Origin: Candidatus Fonsibacter ubiquis
GTDB taxonomy: Bacteria > Pseudomonadota > Alphaproteobacteria > Pelagibacterales > Pelagibacteraceae
Reading direction: 5' to 3'
NCBI RefSeq assembly: GCF_002688585.1
Contig: NZ_CP024034.1
Coordinates: 1,045,501 to 1,109,500 of the forward strand
Length of the DNA: 64,000 nucleotides
A model generated the notes under the pieces. That model did no database searches. It had not been told where the DNA came from and worked only from the letters and a program-made list of their open reading frames with translations. Both the position numbers and the translations under genes were made by a program. Within the stretch, counting starts at the first letter, position 1. The number at the start of each line of letters is the position of its first letter. Below are positions 1 through 64,000 of this stretch, in pieces.

Positions 1-416
1 ACTCCAAGTAAGCAACATAAAGTTCCAAATAATTGAAGTTTGGTAATTTTTTCGCGATAAAATATTACTGAAATTAGAATTATAAATATGGGTGATGCCG
101 AATAAATGATACCCATATTAATTACAGTTGTCGTAAGTCCACTTATATAAGGAAATGCACCGCAGAAAGTAAATCCTGTAAGACCTAGTATTAAAAGCTT
201 TGGCGCCTCAGATATTAAATCTTTAAAATTTTTTCTAATTGATGGAAAAACAAATGGAAGGAAAATTAAAAACGCAAGTAACCACCTCCAAAAAGCAAGG
301 GATACTGGAGGAATAAAACCTGATGCACCTCTTGCAATAGCTAAATTGCTAGTCATAAAAATTGGTTGAGCAAATAATAAAAAGAAAGCAAAAATCGAAA
401 CTTCTTTTTTTTTCAA
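1..416 (-). CDS. EamA/DMT-family permease, N-terminal part
   Basis: This is the N-terminal part of an inner-membrane drug/metabolite transporter; its C-terminus lies beyond the window edge. Translating the minus strand from a TTG at 416 gives about 138 residues with several hydrophobic helices. They include a typical EamA stretch reading NLAIARGASGFIPP, then AFWRWLLAFLIFLP, then GLTTTVINMGIIYSASPIF. An in-frame TAA lies two codons upstream of the TTG, so the gene cannot begin earlier without a rarer start; the next ATG would remove the first helix. It is last in the run dctP-dctQ-dctM-amidase-small membrane protein, 18 bp after the preceding gene. The family exports metabolites such as amino acids or nucleosides; the substrate cannot be told from sequence. 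Confidence 0.8.
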   Translation of the reverse strand, partial: MKKKEVSIFAFFLLFAQPIFMTSNLAIARGASGFIPPVSLAFWRWLLAFLIFLPFVFPSIRKNFKDLISEAPKLLILGLTGFTFCGAFPYISGLTTTVINMGIIYSASPIFIILISVIFYREKITKLQLFGTLCCLLG

Positions 417-434
417 AGATATTTAAAGAAAAAT

Positions 435-626
435 TTATTTTTTTATTTTTTTGATATGATCATAAGCATCATATAAAAAAAAACCTAAACTTAAAATTAG
501 AACTAACCAAACTGGAACTGATGCTGAAAAAGTAATAATGGGTGACTTAGTTATGCTCGTTGCTATTTGATAAAAAAACCAAGAAACAGAAACTATACCG
601 ATAATGATACTTAAAGTTCTAATCAT
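435..626 (-). CDS. small two-helix membrane protein, unknown
   Basis: A 63-residue protein with two hydrophobic segments (about residues 4-22 and 32-52) separated by a short polar loop. It ends in a lysine-rich tail (DAYDHIKKIKK), which suggests a small inner-membrane protein with a cytoplasmic C-terminus. Its ATG overlaps the amidase stop codon by 4 bp (ATGA), so it is probably translationally coupled to the amidase and belongs to the TRAP/amidase transcription unit. I do not recognise the family. The overlap and clean reading frame support a real gene, but no function can be given. Confidence 0.6.
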   Translation of the reverse strand: MIRTLSIIIGIVSVSWFFYQIATSITKSPIITFSASVPVWLVLILSLGFFLYDAYDHIKKIKK

Positions 627-1951
627 TTTTTTTTATTTTTTTTCAAAAGCCAATTAGCAGTTTGTAATAATCTAACATCATCTAGTTTCTCACCAACTAA
701 CTGAACTCCTAATGGTAATTTACCAGAACCCTCAATTAATGGCAATGTAATTGCTGGCATTCCTAAATAAGTCCATGTTGTGCAAAACTCTGGGCTACCG
801 GTATACGAAAGTCCCTTTGGTGCATAACCTGTGGTTGCGGGAGTAATGATCGCGTGATAGTGATGAAAGGCTTCTTTAAAAGTATCATAAATAATTGCTA
901 TTTGATCAACGGCCTCTGCATAATCCTTTGCTTTATAAGAAAGACCTCTTTCAATAGCTTCGATCATTTTTTTTCCTATTTTTTTTTTATGCTTTTCATA
1001 AGTAGATAAAAAATTATAAGCCATGTCTGTTTCATGAATTATTTTATGATAATCAAAAATCTTTTCAAAGTAACTAGGATTTGAATAAACTGTTACTTGT
1101 TTATCAATTTTTTTTAAAAACTTTTCGAAATCTTTTTTTGCATCTTCGTCTAAATTTTTCCATTTAGAAGTTGCAATAAAAATCAATTGTGGCTCAAAAA
1201 AAGGCTTTGCTTGAACTCGGTTTAAAAAATCTTCTGTTGGATAAGAGATGGTAGATTTATCCTGAAGGTCTTTTTTGATAATCACTGATGAACAAAGTGC
1301 AACATCCTCAACATTTCTTGCAATCACACCCACTTGATCTAGAAGAAAAGATTGTGCTAGGGCCCCATCTCTTGAAACTAAACCATAAGTCGGTTTATAA
1401 CCTACAACACCACAGTAAGAAGCAGGACGTATGGTTGAGCCGTTAGTTTGTGAGCCTATTGCAATTGGGGCCATAAAAGAGGCAACAGCTGCTGCTGAAC
1501 CACTAGAAGAACCCCCTGGAGTTCTTGAATAGTCATGAGGATTAGTAGTTTTTCCAGGATCAAAATATGCAAGTTCAGTGGTTACGGTTTTACCCATAAT
1601 AATTGCTCCCGCAGACCTTAAAATGCTTACAACTTTTGCATCATCCCTTGATTGATAATTTTCTCTAATAGGTGTGCCATACTGTGTTGGCATATCTTCG
1701 GTTTTAAAAATATCTTTTATAGCTACGGGAAGTCCATGCAGAGGTCCTAGGGGTTTTCCTGAAAGGCGCCATTCATCTTTTTCTTGAGCCTTTTCTAAAA
1801 AGAATTTTTTATCAAAGAAAGCCCAAGCTTTTATTTTGTTTTCAAATTTTTCAATTCTATCAATAAAACTTTTAGCAACTTCAACAGATGAAATTTCACC
1901 TTTTTTTGTTTTTTCAATTATTTCCAAAGCGGAAAGAAAACATAAATCCAT
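623..1951 (-). CDS. amidase-signature family hydrolase
   Basis: A 442-residue amidase-signature enzyme that hydrolyses amide bonds in a small substrate. The Ser-cisSer-Lys triad is readable: Lys79 in VAIKD, cis-Ser148 in GGSSSGS, and the nucleophile Ser172 in NGSTIRP. The glycine/serine-rich core spans about residues 146-190. Length matches standalone amidases; it could be mistaken for GatA, but no gatB or gatC is adjacent. It starts 16 bp after dctM on the same strand, so the likely role is hydrolysis of an amide brought in by the TRAP transporter (inference). The C-terminus is lysine-rich and overlaps the next small gene by 4 bp. Confidence 0.85.
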   Translation of the reverse strand: MDLCFLSALEIIEKTKKGEISSVEVAKSFIDRIEKFENKIKAWAFFDKKFFLEKAQEKDEWRLSGKPLGPLHGLPVAIKDIFKTEDMPTQYGTPIRENYQSRDDAKVVSILRSAGAIIMGKTVTTELAYFDPGKTTNPHDYSRTPGGSSSGSAAAVASFMAPIAIGSQTNGSTIRPASYCGVVGYKPTYGLVSRDGALAQSFLLDQVGVIARNVEDVALCSSVIIKKDLQDKSTISYPTEDFLNRVQAKPFFEPQLIFIATSKWKNLDEDAKKDFEKFLKKIDKQVTVYSNPSYFEKIFDYHKIIHETDMAYNFLSTYEKHKKKIGKKMIEAIERGLSYKAKDYAEAVDQIAIIYDTFKEAFHHYHAIITPATTGYAPKGLSYTGSPEFCTTWTYLGMPAITLPLIEGSGKLPLGVQLVGEKLDDVRLLQTANWLLKKNKKK

Positions 1952-1967
1952 AATTTAATTTGAAAGA

Positions 1968-3356
1968 TTATCTTTTGGTCTCAGCACCAAATAATACATC
2001 TGGAAGCCAAGTGGCAAGGCCCTCAAAATTATAAAGCAAAACCATCGACAACATGACAACAAAAAGAAACGGTATCATTCCAATAAATATTTCAGATAAT
2101 AAAACATTTTTAGATTGAACACCTTTTAAATAATAGGCGGACATGGCCATGGGTGGTGTTAAGAAAGACATTTGTAAATTTAATCCAACAAGAATTGCAA
2201 AGAAATAAGGATCAATCCCATATAATTTTAATAGAGGTAAAAATATTGGAACAAAGATAATTAATATCTCAGTCCATTCTAAAGGAAATCCAAGTAAAAA
2301 AATTATAATTTGAGTTAAAATTAAAAACTGCCATGGCTCTAAACCAAGACCTGCAAAAAACTCTTCAAAAACTTTGTGTCCCCCTAAATATGAAAACACT
2401 GAAGCAAAAGTCCAAGAACCAACAAATAACCACATAATCATCGCAGAAGAACGTGTTGTTAAATAAACTGACTCTTTAAGATTTTTCCAATTCATATTTT
2501 TATAATAGAATGCAAGTAGGATTGCCCCGATTGCTCCAGCAGCGGCAGCTTCTGCGGGCGTTGCAAGACCTAAAAGAATTACTCCAAGAACTAATAAAAT
2601 TAAAATAAGTAAAGGAATGAAATCTTTGATTAAATTTCTATAAATTACTAATTTTGGAGGAAGTTCTGAAAGTTTAGGTTTTGGAGCAAGATGCGGATAA
2701 AAAATTCCAACCCCGATACAATAAACACAATAAAGTCCTGCTAATATCATTCCTGGAATAAAAGCAGCTGCAAACAATCTAATTGGCGATAAAGAAGCCA
2801 TGGCCGCATAAACGATAAACATGATGCTTGGTGGAATCAAAATACCCAGAGTTCCTCCAGCACATATAACTCCTGATGCAAATTTTTTATTATAACCTGC
2901 GCGTATCATTGCGGGCCAAGCTAAAAGTCCCATCAAAGTTACGACTGCGCCAACGATTCCTGTCGCTGTAGAAAAAAGGGCACAAGTTATTAATGCTGCA
3001 ACAGCCATGGAGGCTGGAAGTTTTGCAGTTGCCATTCTAATGGACTCGAACAGTCTTGTAATAATTCCAGATCTTTCAACTACATATCCCATGAAAAGAA
3101 AAAGAGGTACTGCGATCAAAACGTGGTTTTCCATCACGGAGTGGGTATTTTTAACAACTAAGTCAAAAATTCTGTTTGCAAAAATTCCAGCCTCAGCAAC
3201 TTTTGAAGGATCAAGATAGGCATAATATCCAAAAAAAATTCCAAGTGCTAAAAGAGTAAATGCAATAGGAAATCCTAAAAGGACAATAAAAATAAAACTG
3301 AACATCATTACTAATGCAACTTGTGGATTAGTCAGTCCTAAAAGTGTCTGTTCCAT
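1968..3356 (-). CDS. dctM: TRAP transporter large permease subunit (DctM)
   Basis: The large membrane subunit of a tripartite ATP-independent periplasmic transporter, which moves the bound organic acid across the inner membrane with sodium. The 462-residue sequence is hydrophobic throughout, with about 12 helices. It has typical DctM blocks such as FTLLALGIFFG near the start, LFLFMGYVVERSG, CAGGTLGILIPPSI in the middle and FLTPPMAMSAYYLKG near the end. It lies 9 bp after dctQ on the same strand. Length and order (P-Q-M) are normal. The substrate is set by DctP and is not determined here. Confidence 0.93.
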   Translation of the reverse strand: MEQTLLGLTNPQVALVMMFSFIFIVLLGFPIAFTLLALGIFFGYYAYLDPSKVAEAGIFANRIFDLVVKNTHSVMENHVLIAVPLFLFMGYVVERSGIITRLFESIRMATAKLPASMAVAALITCALFSTATGIVGAVVTLMGLLAWPAMIRAGYNKKFASGVICAGGTLGILIPPSIMFIVYAAMASLSPIRLFAAAFIPGMILAGLYCVYCIGVGIFYPHLAPKPKLSELPPKLVIYRNLIKDFIPLLILILLVLGVILLGLATPAEAAAAGAIGAILLAFYYKNMNWKNLKESVYLTTRSSAMIMWLFVGSWTFASVFSYLGGHKVFEEFFAGLGLEPWQFLILTQIIIFLLGFPLEWTEILIIFVPIFLPLLKLYGIDPYFFAILVGLNLQMSFLTPPMAMSAYYLKGVQSKNVLLSEIFIGMIPFLFVVMLSMVLLYNFEGLATWLPDVLFGAETKR

Positions 3357-3365
3357 TTTATATTT

Positions 3366-3929
3366 CTATGCTTTTTTTTTCTTTATTAAAACTTTCTCTA
3401 ACTCTTCTTCTTCAACATTTCTAACCGGCCACTGACCTTCCTTTAGAGCTATAATGCATCTAAAAACCTCAGCCACACCCTGTAAAACTAAAAGTATTCC
3501 TGCTAGCGGTATTAAAGTTTTGAATGCATAAACTTGTATTTGCGCTGGACTATTCCAGCTAGTTTCTTTTAAAATCCATGCTTTGGCAGCATAATTATAA
3601 CCAGTATAAGTGAAGGCGATACAAGCTGGAAAAAAAAATAAAAAATATAATATTAAATCTGAACTCGCCTGAAATTTCACTGAAGTTTTTCTATATAACA
3701 TATCCGCTCTAACGTGTGATTGAACTGAAAGAGCATAAGCGCCTGCCATCATAAAAGCTGCACCATACATTTGGATTGAAAGATCAAAAGCCCATAAAGT
3801 CGGCATGTTAAAAAAATATCTTGCGAAAATCTCATAACCAACAGCGATAGTTAAAGCAAAAGTGCACCAGCCAAATGCCTTTCCAATCCAAGTGCTTAAT
3901 TCATCAACTGCTAAAATATAAGATCTCAA
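3366..3929 (-). CDS. dctQ: TRAP transporter small permease subunit (DctQ)
   Basis: The 187-residue small membrane subunit of the TRAP transporter; it pairs with DctM to form the membrane complex. Four hydrophobic segments are visible (about residues 15-35, 50-68, 90-112 and 135-155). The family feature near helix 1 (YEIFARYFFNMPTLWAFDL) matches the DctQ 'ARY' region. The C-terminus is charged and cytoplasmic. It follows dctP by a 73-bp spacer that contains a strong hairpin, so its expression is probably a read-through fraction of dctP. The gene directly precedes dctM. Confidence 0.9.
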   Translation of the reverse strand: MRSYILAVDELSTWIGKAFGWCTFALTIAVGYEIFARYFFNMPTLWAFDLSIQMYGAAFMMAGAYALSVQSHVRADMLYRKTSVKFQASSDLILYFLFFFPACIAFTYTGYNYAAKAWILKETSWNSPAQIQVYAFKTLIPLAGILLVLQGVAEVFRCIIALKEGQWPVRNVEEEELEKVLIKKKKA

Positions 3930-3954
3930 TTAATCCCCCTTAATTAGCTTAAAA

Positions 3955-3984
3955 CAAAAAGGGGTACTTTCATACCCCTTTTTG
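3955..3984 (-). terminator. strong hairpin between dctP and dctQ
   Basis: A perfect 12-bp stem (CAAAAAGGGGTA pairing with TACCCCTTTTTG) closes a 6-nt loop, 18 bp after the dctP stop codon. The A/T arm ends give a U-rich 3' side in the transcript. It is the strongest hairpin seen in the window. Because dctQ and dctM follow on the same strand, it most likely acts as a partial terminator or an mRNA-end stabiliser that keeps binding protein in excess of permease (inference; known for other binding-protein operons). Confidence 0.8.
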
Positions 3985-4002
3985 AATTCAATCTAATTTT
4001 TA

Positions 4003-5172
4003 TTAAACTACTACTTTAGATGGATCTCCAAAGTATTGTCTATAAGCAATTGTATAATCTGGTTGGTTCATGAATAAATATTTCATGACAGATTTTGCAT
4101 ATGCTTTTTGAGATTCAACGATTCTCTTAAATAAAGGATCTTTTGCTGAAAAGTCAGCAACTACTTTATCCCAAGACTTCATCTGTTCAGCCAAGATATC
4201 TTTTGGCGTTGGAAAAGGTTTAACGCCTGACTCTTTAACAAGTTTGTTAAGATCGTCAGAATATCTCTTAAGAGCGTACCAGTAGTTATCGCTATTCGCT
4301 GCTTCTGCTGCTATTCTTAAGATCGACTGATGTTGTTTAGATAAGCTATTAAATTTTTTAGTATTAAAAGTTATCTCAAACATTTCTTGTGATTGATGGA
4401 AACTTCCTAATGAGTAGAATTTAGAAACATCCTGCATTCCGAAGTTTTTATCAGATGAAGGGTTGTTAAATTCTGCTGCATCAATAAGACCTGTTTTCAT
4501 TGCAGGTTGAATTTCTCCACCTGGTAATTGAAGAACAGTCATTCCCATGCCTTGAAGAACGTTAGTCGCTAAACCAACAGTTCGGTATTTCATACCTTTA
4601 ACGTCGGCTACAGACTTAAGTTCTTTTTTAAACCAACCAAAAGGTTGAGCTGGCATCGGCATTGCAAAGAAACCTACGTAATCTAATTTCGTAGCTTTTA
4701 ATGTTTCTTCATACAAAGCTCTTCCTCCGCCGTACTCAATCCATCCCATTAATTCTTGGGATGAGAAACCATAAGAAGGTCCTGTTCCAAACAATGAAGA
4801 GGCAGGGTTTTTTCCATACCAATAAGCTGTAACAGTGTGACCAGCATCAACAACACCTGTGCTAACACCATCAGCTATCTCAGCAGTTTTTAATACAGCA
4901 TTGACTGGTAGAACTTCTACTTTCAATGATCCACCGGACATTGCTTCAACTTTTCTAGCATATTGCTTATTCATTTCAAAAAATGGATCTGCATCAGATG
5001 GTCCCCATGCAGATTGCATTTTTAAAGTCACTGCACTTTGCGCAACTGAAATATTTGGCATAGCAAGTGACGCAGCGGCAACAGCACCTGTGGCTGCAGC
5101 GGCTTTAAAAAACTTACGTCTTGAAGTTTTTTTAGACTCCAATGACGTAACTTTGTCTTTTAGTTTTGTCAT
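4003..5172 (-). CDS. dctP: TRAP substrate-binding protein, TakP-like (DctP)
   Basis: A 389-residue periplasmic binding protein that captures an organic acid for the DctQM permease. A twin-arginine-type leader (SRRKFFKAA, Arg18-Arg19) is followed by an alanine-rich segment and a likely cleavage near residue 46 (VAQSA). The body has the DctP/TakP core: KYRTVGLA, then LPGGEIQPAMKTGLIDAAEF around residues 190-230. The 2-oxoacid-binding TakP family is the closest I recognise, so pyruvate-like or other 2-oxo/2-hydroxy acids are plausible ligands (inference). Upstream are an AAGGGA-type ribosome site and a 14-bp palindrome. It is first of the operon and is followed by a strong hairpin. Confidence 0.9.
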   Translation of the reverse strand: MTKLKDKVTSLESKKTSRRKFFKAAAATGAVAAASLAMPNISVAQSAVTLKMQSAWGPSDADPFFEMNKQYARKVEAMSGGSLKVEVLPVNAVLKTAEIADGVSTGVVDAGHTVTAYWYGKNPASSLFGTGPSYGFSSQELMGWIEYGGGRALYEETLKATKLDYVGFFAMPMPAQPFGWFKKELKSVADVKGMKYRTVGLATNVLQGMGMTVLQLPGGEIQPAMKTGLIDAAEFNNPSSDKNFGMQDVSKFYSLGSFHQSQEMFEITFNTKKFNSLSKQHQSILRIAAEAANSDNYWYALKRYSDDLNKLVKESGVKPFPTPKDILAEQMKSWDKVVADFSAKDPLFKRIVESQKAYAKSVMKYLFMNQPDYTIAYRQYFGDPSKVVV

Positions 5173-5187
5173 TTATTTTCCCTTATT

Positions 5188-5201
5188 TAGTTAATTAACT
5201 A
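5188..5201. promoter_or_regulatory. 14-bp palindrome upstream of dctP
   Basis: TAGTTAATTAACTA is a perfect palindrome 15 bp upstream of the dctP ATG, just before its ribosome site. The position suits an operator or a 5' leader element of the TRAP operon. In such AT-rich DNA a palindrome like this can arise by chance, so support is weak. The core GTTAATTAAC resembles the GTTAATATTAAC element before the sodium:solute symporter at 31,516. Confidence 0.3.
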
Positions 5202-5347
5202 GAGCAGATATAATCAAAAAAATTAAAAAGAGTCTCTTATTAAAATACCTAAATATACGCTTAAATTAATCAGTAAATCAACTTTAGATTGTATTAATTT
5301 TTATCTGTCTTTAAATAAATTTAATAACTATTAAACCCTTAATTTTC

Positions 5348-5941
5348 ATGAATAACGAACTTATCATTTTAGTTAAGATAATTTTAATCGACCTTGTTCT
5401 TTCTGCTGACAACGCAATTATTATTGGAATGGCAGCTTCTCAATTTGATAATCAAATCAGAAAAAAGGTTTTAATTTACGGCACAATTGCTGCGGTTGTT
5501 TTTAGAATTATATTTGCTGGACTAACGGCCTTTTTATTAAAATTTCACGGTATCAAAACTGCAGGAGCACTCATGCTATTTTGGGTAGTTTACAAATTGT
5601 ATGTCGATATTCTTCAAGAAAAAAAAAATAATGAAAATGTACATAAATTTAATATTCAAGAAAGTGAAAAGAGTAAATTAGGAAAAGCGATTTTTACAAT
5701 TCTACTTGCAGATTTTTCATTAAGTTTGGACAACGTCATAGCTGTAGCAGGAGCTGCTGGGGATCATTATACATTATTAGTATTTGGTTTAATATTATCG
5801 ATTGTATTAATGATAACATTAGCAAATTTTATTTCACTTTATATTAAAAAATATAAGTGGATTGGTTGGCTTGGTTTGTTATCTATTCTATGGGTTGCTT
5901 TTGACTTGCTCTATCAAGATTATAAATATTTCTTTTTATAA
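5348..5941 (+). CDS. TerC-family integral membrane protein
   Basis: A 197-residue TerC-family membrane protein of the YjbE/YkoY size class, a group linked to export of metal ions such as manganese. The paired acidic motifs are present: DLVLSADNA (residues 15-23) and DFSLSLDN (residues 122-129), each in a hydrophobic helix. About seven helices can be drawn, with a charged loop around residues 90-112. It is transcribed divergently from dctP across a 175-bp spacer and ends 6 bp from the convergent dehydrogenase gene. The substrate is inferred from the family only. Confidence 0.85.
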   Translation: MNNELIILVKIILIDLVLSADNAIIIGMAASQFDNQIRKKVLIYGTIAAVVFRIIFAGLTAFLLKFHGIKTAGALMLFWVVYKLYVDILQEKKNNENVHKFNIQESEKSKLGKAIFTILLADFSLSLDNVIAVAGAAGDHYTLLVFGLILSIVLMITLANFISLYIKKYKWIGWLGLLSILWVAFDLLYQDYKYFFL

Positions 5942-5947
5942 AAAATC

Positions 5948-6904
5948 TTAATTCACTTGATCTTTTGGTTTTTTCCCTTGAAAAAAATTCTCTAAATTAT
6001 CAATGGCTCTATTACCCATATCAATTCTAGTTCTAATAGTCGCACTTCCTAAATGAGGAAGTAAAAAAAGATTATTTAATTTTAAATATTCAGGATTAAT
6101 TTTAGGTTCACCATTATAAACATCGAGACCTAAGGCAAAAACTTTTCCACTCTTCATTGCCTTAATCATTGCAGTATCATCAATGATATCTCCTCTCGCT
6201 GCATTTGTAACCACAGCTCCGTCAGGCAAATAATTAATTGATTGTTCATTAACTAAATTTGTCGTTTCTTTAGTTGCTGGACAATTAATTGATAAAAATT
6301 CACTGTTATTAAATAATGACTTAATATTATCATGATAAATTGCTCCCTCTTCTAAGTGAGCGGCTAATTTTGTTCTGTTATGATAATGAATTTCCATGCC
6401 AAAACCTCGTGCACGTTTTGCAACTGCTCTACCAATTCTTCCCATACCAAGAATCCCTAATTTTCTATTAGACATTTGTTTTCCAAGTAAAAAATCTGTT
6501 TTCCATGACCAACTTTGTTCTTCAGCAAATTTTCTTCCCTCATAAGCTCTTCTTGATGCTCCTAATAAAAGTAAAATCGAAATATCAGCTGTTGCCTCTG
6601 TTAAAACTTCTGGAGTGTTCGTTACAACTATTCCTTTTTTTGCTGCAGCATCAATATCAATATTTCCAAAACCAACGGCATAGTTTGCGATAATTTTTAC
6701 TTTATTTGAAAGTTTATCAATTGCAGATGCATCTATTTTATTTGTCCCAAAACATAAAATACCATCACAGTCTTTTGATAACTCAACAATATCTTCAGTC
6801 GTGTAAGGTTTTTCTTCTTTATTCAACTTCACATCAAATAATTTTTTAACACGCTCTTCGGTTTCTTTTAATAAATTTTTTGTAACTAAAACTTTTTTTT
6901 TCAT
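5948..6904 (-). CDS. NAD(P)-dependent 2-hydroxyacid dehydrogenase (glyoxylate/hydroxypyruvate reductase type)
   Basis: A 318-residue D-2-hydroxyacid dehydrogenase, most like glyoxylate/hydroxypyruvate reductases, interconverting a 2-oxoacid and a D-2-hydroxyacid. The Rossmann motif GILGMGRIGRAVAKRA is central. Catalytic positions are visible as Arg in NAARGD, a downstream Glu in YNGEP and His in LPHLGSA. I chose the ATG at 6904, which overlaps the glcF stop (ATGA). An in-frame extension to 7009 would add 35 residues with no family likeness inside glcF. Being last in the glcDEF run suggests that it recycles glyoxylate made by glycolate oxidase (inference). Confidence 0.88.
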   Translation of the reverse strand: MKKKVLVTKNLLKETEERVKKLFDVKLNKEEKPYTTEDIVELSKDCDGILCFGTNKIDASAIDKLSNKVKIIANYAVGFGNIDIDAAAKKGIVVTNTPEVLTEATADISILLLLGASRRAYEGRKFAEEQSWSWKTDFLLGKQMSNRKLGILGMGRIGRAVAKRARGFGMEIHYHNRTKLAAHLEEGAIYHDNIKSLFNNSEFLSINCPATKETTNLVNEQSINYLPDGAVVTNAARGDIIDDTAMIKAMKSGKVFALGLDVYNGEPKINPEYLKLNNLFLLPHLGSATIRTRIDMGNRAIDNLENFFQGKKPKDQVN

Positions 6905-8199
6905 AATAAATTTATTGCCACAGGTTTGCTTCCTCCTGTGTACCAATTTAAAATTTCTATAGTATGTACAATGGGTATTTTTGTTCCTGATGAAATTTGA
7001 GTCATACATCCAATATTTCCAGTTGAAATAAAGTCAGGTTTTACTTTATCAATATTTGAAACTTTTCTTTTTAATAGCTCTGAGGCCATTTCATCTTGTA
7101 GCAAATTATAGGTCCCAGCTGAACCACAACATAAATGACCATCGGGTATCTCAACTATTTCATTACCAGTTTTTTTTAATAAATCCATTGGCTGTTTATG
7201 AATTCTTTGTCCATGCTGCATCGAACAGGCTGAATGGTAAGCAATTTTAAATTTTTTTTCCTGATTAATATAATTCAATTTAATATTTTTTCCTAAATAT
7301 TCGGTCACATCCTTTGCAAGCGATGAAACTATTTTTGCTTTTTTTCTAAGTTCTTTATCTGGGTGATCTCTAAAAATATAACCGTAATCTTTTAATGTAG
7401 TTCCACAGCCTGAAGTGGTTACTAAAATTGCATCAAGACTCTTTTCTTCATACCATTTAAACCATGAATTAATATTATTTATAAAAGATTTATGAGCTAA
7501 ATTTTCTTTGCCTAAATGATGGTTTAGTGAGCCACAACAATCAACCTGTTTTGGCACAATCACCTCAACTCCATGCCTATTCAATATCTCAATTGTTGCA
7601 TCGTTAATTTGTGGAGAAATAACTCTTTGTACACAGCCTGTAAGCAGGGCAATTCTTGCGTAAGTTTTTCCAACTGGTGAGTATATTTCCTTATTTTCCT
7701 GTTTAGATTTTGGAAAAGAATTTGGCATATATTTCAACATATTTTTAATTTTTTTTGGGAATAAAAATCTAAAAGGATAAAATAATCTAGCCGAGTAACC
7801 AGCCATTCTAAATAAAGTTGGGCTTGGTAAAATTTTGGAAAGCAAACTTCTAATAAATCTATCGAAAAAAGGTCTAACAAAAGTTTTTTCTATATGATTT
7901 CGCGCATGATCTACGAGATGCATATAATTAACACCTGAAGGACAAGTGGTCATACAAGAGTAACATGATAAACATCGATCAATATGCTTTGCTATTTTTT
8001 CATTGGCTGGCTTATCATTCTCCAGCATATCTTTAATTAAGTAAATTCGGCCACGCGGACCATCAAGCTCATCTCCTACAATTTGATAGGTTGGACAAGT
8101 TGCATTACAAAATCCACAATGCACACATTTTCTTAAAATTCCATCTGCAGAGGTAATATTGCTATCTTGAAGTTGTTTTTTTGTAAAATTTGTTTGCAT
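6901..8199 (-). CDS. glcF: glycolate oxidase iron-sulfur subunit GlcF
   Basis: The 432-residue iron-sulfur subunit of membrane-linked glycolate oxidase (glycolate to glyoxylate), passing electrons from the GlcD/GlcE flavin toward quinone. Two 4Fe-4S motifs are complete: Cys25-28-31-35 (CVHCGFCNATCP) and Cys76-79-82-86 (CLSCYSCMTTCP). Two CCG-type cysteine-rich domains follow, containing VDCCGSLNHHLG and LCCGSAGTYN. The start overlaps the glcE stop by one base (TAATG), and the stop overlaps the next start, so translation is coupled. Length is normal for GlcF. Confidence 0.95.
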   Translation of the reverse strand: MQTNFTKKQLQDSNITSADGILRKCVHCGFCNATCPTYQIVGDELDGPRGRIYLIKDMLENDKPANEKIAKHIDRCLSCYSCMTTCPSGVNYMHLVDHARNHIEKTFVRPFFDRFIRSLLSKILPSPTLFRMAGYSARLFYPFRFLFPKKIKNMLKYMPNSFPKSKQENKEIYSPVGKTYARIALLTGCVQRVISPQINDATIEILNRHGVEVIVPKQVDCCGSLNHHLGKENLAHKSFINNINSWFKWYEEKSLDAILVTTSGCGTTLKDYGYIFRDHPDKELRKKAKIVSSLAKDVTEYLGKNIKLNYINQEKKFKIAYHSACSMQHGQRIHKQPMDLLKKTGNEIVEIPDGHLCCGSAGTYNLLQDEMASELLKRKVSNIDKVKPDFISTGNIGCMTQISSGTKIPIVHTIEILNWYTGGSKPVAINLL

Positions 8200-9413
8200 T
8201 ATATTCCTGAATACATTTTTCCTGGATTTAAAATCTTTTTTGGATCAAAACTCTCTTTAATCTTTAAAGACAAAACTTTAATATTCTCATCGACAGTTGT
8301 CAAAAAATCTTCTTTTATACGCATATGATTAGGTGCCTTAATAATTGTCATGTGCCCGGCTAGTTTCGTAACTTCTGTTCTTAGTTGTCTCAGTAGTACG
8401 CTATCATTTTCTGGTATTTCAGCCCAAATTAAATTACCCGCCCAATCTATTACATATTTTAACTCTTCATTCTCAAATTTATTTATAAACTGATCTGTAT
8501 TTACTGGTGGCAAAATTATTTTTGCAACTATATTTTTACTATTATTAAAAAATTGCAGATCTGTTGTATTTTTCCAAAAAATTCTTGATTGATAGTTTTC
8601 AAGAACTGAGATTGTTTTTTTATATTCATCAAATAATTTTTTTAAAGTATTAATTCTTTCAACCACTGAAATTTTTGGTCCTTCAAGACGTATGGCTGTA
8701 ATGGAGGTTGTTGTGTCTAGATCGTTTAATTTAAAAAATTTTGACATTTTTGCTGGATAAAAACATGCGCCAGAAATTTCAACAGAAGTTTGCATTGATT
8801 TTGAAAAAATATTTAAAGCTTTTTTTAAATTAATATTATTAACCAATAAAGTTTGGCTTTCTTCATTTTTTGGCTGAACTTTCAGTACAATCTCAGTCAA
8901 AGCAACTAAAGTTCCATACGATCCAGTTATAAGTTTACTCACATCATAACCTGTTACATTTTTAACAACGGTCCCTCCTGATTTTACAATTTCACCTTTG
9001 CCATTTATTCCTCTAAATCCTAAAATATGATCTCTTAAAGCGCCCGCTCTAAATCTACGTGATCCTGATAAATTACAAGCAACAGCCCCGCCAACAGATC
9101 CTTTGTTACTTTGCCCGGTATATAAAAAACCCATATCAGGTGGTTCAAAGGATAATTCTTGATTTTTTTTATCTAACTCAATTTCAACCAAGGCAAGGGG
9201 CGTGCCTGCTTTTACTTTAATGTACAGCTCTTCTGGAAAATATTCGATAATTCCACTTAAATTTTTTAAATGCAAAGATTTAGAACACTGAATTAGTCTG
9301 CCTATTGATTTCGAATTATGTCCTGTAATTTCAATAGGAACTTCTTCAGAATTACAATTTTTAATAAAATCGGCAACCTCATGTTCGCTTGATAGCGAAT
9401 AAATTTCAGGCAT
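8199..9413 (-). CDS. glcE: glycolate oxidase FAD-binding subunit GlcE
   Basis: The 404-residue second flavoprotein-type subunit of glycolate oxidase. It has a PCMH-type FAD domain in the N-terminal half. Signs are ITGHNSKSIGRL near residue 30, the GSVGGAVACNLSGSRRFRAGALRDHILGF-type region around residues 105-135 (given here in outline), and VKNVTGYDVSKLITGSYGTL near 150. The C-terminus FDPKKILNPGKMY is the usual flavin-oxidase ending. It sits between glcD and glcF with one-base TAATG overlaps on both sides, the canonical glcDEF order. Confidence 0.93.
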   Translation of the reverse strand: MPEIYSLSSEHEVADFIKNCNSEEVPIEITGHNSKSIGRLIQCSKSLHLKNLSGIIEYFPEELYIKVKAGTPLALVEIELDKKNQELSFEPPDMGFLYTGQSNKGSVGGAVACNLSGSRRFRAGALRDHILGFRGINGKGEIVKSGGTVVKNVTGYDVSKLITGSYGTLVALTEIVLKVQPKNEESQTLLVNNINLKKALNIFSKSMQTSVEISGACFYPAKMSKFFKLNDLDTTTSITAIRLEGPKISVVERINTLKKLFDEYKKTISVLENYQSRIFWKNTTDLQFFNNSKNIVAKIILPPVNTDQFINKFENEELKYVIDWAGNLIWAEIPENDSVLLRQLRTEVTKLAGHMTIIKAPNHMRIKEDFLTTVDENIKVLSLKIKESFDPKKILNPGKMYSGI

Positions 9414-10909
9414 TAAAATCTTGGGATATCTTTAAACTTTGTATCTCCTTTATGAACATGCATTTTACCACCCTCTGCACAACGGTGAAGAATTGGATAT
9501 ACCTTACCTGGATTCAAAAGAGATTTTTCATCAAATGCTTGTTTAATATTTAGTTGCTGCTGAATATCTTCATCGTTAAACATTTCACACATTAAATCTC
9601 TTTTCTCGATTCCAACACCATGCTCTCCAGTTAATACGCCCCCTACTTTTACACAATATTTTAAAATATCTGCGCCAAATTTCTCAGCTCTCTTCAGTTC
9701 ACTTTTAACATTTGAGTCAAACATGATCAAAGGATGTAAATTTCCATCCCCTGCATGAAAACAATTTGCAACTCTTAAGCCATGTTTTTGTGAAAGCTTA
9801 GTAATTTCTTTCAGGACTTCGGCTAATTTTTTTCTAGGAATTGTTCCATCCATGCATAAATAATCAGGCGACATATCACCAATTGCAGGGAATGCTGCTT
9901 TTCGTCCAAGCCAGAACCTTAATCTTTCTTCATCATTTTTGCTTATACGCAAATATGTGGATTTATTTTTCTTAGCAATTTCTTCTACTCTTTTTATTAA
10001 AATATTTACTTCACTTTCAGTTCCATCTAACTCAACAATTAAAATTGCTTCTACGTCTTTCGGATAACCAGCCTTGGCATAATTGTCTGTGGCTTTTATT
10101 AAAGGCTTGTCCATTATTTCCATTCCTGCAGGGATAATCCCTCCTGAAATTATATCTGAAACACATTGACCAGAATCTTCTACGCTTTGAAAACCTAAAA
10201 GCAGAGCTTTGACTGACTGCGGTTTTTTTAAAATTTTAACTGTCACTTCTGTTAAAACTCCAAGTAACCCCTCTGACCCAGTGATTAAACCTAACAGATC
10301 ATAGCCTTCAGATTCTAATTTTTTTCCACCAAATCTCATAATCGTTCCATCCATCAGAACAATTTCAACGCCAAGAACGTTATTAGTTGTGGTTCCATAT
10401 TTTAATGAATGAACTCCTCCAGAATTCTCCGCAATATTTCCTCCAATTGAACAGGCGATTTGACTTGAAGGATCTGGCGCATAATAAAAACCATTATGCT
10501 CCACAGCTTTTGTTAGAGATAAATTGGTAACCCCAGGCTGAGTAACAACACACCTATTTTCAAAATCAATTTCTAAAATTTTATTGAATTTACTAAGACC
10601 TAACAAAACGCAATCTGCTAAAGGCAATGCTCCACCAGAAAGACCTGTGCCGGATCCTCTTGGAACAACCTTAATATTATTTTTATGACAATATTTTAAA
10701 ATATCACTAACTTCTGCTGTGTTTTCAGGAAGAACAACGGCCATTGGTTTTTGTTTATAAGCGCTTAATGCATCTGTCTCATAGGGAGTTATTCCCTCTG
10801 GATCTGAAATAATATTAATTGAATTTGTAAATTTTTTTAAATCACGAACAATACTTTCTTTATCATTTAAAACTGATTGATCGATTTTAGGCATTGTTAG
10901 GGTGGACAT
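9413..10909 (-). CDS. glcD: glycolate oxidase catalytic subunit GlcD
   Basis: The 498-residue FAD-linked catalytic subunit that oxidises glycolate, and often D-lactate, to the oxoacid. The PCMH FAD motif (VVPRGSGTGLSGGALPL, about residues 80-97) and the pyrophosphate region GGNIAENSGGVHSLKYG are intact. The C-terminal FAD-oxidase domain has NCFHAGDGNLHP and LTGEHGVGIEKRD. The ATG at 10909 gives the normal N-terminus; a second ATG lies 5 codons in. It is followed directly by glcE and glcF. The 60-bp gap after the aminotransferase gene may hold its own promoter. Confidence 0.95.
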   Translation of the reverse strand: MSTLTMPKIDQSVLNDKESIVRDLKKFTNSINIISDPEGITPYETDALSAYKQKPMAVVLPENTAEVSDILKYCHKNNIKVVPRGSGTGLSGGALPLADCVLLGLSKFNKILEIDFENRCVVTQPGVTNLSLTKAVEHNGFYYAPDPSSQIACSIGGNIAENSGGVHSLKYGTTTNNVLGVEIVLMDGTIMRFGGKKLESEGYDLLGLITGSEGLLGVLTEVTVKILKKPQSVKALLLGFQSVEDSGQCVSDIISGGIIPAGMEIMDKPLIKATDNYAKAGYPKDVEAILIVELDGTESEVNILIKRVEEIAKKNKSTYLRISKNDEERLRFWLGRKAAFPAIGDMSPDYLCMDGTIPRKKLAEVLKEITKLSQKHGLRVANCFHAGDGNLHPLIMFDSNVKSELKRAEKFGADILKYCVKVGGVLTGEHGVGIEKRDLMCEMFNDEDIQQQLNIKQAFDEKSLLNPGKVYPILHRCAEGGKMHVHKGDTKFKDIPRF

Positions 10910-10969
10910 GCTTCAAACTTATATTATTTTTGTTGATATATATAGGTATTTACGAATTAAAAAAAAACT

Positions 10970-12136
10970 TTATTTGACAACAGTTTTTTTAATTTTTTCT
11001 AAAGCTTTTTCAATATTTTCATATGAATTAGCAAAACTAAATCTAACAAAATCTTTAGCAGATTTACCAAAGCTGACACCTGGGATAATTGCAACACCCG
11101 CTTCATTTAAACATTTATCCGCAAACTCATTACCATTCATTCCTGTCCCACTAATATTGGGAAATACATAAAAAGCTCCGCCGGGATTATTACAAGTAAT
11201 GCCTTTAATACTATTCAACCCATCCACAATTAATTTTCTTCTTCTATTAAACTGACTCATCATTTCATCTAAAAATTCATGGGGTCCATCTAATGCGGCA
11301 AGACCTGCAATTTGAGTTGAGGCACAAGGGCATGAGTGATCGTTTACACATAATCTAGTAATATCTTCAATTATTTTTTCTGGCCATACACTCCAGCCTA
11401 AACGCCAACCCGTCATTGCGTACGTTTTACTCCACCCATCTAAAACAATTAAGCGGTCAAAAAGTTCTGGATAATTAAAAAAAGAAGGCATTTTTTTATT
11501 ATCATAAATTTGTCTGCTATAAATTTCATCGCTTAAAATTGCAACGTCTGTAAATTTCTTTAAACCAACAACAAGTTTATCAATTTGCTCTCTTTCAATA
11601 AGACCGCCTGTAGGGTTTTGTGGATTATTAATAATAATTAAACGTGTCTTATCATTTATTAATTTTAAAACTTCTTCGGCTTTAAAAGAAAAATTATTTT
11701 TCTCATTTAGATACATTGGTACTGCTTTTGCACCTGAATAATTAATCATTGATTCATAGATTGGAAATCCAGGTTCTGGATAAATAATTTCTGTGCCTGG
11801 TTGACCAAACATTAGCATTGCAAAAAACATTGTGGGTTTTCCTCCTGGCATAATGACTACCCTTGCTGCATCAACGTTTGCGCCATACATTTTTTTTATA
11901 TGACGGGATACCCCTTGTCTTAGTTCTAGAAGACCATTAGCTGGGGTATAGCCATGAAAACCATCGTCTAAGGCTTTTTTTGCAGCATCAACAATATGTT
12001 TTGGAGTTCTAAAGTCAGGCTGACCTATCCCTAGATTAATTATTTCTTTCCCTTGAGCTTCTAAAGCCTTAGCCTTTGCAAGAACAACAAAGGCATTTTC
12101 AGTGCCTAGTTTAAAAAGACTATTTGCTAGTTTCAT
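10970..12136 (-). CDS. class I/II PLP-dependent aminotransferase
   Basis: A 388-residue fold-type I aminotransferase. The N-terminal substrate region (INLGIGQPDF), the NNPQNPTGG motif and the PLP lysine in DGWSKTYAMTGWRLGW are clear, and an Arg for carboxylate binding sits near the C-terminus (VRFSFAN). It belongs to the aspartate/aromatic/alanine-type subgroup, not the alanine-glyoxylate type. Its ATG overlaps the stop of the upstream 2-hydroxyacid oxidase by 4 bp, so the oxoacid product of that oxidase could be aminated (inference). The exact amino acid is not determinable. Confidence 0.88.
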   Translation of the reverse strand: MKLANSLFKLGTENAFVVLAKAKALEAQGKEIINLGIGQPDFRTPKHIVDAAKKALDDGFHGYTPANGLLELRQGVSRHIKKMYGANVDAARVVIMPGGKPTMFFAMLMFGQPGTEIIYPEPGFPIYESMINYSGAKAVPMYLNEKNNFSFKAEEVLKLINDKTRLIIINNPQNPTGGLIEREQIDKLVVGLKKFTDVAILSDEIYSRQIYDNKKMPSFFNYPELFDRLIVLDGWSKTYAMTGWRLGWSVWPEKIIEDITRLCVNDHSCPCASTQIAGLAALDGPHEFLDEMMSQFNRRRKLIVDGLNSIKGITCNNPGGAFYVFPNISGTGMNGNEFADKCLNEAGVAIIPGVSFGKSAKDFVRFSFANSYENIEKALEKIKKTVVK

Positions 12137-13287
12137 TTTTTTCTGAAAATTACTTTATCTCTGGTAATTTCTTTTACGCTTCTGCAACCCATTAGAGTCA
12201 TTCCTCTTTTAATTTCAGCATGCATAATTTTAAGTATTGCTTCGACACCAGCCTGGCCTCCGGCTGATAACGCATATAGATAACCCTTACCGAATGAACA
12301 TGCTTTTGCCCCAAGAGCTAAAGCTTTTAAAACGTGAGTACCTCTTCTAACTCCACCATCTAAAATTACATCCACTTTATCGCCCACAGCATCAACGATA
12401 TCTGCCAGAACATCAAATGGTGACATCGAAGCATCTAGCTGTCTTCCGCCATGATTTGAAATCATAATTGCAGTGGCACCTATATCTACTGCTTTTTTTG
12501 CATCCTCAACTGAGACAATTCCTTTAATAGCAAAAGCTCCTTTCCATTTTTTTGCAACATATTCTGCATCTTTCCAATTCATCGTTGGATCAAATTGGCT
12601 GTTAATATAATTAATCACTGATGTTTCTATGGATTGCCCATCTTTTTCAGTATGTGGAAGATTGGGTAACTTAAATCTTTCACGCATTAAATAATTTAAA
12701 GTCCATTCAGGATGTAATGCAAAACTTATCAAACTTGCTAAAGTTAATTTTGGTGGTGTTGTAAAACCAGTTCTATGATCACGCTCTCTATTTCCTGCAA
12801 CAATTGTATCCACCGTTAGACATAGTGCTTTAAAATTAGCTCGTTGACATCGCTCTACTAAATTATCAGTAAGACCTCTATCTTTATGAATATAAAGTTG
12901 AAATAATTTTGGACCGCTAGTTAAATTACCTACTTCTTCAATGCTAGTGGTTGCAATGGTCGACATTCCAAAAAATGTACCAAATTTCTCTGCGGCTCTT
13001 GAAGTCGCCTTCTCTCCATCATGATGATATAATCTGTGCATTGCCGTTGGCGCAAGAAACAGTGGCATGTCTATTTTTTGTCCAAAAACAGTAGTGGACA
13101 TATCAACTGAACTTACATCCCTCAAAACGCTTGGAACTAAGTCACAATCATTAAATGCAGAAGTATTTCTTTTTAGAGTAACCTCATCATCAGCGCCGCC
13201 ATCAATGTAATTAAAGATTGGCGAGGGGAGTCTTTTTTTTGCTAACTTTCTAAAATCATCAACATTAAAACATCTAGCTAATGACAT
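12133..13287 (-). CDS. lldD: FMN-dependent L-2-hydroxyacid oxidase/dehydrogenase (LldD type)
   Basis: A 384-residue FMN alpha-hydroxyacid oxidase or dehydrogenase, oxidising L-lactate or a similar L-2-hydroxyacid. Family residues are visible: IFNYIDGGADDE at the N-terminus, FQLYIHKDR, the FMN lysine in FAIKGI, the catalytic His with Arg in SNHGGRQLD, and DGGVRRGTHVLKALALGA. A distinctive loop of about 50 residues around 175-225 resembles long loop 4 of membrane-associated members. It lies 9 bp after the PagL-like gene and overlaps the aminotransferase start. Glycolate is another possible substrate. Confidence 0.9.
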   Translation of the reverse strand: MSLARCFNVDDFRKLAKKRLPSPIFNYIDGGADDEVTLKRNTSAFNDCDLVPSVLRDVSSVDMSTTVFGQKIDMPLFLAPTAMHRLYHHDGEKATSRAAEKFGTFFGMSTIATTSIEEVGNLTSGPKLFQLYIHKDRGLTDNLVERCQRANFKALCLTVDTIVAGNRERDHRTGFTTPPKLTLASLISFALHPEWTLNYLMRERFKLPNLPHTEKDGQSIETSVINYINSQFDPTMNWKDAEYVAKKWKGAFAIKGIVSVEDAKKAVDIGATAIMISNHGGRQLDASMSPFDVLADIVDAVGDKVDVILDGGVRRGTHVLKALALGAKACSFGKGYLYALSAGGQAGVEAILKIMHAEIKRGMTLMGCRSVKEITRDKVIFRKK

Positions 13288-13296
13288 TATAAATTT

Positions 13297-13797
13297 TTAG
13301 AAATTTTTTTGAAAACCGATACTGTAATTATTTGCGCCTGGGTTTTTATTTCCTAAACTAGCATTTGAAATATGACTATAAGAAATTCCGATATTAGCTG
13401 TTGGACTTAGGTTTAAAGCAGCTCTAACTTGAGATTTAAATTCAATTGCATGTCCTAAATCTTTTCCATCACCTTTTCCATAAACTCCAGGAGTAAAGCT
13501 TGGGCTAATCAAAATAGAGTTATTTGCTAGTTTATAATCTATACGAACGCCAGCATATCCGTACTTTGCTTTATCTTCAGTTAATAAAAATCCAATCACA
13601 GGCTTAAAGTCGCCAATTGGAGAGCCAAATAATTTTCTATCTGAATCATAATCTAACTGAAACATTGCAGCCTTTTTTTTATCATCACTATGATCAAAAT
13701 TTCCAATGGAGTAAGTAAAACCTTCCGATCGAGCAGTCGAAATAGAAATTAACAATAAAGTAACTATTGATAAGAATTTAATAAATTTTGAATACAT
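13297..13797 (-). CDS. PagL-like outer-membrane lipid A deacylase (acyloxyacyl hydrolase)
   Basis: A 166-residue protein with a signal peptide (cleavage likely near residue 24) and alternating strands ending in aromatic Phe, as in an 8-stranded outer-membrane barrel. The PagL signature is present: IEFKSQ near 118, then SHISNASLGNKNPG at 141-154 with His142 and Ser144. PagL removes the 3-O acyl chain of lipid A. In Pseudomonas PagL the third residue is Glu, 14 positions after the His; here that position is Asn156, so activity may be altered. It sits between ccmH and the hydroxyacid oxidase gene with no obvious link to either. Confidence 0.72.
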   Translation of the reverse strand: MYSKFIKFLSIVTLLLISISTARSEGFTYSIGNFDHSDDKKKAAMFQLDYDSDRKLFGSPIGDFKPVIGFLLTEDKAKYGYAGVRIDYKLANNSILISPSFTPGVYGKGDGKDLGHAIEFKSQVRAALNLSPTANIGISYSHISNASLGNKNPGANNYSIGFQKNF

Positions 13798-13845
13798 TTT
13801 ATGAGCCTTTATTTAATAAAATTAGTGGAAATGCAATAAAGATTC

Positions 13846-14205
13846 TTACTTTTTTTTATTATTATTCAATCTGAATATTAAAAACCCACCAATCATAAAG
13901 ATAATAAAAGGCAATAACCACAAACTTAGACTATTAAAATTAAACCTTGGATTATAGACAATCCATTCTCCATATCGACTTATTAAAAATTCGTAAATCT
14001 GCTTTTCGTTTTCTCCATTATCTAATTTCTTAGATATTAATTTTTTTAAATCAATTGCAAAATCAGAATTTGATTCATAAATTGATTGTCCCTGACAAAC
14101 GATACATCTAATATTTTTATAGATTTTATTTTTAAGATCCTCATTTGCATGAACAATATTCAAAGATAAAATAAATAATATAATTACAAAAAAAAATTTT
14201 TTCAT
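13846..14205 (-). CDS. ccmH: cytochrome c maturation protein CcmH
   Basis: A 119-residue apocytochrome c thiol-reductase subunit on the periplasmic face of the inner membrane. A signal peptide (residues 1-20) is followed by the redox motif RCIVCQGQ with Cys34 and Cys37, and a C-terminal membrane anchor (about 92-112). This is the short CcmH/CcmL form; the CcmI-like TPR part is not fused and no ccmI is present nearby. Its ATG shares one base or more with the ccmG stop, so the pair is coupled. Last gene of the ccm run. Confidence 0.92.
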   Translation of the reverse strand: MKKFFFVIILFILSLNIVHANEDLKNKIYKNIRCIVCQGQSIYESNSDFAIDLKKLISKKLDNGENEKQIYEFLISRYGEWIVYNPRFNFNSLSLWLLPFIIFMIGGFLIFRLNNNKKK

Positions 14206-14723
14206 TATTTTTTTAATTGCAAAATTTTATTAACGACATCTTCATTGATTGGACCAATATGCTTGAAAATTATTTTCCCTTTTTCTACAACGTAGGTCTC
14301 TGGAACTCCATAGGCTCCTAATAGAATTGCAAATTCACCTTTTTTATCAACACCAATTATACTGTAAGGATTTCCATATTTTTTTAAAAAATTTTTAGCA
14401 TTTTTACTTTCATCTTTATAATTAAGACCAATAATATTAATTTTATTTTTATCCTTTAGGCTCATTAAGAAAGGATGCTCAATTTGACAAGGAACACACC
14501 ATGATGCCCAAATATTTAAAACAATAAAATCCTTATTAGCCCATACACTGGTATCAAGTTTTGTATTATTATTAAAAAGATCCTCTAAAATAAATTCAGG
14601 AAGTTTTTTTCCAATCATTTGATTGGGTTGATAAGTTTTGTCAGAATTAAGAACTTTTAAAAAAAGAATAAAAATTATAACAATTGTGACTCCAAGAATT
14701 ATAATTTTATATTTATTGTTCAT
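14205..14723 (-). CDS. ccmG: thiol:disulfide interchange protein CcmG/DsbE
   Basis: A 172-residue membrane-anchored thioredoxin-like protein that keeps apocytochrome c cysteines reduced for haem ligation. An N-terminal anchor (about residues 6-23) precedes the active site WASWCVPCQ with Cys76 and Cys79. The cis-Pro loop is GVPETYVV. The chosen ATG at 14723 gives the standard N-terminus MNNKYK and overlaps ccmF by 11 bp; an in-frame start at 14762 would add 13 residues inside ccmF. Order F-G-H is the common ccm layout. Confidence 0.92.
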   Translation of the reverse strand: MNNKYKIIILGVTIVIIFILFLKVLNSDKTYQPNQMIGKKLPEFILEDLFNNNTKLDTSVWANKDFIVLNIWASWCVPCQIEHPFLMSLKDKNKINIIGLNYKDESKNAKNFLKKYGNPYSIIGVDKKGEFAILLGAYGVPETYVVEKGKIIFKHIGPINEDVVNKILQLKK

Positions 14724-16596
14724 TTCTAATTCTAAAAGTTTGATAAATTCCACCAAATGCAATTAATAATATAGAAAGCCAAATCCAAAACATTAAAGGC
14801 TTATAGTAAAATCTGACCATAATTTTATCTTTCTCAAACTCAGATAAATTAATTGCAAAATAGTAATCTGTAATTAGGTTTGATCTAATACTTGTCTCGG
14901 AGGTAAATTGAACAGGTTGGTCATATTTCCTGATAGAAGGAGACAATTCTACTTGTTTATCGTTCAAGGTTACTAAAAAATTACCAAAAACCTCGTCATA
15001 ATTTTCTTTTTTGACTTTATTAATGCTTTTAAATTTAATTAGAAATTCTTCAATTTTAATTTCATCCCCAACCTTCATAGCCGTATTAATCTCTTTGGAT
15101 AAATAGGCGTTAACGAATATTGAAAAAATTAATACTCCAAAGCCAAGGTGGGAGATTAATCTGCCAAGATTTACACTTAATTTTTTTTGAAAAATCCAAT
15201 CAAAAATAACGGAAACTATTAAATAAATTGAAAATAATAACCCCAAAATTAAAGTTATATCCTTATAATCAAATAGCCAAAAAATAATTATTAAACAAAT
15301 CACAACTGAAGTTGGAAAAAATATTTTAAAATTTTTTATTTGTGAAAATTTATCTTCTTTATTCCAGCTTAGAAGTGGTCCATGGGACATAAAAAATAAG
15401 AAGACAAATAGAAAAGGAGCTAAAATAGTATGGTAATAAACTGGACCTACTGAAATACTTTTTCCACTAATTGCATCTAAAATAATAGGATAAACTGTAC
15501 CGACTAAAACTACTGAGAGAAAAAAAATTAAAAAGCAATTGTTAATTAAGATGAAATTATCTTTTTGCAAAAATGAATATTCTCCATAAAAGTTTTTTCT
15601 TGGAGATTTAATAATAAAAATAGTTAAGGAATAAAAAGAAATTAGTAAAATTGCACTTAAGATATAAACCCCTCTGTAAGGATCATTTGCAAAAGCATGG
15701 ACTGAGTTTAATGCTCCAGATCTGACAAGAAAAGTTCCAAGCAAACTCATTATAAAAGTAAATATAGAAAGTAATGCTGTCCAAGAATGTAGTTTATCTT
15801 TTTTATAAGTTACAATATTAGAATGAATTAAAGCAGTTGCAGCAAGCCATGGCATTAATGATGCATTCTCGACTGGATCCCAAAACCAATATCCTCCCCA
15901 ACCTAATTCATAATAGGCCCAAAAAGATCCAAGGCCAATTCCAATTGTAAGTAAAGACCAAGGAAGAATAATCCAAAAGTTTGCAATCTTGCTCCATGAT
16001 TTATCAAAACTATTTGTTGCCAAACCTGCAAGAGCAAAACTAAAAACTAAGGAAAAACCAACATAACCGAAATATAAAAATGGTGGATGGATTGCAAGTA
16101 ATGGATCTTGCAGAATAGGATTTAGACCAAGACCCTGTAATGGTGTTGGATCAATTTGATCGAAAGGATTGGAGGTTAAAATTAAAAAAATTAGAAAAAT
16201 AAAAATCAATATAGATTGAAAAAAAACTGTATAAAATTTTAACTTGTCATCGATAGTTGTTCTTGCAAAAATAAATGAGAATAATGAAAGTATTAAAATA
16301 AATAATACCATACTGCCTTCATGGTTGCCCCAAGCTCCGGATATTTTATAAATTAAAGGTTTTGTGGTGTGTGAATTTTTATAAACGGCCACATTAGAAA
16401 AATCAGAAATAACAAAGCAATATACTAAAATTATAAATGAAATTAATAAAAGAAAAAAAATACTGTCATTAAAAAAATTAATGATTTTTAAATTTTTAAA
16501 ATCATTATTCTTTATTCTTTTAACTAGGTAAACAATTAGTAAAACATTAAATAATGCTGAAAAAAACAAAGCTAAATTGCCTATAGCACCAGCCAT
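14713..16596 (-). CDS. ccmF: cytochrome c haem lyase subunit CcmF
   Basis: The 627-residue haem-handling subunit of cytochrome c maturation system I. It is strongly hydrophobic (about 14-15 helices). The WWD-type haem-binding segment reads WGGYWFWDPVENASLMPW around residues 230-247. Typical neighbours such as HEGSMVLF (near 92), LLAIHPPFLYFGYVG (near 165) and LGTFLVRSGALNSVHAF (near 285) are also present. Length is slightly short of gammaproteobacterial CcmF. It starts 4 bp after ccmE. Confidence 0.95.
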   Translation of the reverse strand: MAGAIGNLALFFSALFNVLLIVYLVKRIKNNDFKNLKIINFFNDSIFFLLLISFIILVYCFVISDFSNVAVYKNSHTTKPLIYKISGAWGNHEGSMVLFILILSLFSFIFARTTIDDKLKFYTVFFQSILIFIFLIFLILTSNPFDQIDPTPLQGLGLNPILQDPLLAIHPPFLYFGYVGFSLVFSFALAGLATNSFDKSWSKIANFWIILPWSLLTIGIGLGSFWAYYELGWGGYWFWDPVENASLMPWLAATALIHSNIVTYKKDKLHSWTALLSIFTFIMSLLGTFLVRSGALNSVHAFANDPYRGVYILSAILLISFYSLTIFIIKSPRKNFYGEYSFLQKDNFILINNCFLIFFLSVVLVGTVYPIILDAISGKSISVGPVYYHTILAPFLFVFLFFMSHGPLLSWNKEDKFSQIKNFKIFFPTSVVICLIIIFWLFDYKDITLILGLLFSIYLIVSVIFDWIFQKKLSVNLGRLISHLGFGVLIFSIFVNAYLSKEINTAMKVGDEIKIEEFLIKFKSINKVKKENYDEVFGNFLVTLNDKQVELSPSIRKYDQPVQFTSETSIRSNLITDYYFAINLSEFEKDKIMVRFYYKPLMFWIWLSILLIAFGGIYQTFRIRNEQ

Positions 16597-16600
16597 AATG

Positions 16601-17035
16601 TTATTTGTTTAATTTATTTTTTTTCAAACTATTAGCAACCTCTGGAGGCATATAATTCTCATCGTGTTTTGCAAGAATTGAGCTTGCGACAAAATATTTT
16701 TTATCTTTTAGAATACCCTCAGTGACAGCACTTTTTCCTTCAATAAATAAATTTGGCAATAAACCAGTATATTCTACAAAAATTTCATTTTTTAAATCAG
16801 TAATTACAAAAGAATAAGTGTTTTTATTTTTCTTTAGAGAGCCTTCTTTGACTAATCCACCAATTCTAATTTTATTAGTGGGATTTGTAGATAAATTTTT
16901 TATTTCTTGAGGTGAATAAAAATAAATTACATTTTTTTGCAGGTTACTATAAACAAAATAAAATACTATTGACGCTACAAGTGTAATAACAAAAAAAAAT
17001 TTCAATCTAATTTTCGAAGATTTGCTAAAAATCAT
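16601..17035 (-). CDS. ccmE: cytochrome c-type biogenesis haem chaperone CcmE
   Basis: A 144-residue periplasmic haem chaperone anchored by one N-terminal helix (about residues 12-30). It holds haem covalently between CcmC and CcmF. The haem-binding motif is intact: His124 and Tyr128 in KHDENYMP, followed by a polar tail. The beta-barrel core includes IRIGGLVKEGS and the FVEYTGLLPNLF segment. It lies between ccmD (56 bp upstream) and ccmF (4 bp downstream). Confidence 0.94.
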   Translation of the reverse strand: MIFSKSSKIRLKFFFVITLVASIVFYFVYSNLQKNVIYFYSPQEIKNLSTNPTNKIRIGGLVKEGSLKKNKNTYSFVITDLKNEIFVEYTGLLPNLFIEGKSAVTEGILKDKKYFVASSILAKHDENYMPPEVANSLKKNKLNK

Positions 17036-17091
17036 AATCGTATTTAAACAAATTTTTTTTAGAGGATATCGGGACTTATTTATATATTAAA

Positions 17092-17286
17092 CTAAAATCT
17101 ATTAGCTTCCTGCGAAACAGAAACTTCGGTAGCTTTTTCGGTCTGATAAAGATGCTCAATATTCTTAATAGAATTTAATTTTTTAACTGAAACGTAGTAA
17201 AGAAAAATTAATGAAAAAGTAGCAAATGCATAGGATAGCCAAATGTACAATCCGTAACCGCCCATATTTAAAAATTCTAAAATCAT
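17092..17286 (-). CDS. ccmD: haem exporter protein CcmD
   Basis: A 64-residue single-helix protein that stabilises the CcmABCE haem-transfer complex. The N-terminal pattern MGGYGLYIWLSYAFATF is typical of CcmD, followed by a short charged tail. Its start overlaps the ccmC stop by 4 bp. The C-terminal tail (about residues 40-64) is longer than in many homologues. A 56-bp spacer separates it from ccmE. Confidence 0.88.
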   Translation of the reverse strand: MILEFLNMGGYGLYIWLSYAFATFSLIFLYYVSVKKLNSIKNIEHLYQTEKATEVSVSQEANRF

Positions 17287-17981
17287 TTTTTATTAACTCT
17301 AAAATTTATAATTTCATACTTATACCTAATCAAGAAAATAATTAACGATAAGATGCAAAAACAGAAAAACATAATAAGTAATGGAGCTAACATTGAACTA
17401 TGAATGGTGGGTGCGGCAGTTAGTGTAATGCTTGCCGGTTGATGAAGTGTATTCCACCATACAACTGAAAATTTAATAATAGGAATATTTATCAATCCTA
17501 CTATCCCTATAATATTAGTAATTTTTTCAGCTAAATTATAATTTTTTATTAATGACCACAACGATACATACAAAATATAACTAAGAACTAAAATAAACAT
17601 CGAGGTTAATCTACCATCCCAACTCCAAAAAGTTCCCCACGTTGGGTAACCCCACAATGATCCTGTCACAATAGAAATAAGAGAAAAAACTAACCCAATA
17701 GGGGCTAGACTTTTTGCATAAACTGAAAAAACTCTAATTTTAAAAATTAAACTTACAAATGATGAAACTCCAATAATTAGAAAAATAAATAAAGCAATCC
17801 ACGAGGAAGGTACATGAACATACATAATTCTCACCGTATCTTTTTGTAGATAATCGATTGGAGAAAGAACTAATGCTAAAATTAAACCTACAATGAGTGT
17901 TAAGACAAAAATTGTTTTTAACCAAAAAATACTATTATTTGCTAAATTAAAAAAAGTCCTTGGTTTAAATATTCCAAACAT
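17283..17981 (-). CDS. ccmC: haem transporter subunit CcmC
   Basis: A 232-residue six-helix membrane protein that loads haem onto CcmE. The tryptophan-rich haem-binding segment is WGTFWSWDGRLTSMF, flanked by the conserved histidines in MYVHVPSSW and TLHQPASI. It is the first gene of the ccm run in this window. The ABC subunit genes ccmA and ccmB, often directly upstream, are absent; upstream is a 170-bp spacer with an inverted repeat. Confidence 0.94.
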   Translation of the reverse strand: MFGIFKPRTFFNLANNSIFWLKTIFVLTLIVGLILALVLSPIDYLQKDTVRIMYVHVPSSWIALFIFLIIGVSSFVSLIFKIRVFSVYAKSLAPIGLVFSLISIVTGSLWGYPTWGTFWSWDGRLTSMFILVLSYILYVSLWSLIKNYNLAEKITNIIGIVGLINIPIIKFSVVWWNTLHQPASITLTAAPTIHSSMLAPLLIMFFCFCILSLIIFLIRYKYEIINFRVNKK

Positions 17982-18025
17982 TCTAGATTAATTTTTTTAC
18001 TACAAGTTTGGGAAGATTAGAAGTT

Positions 18026-18075
18026 TACCTAACTGAGATAAGGGAGATTGGGGATCAAAATAACTCAGTTAGGTA
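18026..18075. repeat. perfect 12-bp inverted repeat upstream of ccmC
   Basis: TACCTAACTGAG at 18,026-18,037 pairs perfectly with CTCAGTTAGGTA at 18,064-18,075 around a 26-nt G-rich spacer (AGGGAGATTGGGGATC on the plus strand). It lies in the ccmC-hspQ spacer (17,982-18,151). No U-run follows on either strand, so it does not look like an intrinsic terminator. It could be the closing stem of a small RNA, a ccm leader structure or an operator. I recognise no known RNA family in it. Confidence 0.5.
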
Positions 18076-18151
18076 TTAAATATAATTTAATAAATTAATC
18101 TGTCTAAGGTTTGCGTTAAAATTGTTTTAATTAAGGCAGTAAAAAGTAGAA

Positions 18152-18481
18152 CTAATTAGATGGCTTAAAATAAAGATTTCCTCTTTTTCCCTTAAATATT
18201 TCATTAACTAAAGGATGTCTCACAGGCTCATTTGGATCATCGCCTACTAAATTTTGCTCTGAAACATAAGCCTCGTAGGTGATCTCATCGTTCTCAGCTA
18301 ATAAGTGGTAAAAGGGCTGATCTTTTCTAGGTCGAGCTGCTTTTGGAATTGATTGATACCACTCTTCTGAATTATTAAATTGAAAATCCACATCATAAAT
18401 CACCCCTCTAAAATTAAACAAACGGTGTCTAACCACCTCTCCAATTGAGAATTTAGCTTTGTTTAGTTTTTTTTCTAACAT
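18152..18481 (-). CDS. hspQ: heat shock protein HspQ (YccV family)
   Basis: A 109-residue HspQ/YccV protein. The family core is clear: FSIGEVVRHRLFNFRGVIYDVD near the N-terminus (given as a pattern), then RPRKDQPFYHLLAEN and YEAYVSEQNL. In enterobacteria HspQ modulates Lon substrate choice and binds hemimethylated DNA. It is transcribed alone toward ccmC and followed by the 170-bp spacer with the inverted repeat. Length is standard. Confidence 0.9.
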   Translation of the reverse strand: MLEKKLNKAKFSIGEVVRHRLFNFRGVIYDVDFQFNNSEEWYQSIPKAARPRKDQPFYHLLAENDEITYEAYVSEQNLVGDDPNEPVRHPLVNEIFKGKRGNLYFKPSN

Positions 18482-18521
18482 GTAAATTTAAAGTAGTGAT
18501 TCTTGTAAAAAATTCAATAGG

Positions 18522-19289
18522 TCACTGTATTGTATCAAGATACATCTTAAGTCTAATTCCTTTTTTTCCTTTAGTTGTTGCATAAATTGGAAAATAGTTA
18601 TCCCCAACAATTCCAAAATAAAGATCCACTATAAATTGTTCAGGGGTATTTGGATCCCCTGGAATATGACCGGATATTGGCTGATAAGTTAAAATACACT
18701 TATTTAATTTTCCCTTATAATTAGAAAAAACTGAGTCAAAATCTATTTGTGTATTTTCTTTCTTCATCACCAAATAGAAGAAAATATTACCATCAAAAAC
18801 TTTGATTTTTTTATTACAATCGAGGTTTTTTTTATCAATTAAAAATAATTTTTTAACTGCAAATATGGGATCAATCACACCAAAATAATCCTCTTTATTA
18901 TAGGGAATTTTTTTTGATAAATCTTCTTTTCTAGGTGGGTCCGTTTCAAAGTTAATAACTTTTTCTTTTGAAAAATTAATTTTATTTAGCCTATATTTAT
19001 TCCTTGTTGGTTTTTCATAACGATACTCATATTTCCAAGTTTTTTTTTCCTTATCATTAAATTCAACTTTGGACTTTGCGGAAACTTTAACAAAAAAACC
19101 CACAATCCCTACACTTTCGGCACTAAAGGTGATCTTATTATTTATTTCATCATCAATATTAAAAATTATATCCATAACGTTTAAATTATATGCGCGGACA
19201 TCGTACTTAAATTCTTTTGCCAAAGATGAATTAATGTTTAAAATAATTAAATAAATAATTATTAAAAACTTAATGAATAAAGGCCTCAT
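18522..19289 (-). CDS. DUF3108 family exported protein
   Basis: A 255-residue protein with a clear signal peptide (residues 1-25, ending SSLAKEF) and a beta-rich body. Features such as EYRYEKPTRNKYRL, a KIKVFDG segment and the ending GIRLKMYLDTIQ match the DUF3108 family of periplasmic proteins of unknown function. Its ATG at 19,289 overlaps head-to-head by 17 bp with the divergent ispZ-like gene, so its promoter must lie inside that gene. A later start would remove the signal peptide. Confidence 0.7.
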   Translation of the reverse strand: MRPLFIKFLIIIYLIILNINSSLAKEFKYDVRAYNLNVMDIIFNIDDEINNKITFSAESVGIVGFFVKVSAKSKVEFNDKEKKTWKYEYRYEKPTRNKYRLNKINFSKEKVINFETDPPRKEDLSKKIPYNKEDYFGVIDPIFAVKKLFLIDKKNLDCNKKIKVFDGNIFFYLVMKKENTQIDFDSVFSNYKGKLNKCILTYQPISGHIPGDPNTPEQFIVDLYFGIVGDNYFPIYATTKGKKGIRLKMYLDTIQ

Positions 19290-19818
19290 AAAATTTTTTT
19301 TAGATTTAGGTCCACTATTAATTTTTTTTTATTTTTATAAAAAACATGGAATGATCTATGCGATAATGCCATTAATTATTGCAACTATTATATCGGTATT
19401 TTTTGTTTACAGAATAGATAAGAAAATCCCTACAATTCCAGTGTTAGGAGCGATCATCGTTACTGCATTTGGTGGTTTAACGTTACTTTTTGATAATAAA
19501 ATATTCTTTTACATGAAACCAACAATTGTGAATCTTATTTTTGCAGTTATTCTTTTATATGGAGAAATTATTTTAAAAAAACCTTTACTTAAAAATTTAT
19601 TTGAAGGTTCAATAAAAATGACTGATGAAGGTTGGAATATACTTAATAGGCGTTGGCTATATTTTTTTATTTTTTTAGCATTGTTAAATGAGATTATCTG
19701 GAGAACACAAAGTGAAGAATTTTGGGTACAATTTAAAGTTTTTGGGTTAATTCCAATAACTGTAATATTTACAATAATGCAAGTGTCGTTAATTCAAAAA
19801 TATAGAATTGATCAATGA
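19273..19818 (+). CDS. septation protein A family (YciB/IspZ)
   Basis: A 181-residue inner-membrane protein of the YciB/IspZ (septation protein A) family, linked to envelope and septum integrity. The N-terminus NKGLIKFFLDLGPLLIFF and the pattern GGLTLLFDN, then EGSIKMTDEGWNILNRRW, are family hallmarks; five hydrophobic helices can be drawn. Its start overlaps the divergent DUF3108 start by 17 bp, and its TGA overlaps the next ATG by 4 bp, so it forms a small operon with the DUF2794 and DUF2256 genes. Confidence 0.87.
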   Translation: MNKGLIKFFLDLGPLLIFFYFYKKHGMIYAIMPLIIATIISVFFVYRIDKKIPTIPVLGAIIVTAFGGLTLLFDNKIFFYMKPTIVNLIFAVILLYGEIILKKPLLKNLFEGSIKMTDEGWNILNRRWLYFFIFLALLNEIIWRTQSEEFWVQFKVFGLIPITVIFTIMQVSLIQKYRIDQ

Positions 19819-20159
19819 AACTAAGACTTATTAAAAATACAGATTTTAACAAAGAAAATTTTTTCAATAAAAAAGAGCTGCAAGAAATTCTAAATTTATA
19901 TGGATCCATGGTATCAGCTGGCGAATGGAAGGATTATGGAATTTACATGGGTAAAAATATAATTAGTTTTGAAATTTATAGAAAAGCAACGGAAAATCCT
20001 TTGTTTCAAATATTAAAAATACTTAATCAAAAAGATAAAAATAAATATCAACTAAAAGATGCAAGTAGTTTAGTTATAAAAAGTTCAGATAACTTAAATT
20101 CTATTTTAAAAATTATTTCAAGAAAGTATTCAAAAAAATATCTAAAAGTTATTAAGTAA
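19815..20159 (+). CDS. DUF2794 family protein
   Basis: A 114-residue soluble protein matching the alphaproteobacterial DUF2794 family. The pattern KKELQEILNLYGSMVSAGEWKDYGI (family: EL..IL..YG..V..GEW.DYAI) and the following FEIYRKATENPLFQI are readable. The function is unknown. It overlaps the ispZ-like stop by 4 bp and is followed one base later by the DUF2256 gene, suggesting a three-gene unit. Confidence 0.75.
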   Translation: MKLRLIKNTDFNKENFFNKKELQEILNLYGSMVSAGEWKDYGIYMGKNIISFEIYRKATENPLFQILKILNQKDKNKYQLKDASSLVIKSSDNLNSILKIISRKYSKKYLKVIK

Positions 20160-20160
20160 T

Positions 20161-20289
20161 TTGAAAAAAAAATATCAACTACCTAAAAAAATTTGTGCTA
20201 GTTGTAAAAAAGAGTTTATATGGAGAAAAAAATGGGAAAAAAATTGGAACTTTGTAAAGTATTGTTCTAAGCGATGTTCTGGTAATTAA
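20161..20289 (+). CDS. DUF2256 zinc-ribbon-like small protein
   Basis: A 42-residue gene starting with TTG one base after the DUF2794 stop. It encodes two CxxC-type pairs: CASC near residue 12 and CSKRC near the end, separated by FIWRKKWEKNWNFVKY. This matches the DUF2256 pattern (KxCxxCxxxFxWRKKW...WxxVxYCSxxC), likely a small metal-binding protein of unknown role. It is easily missed because of its size and non-ATG start. Its last 4 bp overlap the end of the convergent peroxiredoxin gene. Confidence 0.82.
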   Translation: MKKKYQLPKKICASCKKEFIWRKKWEKNWNFVKYCSKRCSGN

Positions 20290-20867
20290 ATCTTATTAAC
20301 TTTGCTTTCTTTTAACCAAAAGATTACATCATTTACATTTTGGTCGGGTGGAAAAACTGGATAGAAATATTTTATAATTTTATTATTATTTGTGATTAAA
20401 GTAATTCTCTTAATTAAATTCATGTTATCCACTTTAAAGGTGGGAAGTTTTAAAGCATTCGCGAACAACAATTTTTCATCGGATAAAATAGGATAAGGAA
20501 GATGAAGTCTTTCTGACATTTCTTTTTGATATTTAGTAGTCTGACTTGAAAGTCCAAAAATATTTTCAATATTTAATTTTTTAAGTTCTGAAAAATTATC
20601 TCTAAAACTACATGATTGCGGTGTACAACCTCTCGCCCCAGGTATTTCATCCCATCCCTTAGGCAAAGCAATATTTGGTTGACCCGTCATGGGGTAAACA
20701 TAAATAATACTAAGTCCATTTAATTTTGATAAATCAATCTCATCTCCACTTGTGCTTAGAAGCTTTATTTCTGGAATTATAAAATTATTTAAGTGTTCTA
20801 GAGATACGTCTAATTCGGGAGCTGGTATTTTTGACCAGTCAGGCTTATGTAAATTAGATTGGTTCAT
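20286..20867 (-). CDS. peroxiredoxin-like redoxin protein
   Basis: A 193-residue thioredoxin-fold peroxiredoxin that probably reduces peroxides. The active-site block GARGCTPQSCSFRDNF has the peroxidatic Cys in the GCT position and a second Cys five residues on, like Bcp-type enzymes. The strand LSIIYVYPMTGQP precedes it. GLSSQTTKYQKEMSERLHLPYPILSDEK is the usual next helix and strand region, in outline. No signal peptide, so cytoplasmic. It follows the BAX-inhibitor gene by 44 bp with a small hairpin between. Confidence 0.82.
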   Translation of the reverse strand: MNQSNLHKPDWSKIPAPELDVSLEHLNNFIIPEIKLLSTSGDEIDLSKLNGLSIIYVYPMTGQPNIALPKGWDEIPGARGCTPQSCSFRDNFSELKKLNIENIFGLSSQTTKYQKEMSERLHLPYPILSDEKLLFANALKLPTFKVDNMNLIKRITLITNNNKIIKYFYPVFPPDQNVNDVIFWLKESKVNKI

Positions 20868-20877
20868 TTATTCATAA

Positions 20878-20893
20878 CCCCAATCATTTGGGG
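20878..20893 (-). terminator. weak hairpin between BI-1 gene and peroxiredoxin gene
   Basis: A 6-bp stem (CCCCAA with TTGGGG) and a 4-nt loop lie in the 44-bp spacer. On the minus strand it follows the BAX-inhibitor stop and precedes the peroxiredoxin ATG. No U-run follows, so it is a weak terminator or a processing element at best. Confidence 0.3.
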
Positions 20894-20911
20894 CTATAAA
20901 CATTAAATTAA

Positions 20912-21667
20912 TTAGTCTCGTCTTTGTCCGAATACTCTAAGAAGCATAATGAACAAATTAATAAAATCTAAATAAAGAGTTAAAGCACCCATTATAGATT
21001 TTTTTGCCATCACTTCAGAGTCTCCGCCATCGTAATACATGTCTTTAATTTTTTGTGTATCATACGCTGTTAGACCTACAAAAATTAAAACACCAAGTAT
21101 TGAGATTATAAATTCCATCTGAGTGGATTTAATAAAAATATTTACAATTGATGCAATTATAATTCCAATTAAACCCATCATCAAAAATGATCCAAGCTTG
21201 CTTAAATCAGATTTAGTTGTGTATCCGTAAAGGCTCATCGCAGCAAAAGTTCCTGCTGTTATGAAAAACACTCGAGCGATACTTGCTCCAACGTAAACCA
21301 TAAAAATTGATGAAAGCGATGCGCCCATTAAAGCTGAAAAAACCCAGAATAGTGTTTGCGCTTTTGATGCACTCATTTTTGCAAGCCCAAAACTCATCCA
21401 CATAACAATACCTAGTGGAGCAAAAGCAATTACCCACATCAATGCAGAGTTATAAATCGCATTACCCAAGCTAGTTAAGCCAGTAATTGAACCTGCTTCA
21501 TTAGTTACTACCGAATATTTAAATAAAAATAACGCCACAAAACCTGTCACCAGAACTCCTGATGCCATGTAATTGTAGATTTTCAACATGTAGGATCTAA
21601 GGCCCTGATCTATGGCACCTGATTCTACACGTGTCGTAGCTCTTGTCTGACCGTACTTTAAATTCAT
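20912..21667 (-). CDS. BAX inhibitor-1 / YccA family membrane protein
   Basis: A 251-residue inner-membrane protein of the Bax inhibitor-1 family (bacterial YbhL/YccA; some members modulate FtsH or conduct calcium). The N-terminus has RATTRVESGAIDQGLRSYML. Seven helices can be drawn. The family ending is present: LTAYDTQKIKDMYYDGGDSE, then ALTLYLDFINLFIMLLRVFG, close to the C-terminus. The promoter is in the 109-bp divergent spacer shared with the aldo/keto reductase gene. Confidence 0.9.
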   Translation of the reverse strand: MNLKYGQTRATTRVESGAIDQGLRSYMLKIYNYMASGVLVTGFVALFLFKYSVVTNEAGSITGLTSLGNAIYNSALMWVIAFAPLGIVMWMSFGLAKMSASKAQTLFWVFSALMGASLSSIFMVYVGASIARVFFITAGTFAAMSLYGYTTKSDLSKLGSFLMMGLIGIIIASIVNIFIKSTQMEFIISILGVLIFVGLTAYDTQKIKDMYYDGGDSEVMAKKSIMGALTLYLDFINLFIMLLRVFGQRRD

Positions 21668-21776
21668 ATTTTTTTTTACCTATATGTTTGTTTGACCAGA
21701 AACATAATGTTAAAATATGTTCTTTTCAAGAAGCTTAAAAAAAGGCTATTCCATTGGTTTTTTGAAATAAAAAATT

Positions 21777-22826
21777 ATGAAATTTAATAAAATATCTAAT
21801 ACTGACTTAAACGTTAGCGAAATTTGTCTTGGTACAATGACTTGGGGCTCCATGCAAAACACCGAGCAGGATGGTTTTGAGCAAATGGATTATGCTTTTT
21901 CTAAAGGTATAAATTTTTTTGATACTGCTGAATTATATTCAATACCTCCTACAAAGGAAACGTGTGGTGAAACAAATAGAATTATTGGTCGATGGTTAAA
22001 AAAAACAAAAAAGAGAGATCAAATTATCATTGCAGATAAAGTTGTTGGAAGATCTGGAATGAATTGGATAAGACCTGGTGAACAAGAAACAAGGCTTAAT
22101 AAAAAACAAATAAATTCTGCAATCGAAAATAGTTTAAGAAACTTACAAATAGATCATATAGATATTTATCAATTGCACTGGCCAGATCGACCTTTAAATG
22201 TATTCAGTGGACTTGAATATGAGCATACTGAAACTAAAGATGTAGTTCCAATCCTTGAAACAATGGAGGCAATGGCGTCTTTGATCAAGGCTGGAAAAAT
22301 AAAATATTATGGATTATCCAATGAAACTGCTTGGGGCACAAGTCAATATATCAAACTTGCTGAAAAACATAATATTCCAAAACCAATTACGATTCAAAAT
22401 CCTTATAGTCTTTTAAATAGAAGTTATGAGGTTGGACTTTCAGAAATTTCAATTAGAGAAAAAATTGGATTGCTAGCCTACTCTCCTTTAGGTGGTGGAC
22501 ATTTGACTGGAAAATATTTAGGTGGAAAAAAACCTGCTGGATCAAGAGAAGTTTTATGGGGAAATAGATTTGATAGATACAGAACTTTAAATACTGAGCC
22601 AGCAGTTAAAGCTTACTGCGAGGTTGCTAAAAAACACAATATTGATCCTGCGCAGATGGCAATACAATTTTGCATTATTCAAAAATTTGTAACATCAACA
22701 ATTATTGGCGCAACATCTATGGATCAACTAAAGAAGAATATTGATAGTATTGATCTGTCGCTTACTAATGATGTAATAAAAGACATTAATAATGTTCAAT
22801 TAAAATATTCTAACCCATGTCCCTAA
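21777..22826 (+). CDS. aldo/keto reductase (Tas-like)
   Basis: A 349-residue NADPH-dependent aldo/keto reductase of the Tas/YajO-like long group. The start VSEICLGTMTWGSMQ, catalytic Asp-Tyr in FFDTAELYSIPP, Lys in IADKVVG, and IDIYQLHWPDRP are visible. The C-terminal cofactor segment reads STIIGATSMDQLKKNI. The substrate is unknown; the group reduces diverse aldehydes. Its end overlaps the next gene by 10 bp in a different frame. Confidence 0.9.
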   Translation: MKFNKISNTDLNVSEICLGTMTWGSMQNTEQDGFEQMDYAFSKGINFFDTAELYSIPPTKETCGETNRIIGRWLKKTKKRDQIIIADKVVGRSGMNWIRPGEQETRLNKKQINSAIENSLRNLQIDHIDIYQLHWPDRPLNVFSGLEYEHTETKDVVPILETMEAMASLIKAGKIKYYGLSNETAWGTSQYIKLAEKHNIPKPITIQNPYSLLNRSYEVGLSEISIREKIGLLAYSPLGGGHLTGKYLGGKKPAGSREVLWGNRFDRYRTLNTEPAVKAYCEVAKKHNIDPAQMAIQFCIIQKFVTSTIIGATSMDQLKKNIDSIDLSLTNDVIKDINNVQLKYSNPCP

Positions 22827-23329
22827 GAGTTTTATTATTTTCCATAATTTGTCTTTTGTCTTTTGAACAAAAAATATTTTCTCAAATCAAATTAGATGGA
22901 CAATTTAAAAACTGGACTGCTCAAAATACTAATATTAATGGTCAGCAAGTTTGCTACGCTGTATCAAGTCCCATAGCCTCTGATCCAAAAAATCTAAATA
23001 GGGCAGAGTCTCGAATTTTTGTAAGTTTTAGAACTAACGACAAAATTCAAAATGAAATAAGCGTTACGAGTGGTTACAATTATAAAGCCTCATCTAAAGT
23101 CAATCTTGCCATAGAGAAAAGGGAATTCAACTTTGAAACAGAAGATAATTTTGCTTGGCTTACAAAATATGAAGATGAAATTTCTTTGATAGAACTTATG
23201 AGAAAATCTACGCAAGCTAAAGTTACCGCAACCTCAGTTAGAGGAACAAAAACAATCGATACATTCTCATTAAATGGATTTAGTGATGCATACGAAGCCG
23301 CTAAAAAGAAATGTAATTTCAGTTCATAA
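22817..23329 (+). CDS. invasion-associated locus B (IalB)-like exported protein
   Basis: A 170-residue protein with a signal peptide (about residues 1-22). The body matches the IalB family pattern: WTAQNTNINGQQVCYAVSSP near residue 35 (short form W...... CY), FVSFRTND, FAWLTKYEDE and a late Cys. In Bartonella IalB takes part in red-cell invasion, but in free-living alphaproteobacteria the family is common and of unknown function. It overlaps the aldo/keto reductase gene by 10 bp and is followed 3 bp later by argG. Confidence 0.75.
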   Translation: MSLRVLLFSIICLLSFEQKIFSQIKLDGQFKNWTAQNTNINGQQVCYAVSSPIASDPKNLNRAESRIFVSFRTNDKIQNEISVTSGYNYKASSKVNLAIEKREFNFETEDNFAWLTKYEDEISLIELMRKSTQAKVTATSVRGTKTIDTFSLNGFSDAYEAAKKKCNFSS

Positions 23330-23332
23330 ATA

Positions 23333-24523
23333 ATGGGAAAAAAAGTTAAAAAAATTGTTTTAGCTTATTCTGGGGGTCTCGATACTTCAGTAATTTTACG
23401 CTGGCTTCAAGAAAACTATCAAGCTGAAGTAATTGCTTACACAGCAGATCTTGGCCAAGAAATCGATAGAAAAAAAATAATTAAAAATGCAAAAAATCTT
23501 GGCGTTAAAAATATTATTATTGAAGATTTAAAAGATGTTTTTGTAAAAGATTATATTTTTCCAATGATTAGAGGAAATGCTTTGTACGAAGGCATTTATT
23601 TACTTGGAACTTCTATTGCCCGACCCCTTATTGCAAAACGTCAAATTCAGATTGCTAAAAAATTTAAAGCTGATGCTGTATCCCACGGTTCAACTGGCAA
23701 AGGGAATGATCAAGTAAGATTTGAGCTAGCTTATTATTATTTTAATCCAAAAATTAAAATTATCGCTCCGTGGCGTGATTGGGATTTTTCATCAAGAAGT
23801 GACCTTATTAAATATGCTAAAAAAAATAATATTCCTGTACCATCTGATAAAAAAGGGGCTCCGCCATTCTCTGTAGATGATAATTTATTTCATACTTCTA
23901 CAGAAGGTAAAATTCTTGAAGATCCCTCAAAACAGGCGCCAGAGTTTATTTTTCAAAGAACAGTTTCGCCAGAGAAAGCTCCAAATAAACCATCCTATGT
24001 GACCATTGGTTTTAAAAATGGTGATGCAATAAGTATTAACAATAAAAAATGTTCTCCAAGCAAATTACTGACACTACTAAACAATATTGGCGGAAAAAAT
24101 GGTGTTGGCAGAGTAGACCTTGTTGAAAATAGATTTATTGGAATAAAATCTCGAGGCGTTTATGAGACACCAGGGGGAACTATTCTTTTGTTTGCTCATC
24201 GAGCTATAGAATCTCTTACTTTGGACAAAGAGACTGCGCATAAAAAAGATGCCGTCATGTCAAGATTTGCAGAACTAATTTACAATGGATTTTGGTATTC
24301 AAATGAAAGATTAAGATTACAAAAAATTATTGACCAAAAAAGATCTCGAGTTCAGGGAGCAGTTAAATTAAAGATTTATAAGGGAAACGTAAGTATTGTT
24401 TCAAGAATTTCTAATAAAAGTATCTATTCAATGAAAAATGTTTCCTTTGAGGAAAATAAAACATTTAATAAAAAAAGAGTGGAAAACTTTATTAAAAAAA
24501 ACGCTCGCCTACTTAGAAGATAA
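23333..24523 (+). CDS. argG: argininosuccinate synthase
   Basis: The 396-residue enzyme that joins citrulline and aspartate with ATP in arginine synthesis. The ATP pyrophosphatase P-loop [16 protein letters not shown] is at residues 9-24. Substrate-binding segments [26 protein letters not shown] and [18 protein letters not shown] are intact. Length is normal. It converges with folD, overlapping it by 15 bp. Confidence 0.97.
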
Positions 24524-25375
24524 ATAATTAATATTCTTAAAAGCTTTTAGAGTATTATTTAAAAGACACGCAATTGTTACAGGGCCAACACCGCCTGGAA
24601 CTGGTGTTATAGCTTTTGTTTTTTTAACTACAGATTTAAATTCAACATCTCCTATTATTTTGTAACCATTTTTCTTTTTAACTCTATTAATTCCCACATC
24701 AATTACAATGGCTCCCTTTTTAATCCAGTCTCCCTTTACTAAATTTGCTCTGCCTGCCGCAACAACAACAATGTCAGCTTTTTTACATAATTCTTTTAAA
24801 TTTTTCGTCTTAGAATGACCAATTGTAACAGTGCAATCTTCTTTTAATAACAACTGGACCATGGGTTTTCCATTTAAATTAGATCTACCAATCATTAATG
24901 CATTAAGTCCTGATAAATTTTTTCTAATACTCTTAATCATCAAATAACATCCAAGAGGAGTGCAAGAAATTAAAGAGTCTTTTCCTGAAGATAGGTTGCC
25001 AACATTAATTGGATGAAAACCATCTACATCTTTTCTAGGATCAATTTCTTCAATAATTTTATGACCGTGAATATGATCTGGCAAAGGTAGCTGCACTAAT
25101 ATTCCGTGAACTTTTTTATCTTTATTTAATTTTTGAATAACTGAAATTAATTTTGTCTCAGAGATAGAATTTTTAAATCTTAAAACTTTAGAATTAATAC
25201 CAACTTCTTTTGCTGAAATTGCCTTATTTCTAACGTAAATTTCACTTGGAGCGTGGTTGCCTATTAGAATAACAGTAAGCCCGGGCGTTAATCTTGTTTT
25301 CTTTTTTATAGATTGAATTTCTTTTTTAATCTTAAGTTTTAATTTTCTAGCAAATTTTTTACCATCTATGATCAC
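24509..25375 (-). CDS. folD: methylenetetrahydrofolate dehydrogenase / cyclohydrolase
   Basis: A 288-residue bifunctional FolD that interconverts methylene-, methenyl- and formyl-tetrahydrofolate with NADP. Catalytic features are present: [16 protein letters not shown] with the active-site Lys, [11 protein letters not shown], the [10 protein letters not shown] block, the NADP motif [17 protein letters not shown] and [15 protein letters not shown] near the C-terminus. It overlaps the argG end by 15 bp. It is 10 bp downstream of hemD on the same strand. Confidence 0.96.
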
Positions 25376-25385
25376 TTAAAATCCT

Positions 25386-26078
25386 TTATAATAATGATAG
25401 TTCTTCTTCACCTGGAGAAAAAATTTTAATTTTTTTCCACTTTAATCTTTTTAAAGTATTTGCAACGTTAATGCTAATACAATTCAAAATACAATTATCT
25501 AAATCGTTTGAAATTTTATTATTTAAAATTATCTTAAGTAATTGATCGGCGGCTCTCTTTGAATAAACAAAAATAACATCTACTAACTTATTCTTTAAAT
25601 CTTTTATTAATTGTGGATCAATATTTAAATTTGGTTCGGTAGTATAATTAATAACGCTTTCTATGAAATAGCCCTTTTCTTTAAAATCTTTTTCTAAATC
25701 ATTAGAGATAAATTCTCCTCTAATGTAAATAAATTTCTCTTCATCTTTATCGAAGTTTTTAAAAATAAAATCACGCAGTTCAAAATAATTTGTTCCACAT
25801 ACTTGTATATTTTTAAATCCAATTTTTTTTGCTGTATCAGCTGTCTGTTCGCCAACACAAAAGCATTTAAGATGATCAATATTACTAAGTTTTTTTAAAT
25901 TATAAATTGAGTTGGAACTTGTAAAAATAATAGATGTAAATTTTTTAAAATTAATCTCAGAAGTTATAATGGGTTTAATATTAAATATTGAAAAATTAGT
26001 TACCTTATGACCTTTTAAAATTAATTTATTAATTAAAATCTCAGAACTATTCTGACTTTTTGTGAATAGTATGTGCAA
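25386..26078 (-). CDS. hemD: uroporphyrinogen-III synthase
   Basis: A 230-residue HemD-like protein that closes the linear tetrapyrrole made by HemC. The family is weakly conserved, but HILFTKSQNSSEILI at the start, SSNSIYNL, the CVGEQTA segment, YIRGEFISNDL and FVYSKRAADQLL fit the two-lobed HemD fold. The position directly after hemC supports the call. I chose a TTG at 26,078, which gives the usual short N-terminus and overlaps hemC by 32 bp; an ATG at 26,138 would add 20 residues inside hemC. Confidence 0.8.
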   Translation of the reverse strand: MHILFTKSQNSSEILINKLILKGHKVTNFSIFNIKPIITSEINFKKFTSIIFTSSNSIYNLKKLSNIDHLKCFCVGEQTADTAKKIGFKNIQVCGTNYFELRDFIFKNFDKDEEKFIYIRGEFISNDLEKDFKEKGYFIESVINYTTEPNLNIDPQLIKDLKNKLVDVIFVYSKRAADQLLKIILNNKISNDLDNCILNCISINVANTLKRLKWKKIKIFSPGEEELSLL

Positions 26079-27018
26079 GTTTTGTCTCCGAAATAATAAA
26101 ATTTTCCCCAGCTTTAGATAAAATCTCTTCAGCCACATCGATTCCTATACTTTTTGCTTTTTCTATAATTCCAGTTTTATGAGCTCTGAAAGATTTTTTT
26201 CCATCCAAAGATAACAATTCTGCTTGCAAAAATAACTCGCCGTCATCATTGATAATAGCATTTGCTCCAACAGGAGTATCACAAGCTCCATTTAATGTTT
26301 TTAATAAAGAACGCTCCGCCTCAGCTAAAATTTGTGTTTCTCTATCATTTATGGTTTTTAAAATTTCTTTTAATTCTAAGTCTTCATCTCTACACTGGAC
26401 AGTTACTATTCCTTGTCCAGCAGATGGTATAACTACATCTTTCTCAAAATATTCCCTTACTTCAGTATGAAATCCTAATCTTTTTAATCCTGATGCTGCA
26501 AGCACTATGGAGTCATAAATTCCCTCTTTCATCTTATTAATTCTGGTATCGATATTTCCTCTTATAGGAACAATTTTTAGATCATTTCGAAGTCTTTTTA
26601 ATTGCGAAAATCTTCTCACTGAACAAGTCCCAACTGTAGATCCTGATTTTAAGTTGGCAAATGAACTTGCAATTGGAGATAAAAACGCATCTCGCTCATC
26701 TGTTCTTTTTAAAAAACAAGCAAGAGATAATTTATTTGATGAAAAAGTTGGTACATCTTTTAATGAGTGCACAGCAACATCAATTGATTTTTCTAACAAA
26801 GACTCTTCCAACTCTTTAACAAAAAGTCCTTTACCTCCCATCATTCCTAAATTTTCTGTTTTAAATTTATCGCCTGAAGTTTTTATAATTTTAATAATAA
26901 GTTGCTCAGCTTTTACTCCAGGATAAGCAAGCAAAAGTTCGTCTCGAAGATGTTCAGTTTGCGCAAGGGATAGTCTGCTGCCTCTGGTTCCTATGATAAT
27001 ATTTCTATTTCTTAACAT
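26047..27018 (-). CDS. hemC: hydroxymethylbilane synthase (porphobilinogen deaminase)
   Basis: The 323-residue enzyme that polymerises four porphobilinogens. Readable motifs: IIGTRGSRLSLAQTEHL at the N-terminus, VAVHSLKDVPT, GTCSVRRFSQL, VPIRGNIDTRI and the dipyrromethane-cofactor Cys in NGACDTPVGA. It is transcribed divergently from tsaD with a spacer of 76 bp that includes two direct copies of CATTTTGCTG. The hemC-tsaD divergent pair is common in alphaproteobacteria. Confidence 0.96.
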   Translation of the reverse strand: MLRNRNIIIGTRGSRLSLAQTEHLRDELLLAYPGVKAEQLIIKIIKTSGDKFKTENLGMMGGKGLFVKELEESLLEKSIDVAVHSLKDVPTFSSNKLSLACFLKRTDERDAFLSPIASSFANLKSGSTVGTCSVRRFSQLKRLRNDLKIVPIRGNIDTRINKMKEGIYDSIVLAASGLKRLGFHTEVREYFEKDVVIPSAGQGIVTVQCRDEDLELKEILKTINDRETQILAEAERSLLKTLNGACDTPVGANAIINDDGELFLQAELLSLDGKKSFRAHKTGIIEKAKSIGIDVAEEILSKAGENFIISETKLAHTIHKKSE

Positions 27019-27094
27019 TTTGCTGATTTAATAGCATTTTGCTGTATATTAGCGCTACTTTTTATAGCGACAGGTGATCACACTCAATACTTCT

Positions 27095-28168
27095 ATGAAA
27101 AAAGATTTAACATTCCTTGGAATCGAGACTAGTTGCGATGAAACTGCTGCTGCAGTTGTCAGGGAAGATAGTGATGGAAATGTAAAAATATTATCCAATG
27201 TGGTCTCTAGTCAAGTTGATGAGCATTTAGAATTTGGAGGAGTAGTTCCTGAAAACGCCGCAAGATCTCATGCCGAAAAAATTGATATTATTATTAAAAA
27301 AGCAATTGAAGATAGTAAATGTGAATTTACAAAATTAGATGGAGTTGCAGCAACGGCAGGTCCTGGTCTGTTAGTTTGTTTAATGGTTGGCTTAAGTGCT
27401 GGAAAAAGTATTGCCGGAATTTTAAAAAAACCTTTCCTTGCAGTTAATCATTTAGAGGGACATGCCTTGACGCCAAGAATTTTTAATAAAATAGAATTTC
27501 CCTACTTGCTGTTGTTAGTCTCTGGAGGGCATACGCAATTTTTAATTGTTGAAGGCATTGGCAGATATAAAAGGATTGGAACAACCATTGATGATGCACT
27601 TGGTGAAACCTTTGACAAAACGGCAAAAATGATTGGTCTTGAGTTTCCAGGAGGACCTAAAATTGAAAAACTTGCAGAAAATGGAAATGAAAATACTTAT
27701 GTCTTACCAAGACCTATCCTGAATCATCCAGGATGTAATTTATCTTTTGCAGGTTTAAAAACAGCAATTCTACAATTATCATCAAAAATAAAATCAGAAA
27801 AAGATAGAGAAAATCTTGCGGCGTCTTTTCAAAAAACAATCAATGAAATTTTAAATGTTAAATGCAAATCTGCGATGAATGAATTTAGTTCTAGACACCA
27901 AAAAAGTAAAAAAGTTTTTGTAATATCAGGAGGAGTTGCGGCAAATAAAAGTATTAGAAATAATTTACATAAATTAAGTAAAGAGATGGGCTTTGAAAAT
28001 TTTTTTCCACCCACAGAACTTTGTAGTGATAATGCCGCAATGATTGCTTGGGCTGGAATTGAAAGATTTAAAAATGGTATTGAGGACAACCTTGAGGTAC
28101 TTGCAAAACCAAGATGGCCCTTAGATCCTAAGGCGCCTTTTTTAAAAGGAGCGGGGGTAAAATATTAG
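27095..28168 (+). CDS. tsaD: tRNA threonylcarbamoyladenosine transferase subunit TsaD
   Basis: The 357-residue TsaD (Gcp), catalysing the last step of t6A synthesis on ANN-decoding tRNAs. The start LGIETSCDETAAAV, metal-binding His pair in VNHLEGHAL, LVSGGHTQFL, GETFDKTAKM and the late ISGGVAANKSIR and CSDNAAMIAW blocks are intact. I chose the ATG at 27,095; a GTG at 27,074 would add 7 residues without family support. Next downstream is an EVE-domain gene after 97 bp. Confidence 0.96.
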   Translation: MKKDLTFLGIETSCDETAAAVVREDSDGNVKILSNVVSSQVDEHLEFGGVVPENAARSHAEKIDIIIKKAIEDSKCEFTKLDGVAATAGPGLLVCLMVGLSAGKSIAGILKKPFLAVNHLEGHALTPRIFNKIEFPYLLLLVSGGHTQFLIVEGIGRYKRIGTTIDDALGETFDKTAKMIGLEFPGGPKIEKLAENGNENTYVLPRPILNHPGCNLSFAGLKTAILQLSSKIKSEKDRENLAASFQKTINEILNVKCKSAMNEFSSRHQKSKKVFVISGGVAANKSIRNNLHKLSKEMGFENFFPPTELCSDNAAMIAWAGIERFKNGIEDNLEVLAKPRWPLDPKAPFLKGAGVKY

Positions 28169-28265
28169 TTTTTAACGTTGTTAATTTTAAAAAGTTGTTG
28201 ATTTATATGAATAAGTTTGGCTTTGTTTTGACACGGACACCTCCTAAAAATTAAAAAAATATTAC

Positions 28266-28679
28266 ATGAACTACTGGTTAATAAAATCTGAGCCCTCGGT
28301 ATGGTCATTTAATGATCAAAAAAAAGCAGGCTTTAAAGGAACTACTTGGGATGGGGTAAGGAATTATCAGGCTGCAAATTATTTAAAACAAATGAAACTA
28401 GAAGATCATTGTTTTTTTTACCATTCCAATGAAGATAAGAAAATTATTGGAATAGTTAAAGTTATCAAATCGGCATTTATTGATCCAACAGATAAAGAGA
28501 AAAAATTTGTAGCTGTTAAAGTTGCATATCATAAAGATTTAATAGAGCCTGTTTCTCTTATGGATATTAAAGAAAATAAAGAAATTTCACATCTACCTCT
28601 TATAAAACAGAGCAGATTATCAGTAATGCCAATAGATTCTAAATGCTGGAAAATAATATGCAAGATGGGTAGAATTTAA
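28266..28679 (+). CDS. EVE-domain protein
   Basis: A 137-residue single EVE (PUA-like) domain protein. The pattern YWLIKSEPSVWSF, then WDGVRNYQAANYLKQM, then FFYHSNEDKKIIGIVKV is diagnostic. EVE domains bind modified bases in nucleic acids; the bacterial thymocyte-nuclear-protein-like group has no settled role. It lies between tsaD and acs. In related genomes gpsA and a YciI gene usually stand between tsaD and this gene (recalled); neither is here. Confidence 0.92.
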   Translation: MNYWLIKSEPSVWSFNDQKKAGFKGTTWDGVRNYQAANYLKQMKLEDHCFFYHSNEDKKIIGIVKVIKSAFIDPTDKEKKFVAVKVAYHKDLIEPVSLMDIKENKEISHLPLIKQSRLSVMPIDSKCWKIICKMGRI

Positions 28680-28703
28680 AAAATAAAAAAAGATTAGGGG
28701 ATC

Positions 28704-30641
28704 ATGAGCGACAAACTTTTCAAAGTACCTGCAGAATGGGCCAAAAATTCCTACATTAATCAATCATCCTACGAGGCTAAATATAAAAACTCCATTGATA
28801 ATAATGAAAAATTCTGGGCAGAAGAGGGAAAGCGAATCCATTGGTTCAAGCCCTATACAAAAACTAAAGAAGTAATTTACAGCACAAAAAAAGTTTCTAT
28901 CAAATGGTTCTATGATGGTACCACAAACGTTTCTTATAATTGTATTGATAGACATCTTCCAAAAAGAGCAAAACACACTGCAATTATTTTTGAAGGAGAT
29001 GATCCAAAAGAATCTAAAAATATTACTTATCAAGAGTTAAGCGATGAAGTTTGTAAACTTGCAAATGGATTAAAAGAAATTGGAGTTAAAAGAGGTGATC
29101 GGGTTACTATTTATATGCCCATGGTTCCAGAAGGTGTGTATGCAATGCTTGCCTGCACAAGAATTGGAGCAATTCATTCTGTAGTATTTGGAGGCTTTTC
29201 GCCCGACTCAATTGTTAACAGAATTTTAGATTGCAAATCGGAATTTGTAATAACTGCTGATGAAGGATTAAGAGGTCAAAAAGTTATACCTTTAAAGAAA
29301 AATATTGATGAAGCGTTAAAAAAATGTCCAAATGTTAAAAAGTGTATTGTCCTTAAAAGAACTGGTGGCAACGTGCCTTTCGATTCAAAGCGTGATGTTT
29401 GGTATCACGAATTAACTTCCAAAATGTCAACCACTTGCAAGCCTGAAGAAATGAATGCAGAAGATCCGTTATTTATTCTCTACACCTCAGGATCCACTGG
29501 AAAACCAAAAGGGGCTTTGCATACAACAGGCGGTTACTTAGTTTATGCCTCGATGACTCACCAATATATTTTTGATTACAAAGATGGAGACATTTATTGG
29601 TGTACTGCTGATATTGGTTGGGTGACTGGTCACAGCTATATTGTTTACGGTCCGCTATCTAATGGAGCAACAACTTTAGTCTTTGAAGGTGTTCCAAGTT
29701 ATCCTGATGCAAGTCGTTTTTGGCAGGTAATTGATAAACACAAAGTAAATATTTTCTACACTGCGCCAACTGCACTTAGAGCTTTAATGCGTGAAGGGGA
29801 TGCAATGGTTAAAAAGACAAGTAGAAAATCTCTTAAACTTTTAGGCTCCGTTGGCGAGCCAATTAATCCTGAGGCTTGGATTTGGTATCATAAAGTAGTT
29901 GGTGACTCTCGTTGCCCAATTGTTGATACTTGGTGGCAAACGGAAACAGGTGGAATTTTAATAGCACCTCAGCCAGGTGCCATTGATTTAAAACCAGGTT
30001 CAGCGACAAAACCTTTTTATGGAATAAAACCATCTGTTGTTGATGAAAAAGGAGTTGAACTTAAAGGTGCTTGTGAAGGTAGATTATGTATGTCGGACTC
30101 TTGGCCTGGACAAATGAGAACAGTTTATGGAGATCATCAAAGATTTATTGATACTTATTTTTCACAACATGATGGGAAATATTTTACCGGAGATGGCTGC
30201 AAAAGAGACGAAGATGGATACTATTGGATTACAGGCCGAGTAGATGATGTCATCATTGTATCAGGTCATAATCTTGGTACCGCTGAAATAGAAAGTGCAT
30301 TTGTTGCTCATCCAAAAGTTGCTGAAGCGGCAGTGGTTGGCTATCCGCACGATATTAAAGGGCAAGGTTTATATTGTTATGTCACTTTAAAAGTTGGTGA
30401 AACTGGATCAGAGTCTTTAACAAAAGAGTTAAAAGATTTAGTTAGAAAAATTATTGGACCTCTTGCAACCCCTGATCTGATTCATTACACGCCAGGTCTA
30501 CCAAAGACTAGATCGGGTAAAATTATGAGAAGGATTCTTAGAAAAGTTGCCGAAAATCAATTTGAGAATTTAGGGGATACCTCAACTCTTGCTGATCCGA
30601 CGGTAGTGCAAAGTTTAATTGATAATCGATTAAATAAATAA
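28704..30641 (+). CDS. acs: acetyl-CoA synthetase
   Basis: A 645-residue AMP-forming acetate:CoA ligase. The ATP/AMP signature [20 protein letters not shown] is near residue 260. [28 protein letters not shown] and the C-terminal regulatory lysine motif [14 protein letters not shown] are present. Length is normal. With the sodium:solute symporter 0.9 kb downstream it forms a likely acetate uptake and activation module. It is convergent with the DUF1674 gene, with a one-base gap. Confidence 0.96.
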
Positions 30642-30642
30642 T

Positions 30643-30810
30643 CTAAAAGTCGTAAGTAATCCCTTTGGTCTCCCAATCTCCATAACGAGTGGGTTCTAAT
30701 CCTTTTGGACCATTAATTTCTTTTTTCTTTTTTATTTGATAATTATTTTTTTTTCTCTCATTTGCTTCTTTTAAAGATTGCTCAGCAATTTTTTTAAATT
30801 TTTCTTTCAT
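30643..30810 (-). CDS. DUF1674 / SDHAF4-like small protein
   Basis: A 55-residue gene too short for most callers. Its lysine-rich N-terminus leads to the diagnostic C-terminal motif INGPKGLEPTRYGDWETKG ending in YDF, matching the DUF1674 family (pattern GGPKGPEPTRYGDWExKGxxxDF). The eukaryotic relative SDHAF4 helps assemble flavinylated succinate dehydrogenase subunit A, so a chaperone role for SdhA is a fair inference. It is 3 bp downstream of the 207-residue unknown gene and one base from the convergent acs stop. Confidence 0.88.
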   Translation of the reverse strand: MKEKFKKIAEQSLKEANERKKNNYQIKKKKEINGPKGLEPTRYGDWETKGITYDF

Positions 30811-30813
30811 AAA

Positions 30814-31437
30814 TTAATCTATTTTTTGAATTAACTTTTCAAAATCTCTACAAACATTATTCCATTTATTAATCATAGAATTGACTACAATTTCTTTATC
30901 AAGATTTTTTAATTCATCTGCAATTGGTGACCAATAAATTAGTGCTTGTGAACTTTTATCAAAAGGATTTGAATTGCAAAAAGTTGCCCAGTTAATCTCT
31001 TTAAATCTTCTATCAAACTCTTCAACGGCATTATCGTAAATATCATCACTAAGACCATTTTCTTTCTCACTTAATAAAATTTTATGGTAGATTTTTTTTG
31101 CCTCCTCAAATTTTTGATAATTTTGATTTTTATAAAGGTAAGAAAAAATATAAAAAGAGATATCCTGAACTGATACAACAAAAATATTCCATCTCGAGAT
31201 ATTGATCGATTTTAAATAATTTTCATCTTTAAAAGCTTTAATATAATTTCCTCCAATTCGAGTTTGCAAATATCCATACAATGTATTTTGGGTTACATGA
31301 GCAGATCTTTTATGGATGAACTCATTAATTAATTCTAAATTTGTTAACTTCCGGTCGCCTACAACTAATCTTTTTAATGAGTTTAGTAAGAAGTCAAAGG
31401 ATACACCTTCTAGTTGTTTTATATATTCTTTAATCAT
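30814..31437 (-). CDS. conserved alphaproteobacterial protein of unknown function
   Basis: A 207-residue, mainly helical, soluble protein without signal peptide or membrane helices. The N-terminal part has the motif KRSAHVTQNTLYGYLQTRIG around residues 43-62, which I recall from uncharacterised proteins of other alphaproteobacteria. The tail contains WSPIADELKNLDKEIV. No catalytic motif is evident. It stands between the DUF1674 gene (same strand) and the divergently transcribed symporter genes, sharing with them a spacer rich in GTTAATATT repeats. Confidence 0.65.
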   Translation of the reverse strand: MIKEYIKQLEGVSFDFLLNSLKRLVVGDRKLTNLELINEFIHKRSAHVTQNTLYGYLQTRIGGNYIKAFKDENYLKSINISRWNIFVVSVQDISFYIFSYLYKNQNYQKFEEAKKIYHKILLSEKENGLSDDIYDNAVEEFDRRFKEINWATFCNSNPFDKSSQALIYWSPIADELKNLDKEIVVNSMINKWNNVCRDFEKLIQKID

Positions 31438-31438
31438 A

Positions 31439-31527
31439 AAAAGTTAATATTTATAATGCTTTTTAAGAGAAATATTAACTTTTAATTGAGGTAAAATTCA
31501 ATTAGGATTTGTTTAGTTAATATTAAC
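31439..31527. promoter_or_regulatory. iterated GTTAATATT element in divergent spacer
   Basis: A perfect 14-bp inverted repeat (AAAAGTTAATATTT at 31,439-31,452; AAATATTAACTTTT at 31,470-31,483) is followed by a perfect 12-bp palindrome GTTAATATTAAC at 31,516-31,527. The 9-mer GTTAATATT therefore occurs four times counting both strands. It lies between the unknown gene and the symporter operon, and the palindrome is 21 bp before the symporter ATG. The arrangement suggests cooperative operator sites; no regulator can be named. Confidence 0.45.
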
Positions 31528-31548
31528 AATAACTAAGGGGGATAACAT

Positions 31549-31818
31549 ATGGCATCGCCAAAACAAGAAGCCCATTGGGCAGCGACCAAAAGCCTTATGA
31601 TCATAACTATGTTGTTATGGTTTTTCTTCGGAACTGTTGTTTTCGCCTTCGGTGAACAAATAAACCACATCAAAGTTCTTGGATATCCATTAGCCTATTA
31701 CATGACTGCGCAAGGATCATTAGTTGCGTTTGTTGTCATGATTTTTTGGTCTAACAATAGACAAGAAAAAATTGATCGTGAATTTGGTTTCTCCGATGAA
31801 GACAGGGAGGATGATTAA
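31549..31818 (+). CDS. sodium:solute symporter small subunit (DUF4212)
   Basis: An 89-residue membrane protein with two helices (about residues 18-40 and 52-70) and a charged C-terminus (DREFGFSDEDREDD). It matches the DUF4212 small subunit found next to VC_2705-type sodium:solute symporters. A strong ribosome site AAGGGGG lies 7 bp before its ATG. The large subunit starts 2 bp after its stop, so the two are co-translated. Confidence 0.88.
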   Translation: MASPKQEAHWAATKSLMIITMLLWFFFGTVVFAFGEQINHIKVLGYPLAYYMTAQGSLVAFVVMIFWSNNRQEKIDREFGFSDEDREDD

Positions 31819-31820
31819 AT

Positions 31821-33656
31821 ATGGCACAAAAAAGTAAATTTATACAAGACCTACCAAAAATTTATGGAATCTACACTTTAGGTTTCCTTGGATTTTTTGC
31901 CTTAATGGCATTCTTTGAAACGCAAGGTATGGGCGCAAAAACTATCGGAATATTATTCGTTAGTTTTACAATCCTGATATATGCAATCATCGGCTGGCTT
32001 TCTAGAACAGCTCAGGTGGAAGCATACTATTTAGCTGGAAGGCAAGTTCCAACCGTATTTAACGGAATGGCAACAGCTGCTGACTGGATGTCCGGTGCAT
32101 CCTTTGTGGCAATGGCTGGTGGTATATACTTTGGTGGATATACTTACATGGCTTTCCTAGTGGGTTGGACTGGGGGTTACGTGTTAGTGTCATCACTAAT
32201 GGCTCCGTATCTTAGAAAGTTCGGCTGCTATACAGTTCCAGATTTTATTGGAACTCGATATGGTGGAAACTTTGCAAGATTCTGTGCCGTGTTGGTGCTA
32301 CTAATCGCATCGTTCACTTATGTGACAGCTCAAATCAACGCAACAGGTACAATTGCATCACGTGCATTAGCAGTACCTTTTGAAGTTGGAGTTTGGGTTG
32401 GTCTAATAAGTATCCTTTTATGTTCAATGTTGGGTGGAATGAGATCTGTGACTTGGTCACAAGTGGCTCAGTACATTGTTTTAATTATAGCTTATTTAAT
32501 TCCAATATTCTGGATGAGCTGGAAATTAGGACATATTTTCCCTCACATTTCAATGGGAGGAACGGTTGAGAAAATAGCAGCTTTAGAAGCTCAGTATGGA
32601 TTGATAAAAAATTCACCTGATGTTTTAAAAGCGGCAGGAGTACCTGCTGGATTATCTTCAATGTCAACGCCTCACTCGGGAGTTCCTGCGGGTGCAATGG
32701 AAGCATGGAAGTATATTTCGCTTGCAATTTGTATGATGGTTGGAACGGCTTCGTTACCACACATCTTAATGAGATACTTCACTACTCCATCTGTGACTTC
32801 AGCTAGAAGATCAGTGGCTTGGTCGTTGTTTTTCATCTTCTTGCTTTACTTCTCAGCTCCGATGCTTGCAACTTTATCAAAGATTCAGTTGCTTGATCCA
32901 ACTCTTCCTACTGCAATTATCGGCAAAAAAATTGTTGATGTGCAGGCAATAGAGTGGGTTAAAAACTGGTCTGCGGTAAAACAAGTATTTATTGCTGACT
33001 TAAACAAAGATGGCATCCTTCAATTGAACGAATGGTTCATGAGAGGTGACGTGGTGGTATTAGCGACTCCAGAAGTTGCTGGATTACCATACGTGATTTC
33101 TGGATTAGTTGCTGCAGGTGGACTAGCTGCTGCTATGTCAACTGCGGATGGACTACTTCTTGCAATTGCAAATGCTATCTCACACGACATCTACTATAAA
33201 ATGATCGATCCAAAAGCGAGCATTGTAGCAAGATTAACAGTTGCGCGAGCACTGTTAGTTGTTATTGGTGCTGCCGCTGCTTATATCGCTGCGATGAGAC
33301 TTACGGGTATCTTAGGAGCGGTTGCTTGGGCGTTCGACTTTGCGATGTCTGGTTTATTCTGGCCACTAGTTTTAGGAGTGTGGTGGAAGAGAGCAACTCG
33401 TTCAGGCGCAATAGCAGGAATGTTAGCAGGACTTATATCAGGTACTTGGTACCTAATATACGTAGGACCTACGTTCATGAATCAAACTCCATGGTTAGGA
33501 ATTGATAATTTAAGATTTGGAATTATCGGTGCTAGCGTGAGCTTGATTGCTATGGTGGTTGTAAGTTTACTTACAAAACCTGAGAGTGCTGCTGTTCAGC
33601 AGATGGTTGACGACCTTAGGATTCCTAGCGGTAAAACAATCATCAAGCATAGTTAA
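31821..33656 (+). CDS. sodium:solute symporter large subunit, acetate/monocarboxylate type
   Basis: A 611-residue SSS-family permease (VC_2705-like, related to ActP). About 13 helices, with YYLAGRQVPTVFNGMATAADWMSGASF near residue 75 (in outline), GGMRSVTWSQVAQYIVL near 200, and VISGLVAAGGLAAAMSTADGLLL near 430. Residues 393-404 form an EF-hand-like loop (DLNKDGILQLNE). The likely substrate is acetate or another short monocarboxylate, given acs nearby (inference). Codon use is richer in G/C third positions than neighbours, consistent with high expression. A hairpin follows the stop. Confidence 0.9.
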   Translation: MAQKSKFIQDLPKIYGIYTLGFLGFFALMAFFETQGMGAKTIGILFVSFTILIYAIIGWLSRTAQVEAYYLAGRQVPTVFNGMATAADWMSGASFVAMAGGIYFGGYTYMAFLVGWTGGYVLVSSLMAPYLRKFGCYTVPDFIGTRYGGNFARFCAVLVLLIASFTYVTAQINATGTIASRALAVPFEVGVWVGLISILLCSMLGGMRSVTWSQVAQYIVLIIAYLIPIFWMSWKLGHIFPHISMGGTVEKIAALEAQYGLIKNSPDVLKAAGVPAGLSSMSTPHSGVPAGAMEAWKYISLAICMMVGTASLPHILMRYFTTPSVTSARRSVAWSLFFIFLLYFSAPMLATLSKIQLLDPTLPTAIIGKKIVDVQAIEWVKNWSAVKQVFIADLNKDGILQLNEWFMRGDVVVLATPEVAGLPYVISGLVAAGGLAAAMSTADGLLLAIANAISHDIYYKMIDPKASIVARLTVARALLVVIGAAAAYIAAMRLTGILGAVAWAFDFAMSGLFWPLVLGVWWKRATRSGAIAGMLAGLISGTWYLIYVGPTFMNQTPWLGIDNLRFGIIGASVSLIAMVVVSLLTKPESAAVQQMVDDLRIPSGKTIIKHS

Positions 33657-33668
33657 AAATCTTTTATT

Positions 33669-33693
33669 CATGGGGCGATTTATTCGCCCCATG
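33669..33693 (+). terminator. terminator hairpin after symporter operon
   Basis: A perfect 10-bp GC-rich stem (CATGGGGCGA with TCGCCCCATG) and a 5-nt loop lie 12 bp after the symporter stop. The following ACATTTTC is only weakly T-rich, so termination may be partial. The next gene on the same strand starts 17 bp later. Confidence 0.7.
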
Positions 33694-33709
33694 ACATTTT
33701 CAAAAATCA

Positions 33710-34051
33710 ATGTCACCTTGGATTTATTACTTTGATTATATTTTAGGAACCATCATGTGGACATTAATTGGCAGATCCGCAATGTCCCTTTTCCAAAAAG
33801 AAGACTCTAATTTTTTTTTCATGAAAATATTCGTAAAACTTACTGATCCTATTTTGCGTATATTTAAAATAATAACCCCAAGTTTTCTAATTCCAATCTT
33901 TGTACCTTTGTATGTGGCTTGGTTTTTCTATATGTTTAGATTTTACTTTATGCCTTGGGTACTTGGCTATTCAGTGATGGGTATGCTTTCGTTTCCATTA
34001 GAAAGTGAATTTACTTACTTTTTAATGAACTTGTTTAAAAAGCAGTTTTAA
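33710..34051 (+). CDS. YggT-like small membrane protein
   Basis: A 113-residue protein with about three hydrophobic helices. The N-terminal pattern YILGTIMWTLIGRSAM and KLTDPILRIFKIITP resembles the YggT family (a TDPLLRPFRRLIP-type motif between helices). YggT proteins are linked to osmotic tolerance or cell-division factors, with no settled role. The start follows the terminator by 17 bp. The family call is tentative. Confidence 0.55.
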   Translation: MSPWIYYFDYILGTIMWTLIGRSAMSLFQKEDSNFFFMKIFVKLTDPILRIFKIITPSFLIPIFVPLYVAWFFYMFRFYFMPWVLGYSVMGMLSFPLESEFTYFLMNLFKKQF

Positions 34052-34079
34052 ATTTCTAAAATTCATTTAATTGTGTGCT

Positions 34080-34736
34080 GTGGCACAAAATATAAAAATA
34101 TCACCCTCTATTTTATCCGCTGATTTTAGTATCTTAGGAGATGAAATTAAAAATTTAGAAAAAGCTGGAGCTGATTTAATTCACGTTGATGTAATGGATG
34201 GTCACTTTGTTCCAAATATTACCATGGGTCCTCCAATTATTAAGGCAATTAGAAAATGTACAAAACTGCCCTTTGATGTTCATTTGATGATCTCGCCTGT
34301 TGAAAAATATATTAAAGCCTTTGCTGATGCAGGATCTGATATTATTACCCTTCATCCTGAGGCAACGGATAACTTAAAAAGAGCCATTCAAACTATAAGG
34401 TCATGTGGAAAAAAAGCAGGTGTGTCCTTAAATCCTAAAACACCCATTAGTGCTTTAATGGATGTAATTAATGATATTGATCTTATTTTGATTATGAGTG
34501 TAAACCCAGGATTTGCTGGACAAAGTTTTATGAGTGAAGTTTTGCCAAAAGTTTCTGAACTTAGAAGAATGATTAATGATAAAAAACTTAAAATTGACAT
34601 TGAAATTGATGGTGGAATTAACTTTGAAACAGCTCCTCTTGCAGTAAAAGCAGGTGCTAATATCTTGGTATCAGGAACTACAATTTTTTCAGGTTCCCTA
34701 AAAGATAACATTCAAAAATTAAGAAATTGCGCTTAA
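34080..34736 (+). CDS. rpe: ribulose-phosphate 3-epimerase
   Basis: A 218-residue TIM-barrel enzyme of the pentose phosphate pathway. Motifs: KISPSILSADF, LIHVDVMDGHFVPNITMGP, PFDVHLMI, SVNPGFAGQSF and EIDGGINFETAP with the catalytic Asp residues and metal-binding His. I chose the GTG at 34,080; a TTG at 34,071 adds only three residues. Its TAA is followed at once by the GTG of the heparinase-like gene, so translation is probably coupled. Confidence 0.95.
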   Translation: MAQNIKISPSILSADFSILGDEIKNLEKAGADLIHVDVMDGHFVPNITMGPPIIKAIRKCTKLPFDVHLMISPVEKYIKAFADAGSDIITLHPEATDNLKRAIQTIRSCGKKAGVSLNPKTPISALMDVINDIDLILIMSVNPGFAGQSFMSEVLPKVSELRRMINDKKLKIDIEIDGGINFETAPLAVKAGANILVSGTTIFSGSLKDNIQKLRNCA

Positions 34737-36389
34737 GTGTCCAATATTAATACATTTAACCTTTATCTTTTATCCTTAAAAAAAAGTTTTCAAGATCGAC
34801 TAAGAGAGAAAAAATTTAAAAGTTCCAATTACAATGTTTCGTTAGGTGGCATTCAACCTCACCGTATTTATGAGTCTTCAAATATATTTTTAATTCAAGA
34901 TCTAATTAATAACGATCCAATCGTACTCAATAGCGTTAGAAAATTTACAACTAATATTTGGAAAATTACCAATTTAGAAAATGATAAAGCAAAAAAACTT
35001 CATGATTTTAGTTGGCTACCAGCACTAAATATTAAAACAGAAAAAGAATTAGGCTGTCTTATTGTTGATCAATGGATCAATAATTTTTCAAATTATAATG
35101 AAAAATATTGGACCTTGGATATTATAACTGCACGTTTGATAAATTGGATATCAAGTTATGATATTATTTTTAAAAACAGTGATCTTATCTTTAGAAGCAA
35201 AGTTATTAATAATATTGTCAAACAAGCAAAACATTTATTTAAAAATATTAATTTAATTAATACTGGCATTGAAAAGATCAAATCCCTTGCTGCCTTAATT
35301 TTAGTTGGTAATTCCTTTGAGCAATATGAAGAATATACTCAGTTTGGACTTAAAAATTTAGAGGATGAAATTTCAAATTTTATAAATAAAGATGGATTTA
35401 TTAAAACTAAAAATCCTGAGGATTTATTTTGGACCTTATATTTCTTAGTTCTTGTTAAGGAATGGTTAATACTATCTAGAAAACAAACCCCTGCTTTTAT
35501 CAATATTTATATTAATTCCCTTGGAATCTGTTTTAAATTTTTAAAATTTTCAAACGGAGATCTTCCTCTTTTTAATGGCGCTAATCAAATAAACACTGAA
35601 AGATTTTATGAATATTTGGAATCGCGAGGTTATGAGTTTGAAGATATGGAAAATATCTTTTGTGGTTATGCAAAAATAAAATCAAAAAAAGTTGAAATCT
35701 TTATTGATGCCAATAATCCCCCTTCTATGTTGCACTCAAAAAATTATCAGGCAGGTCCATTATCCTTTGAACTTGTATCTAATGGAGTAAAATTTGTTTG
35801 TAATTCTGGATCAGGAAAAAATCTTGGGGAAGAATTATTCTATTTAAGCTCCTCCACAGCAGCCCATTCAACAGTTACTATTAATGATACTTCATCATGC
35901 ATATTCCAAAAAAATAAATTAATTAGAAAATACTTTGGGAATTCTCTTATTGAAAAGCATAAGATTTTTAAAAAAGAATTTAAAAGTGATAAAGAATTTG
36001 TTCAATGTATCGTTGGTCACGATGGGTATCAGGAAAGATTTAAAATATTACACGAGCGACAAATAACTTTATTTAAGAACAAAAGTCATATCGAAGGAAT
36101 CGATAATTTAAATTGCAAAAATCTTGAAAATAAAAATTTAACTTTTAGCGTACGATTTCATATCCATCCTGATATTCGCATCACAAAAACCATGGGTAAT
36201 GATATTCTCCTAAGTTCAACTAATGGCGAAGGATGGATCTTTAGAAGTCCACAAATTCCAACTAAGATTGAAAAAAATCTCTACTTTGGAAATCCAAATA
36301 ATATTAGAGAATCCTCATTTATCCTGCTTGAAGGTAACATTGAGAATGAAAATACAAACATCATTTGGCATCTAGAAAAAGCCAAATAA
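34737..36389 (+). CDS. heparinase II/III-like protein
   Basis: A 550-residue protein with an all-helical N-terminal half (toroid-like, about residues 60-290) and a beta-rich C-terminal half (about 310-550). Signs are FKFLKFSNGDLPLFNGAN, FCGYAKIKSKKVEIFIDAN, SFELVSNGVKFVCNSGSG and SSSTAAHSTVTINDTSS, which fit the heparinase II/III family of polysaccharide lyases. No signal peptide is seen. The rpe-heparinase-purH order is conserved in alphaproteobacteria (recalled). It starts with GTG directly after rpe. The substrate is unknown. Confidence 0.82.
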   Translation: MSNINTFNLYLLSLKKSFQDRLREKKFKSSNYNVSLGGIQPHRIYESSNIFLIQDLINNDPIVLNSVRKFTTNIWKITNLENDKAKKLHDFSWLPALNIKTEKELGCLIVDQWINNFSNYNEKYWTLDIITARLINWISSYDIIFKNSDLIFRSKVINNIVKQAKHLFKNINLINTGIEKIKSLAALILVGNSFEQYEEYTQFGLKNLEDEISNFINKDGFIKTKNPEDLFWTLYFLVLVKEWLILSRKQTPAFINIYINSLGICFKFLKFSNGDLPLFNGANQINTERFYEYLESRGYEFEDMENIFCGYAKIKSKKVEIFIDANNPPSMLHSKNYQAGPLSFELVSNGVKFVCNSGSGKNLGEELFYLSSSTAAHSTVTINDTSSCIFQKNKLIRKYFGNSLIEKHKIFKKEFKSDKEFVQCIVGHDGYQERFKILHERQITLFKNKSHIEGIDNLNCKNLENKNLTFSVRFHIHPDIRITKTMGNDILLSSTNGEGWIFRSPQIPTKIEKNLYFGNPNNIRESSFILLEGNIENENTNIIWHLEKAK

Positions 36390-36413
36390 AAATCGTATAC
36401 CCAATGCTCCTTC

Positions 36414-37973
36414 ATGCAACTGATTAAAATAAAAAAAGCGTTAATCTCTGTCTCTGATAAAACAAATCTAAAAGAAGTTCTCGAATGCCTAAAAATAAAT
36501 AATATTGAAATAATCAGTACTGGCGGAAGCTATAAATTCATTAAAGATCTTGGATTTCAATGTACCGAAATATCAGAATATACAAAGTTTCCTGAAATAT
36601 TAGACGGCAGACTAAAAACACTTCATCCAAAAATTCACGGCGGCCTTCTTGCAAAAGCAGATGATAAAGAACATCAAGATCAGATAAAAAAAGAAGACAT
36701 AGATTTTATTAATTTACTCATTGTTAATCTTTATCCCTTTGAAAAAAAATTACTTGAAAAGGCAGATTTTGAAACAATGATTGAAAATATCGACATTGGT
36801 GGACCTGCCATGGTTAGATCGTCTGCCAAAAATTTTAAATTTACAACGGTGGTATCAAGCATTGATCAGTACTCTGATTTAATTAATGAATTAAAAAATA
36901 ATAAAGGATCTACATCTTTTGAATTTAGAAAAATACTTGCAACCGATGCTTTTCTTGAAACTGCTTATTACGACTCGGTAATATCTAACTGGATGAATAA
37001 TTTAAGGGATAATAAATTTCCAAAAAAAATTACAATATCAGGACAACTTAGAGATAAATTAAGATATGGAGAAAACCCACATCAACAAGCCTCTGTTTAT
37101 AAAATTAATTATAAAAATGATTTTCTATCAAAAATAAAACAAATCCAAGGCAAAGAGCTGAGCTATAATAATTATTTAGATATGTATTCAGCCGTATCTA
37201 TCTCTAAGGAATTGGGTGAAAAAGGCAGTTCTTGCGTTATTGTAAAACACAACAATCCATGTGGCTGCGCCATGGCAGAAAATGCCCTTAAATCCTACGA
37301 ATTAGCCCTTCAGAGCGATCCTATTAGTGCTTTTGGAGGGATTGTCAGCTTTAACCGGGAAGTTGATGAAAAACTAGCAAATGAAATTGTCAAAAAATTT
37401 TACGAAGTCATTATTGCCAAAAACTTCAGCAAAAAAAGCTTGGAGATTTTTGAGAAGAAAAAAAATTTAAGATTAATTTCTTTAGAAAATATTAATGAGC
37501 AAGATAATTTATCTTATACTTTTTTAGGTGATAATTTTTTACTCCAAGACAAAGATCAAATTGAGATTAATAAAAAAGAATTAAAATTTGTAACAAAAAT
37601 TAAACCAAGTGATAAAGATTTAGATGATTTAATATTTGCATTCAAAGTTTGTAAATTTGTAAAATCTAATGCTATTGTTATTGCAAAAAATAATCAAACC
37701 CTTGGGATTGGTGCTGGACAAACTAATAGATTAGCTTCAAGTAAAATTGCTTGTGAAAATGCCACCCAGTTTTTCAAAGATAAAGTTAAAGGAAGTGTTG
37801 CGGCATCCGATGCTTTTTTTCCATTCGCTGACGGATTAAATGAACTCATTAAAGTTGGTGTTAAATGTATAATCCAACCAGGCGGATCAATTAAAGATGA
37901 TGAAGTAATTGCAGCAGCCGATAAAGCTCAAATTGCAATGGTATTTACTGGGATTAGAAATTTTAGACACTAA
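36414..37973 (+). CDS. purH: AICAR transformylase / IMP cyclohydrolase
   Basis: The 519-residue bifunctional enzyme for the last two steps of IMP synthesis. The N-terminal cyclohydrolase (MGS-like) has ALISVSDKTNLKEVLE, ISTGGSYKFI, DGRLKTLHPKIHGGLLA and NIDIGGPAMVRSSAKN. The transformylase part has RYGENPHQQASVYK, KHNNPCGCA, DPISAFGGIVSFN and SDAFFPFADGL. Length is normal. It converges with phhB, overlapping by 11 bp. Confidence 0.97.
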   Translation: MQLIKIKKALISVSDKTNLKEVLECLKINNIEIISTGGSYKFIKDLGFQCTEISEYTKFPEILDGRLKTLHPKIHGGLLAKADDKEHQDQIKKEDIDFINLLIVNLYPFEKKLLEKADFETMIENIDIGGPAMVRSSAKNFKFTTVVSSIDQYSDLINELKNNKGSTSFEFRKILATDAFLETAYYDSVISNWMNNLRDNKFPKKITISGQLRDKLRYGENPHQQASVYKINYKNDFLSKIKQIQGKELSYNNYLDMYSAVSISKELGEKGSSCVIVKHNNPCGCAMAENALKSYELALQSDPISAFGGIVSFNREVDEKLANEIVKKFYEVIIAKNFSKKSLEIFEKKKNLRLISLENINEQDNLSYTFLGDNFLLQDKDQIEINKKELKFVTKIKPSDKDLDDLIFAFKVCKFVKSNAIVIAKNNQTLGIGAGQTNRLASSKIACENATQFFKDKVKGSVAASDAFFPFADGLNELIKVGVKCIIQPGGSIKDDEVIAAADKAQIAMVFTGIRNFRH

Positions 37974-38301
37974 TCATATCAATCTTAGAAGCTAAGATAA
38001 AATCACTTAAAGAAAGGCCTTTAATTGCATGGGTATAAATATTTACCTCAGCATATCCCCAACCAAATTTTAAATCTGGGTGATGTCCTTCTTCTTCAGC
38101 AATTTGTGATAATTTATTAATAAATCCTAAACTTTCTTCAAAATTTTTAAATTTGAAAGCCTTTGATAAATAAAATGCTTTTTTTTCATTAATTAAAGCT
38201 TTCCAATCAGATAAAAAATTTAAATATTCATCAATTTGATCTTTGGTAAATGGAGGAATATCTCCTCTGCAAGGAACACATTTTTTTTGATGTAGTTTCA
38301 T
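37963..38301 (-). CDS. phhB: 4a-hydroxytetrahydrobiopterin dehydratase
   Basis: A 112-residue pterin-4a-carbinolamine dehydratase. The active-site pattern EEGHHPDLKFGWGYAEVNIY and THAIKGLSLSDF is complete, with the His-His pair and the third His. It regenerates pterin cofactor for aromatic hydroxylases; no phenylalanine hydroxylase is in the window, so its partner is unknown. It overlaps the purH end by 11 bp. The N-terminus carries KKCVPC, an unusual Cys pair. Confidence 0.92.
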   Translation of the reverse strand: MKLHQKKCVPCRGDIPPFTKDQIDEYLNFLSDWKALINEKKAFYLSKAFKFKNFEESLGFINKLSQIAEEEGHHPDLKFGWGYAEVNIYTHAIKGLSLSDFILASKIDMISV

Positions 38302-38305
38302 AGAT

Positions 38306-39022
38306 TTAAAAAAATTTTTGAAATAGAATTCTTAAATAATCATATTTAGCATAATTACGCCTTGTGAAGATACTATTATATATTTTATGTAATGGTTGCT
38401 CATAATTAATTTTTTTGTATATATATTTTTCATCAATTTCTTTCATTACAACATCTTCTAAAGAGCAAACTTGCTTATTTTTAAATTTTTTTAAAAAAAA
38501 GGAGATCCAAAAATCATCATTCAAAAAACAATATTTATAATTTTTAACGTATTTATTATAAAAATCTAAAATTCCCTCTAAATGATTAGAATTTATTAAA
38601 AATCCATCAGCTCCTTGCCCCATTACTAAATCATAAATTTTTACGGTAAAAAAACTATAAGCTTGTTCTTTATTAAATCTAAAATATTTATTCAAAATTT
38701 CACACATTCTTGGATGATAAATATGGTCATCATCAACTAATATTACGTAATCAAAATTTTTTAATAAACTAATAGATCCTAGAAGTTTTGTGCCTGGGCC
38801 ATAATCTTTACATCTAATGATCTTAAAATTATCATCTTTTATGTCTTTAAAAATATCGATATTTACATCTTTAATTTCAGGAAACCTTTCATAAGAAAAA
38901 GGTATATTTAAAAAAATATTGTCAGGTCTTATTGTTTGTTTATTTAAAGAATTTATAACTTCCTTTACGCTTTGAAATCTCGAAGGAATACTGCTTAAAG
39001 AGATGCAGAATTTTTCTTGCAT
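38306..39022 (-). CDS. putative glycosyltransferase-like protein
   Basis: A 238-residue protein with a GT-A-like layout: CISLSSIPSRFQSVKEVINSL near the start (in outline), then NFDYVILVDDDHIYHPRM with a DxD-type DDD at about residues 96-98, and a late FLNDDFWISFFLKK acidic motif. No signal peptide or membrane helix. It probably transfers a sugar in surface glycan synthesis, but no specific family was recognised. It lies next to the FkbM-type gene, between phhB and the tRNA-Gly gene, and looks accessory. Confidence 0.6.
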   Translation of the reverse strand: MQEKFCISLSSIPSRFQSVKEVINSLNKQTIRPDNIFLNIPFSYERFPEIKDVNIDIFKDIKDDNFKIIRCKDYGPGTKLLGSISLLKNFDYVILVDDDHIYHPRMCEILNKYFRFNKEQAYSFFTVKIYDLVMGQGADGFLINSNHLEGILDFYNKYVKNYKYCFLNDDFWISFFLKKFKNKQVCSLEDVVMKEIDEKYIYKKINYEQPLHKIYNSIFTRRNYAKYDYLRILFQKFF

Positions 39023-39025
39023 TCT

Positions 39026-39853
39026 TTAATTAATATCAAATTTTGAATTTATGTACCAATCATCAAATTGACTCAAATTTTTAAATTTTCTTACAAAGCC
39101 TTTTTGGGTTAATAAATTAAATATTTTTTGTCTATTTTTAGTAAAATTATGCTCACAGGTAATTATTTTAAAAGTAAACATGCTAAAATTAAAATTTTTT
39201 AAAATTTCAAATTCACTTCCCTCAGTATCAATCGATAAATAATCAATTATTTTTGGCGCTTTATATTTTTTTAATAAGTCGATTAATGAAATTGTATTTA
39301 GATTATACTGTCTATACTTTTTGCTCCTTCTTTTGGACCAATTGTCAGAATTAGAAAATTTACTAATTGTAGATAAATCTGGGATAGATGTTTCTTTAAA
39401 TTGAAGATTTTGGTTAGATACTTTCCAAATAATTCTTTTTTCAATAACACAATGTCGGTTAAGGGTTAATTTTTTATGAAAAATTTTTGCAGGTTCAGAT
39501 ATGATACCTTTCCACTTGAAATTTTTTTCTAAAATATAAGTATTTGATAATTTAAATCCATCAGCAGCACCAAATTCGACAAAAAAACCTTTTTTTTTGA
39601 AATTTAATTGTGATAATACAAACAAATCTTGCCTTAGTTGGGATCTAGAAATAGGCAAGTACCGTAATATTTCTCCAGCTTTTTTTGGGAAGTGTTTAGT
39701 AAACAATAAATCAAATTTTAATTTATCATTCTCAGCAATTAGTTCATTATAATTTGAACGTTTAAGTATCTTTAAGTTAAAAATTTTCAATTTTTGTTTA
39801 TTTGCAATTTTTTGATAAGTTTTTATTACAAATACTAAAAAACTATTTACCAA
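39026..39853 (-). CDS. FkbM-type methyltransferase
   Basis: A 275-residue SAM-dependent methyltransferase of the FkbM type. Motif I reads FFVEFGAADGFKLSNTYILE, followed by WKGIISEPAKIF, then DYLSIDTEGSEFEILKNF and ITCEHNF, the characteristic FkbM elements. Such enzymes often methylate glycans. The start is a TTG at 39,853 with no ATG before the core. It is 3 bp upstream of the glycosyltransferase-like gene, so both form an operon. It lies on the 3' side of the tRNA-Gly gene. Confidence 0.85.
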   Translation of the reverse strand: MVNSFLVFVIKTYQKIANKQKLKIFNLKILKRSNYNELIAENDKLKFDLLFTKHFPKKAGEILRYLPISRSQLRQDLFVLSQLNFKKKGFFVEFGAADGFKLSNTYILEKNFKWKGIISEPAKIFHKKLTLNRHCVIEKRIIWKVSNQNLQFKETSIPDLSTISKFSNSDNWSKRRSKKYRQYNLNTISLIDLLKKYKAPKIIDYLSIDTEGSEFEILKNFNFSMFTFKIITCEHNFTKNRQKIFNLLTQKGFVRKFKNLSQFDDWYINSKFDIN

Positions 39854-39909
39854 TTAGCTAGTATGAAAAAGAGATAATTTGATAAAAGATTAATGATTAC
39901 TTGTATTTT

Positions 39910-39984
39910 TGGAGCGGGTGAAGGGAATTGAACCCACGACCTAATCGTTGGCAACGATTCGCTCTACCACTGAGCTACACCCGC
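39910..39984 (-). tRNA. tRNA-Gly (GCC)
   Basis: The minus strand folds as a complete tRNA. The acceptor stem GCGGGTG pairs with CACCCGC, the D arm is GCTCAGTGGTAGAGC, the anticodon stem AATCG/CGATT holds the loop TTGCCAA with anticodon GCC, and the T arm contains GTGGGTTCAATTCCC with matching stem. The discriminator is T and the 3' CCA is encoded. It is the only tRNA seen in the window. Confidence 0.97.
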
Positions 39985-40075
39985 TTAATAATTTGATGAA
40001 ATTAAATGAAAATAAATTTTAATCAATTGAAAAGTGAAATTGAATAAAGCAAATTAAACACTATATTGATTGTTA

Positions 40076-40729
40076 ATGACAACTTTAAATAAAAAAGAAA
40101 TCCCTCAACAAATATCTATTTTTCCACTTGCAAATGCAGTGTTCTTTCCAAATACAATTTTGCCTTTAAATATATTTGAGCCAAGATATAAAAAAATGGT
40201 TGAAGATGCTTTATCATCAGACAAGATGATTGGAATGATCCAAACAAAACAAAGCTATAATTTAAAAAAACCTGAAGTATTTAGCGTTGGTTGCCTTGGT
40301 AAAATTGAAAATCACACCAAAACTGCAGATGGGAGATATTTAATTAATTTAAAAGGTTTAATCCGATTTAGAATTTTAGATGAGGCAGAAACTGATCTTC
40401 CTTATAGAAAATTTAGAGTAACGTACGATGAGTTTTTAGATGATCTAGAGAAAATAAAATTCAATGATAAGATCGACGTTTTGCAGCTTATCGATAAAGC
40501 AAGGAAACTTTTTAAAATTCATCAACTATCAACGGATTGGAAAATTGTTGAAAAAGTTGAACCCGATCAGTTAATCAATTCATTATCGATGATTTGTCCA
40601 TTTTCTGTCAGTGAAAAACAAGGCTTGCTCGAAGCAAAGACAATACTTGAGAGAAATTTACTAATTAATCAAATAATAAATTTTTATATTATTGGAAATA
40701 ATCCCGGATCTGAAAGACAGATCCACTAA
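40076..40729 (+). CDS. LON N-terminal (substrate-binding) domain protein
   Basis: A 217-residue protein consisting of a LON N-terminal domain without ATPase or protease parts. ISIFPLANAVFFPNTILPLNIFEPRYKKM is the family opening (in outline), then GRYLINLKGLIRFRI. Such standalone proteins are common in alphaproteobacteria; the role is unknown. I chose the ATG at 40,076 over a TTG two codons upstream. A 7-bp hairpin (40,706-40,724) lies in its last codons. It converges on rho with a 7-bp gap. Confidence 0.85.
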   Translation: MTTLNKKEIPQQISIFPLANAVFFPNTILPLNIFEPRYKKMVEDALSSDKMIGMIQTKQSYNLKKPEVFSVGCLGKIENHTKTADGRYLINLKGLIRFRILDEAETDLPYRKFRVTYDEFLDDLEKIKFNDKIDVLQLIDKARKLFKIHQLSTDWKIVEKVEPDQLINSLSMICPFSVSEKQGLLEAKTILERNLLINQIINFYIIGNNPGSERQIH

Positions 40730-40736
40730 AAATCAA

Positions 40737-42008
40737 TTAAACAGTTTTATTCATCGAGTCAAAAAACTCAGCATTGTTTTTTGTCTCTCTTAATTTACCA
40801 ATTAAAAATTCTATTGCCTCCATATTTCCCATTGGGGCAATTAATCGTCTTAGAACATTCATCTTTTGTAAATCTTCTTTTTTAAATAATAAATCCTCTT
40901 TTCGGGTTCCAGATTTAGTAATATCAATTGCTGGAAATATTCTCTTATCTGCAATTTTTCTATCTAATATCACCTCAGCATTACCCGTTCCTTTAAATTC
41001 TTCAAAAATAACCTCATCCATTCTAGATCCTGTTTCAATTAAGGCCGTTGAAATAATTGTTAATGATCCACCCTCTTCAATATTTCGTGCTGCTCCAAAA
41101 AATCTTTTTGGTCTTTGTAAAGCATTTGCGTCTACACCCCCTGTTAATACTTTTCCCGAACTTGGAACAACAGCATTATAAGCTCTGCCTAATCGGGTAA
41201 TGGAGTCTAATAAAATAACCACATCTTTTTTATGCTCAGCTAATCTTTTTGCTTTTTCGATTACCATCTCAGCCACTTGCACATGTCGCATTGCTGGCTC
41301 ATCAAAGGTTGAGCTGACTACTTCTCCTTTTACCGATCGTTGCATGTCCGTGACTTCCTCTGGTCTTTCATCAATAAGCAAAACGATTAAATAAATCTCT
41401 GGATGATTTGCAGTTATGGAGTGCGCAATATTTTGTAAAATTACAGTTTTACCCGCTCGAGGTGGAGATACAATTAAAGCTCGTTGACCTTTTCCAATTG
41501 GAGTTACTAAATCAATTAATCGTGCAGTTAGATCTGGTTTTTTATCTGCTTTACTAGATTCTACTTCTAAATTTATACGTTCGTCAGGATATAATGGTGT
41601 TAAGTTATCAAAGTTAATTTTATTTCTAGATTTTTCAGGATCTTCGAAATTTATTTTGCTAACTTGTAAAAGCGCAAAATATCTTTCAGAATCTTTTGGT
41701 GCTCTAATCTCTCCTTCGACTGTATCCCCTTTTCTAAGACCAAATCTTCTAATTTGACTTGGGCTTACATAAATATCATCGGGTCCGGGTAAATAGTTCG
41801 ACTCAGTTGCTCTTAAAAAACCAAAGCCATCTTGCAGAGTCTCGAGAACTCCGCTTCCAGTAATTTTTTCGTTTTTTTCGGCAAATTTTTTAAGAATGGC
41901 AAACAAGATTTCTTGTTTACGCATTGTGCTTGGGTTTTCTATTCCAAGTTTTTCTGCTTCTAAAATTAAATCTGCTGGGGTCTTATTTTTTAATTCTTGT
42001 AAGTTCAT
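40737..42008 (-). CDS. rho: transcription termination factor Rho
   Basis: A 423-residue Rho helicase that releases RNA from stalled polymerase. The N-terminal Rho domain has the cold-shock-like RNA-binding segment [15 protein letters not shown] and [19 protein letters not shown]. The ATPase has the P-loop [29 protein letters not shown] and [13 protein letters not shown]. It is likely important here, since convergent gene pairs leave no room for hairpin terminators. Located 66 bp downstream of hemJ. Confidence 0.97.
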
Positions 42009-42074
42009 TTATGTTTGGGATTGTCTTGTGAAACTTTTGAGAGTGGGATGAATATAACAATTATAAATTATATT

Positions 42075-42506
42075 TCAAGCGGGTTTAAAAATAACCAAAA
42101 ACACAACAATTATGAGTATTATAGTTGGTATTTCATTTATAAACCTAAAAAATTTTGAACTTCTAACATTTCGATCTAATTCAAAGTCTTTCAAACATTT
42201 TGATAAAAAACCATGGTAACCCGATAAAGCAATCACCAATATAAACTTAAGCGAAAGCCACAAAGAGAAAATAGTTTCTAATCCTAAGATCCACCAAATT
42301 GATAAGCCAGTAATCCAAGTAATAATCATGGCTGGATTCATAATTATTTTCATCAACCTTTTTTCCATTACTTTAAAAACTTTTGATGTTTGATCATTAT
42401 TATTTTCAACATGATAAACAAACAATCTTGGCAGATATAAAAGGCCAACCATCCAAGAAACTACAGCGATGATATGAATGGCCTTAAGGATTAAATATAA
42501 ACTCAT
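42075..42506 (-). CDS. hemJ: protoporphyrinogen oxidase HemJ
   Basis: A 143-residue four-helix membrane protein of the HemJ (UPF0093) family, converting protoporphyrinogen IX to protoporphyrin IX. The conserved N-terminal His in KAIHIIAVVSWMVGLLYLPRLFVYH (in outline) and the later GLSIWW and LKFILVIALSGYHGFLSK segments fit. Its ATG overlaps the hemH stop by one base or so. It is linked with hemH and hemE, which use or feed the same pathway. Confidence 0.9.
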   Translation of the reverse strand: MSLYLILKAIHIIAVVSWMVGLLYLPRLFVYHVENNNDQTSKVFKVMEKRLMKIIMNPAMIITWITGLSIWWILGLETIFSLWLSLKFILVIALSGYHGFLSKCLKDFELDRNVRSSKFFRFINEIPTIILIIVVFLVIFKPA

Positions 42507-43519
42507 TAATTTATTAAATATTTTTTAACAATATGTTCCATCATTTGGATATGGTCATCATTGTCATTTAGGCAGGGTACAACATCATAATTTTCTCCGC
42601 CACTTTCTAAAAAGCTTTCTTTGCCCTGAATTGCTATTTCCTCTAAAGTTTCAACACAATCTGATGAAAAGCCCGGACAAATCATAAGTACATTTTTTTT
42701 GCCTTTCGACGGAAGTTCTTCTAAAGTTTTATCCGTATAAGGCGTTAACCATTCTTCTGGTCCAAATCTAGATTGAAAAGTGGTCTCAATGGGTATGTCT
42801 TTAAATTTTTCCTTTATAAGTCGTGTGGTTTTTTGACAATAGCAATGATATGGGTCTCCTTTAGTAAAATATTTTTTTGGTATCCCGTGGTAAGAAGCTA
42901 AAATTAAATCTGGCTTCCATTTAATTTCTAAAATTTTCTTTTTTATACTGTTTACAAGAGCATCAATAAAAAGGGGCTCAGATTCGTAATGGGGGATAGT
43001 TTGTAAACTAGGTTGCCACCTCATCTTGATTAAGTTTCTGTATACTTCATCACATACAGTTGCTGTAGTTGCTGCCGCATACTGTGGATACAGTGGAAAA
43101 ACAATAATTTTTTCGCACCCTTCTTTTTGCAAAAGATCTAACTTGCTTTTAATGCTCGGATTTCCATAACGCATTGCAAAATCTACAAGAATAAAATTGT
43201 TGCCTATTCTTTTGTTTAGTTTGTTGGTTTGACTTTTTGTATAATATCTTAGTGGAGATTCATTGGTTTCTTTCATCCAAATTTGCTTATAAGCATGCGC
43301 TGTTTTTGCTGGTCTAAAGGTTAATATAAATAAATTTAAAATTATTTGCCAAAGAATTGGATTAACCTCTATGACTCTGGTGTCTGATAAAAATTCTTTT
43401 AAATATCTTCTAATATCCCACCAACTAGTCGAATCTGGAGTCCCAAGATTAACAAGCAAGACGCCAGTTTTTCCAAATTTTACCTTTGGGTGATTAATTT
43501 TATCTAAGTCAAAACTCAT
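42506..43519 (-). CDS. hemH: ferrochelatase
   Basis: A 337-residue ferrochelatase inserting iron into protoporphyrin. Motifs: GVLLVNLGTPDSTSWWDIRRYLKEFL (in outline), MRYGNPSIKS, FPLYPQYAAATTA, the active-site His in ASYHGIPKKYF, and CPGFSSDCVETLEEI. No signal for a [2Fe-2S] C-terminal extension. Its start overlaps the hemE stop by 4 bp. Order E-H-J runs away from the origin. Confidence 0.95.
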   Translation of the reverse strand: MSFDLDKINHPKVKFGKTGVLLVNLGTPDSTSWWDIRRYLKEFLSDTRVIEVNPILWQIILNLFILTFRPAKTAHAYKQIWMKETNESPLRYYTKSQTNKLNKRIGNNFILVDFAMRYGNPSIKSKLDLLQKEGCEKIIVFPLYPQYAAATTATVCDEVYRNLIKMRWQPSLQTIPHYESEPLFIDALVNSIKKKILEIKWKPDLILASYHGIPKKYFTKGDPYHCYCQKTTRLIKEKFKDIPIETTFQSRFGPEEWLTPYTDKTLEELPSKGKKNVLMICPGFSSDCVETLEEIAIQGKESFLESGGENYDVVPCLNDNDDHIQMMEHIVKKYLIN

Positions 43520-44529
43520 AAATTATAACCCCTTACGAACTCAACTAATTTTTTAACATTTTCTGGATTTGTTTGCGGCAAAATTCCATGGCCCAAATTA
43601 AAAATATAAGGCCTGTTTTTAAAAAAATCTAAATATCTCTTTGCTTCTTTAAACATTCTTTGCTGACTTCCTAATAAAAATTTTGGGTTTAAACCGCCTT
43701 GAAAAACTACATTATTATTTAAATTTAAATCATTAAGACTTATATCATAATCAAGATTAATACCGTCTGGGGCCACCTCTCTTATAAAAGCGTTAATATT
43801 CTTCTTTATTCCTTTTGGAAAACACACAACTCCCTTACTAGGAAATTCTTTCTTAATTTTTTTAACAATATTTTTATTTGGATTAATACAAAATTGTTTT
43901 AAATCTTTCTTATCTATTAGACCCGACCAACTATCAAATAATTGTATAACGTCTGCCCCGGCCAGTATTTGCTCTTTACAGTGGATATAAACTAAATTTT
44001 CTAATCTCTTTAATATTTTTAATATCTCCTCTTTTTTTAAATTTACTAATAATTTCCTATTTCCTTTTGGTGAACTTTTATTAATCATATAAACTAGTAG
44101 TGTCCACGGCGCTCCAGCAAATCCAATTAAAGATTTTTCTTTGGGTAATTTTTTTCTTATATTTTTTATTATTTGATAAATATTTTTTAATTTTTTTATA
44201 AAATCTTCTTTGCTTAAATTATAAAATATCTCGGGTTTATAATTTTCTAGAACTGGGCCTATATTTTCTTTAAATTTTATATTTTGTCCCGCTGCTTTTA
44301 AAATTAATAAAATATCCGAAAATACAATTGCTGCATCTAAATTGTATCTTTCTATAGGTTGTAAAGAGACTTTCGTTGCGTTTTTAATATTTAAGCAAAA
44401 ATTAATAAAATTTTTATTTTTTTTTCTAATTATTTTATATTCAGGCAAATATCTACCTGCTTGCCTCATAAACCAAATAGGTAAATTTTTTTTTTTAAAT
44501 ATTAGGCTTTTCTGAAGAGAACTACTCAT
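43516..44529 (-). CDS. hemE: uroporphyrinogen decarboxylase
   Basis: A 337-residue enzyme decarboxylating uroporphyrinogen III to coproporphyrinogen III. The signature WFMRQAGRYLPEYK lies at the N-terminus, with Asp in AAIVFSDIL, IGFAGAPWTLLVYM, VIQLFDSWSG and NLGHGILPQTNPE later. It is the first leftward gene from the probable origin; hemE flanks the origin in Caulobacter and other alphaproteobacteria (established). Confidence 0.96.
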   Translation of the reverse strand: MSSSLQKSLIFKKKNLPIWFMRQAGRYLPEYKIIRKKNKNFINFCLNIKNATKVSLQPIERYNLDAAIVFSDILLILKAAGQNIKFKENIGPVLENYKPEIFYNLSKEDFIKKLKNIYQIIKNIRKKLPKEKSLIGFAGAPWTLLVYMINKSSPKGNRKLLVNLKKEEILKILKRLENLVYIHCKEQILAGADVIQLFDSWSGLIDKKDLKQFCINPNKNIVKKIKKEFPSKGVVCFPKGIKKNINAFIREVAPDGINLDYDISLNDLNLNNNVVFQGGLNPKFLLGSQQRMFKEAKRYLDFFKNRPYIFNLGHGILPQTNPENVKKLVEFVRGYNL

Positions 44530-44805
44530 TAATAAATATTAGTTAAAATATTAGTAGTATATGGTTATGTTAGTAGTGTGTTTATATTTTTATCAACAGT
44601 TTATTAACAGAATTTGTTAGTAAAAATATCAACCTAACTTTTAATTTATAACAGTAATACGAAGTTATTAACAATATTCAAATAAACACAAACAAACTTA
44701 TTAATGTTATTAATTAAATAACAATAATTTATTAACTGTTAACCCTTTCTAATTTTAAAGTTAAAAATGTATAAAGAATAATTATAAAGATTTTTCCACA
44801 GTCTT
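44530..44805. other. probable chromosomal replication origin (oriC)
   Basis: A 276-bp non-coding, very AT-rich spacer between hemE and ppsR, the site of Caulobacter Cori and other alphaproteobacterial origins. DnaA-box-like 9-mers: TTATCAACA (44,590) and TTATTAACA (44,601), which form an 11-bp phased direct repeat TTTATYAACAG, TTATTAACA again (44,665), TTATTAACT (44,729), and TTTTCCACA (44,792), an exact match to TTWTNCACA just before ppsR. Flanking genes diverge. Lengthy A/T runs could serve as the unwinding element. No functional test is implied. Confidence 0.78.
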
Positions 44806-45621
44806 ATGAACAGAAAATATAACGTTTTTTTAGTATCCGACTCGACCGGCGAAACCTTAGATAGAATATTTCTTGCGTTAAAAGCTCAATTTGAAAACTT
44901 TAATAATTCTCTCCACCATTTTTCTTTTGTTAGAACGGATGCGCAAATCACAACATTATTAGAAAAATGTAACAAAGTAGAAAACCCAATTGTTTTATAT
45001 ACGCTTGTGGAATCTTCAATTACTTCATTCTTAACTCAAGAAACAGAGCGATATAAAATTCCATGTTTTGGAGTTTTAGATTATTTAATTCCAAAATTTG
45101 AAACAGTTCTAAATCGTAAAGCAAATCGAAAACCAAGCGGTCAGCATATTCTAAATAAGGAATATTATAGAAAAATTGCAGCTATGCAGTTTAGTATTGA
45201 ACATGATGATGGCCAAAAATTAGAAACAATTTTAGAGTCAGATATAATTATTTTGGGAATAAGCAGAACTAGCAAAACCCCAACAACCATCTATCTTGCA
45301 AATAGAGGATATAAAGCCGCAAATATCCCAATGATTCCCAATCAAAGAATATCCGAAGATGTGTTAAAAAATAAAAAGAAGACAATCGTTGGCTTGATTG
45401 CTGATCCAGAAAGGTTGGTCGATATTAGAAAAAATAGGTTGAATACATTAAGCGAAGAAAAACACACTTCGTATGTTGATTTAGATAAAATTAAAGAAGA
45501 ATTAGAAGAAAGTAAAAAAATATTTAAATTAAACAATATTCCAATAATTGATGTAACCAGAAAGTCAGTAGAAGAAACAGCCGCGTCCATAATTAAAATT
45601 CATGAGATAAAAAATAGTTAA
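44806..45621 (+). CDS. ppsR: PEP synthase regulatory protein / kinase-pyrophosphorylase (DUF299)
   Basis: A 271-residue bifunctional serine/threonine kinase and phosphorylase that regulates PEP synthase or pyruvate phosphate dikinase. The start VFLVSDSTGETLDRIF, the ATP-binding loop ILGISRTSKTPTTIYLA and LIADPERLVDIRKNRL are family marks. First rightward gene from the probable origin, followed without gap by maf. Its own promoter must be in the origin spacer. Confidence 0.93.
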   Translation: MNRKYNVFLVSDSTGETLDRIFLALKAQFENFNNSLHHFSFVRTDAQITTLLEKCNKVENPIVLYTLVESSITSFLTQETERYKIPCFGVLDYLIPKFETVLNRKANRKPSGQHILNKEYYRKIAAMQFSIEHDDGQKLETILESDIIILGISRTSKTPTTIYLANRGYKAANIPMIPNQRISEDVLKNKKKTIVGLIADPERLVDIRKNRLNTLSEEKHTSYVDLDKIKEELEESKKIFKLNNIPIIDVTRKSVEETAASIIKIHEIKNS

Positions 45622-46208
45622 TGAGAGATGTAATTTTAGCATCCGCAAGCGGAATAAGGTTAAAAATATTAAATGATTTTGGTTTTAATGTTAAAGTTGA
45701 AACCGCAAACATTGATGAGGAAGAGATAAAAAATTCTTTATTAGCAGAAAAATTTACTTCTTTTGATATCTCGAGAGCTCTTGCCGAAACTAAGGCAAAA
45801 AAAATTAGTAATAAAATATATAATCATCTTATTTTAGGAGCAGATCAAGTTCTAGATTTTGACGGAAGGCTATTTAGCAAGCCAAATAATATGGATCTGG
45901 CACTTGATTTAATGAAAAAACTAAATGGTAAATTACATTCTTTATTTAGCTCAATTTGTCTAAGCAAAAATGGCTCAACAATTTGGATGCATACAGAGCA
46001 GGTAACTTTAAAGATGAAAAAATTTTCAGACAATTATATTAAAGATTATTTACAAAAATTAGGTCTCGAAACAATTAAGAAGTATGGGGTTTATCAAATT
46101 GAAGGATTGGGCAAGGATTTATTTGAAGAAATAAAGGGAGACCACTATTCTATTATGGGGATGCCAATAAAACCATTAATTAGGTATTTTGAATTAAATG
46201 AAAAATAA
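45621..46208 (+). CDS. maf: Maf-like nucleotide pyrophosphatase
   Basis: A 195-residue Maf-family house-cleaning nucleotide pyrophosphatase that hydrolyses non-canonical NTPs. The N-terminal motif VILASASGIRLKIL, FDISRALAETKAKKI, LILGADQVLDFDG and KYGVYQIEGLG with DHYSIMGMP match the family. The phosphate-binding loop has SASGIR rather than the more usual SxSPRR. It starts on the last base of the ppsR stop and overlaps aroE by 11 bp. Confidence 0.9.
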   Translation: MRDVILASASGIRLKILNDFGFNVKVETANIDEEEIKNSLLAEKFTSFDISRALAETKAKKISNKIYNHLILGADQVLDFDGRLFSKPNNMDLALDLMKKLNGKLHSLFSSICLSKNGSTIWMHTEQVTLKMKKFSDNYIKDYLQKLGLETIKKYGVYQIEGLGKDLFEEIKGDHYSIMGMPIKPLIRYFELNEK

Positions 46209-47025
46209 AAAAAAATTTTTAGTAATTGGCAATCCTATTAAACATTCTTTATCTCCCGAGCTTCACCAATATTGGTTTGATAAAAATAAAATTAATTCAG
46301 AGTACAAAAAATTAAAAATTGATCATAGGCAAATTAAAAAAATTTTAAATAAAATTAGAAAAAAGCAAATTGAGGGAATTAATGTAACAATTCCTTTTAA
46401 AAATCTTGTAATTAAATATTTAGATATTTTAGAGGGAGATGCAAAAAAAACATCCTCGGTAAATACAATTTATCTTAGAAAGAATAAATTAATTGGGGAT
46501 AACACAGATGTTTATGGGTTTGCTTTTGGCATATTAAAAAAAATTAAGACTAAAATAAAAGCAGCAGGAATAATTGGTGCAGGTGGCGTAACTTCTTCTA
46601 TTATTCTTGCTTTAATTAAAAAAGGCGTAAGAAAAATTTATATAACTAATAGAACTTTTTCTAAACTAAAAGTTCTAAAGCAAAAATTTAAGGGTATGAT
46701 CTTTCCAATTAAATGGAATGATTATTTAAAGGTATTTAATGAAGTTCAAATTTTAATCAATGTCACAAGTTTAGGTATGCAAGGACAAAAAGACTTAAAG
46801 TTTGATTTTAGTATTTTTGATAGGAAAATTAATGTTGTTGATATTGTTTATAACCCCGAAAATACTAGATTTTTAAGGGATGCACGCAAAAACGGGCATA
46901 AAATTTTTTCAGGCCTAGATATGTTTATTTATCAAGCCCAAAAGGCATTTTATATTTGGAATAAGAAAAAGCCAAAAGTAACCAATGTCGTTTACAAAAA
47001 ACTTAGAAAAATAATTAATGATTAA
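46198..47025 (+). CDS. aroE: shikimate dehydrogenase
   Basis: A 275-residue NADPH enzyme of the shikimate pathway. GNPIKHSLSPELHQYWF near residue 10, NVTIPFKNLV with the catalytic Lys, NTIYL, GDNTDVYGF and the Rossmann motif GAGGVTSSII are present, as is DMFIYQAQKAFYIW at the C-terminus. It overlaps maf by 11 bp and coaE by 8 bp, a tightly packed operon. Confidence 0.94.
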   Translation: MKNKKKFLVIGNPIKHSLSPELHQYWFDKNKINSEYKKLKIDHRQIKKILNKIRKKQIEGINVTIPFKNLVIKYLDILEGDAKKTSSVNTIYLRKNKLIGDNTDVYGFAFGILKKIKTKIKAAGIIGAGGVTSSIILALIKKGVRKIYITNRTFSKLKVLKQKFKGMIFPIKWNDYLKVFNEVQILINVTSLGMQGQKDLKFDFSIFDRKINVVDIVYNPENTRFLRDARKNGHKIFSGLDMFIYQAQKAFYIWNKKKPKVTNVVYKKLRKIIND

Positions 47026-47602
47026 AGTCGGTATCTTAGGAAGCGTTGGCAGCGGAAAGTCTTTTGTTGCTAATATTTTTAAAGAGTTAGGATTTAATAT
47101 CTTTTCAGCGGATCAAGTAGTTTCCCAAATTTATGAAAGGAATAAAAATATAAATAAGAAGATTTCAATTTTTTTTAAATTAAAACTTAATCGCGGCAAA
47201 ATAAATAAAAATGAACTTAGAGATACCTTAAAAAAAAACCCAAAAAAGTTTAAATACTTAAATAAAATTATTCATCCAATTGTTAGAAAAAAATTAATTT
47301 TATTCCTATCTAAATATAAAAAAACTAAGTTAGTAGTTCTCGATATTCCTTTATTAATTGAGAATAAAATGTTCAACTTTGTTGATATATTTATTTTTGT
47401 TAAAACCAAACCTAATACTTTTAAAATTAGAATAAAAAAAAGAAGAAATTTAGATAAGCAATTTTTAAAATTATTAGAAAATCAGCAGGCTGACGAAAAA
47501 ATAAAAAAAAGTTATGCAGATTTTACAGTTGATAATTACACTAAAGATAAAGTTAAATTGCAGGTGAAAAAAATTCTTGATAAGATTCTCTTAAATGATT
47601 GA
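47018..47602 (+). CDS. coaE: dephospho-CoA kinase
   Basis: A 194-residue kinase for the last step of coenzyme A synthesis. The P-loop is GILGSVGSGKSFVANIF; FSADQVV, IIHPIVRKKL and VLDIPLLIENKMF are the other family segments. The sequence is strongly lysine-rich, as expected for low-GC codon bias. It overlaps aroE by 8 bp and dnaQ by 8 bp. Confidence 0.93.
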   Translation: MIKVGILGSVGSGKSFVANIFKELGFNIFSADQVVSQIYERNKNINKKISIFFKLKLNRGKINKNELRDTLKKNPKKFKYLNKIIHPIVRKKLILFLSKYKKTKLVVLDIPLLIENKMFNFVDIFIFVKTKPNTFKIRIKKRRNLDKQFLKLLENQQADEKIKKSYADFTVDNYTKDKVKLQVKKILDKILLND

Positions 47603-48266
47603 AGTTATTTTAGATACAGAAACCACAGGATTATCTGCTGATAAAGATAGAATCGTTGAGATTGCCTGCATTGAATTAAGTAATCATATTCCTACAAAAA
47701 ATATTTTTCACACTTTTATAAATCCTGAGACAAAAGTTTCAGCAGATGCTTTTAGTGTGCATGGTTACTCCGATGAATTTTTGTTAAATAAACCAAAATT
47801 TAAAGAAATTGTTAAAAATTTTCTTGATTTTATAAAAGATAAAAAACTTGTTATCCATAATGCAGATTTTGATCTTGGTTTTTTAAATAATGAATTAAGA
47901 AGGCTTAATGTAAAACCAATTTTAAAATCTGATGTTGTTGATACATTGCAAATTGCCCGTTCAAAATTTCCAGGCGTTGGTAATAGCTTAGATGCTTTAT
48001 GTAAAAGATATAAAATTAATGTAGAGGCCCGAGAAAAGCATTCTGCGTTGGTGGATTGCCATCTATTATCCAAAGTTTACATTGAATTAATTGATAAAAA
48101 AGAACTAACCCTTGATCTGGAGTTAAGTAATAAAGGCGATAATCATCAAATGAGATTAAATAATGAAAACAGACAAGGAATTATTGTACCAATTAGTCCT
48201 GAAAAATTTGAAGAGTATAAAAAGTTTTTAAAGAAGAACGTTCCTAATGCTTTTGCGTTAGATTAG
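47595..48266 (+). CDS. dnaQ: DNA polymerase III epsilon subunit (3'-5' exonuclease)
   Basis: A 223-residue proofreading exonuclease. The ExoI motif ILDTETTGLSADKDRIVEI gives the DxE pair, ExoII is HNADFDLGFLNNEL, and ExoIII has HSALVDCHLL with His and Asp. The C-terminal part (about 185-223) is short and basic, where epsilon binds alpha. It overlaps coaE by 8 bp and converges on secB with a 23-bp overlap. Confidence 0.94.
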   Translation: MIEVILDTETTGLSADKDRIVEIACIELSNHIPTKNIFHTFINPETKVSADAFSVHGYSDEFLLNKPKFKEIVKNFLDFIKDKKLVIHNADFDLGFLNNELRRLNVKPILKSDVVDTLQIARSKFPGVGNSLDALCKRYKINVEAREKHSALVDCHLLSKVYIELIDKKELTLDLELSNKGDNHQMRLNNENRQGIIVPISPEKFEEYKKFLKKNVPNAFALD

Positions 48267-48702
48267 CAGATTGTTGCTCATATAATTCATTAAAATTTAT
48301 TTCTTTTTTAAATTTAAATTCTTTAAAACCAGATTTTTGAAATAATTCGGTAATAAGATCAGTAAGTTTTTTTGCATATAAATCTGGAATTTCAGCTAGT
48401 ATAATTCTCTTAACTTCCTCTGCTTTTAAAGCTGTATCAGTTATTTTAAATACAACTGCTAAACATGCCTCTGCATGAATTTTATTGATAACCTCTTTTG
48501 GAGCTTCAAAAATAAGTTTGCAATTAAGTTCTAACATCCCGCTTTTTAGTGGCTTGTTAGAAATATCAACTTTTGTCTCATATTTTCCAAGATTTTGTGC
48601 TGCGTCAACAAAACAATCGGGTGATGGAATTTCAAAGGATAAATCCTTTACGTAGTTTGCAATAATTTGATATTTAGGATTATCCTTATTTTTTTCTTCC
48701 AT
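48244..48702 (-). CDS. secB: protein-export chaperone SecB
   Basis: A 152-residue tetrameric chaperone that keeps preproteins unfolded for SecA. YQIIANYVKDLSFEIPSPD (beta strand 1), LNCKLIFEAP, EACLAVVFKITD and the ending KSGFKEFKFKKEINFNELYEQQ fit SecB. The C-terminus lacks a clear SecA-binding zinc-type tail. It is encoded opposite to dnaQ with a 23-bp overlap, and is divergent from the Tim44-like gene. Confidence 0.92.
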   Translation of the reverse strand: MEEKNKDNPKYQIIANYVKDLSFEIPSPDCFVDAAQNLGKYETKVDISNKPLKSGMLELNCKLIFEAPKEVINKIHAEACLAVVFKITDTALKAEEVKRIILAEIPDLYAKKLTDLITELFQKSGFKEFKFKKEINFNELYEQQSANLTQKH

Positions 48703-48817
48703 TTTTCAAGTTTGATTTGTTACTATTAAAATATAACTTTACTATATTGAATATCATTTATTTTGACCTAAATTTAAATGTATTAATATTTAAATATTTA
48801 ATCTAAAATATAATTAA

Positions 48818-49432
48818 ATGAACGATAATTTTGGCTACATTGATATAGTTTTACTTGCAATCGTTGCAGGTATAATCATTTTAAGACTTAGAAATGTTCT
48901 TGGTAAAGGCGCTGAAGATAGCGCAATTAGAGCAAAAAAATCAGTGATTGTTGATGCTCAATTTGAGGATGTAAAATCTTCTAAAGTTGAAGAAAATATT
49001 AATACAAAGGAATTTAAAGAAGATACTTTCTTAAAGGGAGCACAAGCTGCTTATGAAATGATCGTGAATGCTTTTGCATCTGCAGATAAAAAAACTTTAA
49101 AAGATTTAACTTCACCTGAAGTTTACAAAAGTTTTGTTTCTGTTCTTGATGATAGAAAAAATAAAAAACTTCTTAATCAATTTACTTTTATAGGTATTAA
49201 AAAAGCAAAAATTGAAAATATTGATAAAAAAGATAGTTTTTATACTGTGAAAACTAGATTTGTGAGTGAGATTATATCCTGCGTTAAAGATGCAGATAAT
49301 AATATTATTGAAGGAAGTCCAGATGAAATTCAAACAGTAAATGATGTTTGGAGTTTTTCAAAAGATTTAAATTCAGATGACCCAACTTGGCATTTAACTG
49401 AAATTGCACAGGACGTGCATGCCAAAGAATAA
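48818..49432 (+). CDS. Tim44-like domain protein (TimA family)
   Basis: A 204-residue protein with one N-terminal membrane helix (about residues 9-23) and a Tim44-like alpha/beta domain in the C-terminal half. The segment FLKGAQAAYEMIVNAFASADKKTLKDL is characteristic (in outline), followed by DVWSFSKDLNSDDPTWHLTEI. Its alphaproteobacterial members are proposed membrane-bound adaptors. secB divergence and the smr neighbour are the usual origin-side layout; mltA, usually between the two genes, is missing. Confidence 0.87.
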   Translation: MNDNFGYIDIVLLAIVAGIIILRLRNVLGKGAEDSAIRAKKSVIVDAQFEDVKSSKVEENINTKEFKEDTFLKGAQAAYEMIVNAFASADKKTLKDLTSPEVYKSFVSVLDDRKNKKLLNQFTFIGIKKAKIENIDKKDSFYTVKTRFVSEIISCVKDADNNIIEGSPDEIQTVNDVWSFSKDLNSDDPTWHLTEIAQDVHAKE

Positions 49433-49856
49433 TAAAGATCTACTAAATCCTGAAGATATAAAAGCCTGGGAAGATTTTAAAGGTAAAAAATTTTTAGAAG
49501 GTGATAAGGGAGAAATTTTTAAAAAACCTATTAAAGAAAATAAAAAACAAGATCAAATTGATTTTAAAATAGATTTACACGGATATTCTTTGCAAGAGTC
49601 ATTTGTAAAAATAAGAAGTGTTATTGAAAATTGTTACCAAAAAGATTTAAGAAATATTTTAATTATCACTGGAAAAGGGTTAAGATCCAAGGTTAAAGAA
49701 AATCCTTATTTGTCAGAGGATTTAAGTTTATTAAAATATGCAATCCCAAATTTTTTAAAAGATAATTTTTCAGATATTATTAATTCTATGGATGAACCAG
49801 ATCAAAGTTTAGGCGGATCTGGTGCTTTTTTATTGAGATTAAAAAAAAGATTATAG
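49419..49856 (+). CDS. Smr-domain protein
   Basis: A 145-residue protein with a C-terminal Smr domain (about residues 50-145), a nuclease-like DNA/RNA-binding fold. IDLHGYSLQESFVKI has the DLHG motif and ILIITGKGLRSK has the TGKG motif. The ATG at 49,419 gives a normal start and overlaps the Tim44-like gene by 14 bp; an in-frame TTG at 49,404 is possible. A 74-bp spacer separates it from hisB. Confidence 0.88.
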   Translation: MPKNNKDLLNPEDIKAWEDFKGKKFLEGDKGEIFKKPIKENKKQDQIDFKIDLHGYSLQESFVKIRSVIENCYQKDLRNILIITGKGLRSKVKENPYLSEDLSLLKYAIPNFLKDNFSDIINSMDEPDQSLGGSGAFLLRLKKRL

Positions 49857-49930
49857 AATAGTATTTTTTTAATAATTAAAGCTAATTTATTGATAAGGTT
49901 AGTTTTTCTATATATAGGTTATTCATTCAT

Positions 49931-50518
49931 ATGAGGATTGCAAAAGTTAATCGTAAAACTAAAGAGACATCCATTGAGGCAGAAATTAATCTAGATGGAA
50001 CAGGTATTTATAAAATTGATACAGGGATTGGTTTTTTAAATCACATGTTGGAGCAGTTATCAAAGCACTCTTTGGTAGATATAAATTTGAAAGCAAAAGG
50101 GGATTTGCATATTGATTTGCATCACACAACTGAGGATTCTGGAATTGTTATAGGTGAGGCTATTGCTAAAGCTTTGGGAGATAAGAAGGGTATTAAACGA
50201 TATGCACACGCTTATATCCCCATGGATGAAACATTAAGTAGAGTTTCTTTGGATATTTCGAACAGACCCTATTTGATTTGGAATGTAAAATTAAAAGTGG
50301 AAAAACTTGGAGAAATGGACACTGAATTATTTAAAGAATGGTTTCAGGCATTTTCCCAAAGCGCTGGTATTACCTTACACGTTGAAAATATTTATGGCGA
50401 TAATAGTCATCATATCATTGAGTCTTGTTTTAAAGGTTTAGCAAGAGCATTACGTCTTGCATTAGAAAAAGATTCAAGAGCTGGAGATTCTTTGCCTTCA
50501 ACTAAAGGAATACTTTAA
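49931..50518 (+). CDS. hisB: imidazoleglycerol-phosphate dehydratase
   Basis: A 195-residue monofunctional HisB, sixth step of histidine synthesis. Manganese-binding His motifs [31 protein letters not shown] (in outline) and [19 protein letters not shown] are complete. Length fits the dehydratase alone, with no phosphatase part. First gene of hisB-H-A-F-E; no attenuator was seen in the 74-bp leader. Confidence 0.96.
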
Positions 50519-50529
50519 AGATTTTTTAA

Positions 50530-51174
50530 ATGTATGTATCAATCGTTGATTATGGGACCGGCAATCTTAACTCTGTATCAAAAGCTTTAGAGGTTGCAGC
50601 AGAGCAAATAAGTAAAAAAATAAACATAAAAATATCAAATAAACCTAAAGATATTTTAGATTCAGATAAAATTATTTTACCTGGACAGGGTTCTTATAGA
50701 CAATGTGCATTAGGAGTTAAAAATATAAATGGTTTATGGGATTCTCTTAATGAATTTGTACTAGTTAAAAAAAAACCAATCTTTGGAATTTGTGTTGGGA
50801 TGCAGCTATTTTCAGAACAAGGTTATGAAGAACAGGTCACAGAAGGATTTGGTTGGATTAAAGGTTCTGTTAAAAAAATAGAAATAAATAACAAAGATTT
50901 AAAATTACCTCATATGGGGTGGAATGAAGTAAATGTCTTAAAAAAAAATGATTTATTTTTAGATATTAAAAATTTATCCCATTTTTATTTTGTGCATAGT
51001 TTTGCTTTTAAGGCTAAAGATGAAGAAGATGTAATTTGTATAACAGATTATGAAAAACCAGTAGTTGCAGGTATTTTAAAAGAAAATATTTTTGGAACCC
51101 AATTTCATCCTGAGAAAAGTCAAAGTAATGGAATTAAGTTATTATCTAATTTTTTAAATTGGAATTTATTATGA
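50530..51174 (+). CDS. hisH: imidazole glycerol phosphate synthase glutaminase subunit
   Basis: A 214-residue class I glutamine amidotransferase that supplies ammonia to HisF. Nucleophile Cys is in FGICVGMQLFSE, with LPHMGWNEV, FVHSFAF and the catalytic His-Glu in FGTQFHPEKSQSNG. N-terminal DYGTGNLNSV is typical. Its stop overlaps hisA by 4 bp. Confidence 0.95.
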   Translation: MYVSIVDYGTGNLNSVSKALEVAAEQISKKINIKISNKPKDILDSDKIILPGQGSYRQCALGVKNINGLWDSLNEFVLVKKKPIFGICVGMQLFSEQGYEEQVTEGFGWIKGSVKKIEINNKDLKLPHMGWNEVNVLKKNDLFLDIKNLSHFYFVHSFAFKAKDEEDVICITDYEKPVVAGILKENIFGTQFHPEKSQSNGIKLLSNFLNWNLL

Positions 51175-51884
51175 TTATATTTCCAGCAATTGACCTAAAA
51201 GATGGAAAGTGTGTAAGACTTTATAAAGGAGATTTTAATAAAACAACTATCTTCAATTCTTCTCCATTTAATCAAGCTTTAGAATTTCAGAAAAAAGGTT
51301 TTACCCATCTTCACTTGGTAGACCTAGATGGAGCCTTGAAAGGAAAATCAAAAAATAAAAAAATTATAATTAAAATTATAAAGGATACTCGTTTAAATGT
51401 GCAATTAGGTGGTGGCATTAGAACATTAAAACAAATATCTTTTTGGATTAAGAATGGGGTTTCAACTGTAGTTGTTGGAACCATGGCTATTCAAAATCCC
51501 AAAATATTAAAAAAAGCATGCACTTTGTTTCCAGGACAGATTGCGGTAGCGTTAGATGTTAGAAATAATTTTTTAGCTATGAAAGGCTGGGTTAAACAAA
51601 CAAAAATAAAATTAATGCAATTTTCAAAAAAATTAGAAGATTTTGGTGTAACAAGAATTATATACACTGATATTAATAGAGATGGCACAAAGCAAGGTGT
51701 CAATTTTCTTCAATTAAAAAAAATAATAAGTAAGATAAATATTCCTTTAGTCGTTTCAGGTGGAGTTTCTAATATAAAAGATATCCAGCAATTAGATAAA
51801 TTTGGTTTATTTGATGGTGTTATTATTGGTAAAGCAATTTACGATAAATCAATTTCTTTAACTGAACTTAAAAAATTTGTTTAA
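51171..51884 (+). CDS. hisA: ProFAR isomerase
   Basis: A 237-residue TIM-barrel isomerase. [18 protein letters not shown] opens the barrel with the catalytic Asp, [21 protein letters not shown], the second catalytic Asp in [13 protein letters not shown], and [12 protein letters not shown] chose the ATG at 51,171 (ATGA overlap with hisH); an upstream ATG-like extension of four residues at 51,159 is less likely. Confidence 0.95.
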
Positions 51885-51889
51885 AAAAA

Positions 51890-52648
51890 ATGCTTAAAAA
51901 AAGAATCATACCGTGCCTTGACGTTAAAGATGGCAGAGTTGTCAAAGGGATTAATTTTGTAAATTTAAAAGATGCCGGAGATCCTGTGGAGCAGGCAAAG
52001 ATATATGATAAGGGTGGAGCTGATGAAATATGCTTTTTAGATATTACCGCATCCAATGAAAATAGAAAAATTTTATTAGATAAAGTTAGCGCTACTGCAA
52101 AAAGTTGTTTTGTTCCTTTAACCGTTGGCGGTGGAATTTCTAGTGTGGAAGATATTAAAAATTTACTACTTGCTGGAGCTGATAAAGTTTCAATTAATAC
52201 TGCAGCAGTAAAAAATCATAATTTTATAAAAGAAAGTTCTATTAAATTTGGATCACAGTGTATTGTCATTGCAATTGATGCAAAAAAAGTTGGGGCTAAT
52301 AAATGGGAAATTTTCACCCACGGTGGAAGAAATGCAACAGGAATTGATGTTATTGATTATGCAAAAATTGCAGAAAAAAGCGGGGCTGGCGAAATACTTC
52401 TAACTTCCATGGATAAGGATGGAACAAAGTCAGGTTACGACCTTGAGCTAACAAAGGCTATATCTAGCTTAGTTTCTATTCCTGTTATTGCATCAGGAGG
52501 GGTTGGCACCCTTGAAGATTTATATGAGGGGTTTAATCAAGGTTTAGCAAGTGCAGTTTTAGCTGCTTCAATATTTCATTATGGAGAATATTCAATAATG
52601 GATGCAAAAAACTATTTAATTAAAAAGGGAATACCAATAAGAATTTAA
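51890..52648 (+). CDS. hisF: imidazole glycerol phosphate synthase cyclase subunit
   Basis: A 252-residue TIM-barrel cyclase that, with HisH, forms imidazole glycerol phosphate and [71 protein letters not shown] and [11 protein letters not shown] are complete. The AICAR by-product feeds PurH, also in this window. It starts 5 bp after hisA and ends 2 bp before hisE. Confidence 0.97.
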
Positions 52649-52650
52649 TT

Positions 52651-52977
52651 ATGTTTAAAAATCTAGAACAACTTATTCAAAAGATAAAAAAACAAAAGAA
52701 CAAAAATCCAAAAATTTCCTATACAGCAAGCCTAATGAAAAAAGGAAAGAAATTTTGTATAAAAAAATTTATGGAAGAAGCAAAGGAACTTGCTACTTCA
52801 GCAAAATATTCAAATAAAAAAAATATAATTCATGAGGCAGCAGACTTATTATATCATTTTTTAGTTCTTTTAGAATTTAAGAAAATTTCACTGGCTTCAG
52901 TTATGAAGGAGTTGAAGAGAAGACAAAAAATTTCTGGAATTCAAGAAAAAAAAAATAGGAAAAAAAATGTACGATAA
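52651..52977 (+). CDS. hisE: phosphoribosyl-ATP pyrophosphatase
   Basis: A 108-residue MazG-like all-helical hydrolase, second step of histidine synthesis. SYTASLMKKGKKFCIKKFMEEAKEL holds the EExxEL-type metal motif (in outline), followed by EAADLLYHFLVLLE. It is monofunctional; hisI is not in the window. It overlaps hinT by 11 bp in another frame. Confidence 0.92.
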   Translation: MFKNLEQLIQKIKKQKNKNPKISYTASLMKKGKKFCIKKFMEEAKELATSAKYSNKKNIIHEAADLLYHFLVLLEFKKISLASVMKELKRRQKISGIQEKKNRKKNVR

Positions 52978-53323
52978 GAATAATATTTTTGCAAAAATAT
53001 TAAGAGGTGAAATTCCTTGTGATAAAATTTATGAAGACAAATTTGCACTTGCCTTTAAAGATATAAACCCCCAGGCCAAAATTCATGTTTTGGTTATTCC
53101 AAAGGGAGCTTATGTAGATATGAACGATTTTGCAGCAAATGCTAAAAGTGATGAGATTGAAGGTCTAATCAGGGCTTTAGGAAAGGTTGCAGATATTTTA
53201 GGGGTATCTACAACGGGGTATAGATATTTAGGAAATAATGGCAGAGATGGTGGTCAAGAAGTGCCCCATTTGCATTTTCATATCTTTGGTGGAGAAAAAT
53301 TAGGAAGAATGATCCATAAGTAA
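52967..53323 (+). CDS. hinT: HIT-family nucleotide hydrolase (HinT)
   Basis: A 118-residue histidine-triad protein, likely a purine nucleoside phosphoramidase. FAKILRGEIPCDKIYED, ALAFKDINPQAKIHVLVIPK and the triad HLHFHIFGG at the C-terminal end are clear. It overlaps hisE by 11 bp and is followed one base later by an acetyltransferase gene. Confidence 0.95.
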   Translation: MYDKNNIFAKILRGEIPCDKIYEDKFALAFKDINPQAKIHVLVIPKGAYVDMNDFAANAKSDEIEGLIRALGKVADILGVSTTGYRYLGNNGRDGGQEVPHLHFHIFGGEKLGRMIHK

Positions 53324-53324
53324 T

Positions 53325-53843
53325 ATGGAAAGGTCCATAGATAGGTTTTATCTTCATCTTCTTAATTACAAAGATTTAATTAGATCCAATTGTAAGGAAA
53401 AAAATTTAGAAATTTTACTAGAAAAAAAACCAACCATCGATCTTTGTAAATTTTTTTATAAAGAAATTGGAAAGGATTTTTTTTGGCGGGATAGATTAAA
53501 GTGGAGTGATGGAGATTGGACCAATTATATAAGCCAGGATTTTTTTAAATTATATATTTTAAAATCCAATAATAAGTTAGCTGGATATTACGAGTTACTT
53601 TACAATCCCACCAACCCTTCAATGGAAATCGCATATTTTGGCATATTTAAGGAGTTTTTTGGTAAAGGAATAGGCGGATATTTATTAACCGATGCAATAT
53701 TAAACTCTTTTAAAGAAAAGATTAATAAAGTATGGGTGCATACTTGTACTCTTGACCATCCCAATGCTTTGAAAAATTACCTTGCAAGGGGAATGACTGT
53801 TTTTAAAACAGAAAAAATATTCTTTAACCCTGAAAATTTATAA
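53325..53843 (+). CDS. GNAT-family N-acetyltransferase
   Basis: A 172-residue GNAT acetyltransferase. The acetyl-CoA-binding motif A is YFGIFKEFFGKGIGGYLL, followed by VWVHTCTLDHPNALKNYLARGM (in outline), the motif B region. The first 50 residues are charged and not conserved. The acceptor (protein, antibiotic or metabolite) is unknown. It converges with lolA with only 3 bp between stops. Confidence 0.85.
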   Translation: MERSIDRFYLHLLNYKDLIRSNCKEKNLEILLEKKPTIDLCKFFYKEIGKDFFWRDRLKWSDGDWTNYISQDFFKLYILKSNNKLAGYYELLYNPTNPSMEIAYFGIFKEFFGKGIGGYLLTDAILNSFKEKINKVWVHTCTLDHPNALKNYLARGMTVFKTEKIFFNPENL

Positions 53844-53846
53844 TTT

Positions 53847-54398
53847 TTAATTTGGAATTTGAAATTTTTCATCAGAAATAACGTTTATTTTGATATTTTT
53901 CATCATAAATTCTAGTGTTGATTTGTCATAATTTTTTATTCTCCAACCAAGAATTGTGAAATTTTTCGGCTCAAAATAAATATCAACGCTTTCAGAAGAA
54001 CTTATTTCAACGGTGGTAATAATAAAATTATTAGTGATATTAAATTTTTCAATATTTGATAATTTTTCTATTAAACTTTCTTTATCAAGCATAACTCCTA
54101 AAGGAGTATCTTTAATACTGTAATTATAATTTTTATTTTCTTCTTTATTGATTAAGTACAAATAATCATCATTAACTATAATTTCTTTTTTTTGGTCATC
54201 ATAAATGCATCGCATTTTTTTTGGATAGATTAAAATGCAACTTCCATTTTCCTGCCCATCACTTGAAAGCTGCGTAAAATTAAATTGTAAAGAATTTATT
54301 TTTCTTAAATTTTCAATTATTTTAATCTTTTCTGAGGCATTTGATTGATTACACAAAAATAATAGTACTGTTAAAACAGCACAAATTAATTGTTTCAT
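53847..54398 (-). CDS. lolA: outer-membrane lipoprotein carrier LolA-like protein
   Basis: A 183-residue periplasmic protein with a signal peptide (residues 1-21). The half-barrel pattern INSLQFNFTQLSSDGQENGSC, then KMRCIYDDQKKEIIVNDDYLYL, then TPLGVMLDKES fits LolA, which ferries lipoproteins to the outer membrane. Sequence identity in this family is low, but position directly downstream of ftsK, as in other alphaproteobacteria, supports the call. It follows ftsK by 5 bp. Confidence 0.85.
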   Translation of the reverse strand: MKQLICAVLTVLLFLCNQSNASEKIKIIENLRKINSLQFNFTQLSSDGQENGSCILIYPKKMRCIYDDQKKEIIVNDDYLYLINKEENKNYNYSIKDTPLGVMLDKESLIEKLSNIEKFNITNNFIITTVEISSSESVDIYFEPKNFTILGWRIKNYDKSTLEFMMKNIKINVISDEKFQIPN

Positions 54399-54403
54399 TT
54401 GAG

Positions 54404-56524
54404 TTAATAAATTTCTCTTTTGCCTACGTGATTAGCTGGACTTATAATTTTTTCTTCTTCCATTTGGTCAATAATTCTAGCTGCTCTATTGTAGCCAATT
54501 CCAAGTTTTCTTTGTAAAAAACTAGTAGAAGCCTTGCCTTCATTTTTAATTATTTCAACTGCTTTGTTATATAATTCATCTTTCCCATCAGCATTTAAAA
54601 CAACTTCATCATTTTCCTGTTCTTCAATTTTAGTAACCTCTTCAATATAAGTTGGTGTTCCTTGCAGTCTCAAGAATGTTGAAACTCGTTCAATCTCTTT
54701 TTCAGAAACATAAGGACCATGAATTCTAATAATCCTACTTGCTGATGACATGAAAAGCATATCCCCGTTTCCAAGTAATAATTCAGCTCCCTGCTCTCCA
54801 AGAATTGTTCTGCTGTCTATTTTTGATGTTACCTGAAATGAAATTCGAGTTGGAAAATTTGCTTTAATTGTTCCTGTGATCACATCAACGCTCGGTCTTT
54901 GTGTTGCCATAACGATGTGTATTCCTGCAGCTCTTGCCATTTGCGCAAGTCTTTGAATGTAGTTTTCTATCTCTTTACCTGCAATCATCATCAGATCAGC
55001 CATTTCATCAACAATCACAACGATATATGGCATTTTTTTCTTAGTTTCAGATGGAGCTTTTTCGTTAAATCCTGAGATGTTTCTAACTCCAATTTCAGTC
55101 ATCTCTCGATATCTTTTTTCCATTTCTTTAACTACCCATTTTAAAGCTGTTGTTGCTTTTTTAGGTTCAGTGATAACTGGCGTTAATAAATGAGGTATTC
55201 CTTGATAGATTGAAAGCTCTAACATTTTTGGGTCAATCATTATTAATTTACAGTCATCAGGCTTGTGTCTGTAAAGAATTGATAAAATTAGCGTGTTGAT
55301 ACAAACAGATTTTCCGGAACCTGTTGTTCCGGCAATTAAAAGATGTGGCATTGAAACTAAATCACCTACAATTGGAAAACCAGAAATACTTTTGCCAAGT
55401 GTTATTGGAATTTTAATATCTTTATTATTAAATTCTTTGCTGGAAATTATTTCTTTTAAAGCAACGTTTTCCCTGACTTTATTAGGTATCTCTATTCCAA
55501 TGGTACTTTTGCCAGGAACCGTTGCAACTCTTGTAGATATAGAACTAGTGTTCCGTGCTATGTCTTCAGATAGATTAATAATTTTTGATGTTTTTATTCC
55601 AGCGATTGGTTCAAATTCATATAAGGTTACAACAGGCCCAGCGCTAACTCTTTTAATCTCACCTGAAATACTAAAATCTAAAAGAACATTTTCTAAAAAT
55701 TTTGACTGCGTCTTGTAACTTTCCTCATCTAATTGATTTTCAATCTTAATAGGATCATCAAGAAGTTTTATTGGAGGAATTTTAAAACTTGTAGATTTCT
55801 CGACTTTGACATTTTCTAGGGGAAGCTGCTGTTGGGGAGAAATTTCTTGCATAACAGCTTCTTCTTGAATTTTTTGGTTAGTATTTTCTTGTATAAAAGC
55901 GCTATCATTAGTTTTTAAAATATCCTGCTTTTTAAGATATGTTTCAAATATTAATTTTGGAAAATAAATTAATAAATTTTTTATAACTACAAAAATAGAT
56001 TTCCACTCTTGAATATTTAACCCTGCACTTAAATAAAAGCATAAGAATGAGATTGATAAAAAGATAATTGAAAAATAAGTCCCAAAAGAAGTGTTTTTGA
56101 TATTTAATTTTTCAGATATAAAATTTGCAACAAAGCCACCAAAACCATTATCCGGAAGCCAAAAACTTTGGTCTATATTAATTGAAAAAAATAAAGCTCC
56201 AAAAATTATAGACAAAACCAGAAACAGTAATTTTATAAAAAAATTTTCAATTTTTTTTTTTATTAATAAATATGCGCCCCAGATAATTAAATTAAAAAAA
56301 ATTAAAAAAGCTAAAATACCAAAGGCTTGTAGAGAAAAGTCAGAAAGATAGTAAAAAAAGGATAAAAATTTATTATGAATATTTTTATCTGAAGGAAAAA
56401 TATAGCTTATAGTATTTGCTGAGTAAGTTGTTAAAGATATAAAGTAAGCAAGACCTAAAATGATAGTAATTATGCCAGTAAGTTCTATGATTTTAAGTTT
56501 GAGAAATGTTATTATTTTTTCCAT
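54404..56524 (-). CDS. ftsK: DNA translocase FtsK
   Basis: A 706-residue septal DNA pump that clears chromosome termini during division. Four or five N-terminal helices (to about residue 190), a short linker (about 200-265), and the motor with Walker A IAGTTGSGKSVCINTLIL near residue 400, Walker B YIVVIVDEMADLMM and ATQRPSVDVITGTIKANFP. The C-terminal gamma domain (about 640-706) has GKASTSFLQRKLGIGYNRAARIID, which reads KOPS-type sites. Linker is much shorter than in E. coli. Confidence 0.96.
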   Translation of the reverse strand: MEKIITFLKLKIIELTGIITIILGLAYFISLTTYSANTISYIFPSDKNIHNKFLSFFYYLSDFSLQAFGILAFLIFFNLIIWGAYLLIKKKIENFFIKLLFLVLSIIFGALFFSINIDQSFWLPDNGFGGFVANFISEKLNIKNTSFGTYFSIIFLSISFLCFYLSAGLNIQEWKSIFVVIKNLLIYFPKLIFETYLKKQDILKTNDSAFIQENTNQKIQEEAVMQEISPQQQLPLENVKVEKSTSFKIPPIKLLDDPIKIENQLDEESYKTQSKFLENVLLDFSISGEIKRVSAGPVVTLYEFEPIAGIKTSKIINLSEDIARNTSSISTRVATVPGKSTIGIEIPNKVRENVALKEIISSKEFNNKDIKIPITLGKSISGFPIVGDLVSMPHLLIAGTTGSGKSVCINTLILSILYRHKPDDCKLIMIDPKMLELSIYQGIPHLLTPVITEPKKATTALKWVVKEMEKRYREMTEIGVRNISGFNEKAPSETKKKMPYIVVIVDEMADLMMIAGKEIENYIQRLAQMARAAGIHIVMATQRPSVDVITGTIKANFPTRISFQVTSKIDSRTILGEQGAELLLGNGDMLFMSSASRIIRIHGPYVSEKEIERVSTFLRLQGTPTYIEEVTKIEEQENDEVVLNADGKDELYNKAVEIIKNEGKASTSFLQRKLGIGYNRAARIIDQMEEEKIISPANHVGKREIY

Positions 56525-56601
56525 ATTTTATTGGCGAATCACAATTAAAACCTTTGTATCATTAATATTCAGTTGATAGAATTCCAAAGCAAAACACAAT
56601 C

Positions 56602-57774
56602 ATGCTTAACTCTGAAAAAATTTGTATTATTGGATCAGGCCTAACAGCTTTAACAATTGCATATTTGTTATCAAAATTTAAGTTACGGATTGATATAGTT
56701 GAACAAGTCTCAAATAAAAAAAAAATAAATCCAACTAAATTAGCATTAAGTCAAAATTCATTAGATCAACTATGTAGCTTTGGATTAAAAAATATTCAAA
56801 AAAAATCTAATGTTGTAAACAAGATTCATTTACATGACTCATATTCATCTATTAGTTTAAAGAATGACCTAGAGTTTTCAGCCCCAAAAAAAGAAGCTTT
56901 AGCATATATTATTGATAGTAACTCGTTATTTTTAGACATAACTAAAAAAATAAAATTTTTAAGAAATATAAATATTTTAAGGAAAGATATTTTATCAATA
57001 AACGAAAATAATTTTTTTAACGAAGTTACTTTTAAGAACCTAACAAAAGAAAATTATAGTCTTATTGTTTTTGCTTCTATGAATAATTTATTTTTATTAT
57101 CAAAATTTAAGCTAAGAAAAGTTATAGATAAGCCTTATAAAGAAAAGGCGTATGTATTTAATTTATTTCATAAAAAAATCGACAATAAGTTAGCAAGGCA
57201 ATTTTTTTTAAAAGATGGGCCTCTTGCCTTTCTTCCAGTCTCAAATTCAGAAACTTCAGTTATCTGGTCAATAAAAAATAATTCTGTTAATGAAAAAATT
57301 GTAAATAATAAGAAAGATTTATTAAAATTTTTTAATATTCATTTCAAAGAACTATTTAAAGAAATAATCTTAATTTCTAAACTTCAAAAGTACAATTTAA
57401 ATTATAATTTTAATAAATTAATAGATTCTAAAACAATTTTATTATTTGGAGATATTGCAAATAAAATTCATCCAATTGCAGGCCAAGGTTGGAATATGAC
57501 TTTAAGAAATATTTTTTCTTTAATTAAAGTTATTAAGCATAGCCAAAATTTAGGCTTTGAGATTGGTAATGATATTTTTATTAAAAAATACTTAAATGAA
57601 GTTAATTCAAATAATTTTATTTTTTCATCATTAATTGATGGAGTGAGAGGGATTTTTGATATTAAAAATACTACTTACGCTAGTTTAAGAAAAAATGTTT
57701 TAGTTAATCTCAATCAAAACGGATTTATTAAAAAAAATTTAATTGATTTAGCAAACAAAGGATTATTTATTTAA
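56602..57774 (+). CDS. FAD-dependent monooxygenase, ubiquinone-biosynthesis type (UbiH/UbiL family)
   Basis: A 390-residue flavoprotein hydroxylase. The FAD dinucleotide fold is ICIIGSGLTALTIAYLLSKF at the N-terminus, with Ala where many members have the last Gly. The second FAD motif is LLFGDIANKIHPIAGQGWNMTLRNI (in outline). This fits UbiH/F/I/L enzymes that hydroxylate the ubiquinone ring. It is divergent from ftsK and overlaps ogt by 12 bp at its end. Which ring position is hydroxylated is not decidable. Confidence 0.83.
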   Translation: MLNSEKICIIGSGLTALTIAYLLSKFKLRIDIVEQVSNKKKINPTKLALSQNSLDQLCSFGLKNIQKKSNVVNKIHLHDSYSSISLKNDLEFSAPKKEALAYIIDSNSLFLDITKKIKFLRNINILRKDILSINENNFFNEVTFKNLTKENYSLIVFASMNNLFLLSKFKLRKVIDKPYKEKAYVFNLFHKKIDNKLARQFFLKDGPLAFLPVSNSETSVIWSIKNNSVNEKIVNNKKDLLKFFNIHFKELFKEIILISKLQKYNLNYNFNKLIDSKTILLFGDIANKIHPIAGQGWNMTLRNIFSLIKVIKHSQNLGFEIGNDIFIKKYLNEVNSNNFIFSSLIDGVRGIFDIKNTTYASLRKNVLVNLNQNGFIKKNLIDLANKGLFI

Positions 57775-58218
57775 TTTTTCAATTTTAAGTAATTTTTTTT
57801 TAAGATTAATTCCTCCTCTTGCTGAATATCCACCCAACGAACCATTTGATCTAATGATACGGTGACATGGAATGTAAAGGGGCAATCTGTTTTCCCCACA
57901 AATTTTTCCAACTAAACGAGGGTGTATTTTTGTTTGTTTAGAAATATTTTTATAGGAAACACATTTTCCATAAGGAACCTTTTTAATTTGCTTCCATACT
58001 TTTAATTGGTTTTTTGATCCAGTTACCTTTGTTTTAAAAGTTAATTCTTTTCTTTTTTTATTTAAAAATTGCCTAATTTCGTCTTTAGCTTTTAGTAATT
58101 GTAATGAAGGTTCTTTATTATCTAATTTTTGAAATTTTATATGTGTAATAAGTCCTTGATCTTCTATAATTGAGATAAATCCTAAACTCGTATCAAAAGA
58201 TAATTGGCAAGTTGACAT
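57763..58218 (-). CDS. ogt: methylated-DNA--protein-cysteine methyltransferase
   Basis: A 151-residue suicide repair protein that removes O6-alkyl groups from guanine. The acceptor Cys118 is in IPCHRIIRSNGSLGGYSARGG; the DNA-binding helix region is YGKCVSYKNISKQTKIHPRLVGKICGENR (in outline). The spacing and C-terminal LKKKLLKIEK are normal. It overlaps the upstream hydroxylase end by 12 bp and is 31 bp from the divergent mnmE. Confidence 0.92.
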   Translation of the reverse strand: MSTCQLSFDTSLGFISIIEDQGLITHIKFQKLDNKEPSLQLLKAKDEIRQFLNKKRKELTFKTKVTGSKNQLKVWKQIKKVPYGKCVSYKNISKQTKIHPRLVGKICGENRLPLYIPCHRIIRSNGSLGGYSARGGINLKKKLLKIEKLNK

Positions 58219-58249
58219 TTATAATAAAACTAAATCATATCAATTTTTT

Positions 58250-59575
58250 ATGTCAATATTTGCACTAGCTACTGCCCCTGGTATTTCTGGTTTAGCGGTT
58301 ATAAGGGTCTCCGGAAAAGAAGCACTTAAAGTTGCAAAAACTATAACAAAATTTAAAAAAATTAAGGCAAGGATTGCTAATTTTTCAACTTTTTATGACA
58401 GTAAAAATAGAATTATTGATAAAGGAATTTTTATATTTTTTCCAAAACCAAACAGCTACACAGGTGATGATGTCGTAGAATTTCATGTTCATGGAAGCAA
58501 TGCAGTTGTAAAATATTTTTTAGAAGTTTTATCCAAGTTTAAAAATTGTAGATTAGCAAAACCTGGTGAATTCACCAAAACAGCTCTACTTAATAAAAAA
58601 ATTAATTTACTTCAGGCTGAAAGTTTAATTGACCTTATTAATTCCGAAACTGAATTGCAAAGAACTCAGGCTCTAAGGGTGATGAATGATGATACCACTA
58701 AAGTTTACAATAATTTAAGAACTGATTTGATAAAAATATTAGCTGATTATGAGGCTGTAATAGATTTTTCCGATGATGAAGTAGGAGATAGTGTATTTTT
58801 TAATAATAGGGATAAACTATTGAAAATAAATGATAAAATTAGAGAAATAATTCAAAGAAGTCAAAATTCTGAAAAAATTAGAGAAGGATTTAAAGTTTCC
58901 ATCATAGGACCGACAAACTCAGGCAAATCATCTTTGATAAATTGCTTGGCTAAAAGGCCAGTTTCAATTGTTTCAAACATTCCAGGCACAACTAGAGATC
59001 TTATTGAAGCAAGTATTATGTTAGATGGAAAATTAGTTAGATTTTTTGATACAGCGGGTTTGAGGCGTTCTAAAAACTTAATTGAAAAAAAAGGAATTTC
59101 GCTGACTACTGAAAATTTAAAAATTTCTGATTTAAAATTATTTCTTTTTGATCATACACAAAAAATAGATAAAAAAATTTTAAAATTATTTGATCAAAAA
59201 TCTATATTGGTTTTGAATAAAGTTGATATAAAAACTTCAAAAAAATTTTCAGATAACAAAATTTATAAACCTATAAAAATTTCAGTAAAAAAAAATATTG
59301 GCATTTCAAAACTGATAGATGAAATATCTAAAAAAATTGCTAATCATTTTAAAGTAAATGAGGATAATATAATATCAAGACAACGACATGTTAAAAGCCT
59401 TGAAAATGCTGTCTTTTTTATCGAAAAATGTCTTAAAAAGAATTCTATAAATCAGATCGATCTGGCAGCTGAGGACTTAAGGCTTGCTGTAAGAAATCTT
59501 GGTGAAATAGTTGGCTTTGTTAACGTTGAAGAACTATTAGATAAAATCTTCAAAGATTTTTGTATCGGAAAATAA
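58250..59575 (+). CDS. mnmE: tRNA uridine-5-carboxymethylaminomethyl GTPase MnmE
   Basis: A 441-residue GTPase that, with MnmG, modifies the wobble uridine of tRNAs. N-terminal folate domain IFALATAPGISGLAVIRVSG, GEFTKTALLNKKINLLQAESLIDLI; the G domain has G1 IGPTNSGKSSLI, IPGTTRD, FDTAGLR and VLNKVDI. The C-terminal FCIGK ending carries the catalytic Cys. First gene of mnmE-mnmG-rsmG-parA-parB, with its promoter squeezed into a 31-bp divergent gap or within ogt. Confidence 0.97.
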   Translation: MSIFALATAPGISGLAVIRVSGKEALKVAKTITKFKKIKARIANFSTFYDSKNRIIDKGIFIFFPKPNSYTGDDVVEFHVHGSNAVVKYFLEVLSKFKNCRLAKPGEFTKTALLNKKINLLQAESLIDLINSETELQRTQALRVMNDDTTKVYNNLRTDLIKILADYEAVIDFSDDEVGDSVFFNNRDKLLKINDKIREIIQRSQNSEKIREGFKVSIIGPTNSGKSSLINCLAKRPVSIVSNIPGTTRDLIEASIMLDGKLVRFFDTAGLRRSKNLIEKKGISLTTENLKISDLKLFLFDHTQKIDKKILKLFDQKSILVLNKVDIKTSKKFSDNKIYKPIKISVKKNIGISKLIDEISKKIANHFKVNEDNIISRQRHVKSLENAVFFIEKCLKKNSINQIDLAAEDLRLAVRNLGEIVGFVNVEELLDKIFKDFCIGK

Positions 59576-59622
59576 ATTAAAAATATCTTATCTTTTAAGT
59601 TAATGGGATATATAAATTCCCT

Positions 59623-61491
59623 ATGAATTTAGAAAAAGATTTTGATGTAATCGTAATCGGAGCAGGACACGCTGGTTGTGAGGCAGCAGCAGCAGCAGCT
59701 AGATCTGGGGTCCACACAGCCCTTATTACTAATTCATTATCAACAATTGGTGAAATGTCTTGTAACCCTGCAATTGGCGGCCTTGGCAAAGGACATTTAG
59801 TAAGAGAAATTGATGCATTAGATGGCATTATGGGTGTGGTTGCGGATCAATCTGGAATACAATTTAGATTATTAAATAGCAGCAGAGGTCACGCCGTTAG
59901 AGGACCAAGAACGCAGTCAGATAGAGAGCTTTACAAAAAATATATGCAAGAAATGCTCTTAAACTATTGTAATTTAAGCCTTTTTTATGACCCTGTTAGC
60001 AGATTTGAGTTTAACAAAAATAAAATCATTTCAGTTGAAACTCAGTCTGGAAATTTTTTTAGAGCTAAAAAATTTATTTTAACAACTGGAACTTTTTTAA
60101 ATGGACTAATTCATATTGGTAATGAAAAAATTTCAGCAGGAAGAATAGATGAAAAACCTACCCTCGGATTAAGTGAGCAACTAAAAAAATTAGATTTTAA
60201 AATTGGGAGATTAAAAACTGGAACACCGCCAAGACTTGATGGAACAACTATTAATTATGAAAATTTAGAAATGCAGTCTGCTGATGAAAATCCTTTTTTC
60301 TTTTCATATCTAACAAAAAAAATTAATGCCAAACAAGTCTCCTGTGGAATGACCTATACCAATGATAAGGTTCATAAAATTATTGAAAAAAATTTAAAAC
60401 GGAGTGCGATGTATTCTGGCTCTATTAAAAGTGTTGGCCCTAGATATTGTCCTTCAATTGAAGATAAGATTGTAAAATTTAAAGACAAACAACGTCATCA
60501 AATTTTTTTAGAACCGGAGAGTCTTTCAACGAATGTAGTTTATCCAAATGGTATATCAACTTCACTTCCAAAGGAAATTCAGCAAGAAATATTGTTTAAA
60601 ATCAATGGTTTACAGAATGTTCGTATGATAAAGGCTGGTTACGCAATCGAGTATGATTATGTCTTTCCAACCGAATTAGATTTTACATTAAGAACAAAAA
60701 AAATAGAAAATTTATATCTTGCTGGTCAAATTAATGGCACCACAGGATACGAGGAGGCTGCTGCCCAAGGTATTGTGGCAGGTCTTAATGCTGCCATGTC
60801 TGTTAAAAATTTAGAGCCAATAAAATTTGAAAGATCTCAATCTTATATCGGAGTTATGATTGATGACTTAATTACCAAAGGTGTAAGTGAACCTTACAGA
60901 ATGTTTACATCAAGAGCTGAGTATAGGTTAACTCTAAGAGCGGACAATGCAGATTTACGATTAACGCCTTTAGCTATTAAACATAAATTTATTTCTGAAA
61001 CCCGAAAGACTAAATTTGTCAATAAAATCAATAGTTTAGATGAGTTTAAACAAATCTTGTCTGAAAAAATAGTTTCTCCAAGTTTTCTTAAGAAAAACGG
61101 GATTAAAATATCACAGGATGGTAAAAAAAAATCCTTACTTCAAGTTTTAAAGTTTAAAGATGTTACGTTAGATAGGCTAAGAGAAATTTTTTTAGATCTT
61201 CCAAAATACGATAATGAAATTGAAGACTTAATAAAAACGGAATCTCATTATAGCGGCTATATTTTGCAGCAACAAAAAGACATCAATATATTTGAAAAAG
61301 ATGAAAAACTTCTAATTCCAAATTATATTGATTATAATTCTATTTCAGGTCTTTCCAATGAGATAAAAAGAAAACTAAACGATATTAGACCAAAAACTTT
61401 TGGACAGGCTTTAAGAATAGATGGAGTAACACCAGCTTCCATAAACATTTTAATGATTTATTGTAAAAATTACTTTAAAAGAGCATCCTGA
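59623..61491 (+). CDS. mnmG: tRNA uridine modification enzyme MnmG (GidA)
   Basis: The 622-residue FAD/NADH partner of MnmE. The FAD motif is VIVIGAGHAGCEAAAAAARSG, then MSCNPAIGGLGKGHLVREIDALDG (in outline), TGTFLNGLIHIG, GRLKTGTPPRLDG and GQINGTTGYEEAAAQG. C-terminal helical domain has QALRIDGVTPASI. Length is typical. It is 47 bp after mnmE and 4 bp before rsmG. Confidence 0.98.
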   Translation: MNLEKDFDVIVIGAGHAGCEAAAAAARSGVHTALITNSLSTIGEMSCNPAIGGLGKGHLVREIDALDGIMGVVADQSGIQFRLLNSSRGHAVRGPRTQSDRELYKKYMQEMLLNYCNLSLFYDPVSRFEFNKNKIISVETQSGNFFRAKKFILTTGTFLNGLIHIGNEKISAGRIDEKPTLGLSEQLKKLDFKIGRLKTGTPPRLDGTTINYENLEMQSADENPFFFSYLTKKINAKQVSCGMTYTNDKVHKIIEKNLKRSAMYSGSIKSVGPRYCPSIEDKIVKFKDKQRHQIFLEPESLSTNVVYPNGISTSLPKEIQQEILFKINGLQNVRMIKAGYAIEYDYVFPTELDFTLRTKKIENLYLAGQINGTTGYEEAAAQGIVAGLNAAMSVKNLEPIKFERSQSYIGVMIDDLITKGVSEPYRMFTSRAEYRLTLRADNADLRLTPLAIKHKFISETRKTKFVNKINSLDEFKQILSEKIVSPSFLKKNGIKISQDGKKKSLLQVLKFKDVTLDRLREIFLDLPKYDNEIEDLIKTESHYSGYILQQQKDINIFEKDEKLLIPNYIDYNSISGLSNEIKRKLNDIRPKTFGQALRIDGVTPASINILMIYCKNYFKRAS

Positions 61492-61495
61492 TCTA

Positions 61496-62125
61496 ATGGA
61501 TGAAGATATTGATTTTTTTAAGAAAAAATTCAATGTTTCACGTGAAACAATAGAAAAATTAAAAATATATTATAAATTCTTAATAGAAAAAAATAAAACA
61601 CTTAATTTAATTGGTAAAAATACAGAAAAATCAATATTTACAAGGCATTTCAAAGACTCAGCTCAGATATATGATTTAATAGATAAAAAATTAGATATAA
61701 TAGATATAGGTTCTGGAGCTGGATTCCCTGGAATTATCGTAAAAATTCTTATGGAAAATGAAAATTTAAAAGGAAATATTATATTAATAGAAAAAAGTTC
61801 AAAAAAATCGAACTTTTTAAGAGATTTGTGCATAAAACTTGATTTAAAAGTTAAAATTGAGAATAAAAGATTAGAGATTTATGATTTTTTAGAAACTAGC
61901 ACTGTAGTTTCTAGGGCATTCAAATCTACTTTAGATACGATTAATATTCTTTATAGAAACATAAAAAATATTAAAGAGTTAGTTTTGTTAAAAGGGAAAA
62001 CTTATCAACAGGAAATAGATAATGCTAAAAAAAAATATACTTTTGAATTAGAAAAATTTAGAAGCATTACATCGGATGATTCATCTATTATCAAAATCAG
62101 AAACATTAAACTTAATACAACTTAA
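61496..62125 (+). CDS. rsmG: 16S rRNA (guanine-527-N7)-methyltransferase RsmG (GidB)
   Basis: A 209-residue SAM-dependent methyltransferase acting on G527 of 16S rRNA. RHFKDSAQIYDLI, IDIGSGAGFPGIIVKI (motif I), LIEKSSKKSNFLRDL and VVSRAFKSTLDTI are family blocks. Residues 13-18 (NVSRET) are encoded by the parS site. 4 bp after mnmG and 8 bp before parA. Confidence 0.96.
   Translation: MDEDIDFFKKKFNVSRETIEKLKIYYKFLIEKNKTLNLIGKNTEKSIFTRHFKDSAQIYDLIDKKLDIIDIGSGAGFPGIIVKILMENENLKGNIILIEKSSKKSNFLRDLCIKLDLKVKIENKRLEIYDFLETSTVVSRAFKSTLDTINILYRNIKNIKELVLLKGKTYQQEIDNAKKKYTFELEKFRSITSDDSSIIKIRNIKLNTT
61534..61549. promoter_or_regulatory. parS centromere site
   Basis: TGTTTCACGTGAAACA is an exact 16-bp match to the bacterial parS consensus, a perfect palindrome bound by ParB. 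It lies inside rsmG codons 13-18, 600 bp upstream of parA, and about 17 kb from the probable origin. Placement in rsmG is known from other bacteria. No second copy was noticed in the window, though a full search was not run. Confidence 0.95.
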
Positions 62126-62133
62126 AGTTGTAA

Positions 62134-62934
62134 ATGCCTAGGATAATTTCTGTCATAAATCAAAAAGGTGGTGTTGGCAAAACTACAACAGCAATTAATT
62201 TAGCAGCAGGCCTTGCCTTAAAAAATTTTAAAGTTTTATTAATAGATTTAGATCCTCAAGGTAATGCCTCTACAGGTGTTGGAATAACTCAAAGTGAAAG
62301 AGAAAAATCTATTTACGATTTATTAATAAAAAAAGATTCTTTTGCAGAATGTATAAAAAAAACAAAAATAGAAAATTTAAGCATCATTCCAGCAAATGCA
62401 GAATTGTCTGGTTTAGAAACTGAAGTTGCAAATAATTCTCAAAAAGCTTTTTTATTAAAAAATATTATTGATGGATCAGAAAATATTTTAGAAAAAGAAA
62501 AATTTTCTTATATTATAATTGATTGTCCACCATCTCTTAGTCTTTTAACAATTATGTCTTTAGTAATTTCGCATTCATTAGTTGTGCCATTACAGGCTGA
62601 ATTTTTTGCACTGGAAGGCTTAAGTCAATTAGTAAAAACCATTGATCGTATAAAAATTAATTTAAATCCTAATTTAGAAATACAAGGGATAGTTTTAACT
62701 ATGTATGACAAGCGTAATAAATTGTGTGCAGATGTTGAAAAAGAAGGACGTAATTTCTTTGGAAATAAGGTTTATAGCGTAAATATACCACGAAATGTAA
62801 GGATTTCCGAGGCTCCCTCCTTTGGGATGCCAGTAATCCTATATGATAAATATTGTGCAGGATCCCTTGCATATAATCAGTTTGTTGAAGAGTTTTTGGT
62901 TAGAGAAAATTTACAGGAAAAAAAAGTAGCATAA
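62134..62934 (+). CDS. parA: chromosome partitioning ATPase ParA
   Basis: A 266-residue ParA/Soj-type ATPase that moves ParB-bound origins over the nucleoid. The deviant Walker A is NQKGGVGKTTTAINLAAGL, then LLIDLDPQGNASTGVG, and the Walker B-like IIDCPPSLSLLT. It lacks an N-terminal helix-turn-helix, so it is the chromosomal type. Its stop overlaps or adjoins parB (0 bp gap). It starts 8 bp after rsmG. Confidence 0.97.
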   Translation: MPRIISVINQKGGVGKTTTAINLAAGLALKNFKVLLIDLDPQGNASTGVGITQSEREKSIYDLLIKKDSFAECIKKTKIENLSIIPANAELSGLETEVANNSQKAFLLKNIIDGSENILEKEKFSYIIIDCPPSLSLLTIMSLVISHSLVVPLQAEFFALEGLSQLVKTIDRIKINLNPNLEIQGIVLTMYDKRNKLCADVEKEGRNFFGNKVYSVNIPRNVRISEAPSFGMPVILYDKYCAGSLAYNQFVEEFLVRENLQEKKVA

Positions 62935-63801
62935 ATGATTGGAAATAAATTTAAAGGTTTAGGAAAAGGTTTGTCAGCATTGATGGGTGACGTTGGGCCT
63001 GAAAATATTGAAACAAAAAATCTAGCGGAAAAAATTCCTATTCATTTTATATTTCCAAATCCATCTCAACCAAGAAAAAATTTTGATCAAAATTTATTAA
63101 ATGAACTATCAGAGTCAATTAAAGAGCAAGGTATAATACAGCCTATATTAGTTAGAAAAAAATCAGAGGAAAATTTTGAAATTGTAGCAGGAGAGAGAAG
63201 ATGGCGTGCAGCCCAACTTGCAAAAATTCATGAAGTACCTGCAATCGTTTTAAATATTGACGATAAAAAATCATTAGAGTTTGCAATTTTAGAAAATATT
63301 CAAAGGTCTGATTTAAATGGAATTGAGGAAGCTTTAGGTTATGATAATTTAGTTAAAAAATTTGGCTATTCACAAGAAACTTTATCTAAAATTTTAGGAA
63401 AAAGCAGAAGTCATATTGCTAATACATTAAGGCTTGCAGGACTTCCTGAAGAGATACAAAAAATGATTGCAGATGGACTATTAACATCTGGACATGCTAG
63501 ATGTTTAGTGAATGTTCCAGATAATATTAAACTTGCTAAAATAATCGTTAATAAAAATCTTTCCGTTCGGCAGGCTGAATTTTTAGTTAAAAAGGAACAA
63601 GTTTTCGGAACACTAAAAAAAATTAAATCATTTAATAAAGATACTAATATTAAATCTTTAGAAAATGAACTTGAGCTTAGTATGGGAATAAAAGTAGATA
63701 TTAAAAATAAAAAAAATAATTCAGGTGAAATTAAGTTTTCATACAAAAATCTCGAACAGTTAAATAAAATTATTAGTGTTCTTAAAGGATATTTTAGATA
63801 A
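62935..63801 (+). CDS. parB: chromosome partitioning protein ParB
   Basis: A 288-residue CTP-dependent DNA-clamp protein that loads at parS. The N-terminus FKGLGKGLSALMGD carries the ParA-activating basic stretch. The ParB N domain has GIIQPILVRKK, the CTP-binding EIVAGERRWRAAQ and ENIQRSDLNGIEEA; the HTH region is SQETLSKILGKSRSHIANTLRL (in outline). The C-terminal dimer domain ends in KIISVLKGYFR. It converges with holA, overlapping by 42 bp. Confidence 0.97.
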   Translation: MIGNKFKGLGKGLSALMGDVGPENIETKNLAEKIPIHFIFPNPSQPRKNFDQNLLNELSESIKEQGIIQPILVRKKSEENFEIVAGERRWRAAQLAKIHEVPAIVLNIDDKKSLEFAILENIQRSDLNGIEEALGYDNLVKKFGYSQETLSKILGKSRSHIANTLRLAGLPEEIQKMIADGLLTSGHARCLVNVPDNIKLAKIIVNKNLSVRQAEFLVKKEQVFGTLKKIKSFNKDTNIKSLENELELSMGIKVDIKNKKNNSGEIKFSYKNLEQLNKIISVLKGYFR

Positions 63802-64000
63802 ATTTTGAGTTAAAAAATAAAAAAACTGAGTATCTTGGGCTAATTCATCTCTTTTAAAATTTGTCTCGATAATATTTAAATTAATTAGTAATTTTTCAAG
63901 ATTTTTAGAACTCCAAGTTTTTAAGATATTCTTAATTCTGTCTTTATCCTTCCAAAAGATGGGTGGCTTATATTTTTCAAGCTTTTCATCGGTTGAAAGT
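63760..64000 (-). CDS. holA: DNA polymerase III delta subunit HolA, C-terminal part
   Basis: The last ~79 residues of a minus-strand gene that enters from the right edge. PPIFWKDKDRIKNILKTWS and LEKLLINLNIIETNFKRDE, then a hydrophobic QFFYFLTQNL end, match the C-terminal oligomerisation domain of HolA, the clamp-loader delta subunit. holA commonly follows parB in alphaproteobacteria. The stop at 63,760 makes a 42-bp tail-to-tail overlap with parB. Confidence 0.75.
   Translation of the reverse strand, partial: LSTDEKLEKYKPPIFWKDKDRIKNILKTWSSKNLEKLLINLNIIETNFKRDELAQDTQFFYFLTQNLSKISFKNTNNFI

Follow-up and report, generated by a model that had tools for sequence, protein, structure and literature searches.

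In Ca. Fonsibacter ubiquis LSUCC0530, replication of the chromosome very probably starts in the 276-bp spacer that separates hemE from ppsR. This call has strong support from synteny, a cluster of DnaA boxes, a single parS nearby, GC skew and order-wide conservation. The present study analyzes a window of 64,000 nucleotides, bases 1,045,501–1,109,500 within one 1,160,202-base contig, from this freshwater SAR11 strain (SAR11/LD12), for which a closed genome has been published (PMC6018831). The two genes that flank the spacer are divergently oriented and both are confirmed by Pfam, and 3′ of ppsR there follow, by sequence, maf, aroE, coaE, dnaQ, his genes, mnmE, mnmG, rsmG, parA and parB, with Pfam support for maf and aroE. 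A sequence-only reading had placed an origin in this AT-rich non-coding spacer, noting that the same location holds the origin in Caulobacter and relatives; size, AT content and Pfam assignments all agree with that description, the evidence listed above agrees with the placement, and hemE and ppsR (COG1806) do flank the origin in Caulobacter and Rickettsia (PMC1914354). Its further label of a minimal, degenerate-box origin stands as regards the origin, but “minimal” is incomplete because an unwinding-type module went unnoticed, the TAN run and reverse boxes at 44549–44587 having been missed. The element appears to be an ordinary alphaproteobacterial oriC, with an anatomy that is now fuller than in the first account (Table 1). 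A search of the open-access literature, supplements aside, found no description of the layout of a SAR11 oriC, although a SAR11 origin may be among the predictions in DoriC.

Table 1. Features of the hemE–ppsR spacer and its surroundings, numbered from the first base of the window.
Feature	Position	Strand	Basis
hemE, left flank	43516–44529	-	Pfam PF01208
Putative oriC, entire hemE–ppsR intergenic spacer, 276 bp, 82% AT	44530–44805		AT content, box cluster, family-wide length
DnaA-trio-like run TAT TAG TAG TAT, read 3′→5′ away from boxes	44549–44560	+ (trio strand)	Phase-locked TA steps
7-nt gap ATGGTTA between trios and first box	44561–44567		Spacer alignment
Trio-proximal weak DnaA box CTACTAACA (+ strand TGTTAGTAG)	44568–44576	-	Spacer alignment
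Another weak reverse box ATATAAACA, co-oriented with the first and 11 bp from it	44579–44587	-	1 mismatch to TTATNMACA
DnaA box TTATCAACA, tandem pair member 1	44590–44598	+	Motif match, exact 11-bp tandem
DnaA box TTATTAACA, tandem pair member 2, 11-bp period	44601–44609	+	Motif match, exact tandem
Weak DnaA box TTACTAACA	44615–44623	-	Motif match
DnaA box TTATTAACA	44665–44673	+	Motif match
Weak DnaA box TTAATAACA	44705–44713	-	Motif match
Weak DnaA box TTATTAACT	44729–44737	+	Motif match
Terminal DnaA box TTTTCCACA	44792–44800	+	Motif match, spacer alignment
Box TTATGAACA overlapping ppsR start codon, partly coding (Met-Asn)	44804–44812	+	Motif match
ppsR (Kinase-PPPase, COG1806-type), right flank	44806–45621	+	Pfam PF03618
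Sole genomic parS TGTTTCACGTGAAACA, inside start of rsmG; parA, parB then follow	61534–61549		Genome-wide motif search

AT content was 82.2% in the spacer against 70.0% in the window, thermodynamic instability fell at the 99.98th percentile among the window's 276-mers, and spacer length ranged from 264 to 297 bp across the 28 genomes of the family in which hemE and ppsR are adjacent. The spacer has 3 exact matches to TTATNMACA where dinucleotide shuffles give about 0.2, and the 36 orthologous spacers together have 72 where 6.2 are expected. The 9-mers are conserved among relatives. The spacer was the strongest DnaA-box cluster in the 690 kb, or 59% of the genome, that were sampled for the box-cluster, tandem and profile scans. 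The tandem words TTTATCAACAG (44589–44599) and TTTATTAACAG (44600–44610) follow one another at a period of exactly 11 bp, and such a pair with both boxes exact occurred once in the 690 kb, here. TTATYAACAG is found in 20 copies genome-wide, two of which form the tandem pair while all other pairs are at least 1.5 kb apart; within the genus, seven of eight genomes keep the tandem position, in the form TTATYAACA-NN-TTATTAACA. None of the boxes in the spacer matches TTATCCACA exactly. The tandem at 44,589–44,610, the copies at 44,665 and 44,729 and the box at 44,792 were all verified at the positions first given for them, and the box over the ppsR start codon had gone unseen. Most of the order has a terminal box just 5′ of the right-hand gene, which is better seen in the spacer alignment than in the terminal-box tally, where the tie rule favours overlap with the start codon.

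Independent markers fall in the same part of the chromosome. The distance from parS to the spacer is 16.7 kb, eight relatives have one parS each (at most 1 mismatch) at about 8–20 kb from their own spacer, and four other relatives yielded no match at that threshold. Cumulative GC skew formed a broad minimum plateau at about 1068–1093 kb, with the raw minimum at 1,072,419 (window position 26919), a weak skew in the left replichore, and a maximum at about 493 kb compared with an antipode at 510 kb (59% of the genome sampled). Skew near the spacer was noisy in two complete relatives, with a sign change near the spacer in one, which fits an origin there, and no clear signal in the other, and GC skew alone would place the origin no finer than about 20 kb. 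A skew minimum had been proposed as a check, and its outcome is mixed, in that the spacer sits on the plateau and no other locus is indicated, but the lowest raw value falls 17.7 kb from it. An alternative explanation could be an origin elsewhere on the 1068–1093 kb plateau or in the parS/parAB region, with the spacer a DnaA-titrating cluster, as the positions of the raw minimum and of parS (window 26919 and 61534) might suggest. However, parS lies kilobases from oriC in related bacteria, the 18-kb offset of the minimum is small against the noise in skew, and the window holds no other box cluster or module match of comparable score, leaving this explanation very improbable indeed. An origin at or upstream of dnaA is even harder to credit and would be extremely unlikely. 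The gene is an origin neighbour in many phyla and the contig was opened there, with dnaA beginning at contig base 10, 70 kb from the spacer, but cumulative skew at dnaA is about 1000 units above its minimum, the region upstream was absent from the top box clusters and had zero module matches in the 690-kb scan, parS is near the spacer rather than dnaA, and in six single-contig genomes dnaA is found about 62–74 kb from the spacer.

The module beside hemE resembles a DnaA-trio element and is shared well beyond this strain. The gap between trios and first box contains a GG/CC cluster in many relatives, the trio-proximal box reads TTACTAACA in most congeners, and a reverse box pair of like kind is present in five congeners too. 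When spacers were aligned on the reverse box (+ strand TGTKRATAA-like) and weighted by genus, with the anchor set by hand in two spacers lying between rho and ppsR, TA steps were phase-locked to this box in 17 genera from two families. Steps at −19, −16, −13, −10 and −7 were present in 92, 67, 74, 76 and 67% of genera, respectively, with TA near zero at most other offsets, and LSUCC0530 has the first four of the five. A 42-bp leave-genus-out profile gave the site 25.4 bits, the top score over both strands of the 690 kb, with a runner-up at 14.1. A pattern fitted to the module had one match genome-wide and zero for a backwards control, which shows uniqueness only, since the fit was made to the module site itself.

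It could be argued that the conserved sequence is merely the divergent promoter and 5′ region of hemE and ppsR and that the boxes reflect AT-rich composition. The spacer is indeed divergent, and the trio run when reversed gives a −10-like TATACT toward hemE, but promoter-like sites were at the shuffled level (4 against 4.0) and the box count was well above that of dinucleotide shuffles. Furthermore, the module outlives its neighbours. In one genus (two complete genomes) hemE has been lost from its place beside the origin and a divergent hemE (31–34% identity) is located far from it; the spacer lies between rho and ppsR with the module, an 11-bp pair and the terminal box still readable. In another SAR11 family no ppsR was found among 24 genomes, the spacer lies between hemE and maf in the six examined, and some modules are even clearer, e.g. 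GTAGTAGTAGTAG-TTGTGCC-TGTG. Survival of the module after loss of hemE in the two genomes and of ppsR in the six means that a promoter of either gene is no explanation, and we regard the promoter reading as very improbable, while noting that promoter and origin functions can coexist in the spacer. Outside SAR11, T[AGT]G runs of at least four units occurred in 10 of 27 hemE–ppsR spacers from other alphaproteobacterial families against 0.0 in shuffles, all on the same strand and on the hemE side (opposite strand 0/27). As a rule a G/C cluster comes next and then a box, for example TGTGGATTA or CGGGGATTA. Recurrence of these runs across families suggests that the trio module is probably ancestral.

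The basal unwinding system (BUS) built on DnaA-trios is defined by NAN trios and co-oriented boxes (PMC8287927). The module has the three or more NAN trios opposite a DnaA box, at most 16 bp away, by which such a system is recognized, here with a gap of 7 nt. The box itself should have no more than 2 mismatches to the species motif, and CTACTAACA has 2 to TTATNMACA, a motif derived from these same spacers, and 4 to the default TTATCCACA, against which it would fail. As in the B. subtilis BUS (PMC8287927, PMC10721633), tandem co-oriented boxes point across a short gap at a TAG-type run on the opposite strand; in contrast to that system, the LSUCC0530 boxes are weak (at least 3 mismatches to TTATCCACA), the gap is 7 nt, and the arrangement is a predicted one. 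Aligned to 8btg, the DnaA of LSUCC0530 carries V in place of the ISM residue I190 and keeps the equivalents of K222 and R264, the three being B. subtilis residues for single-stranded DNA binding and oligomer formation. Alternatively, the spacer may be the origin and its TAN trinucleotides a phase-conserved spacer or the site of some other protein, consistent with the weakness of the trio-proximal box and with the TGG and TTG units that accompany TAG in the runs of other alphaproteobacteria and depart from the published central-A (NAN) rule (PMC8287927). This is unlikely, as orientation, gap, box and period of 3 all fit the BUS definition and 17 genera share a fixed phase relative to the box.

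The analysis shows the position, the enrichment in boxes, the order-wide phase-locked module and the link to parS, with a skew that agrees, whereas DnaA binding, unwinding, the point of initiation and what each box does are inferred from sequence, in the following course. DnaA would dock on the forward boxes (the tandem pair at 44590–44609, 44665 and 44792) and also on the weak reverse boxes at 44579–44587 and 44568–44576, from which a DnaA-ATP filament would grow leftwards onto the + strand TAT-TAG-TAG-TAT, from 44560 to 44549. The filament would open the AT-rich DNA adjoining hemE, the helicase would load, and parS, 16.7 kb off, would then organise segregation. It is possible, and we offer it tentatively, that SAR11 origins have drifted to a near-absence of strong boxes and open mainly via a trio module that is better conserved than the boxes and ancestral to alphaproteobacterial hemE–ppsR origins, in which TGG and TTG units are found too, in this strain with no recognisable CtrA control.

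The abundance of A at the sixth position of the boxes had led to the suggestion that the DnaA of this organism may prefer TTATYAACA. Counts at position 6 of TTATNNACA were A 59, C 8, T 5 and G 0 in the spacers of the family and A 114, T 88, G 36 and C 18 elsewhere in the sampled part of the genome. The ratio of A to C is therefore at background (59:8 against 114:18, Fisher p=0.83), whereas A or C together are enriched over T or G (67:5 against 132:124, p=9e-12); selection thus favours “A or C”, and A has no advantage over C beyond background. In domain IV of DnaA the motifs RSVARPRQ, SLPxIG and GRDHTTV, which we take to include base-contact residues, are as in E. coli (1j1v). Altered specificity was accordingly rejected and the suggestion is not upheld; in the simplest view, a tolerant position has drifted towards AT.

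Compared with the hemE–COG1806 origins of Caulobacter and Rickettsia (PMC1914354), LSUCC0530 has the same flanks, an AT-rich spacer and DnaA boxes, but the spacer is shorter (276 against about 384–404 bp), the boxes are mostly TTATNAACA, and the CtrA site is absent. CtrA sites are often present in hemE-linked origins, without being required, and are sparse in obligate intracellular members (PMC1914354). The CtrA site TTAA-N7-TTAA occurs 0 times in the LSUCC0530 spacer, and none of the five OmpR-type proteins of the genome exceeded the NCBIfam cut-off for CtrA, and on these two grounds a CtrA-controlled origin was rejected here; over the order the site is found in 12 of 36 spacers, 30 in total against 15.6 in mononucleotide shuffles. 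GANTC was likewise counted, with 0 in all 36 Pelagibacterales origin spacers against 5.4 in dinucleotide shuffles (minimum 1 over 100). IHF/HU-type proteins are encoded in the genome and the spacer has one IHF-consensus match, overlapping the tandem pair, with such a match in only 5 of 36 spacers; an IHF reading of the pair was set aside as doubtful, the match needing a C in TTATCAACA that is missing from congeners. The origins of Wolbachia, Ehrlichia and Anaplasma (hemE–COG1253; PMC1914354) offer a parallel for the rearranged SAR11 lineages in that the origin stays by one ancestral flank while the other has moved, with different new neighbours in SAR11, namely rho–ppsR and hemE–maf.

Two stretches of low GC were seen along the contig. 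At window positions 38306–39853, between the purH-like and rho regions, there are two minus-strand genes, glycosyltransferase/methyltransferase-like as judged by eye, with 24% GC, a possible insertion near the origin. At contig positions 174001–194000 GC is just 20% against a genome mean of 29%, and this stretch may, we presume, equal the known hypervariable region.

Few bacterial groups are as abundant as SAR11. With the origin mapped, peak-to-trough estimates of growth can take oriC as their anchor in place of dnaA, which here is about 62–74 kb off. The account of the oriC layout now covers the whole SAR11 order, with a testable prediction of how origins may open in these reduced genomes.
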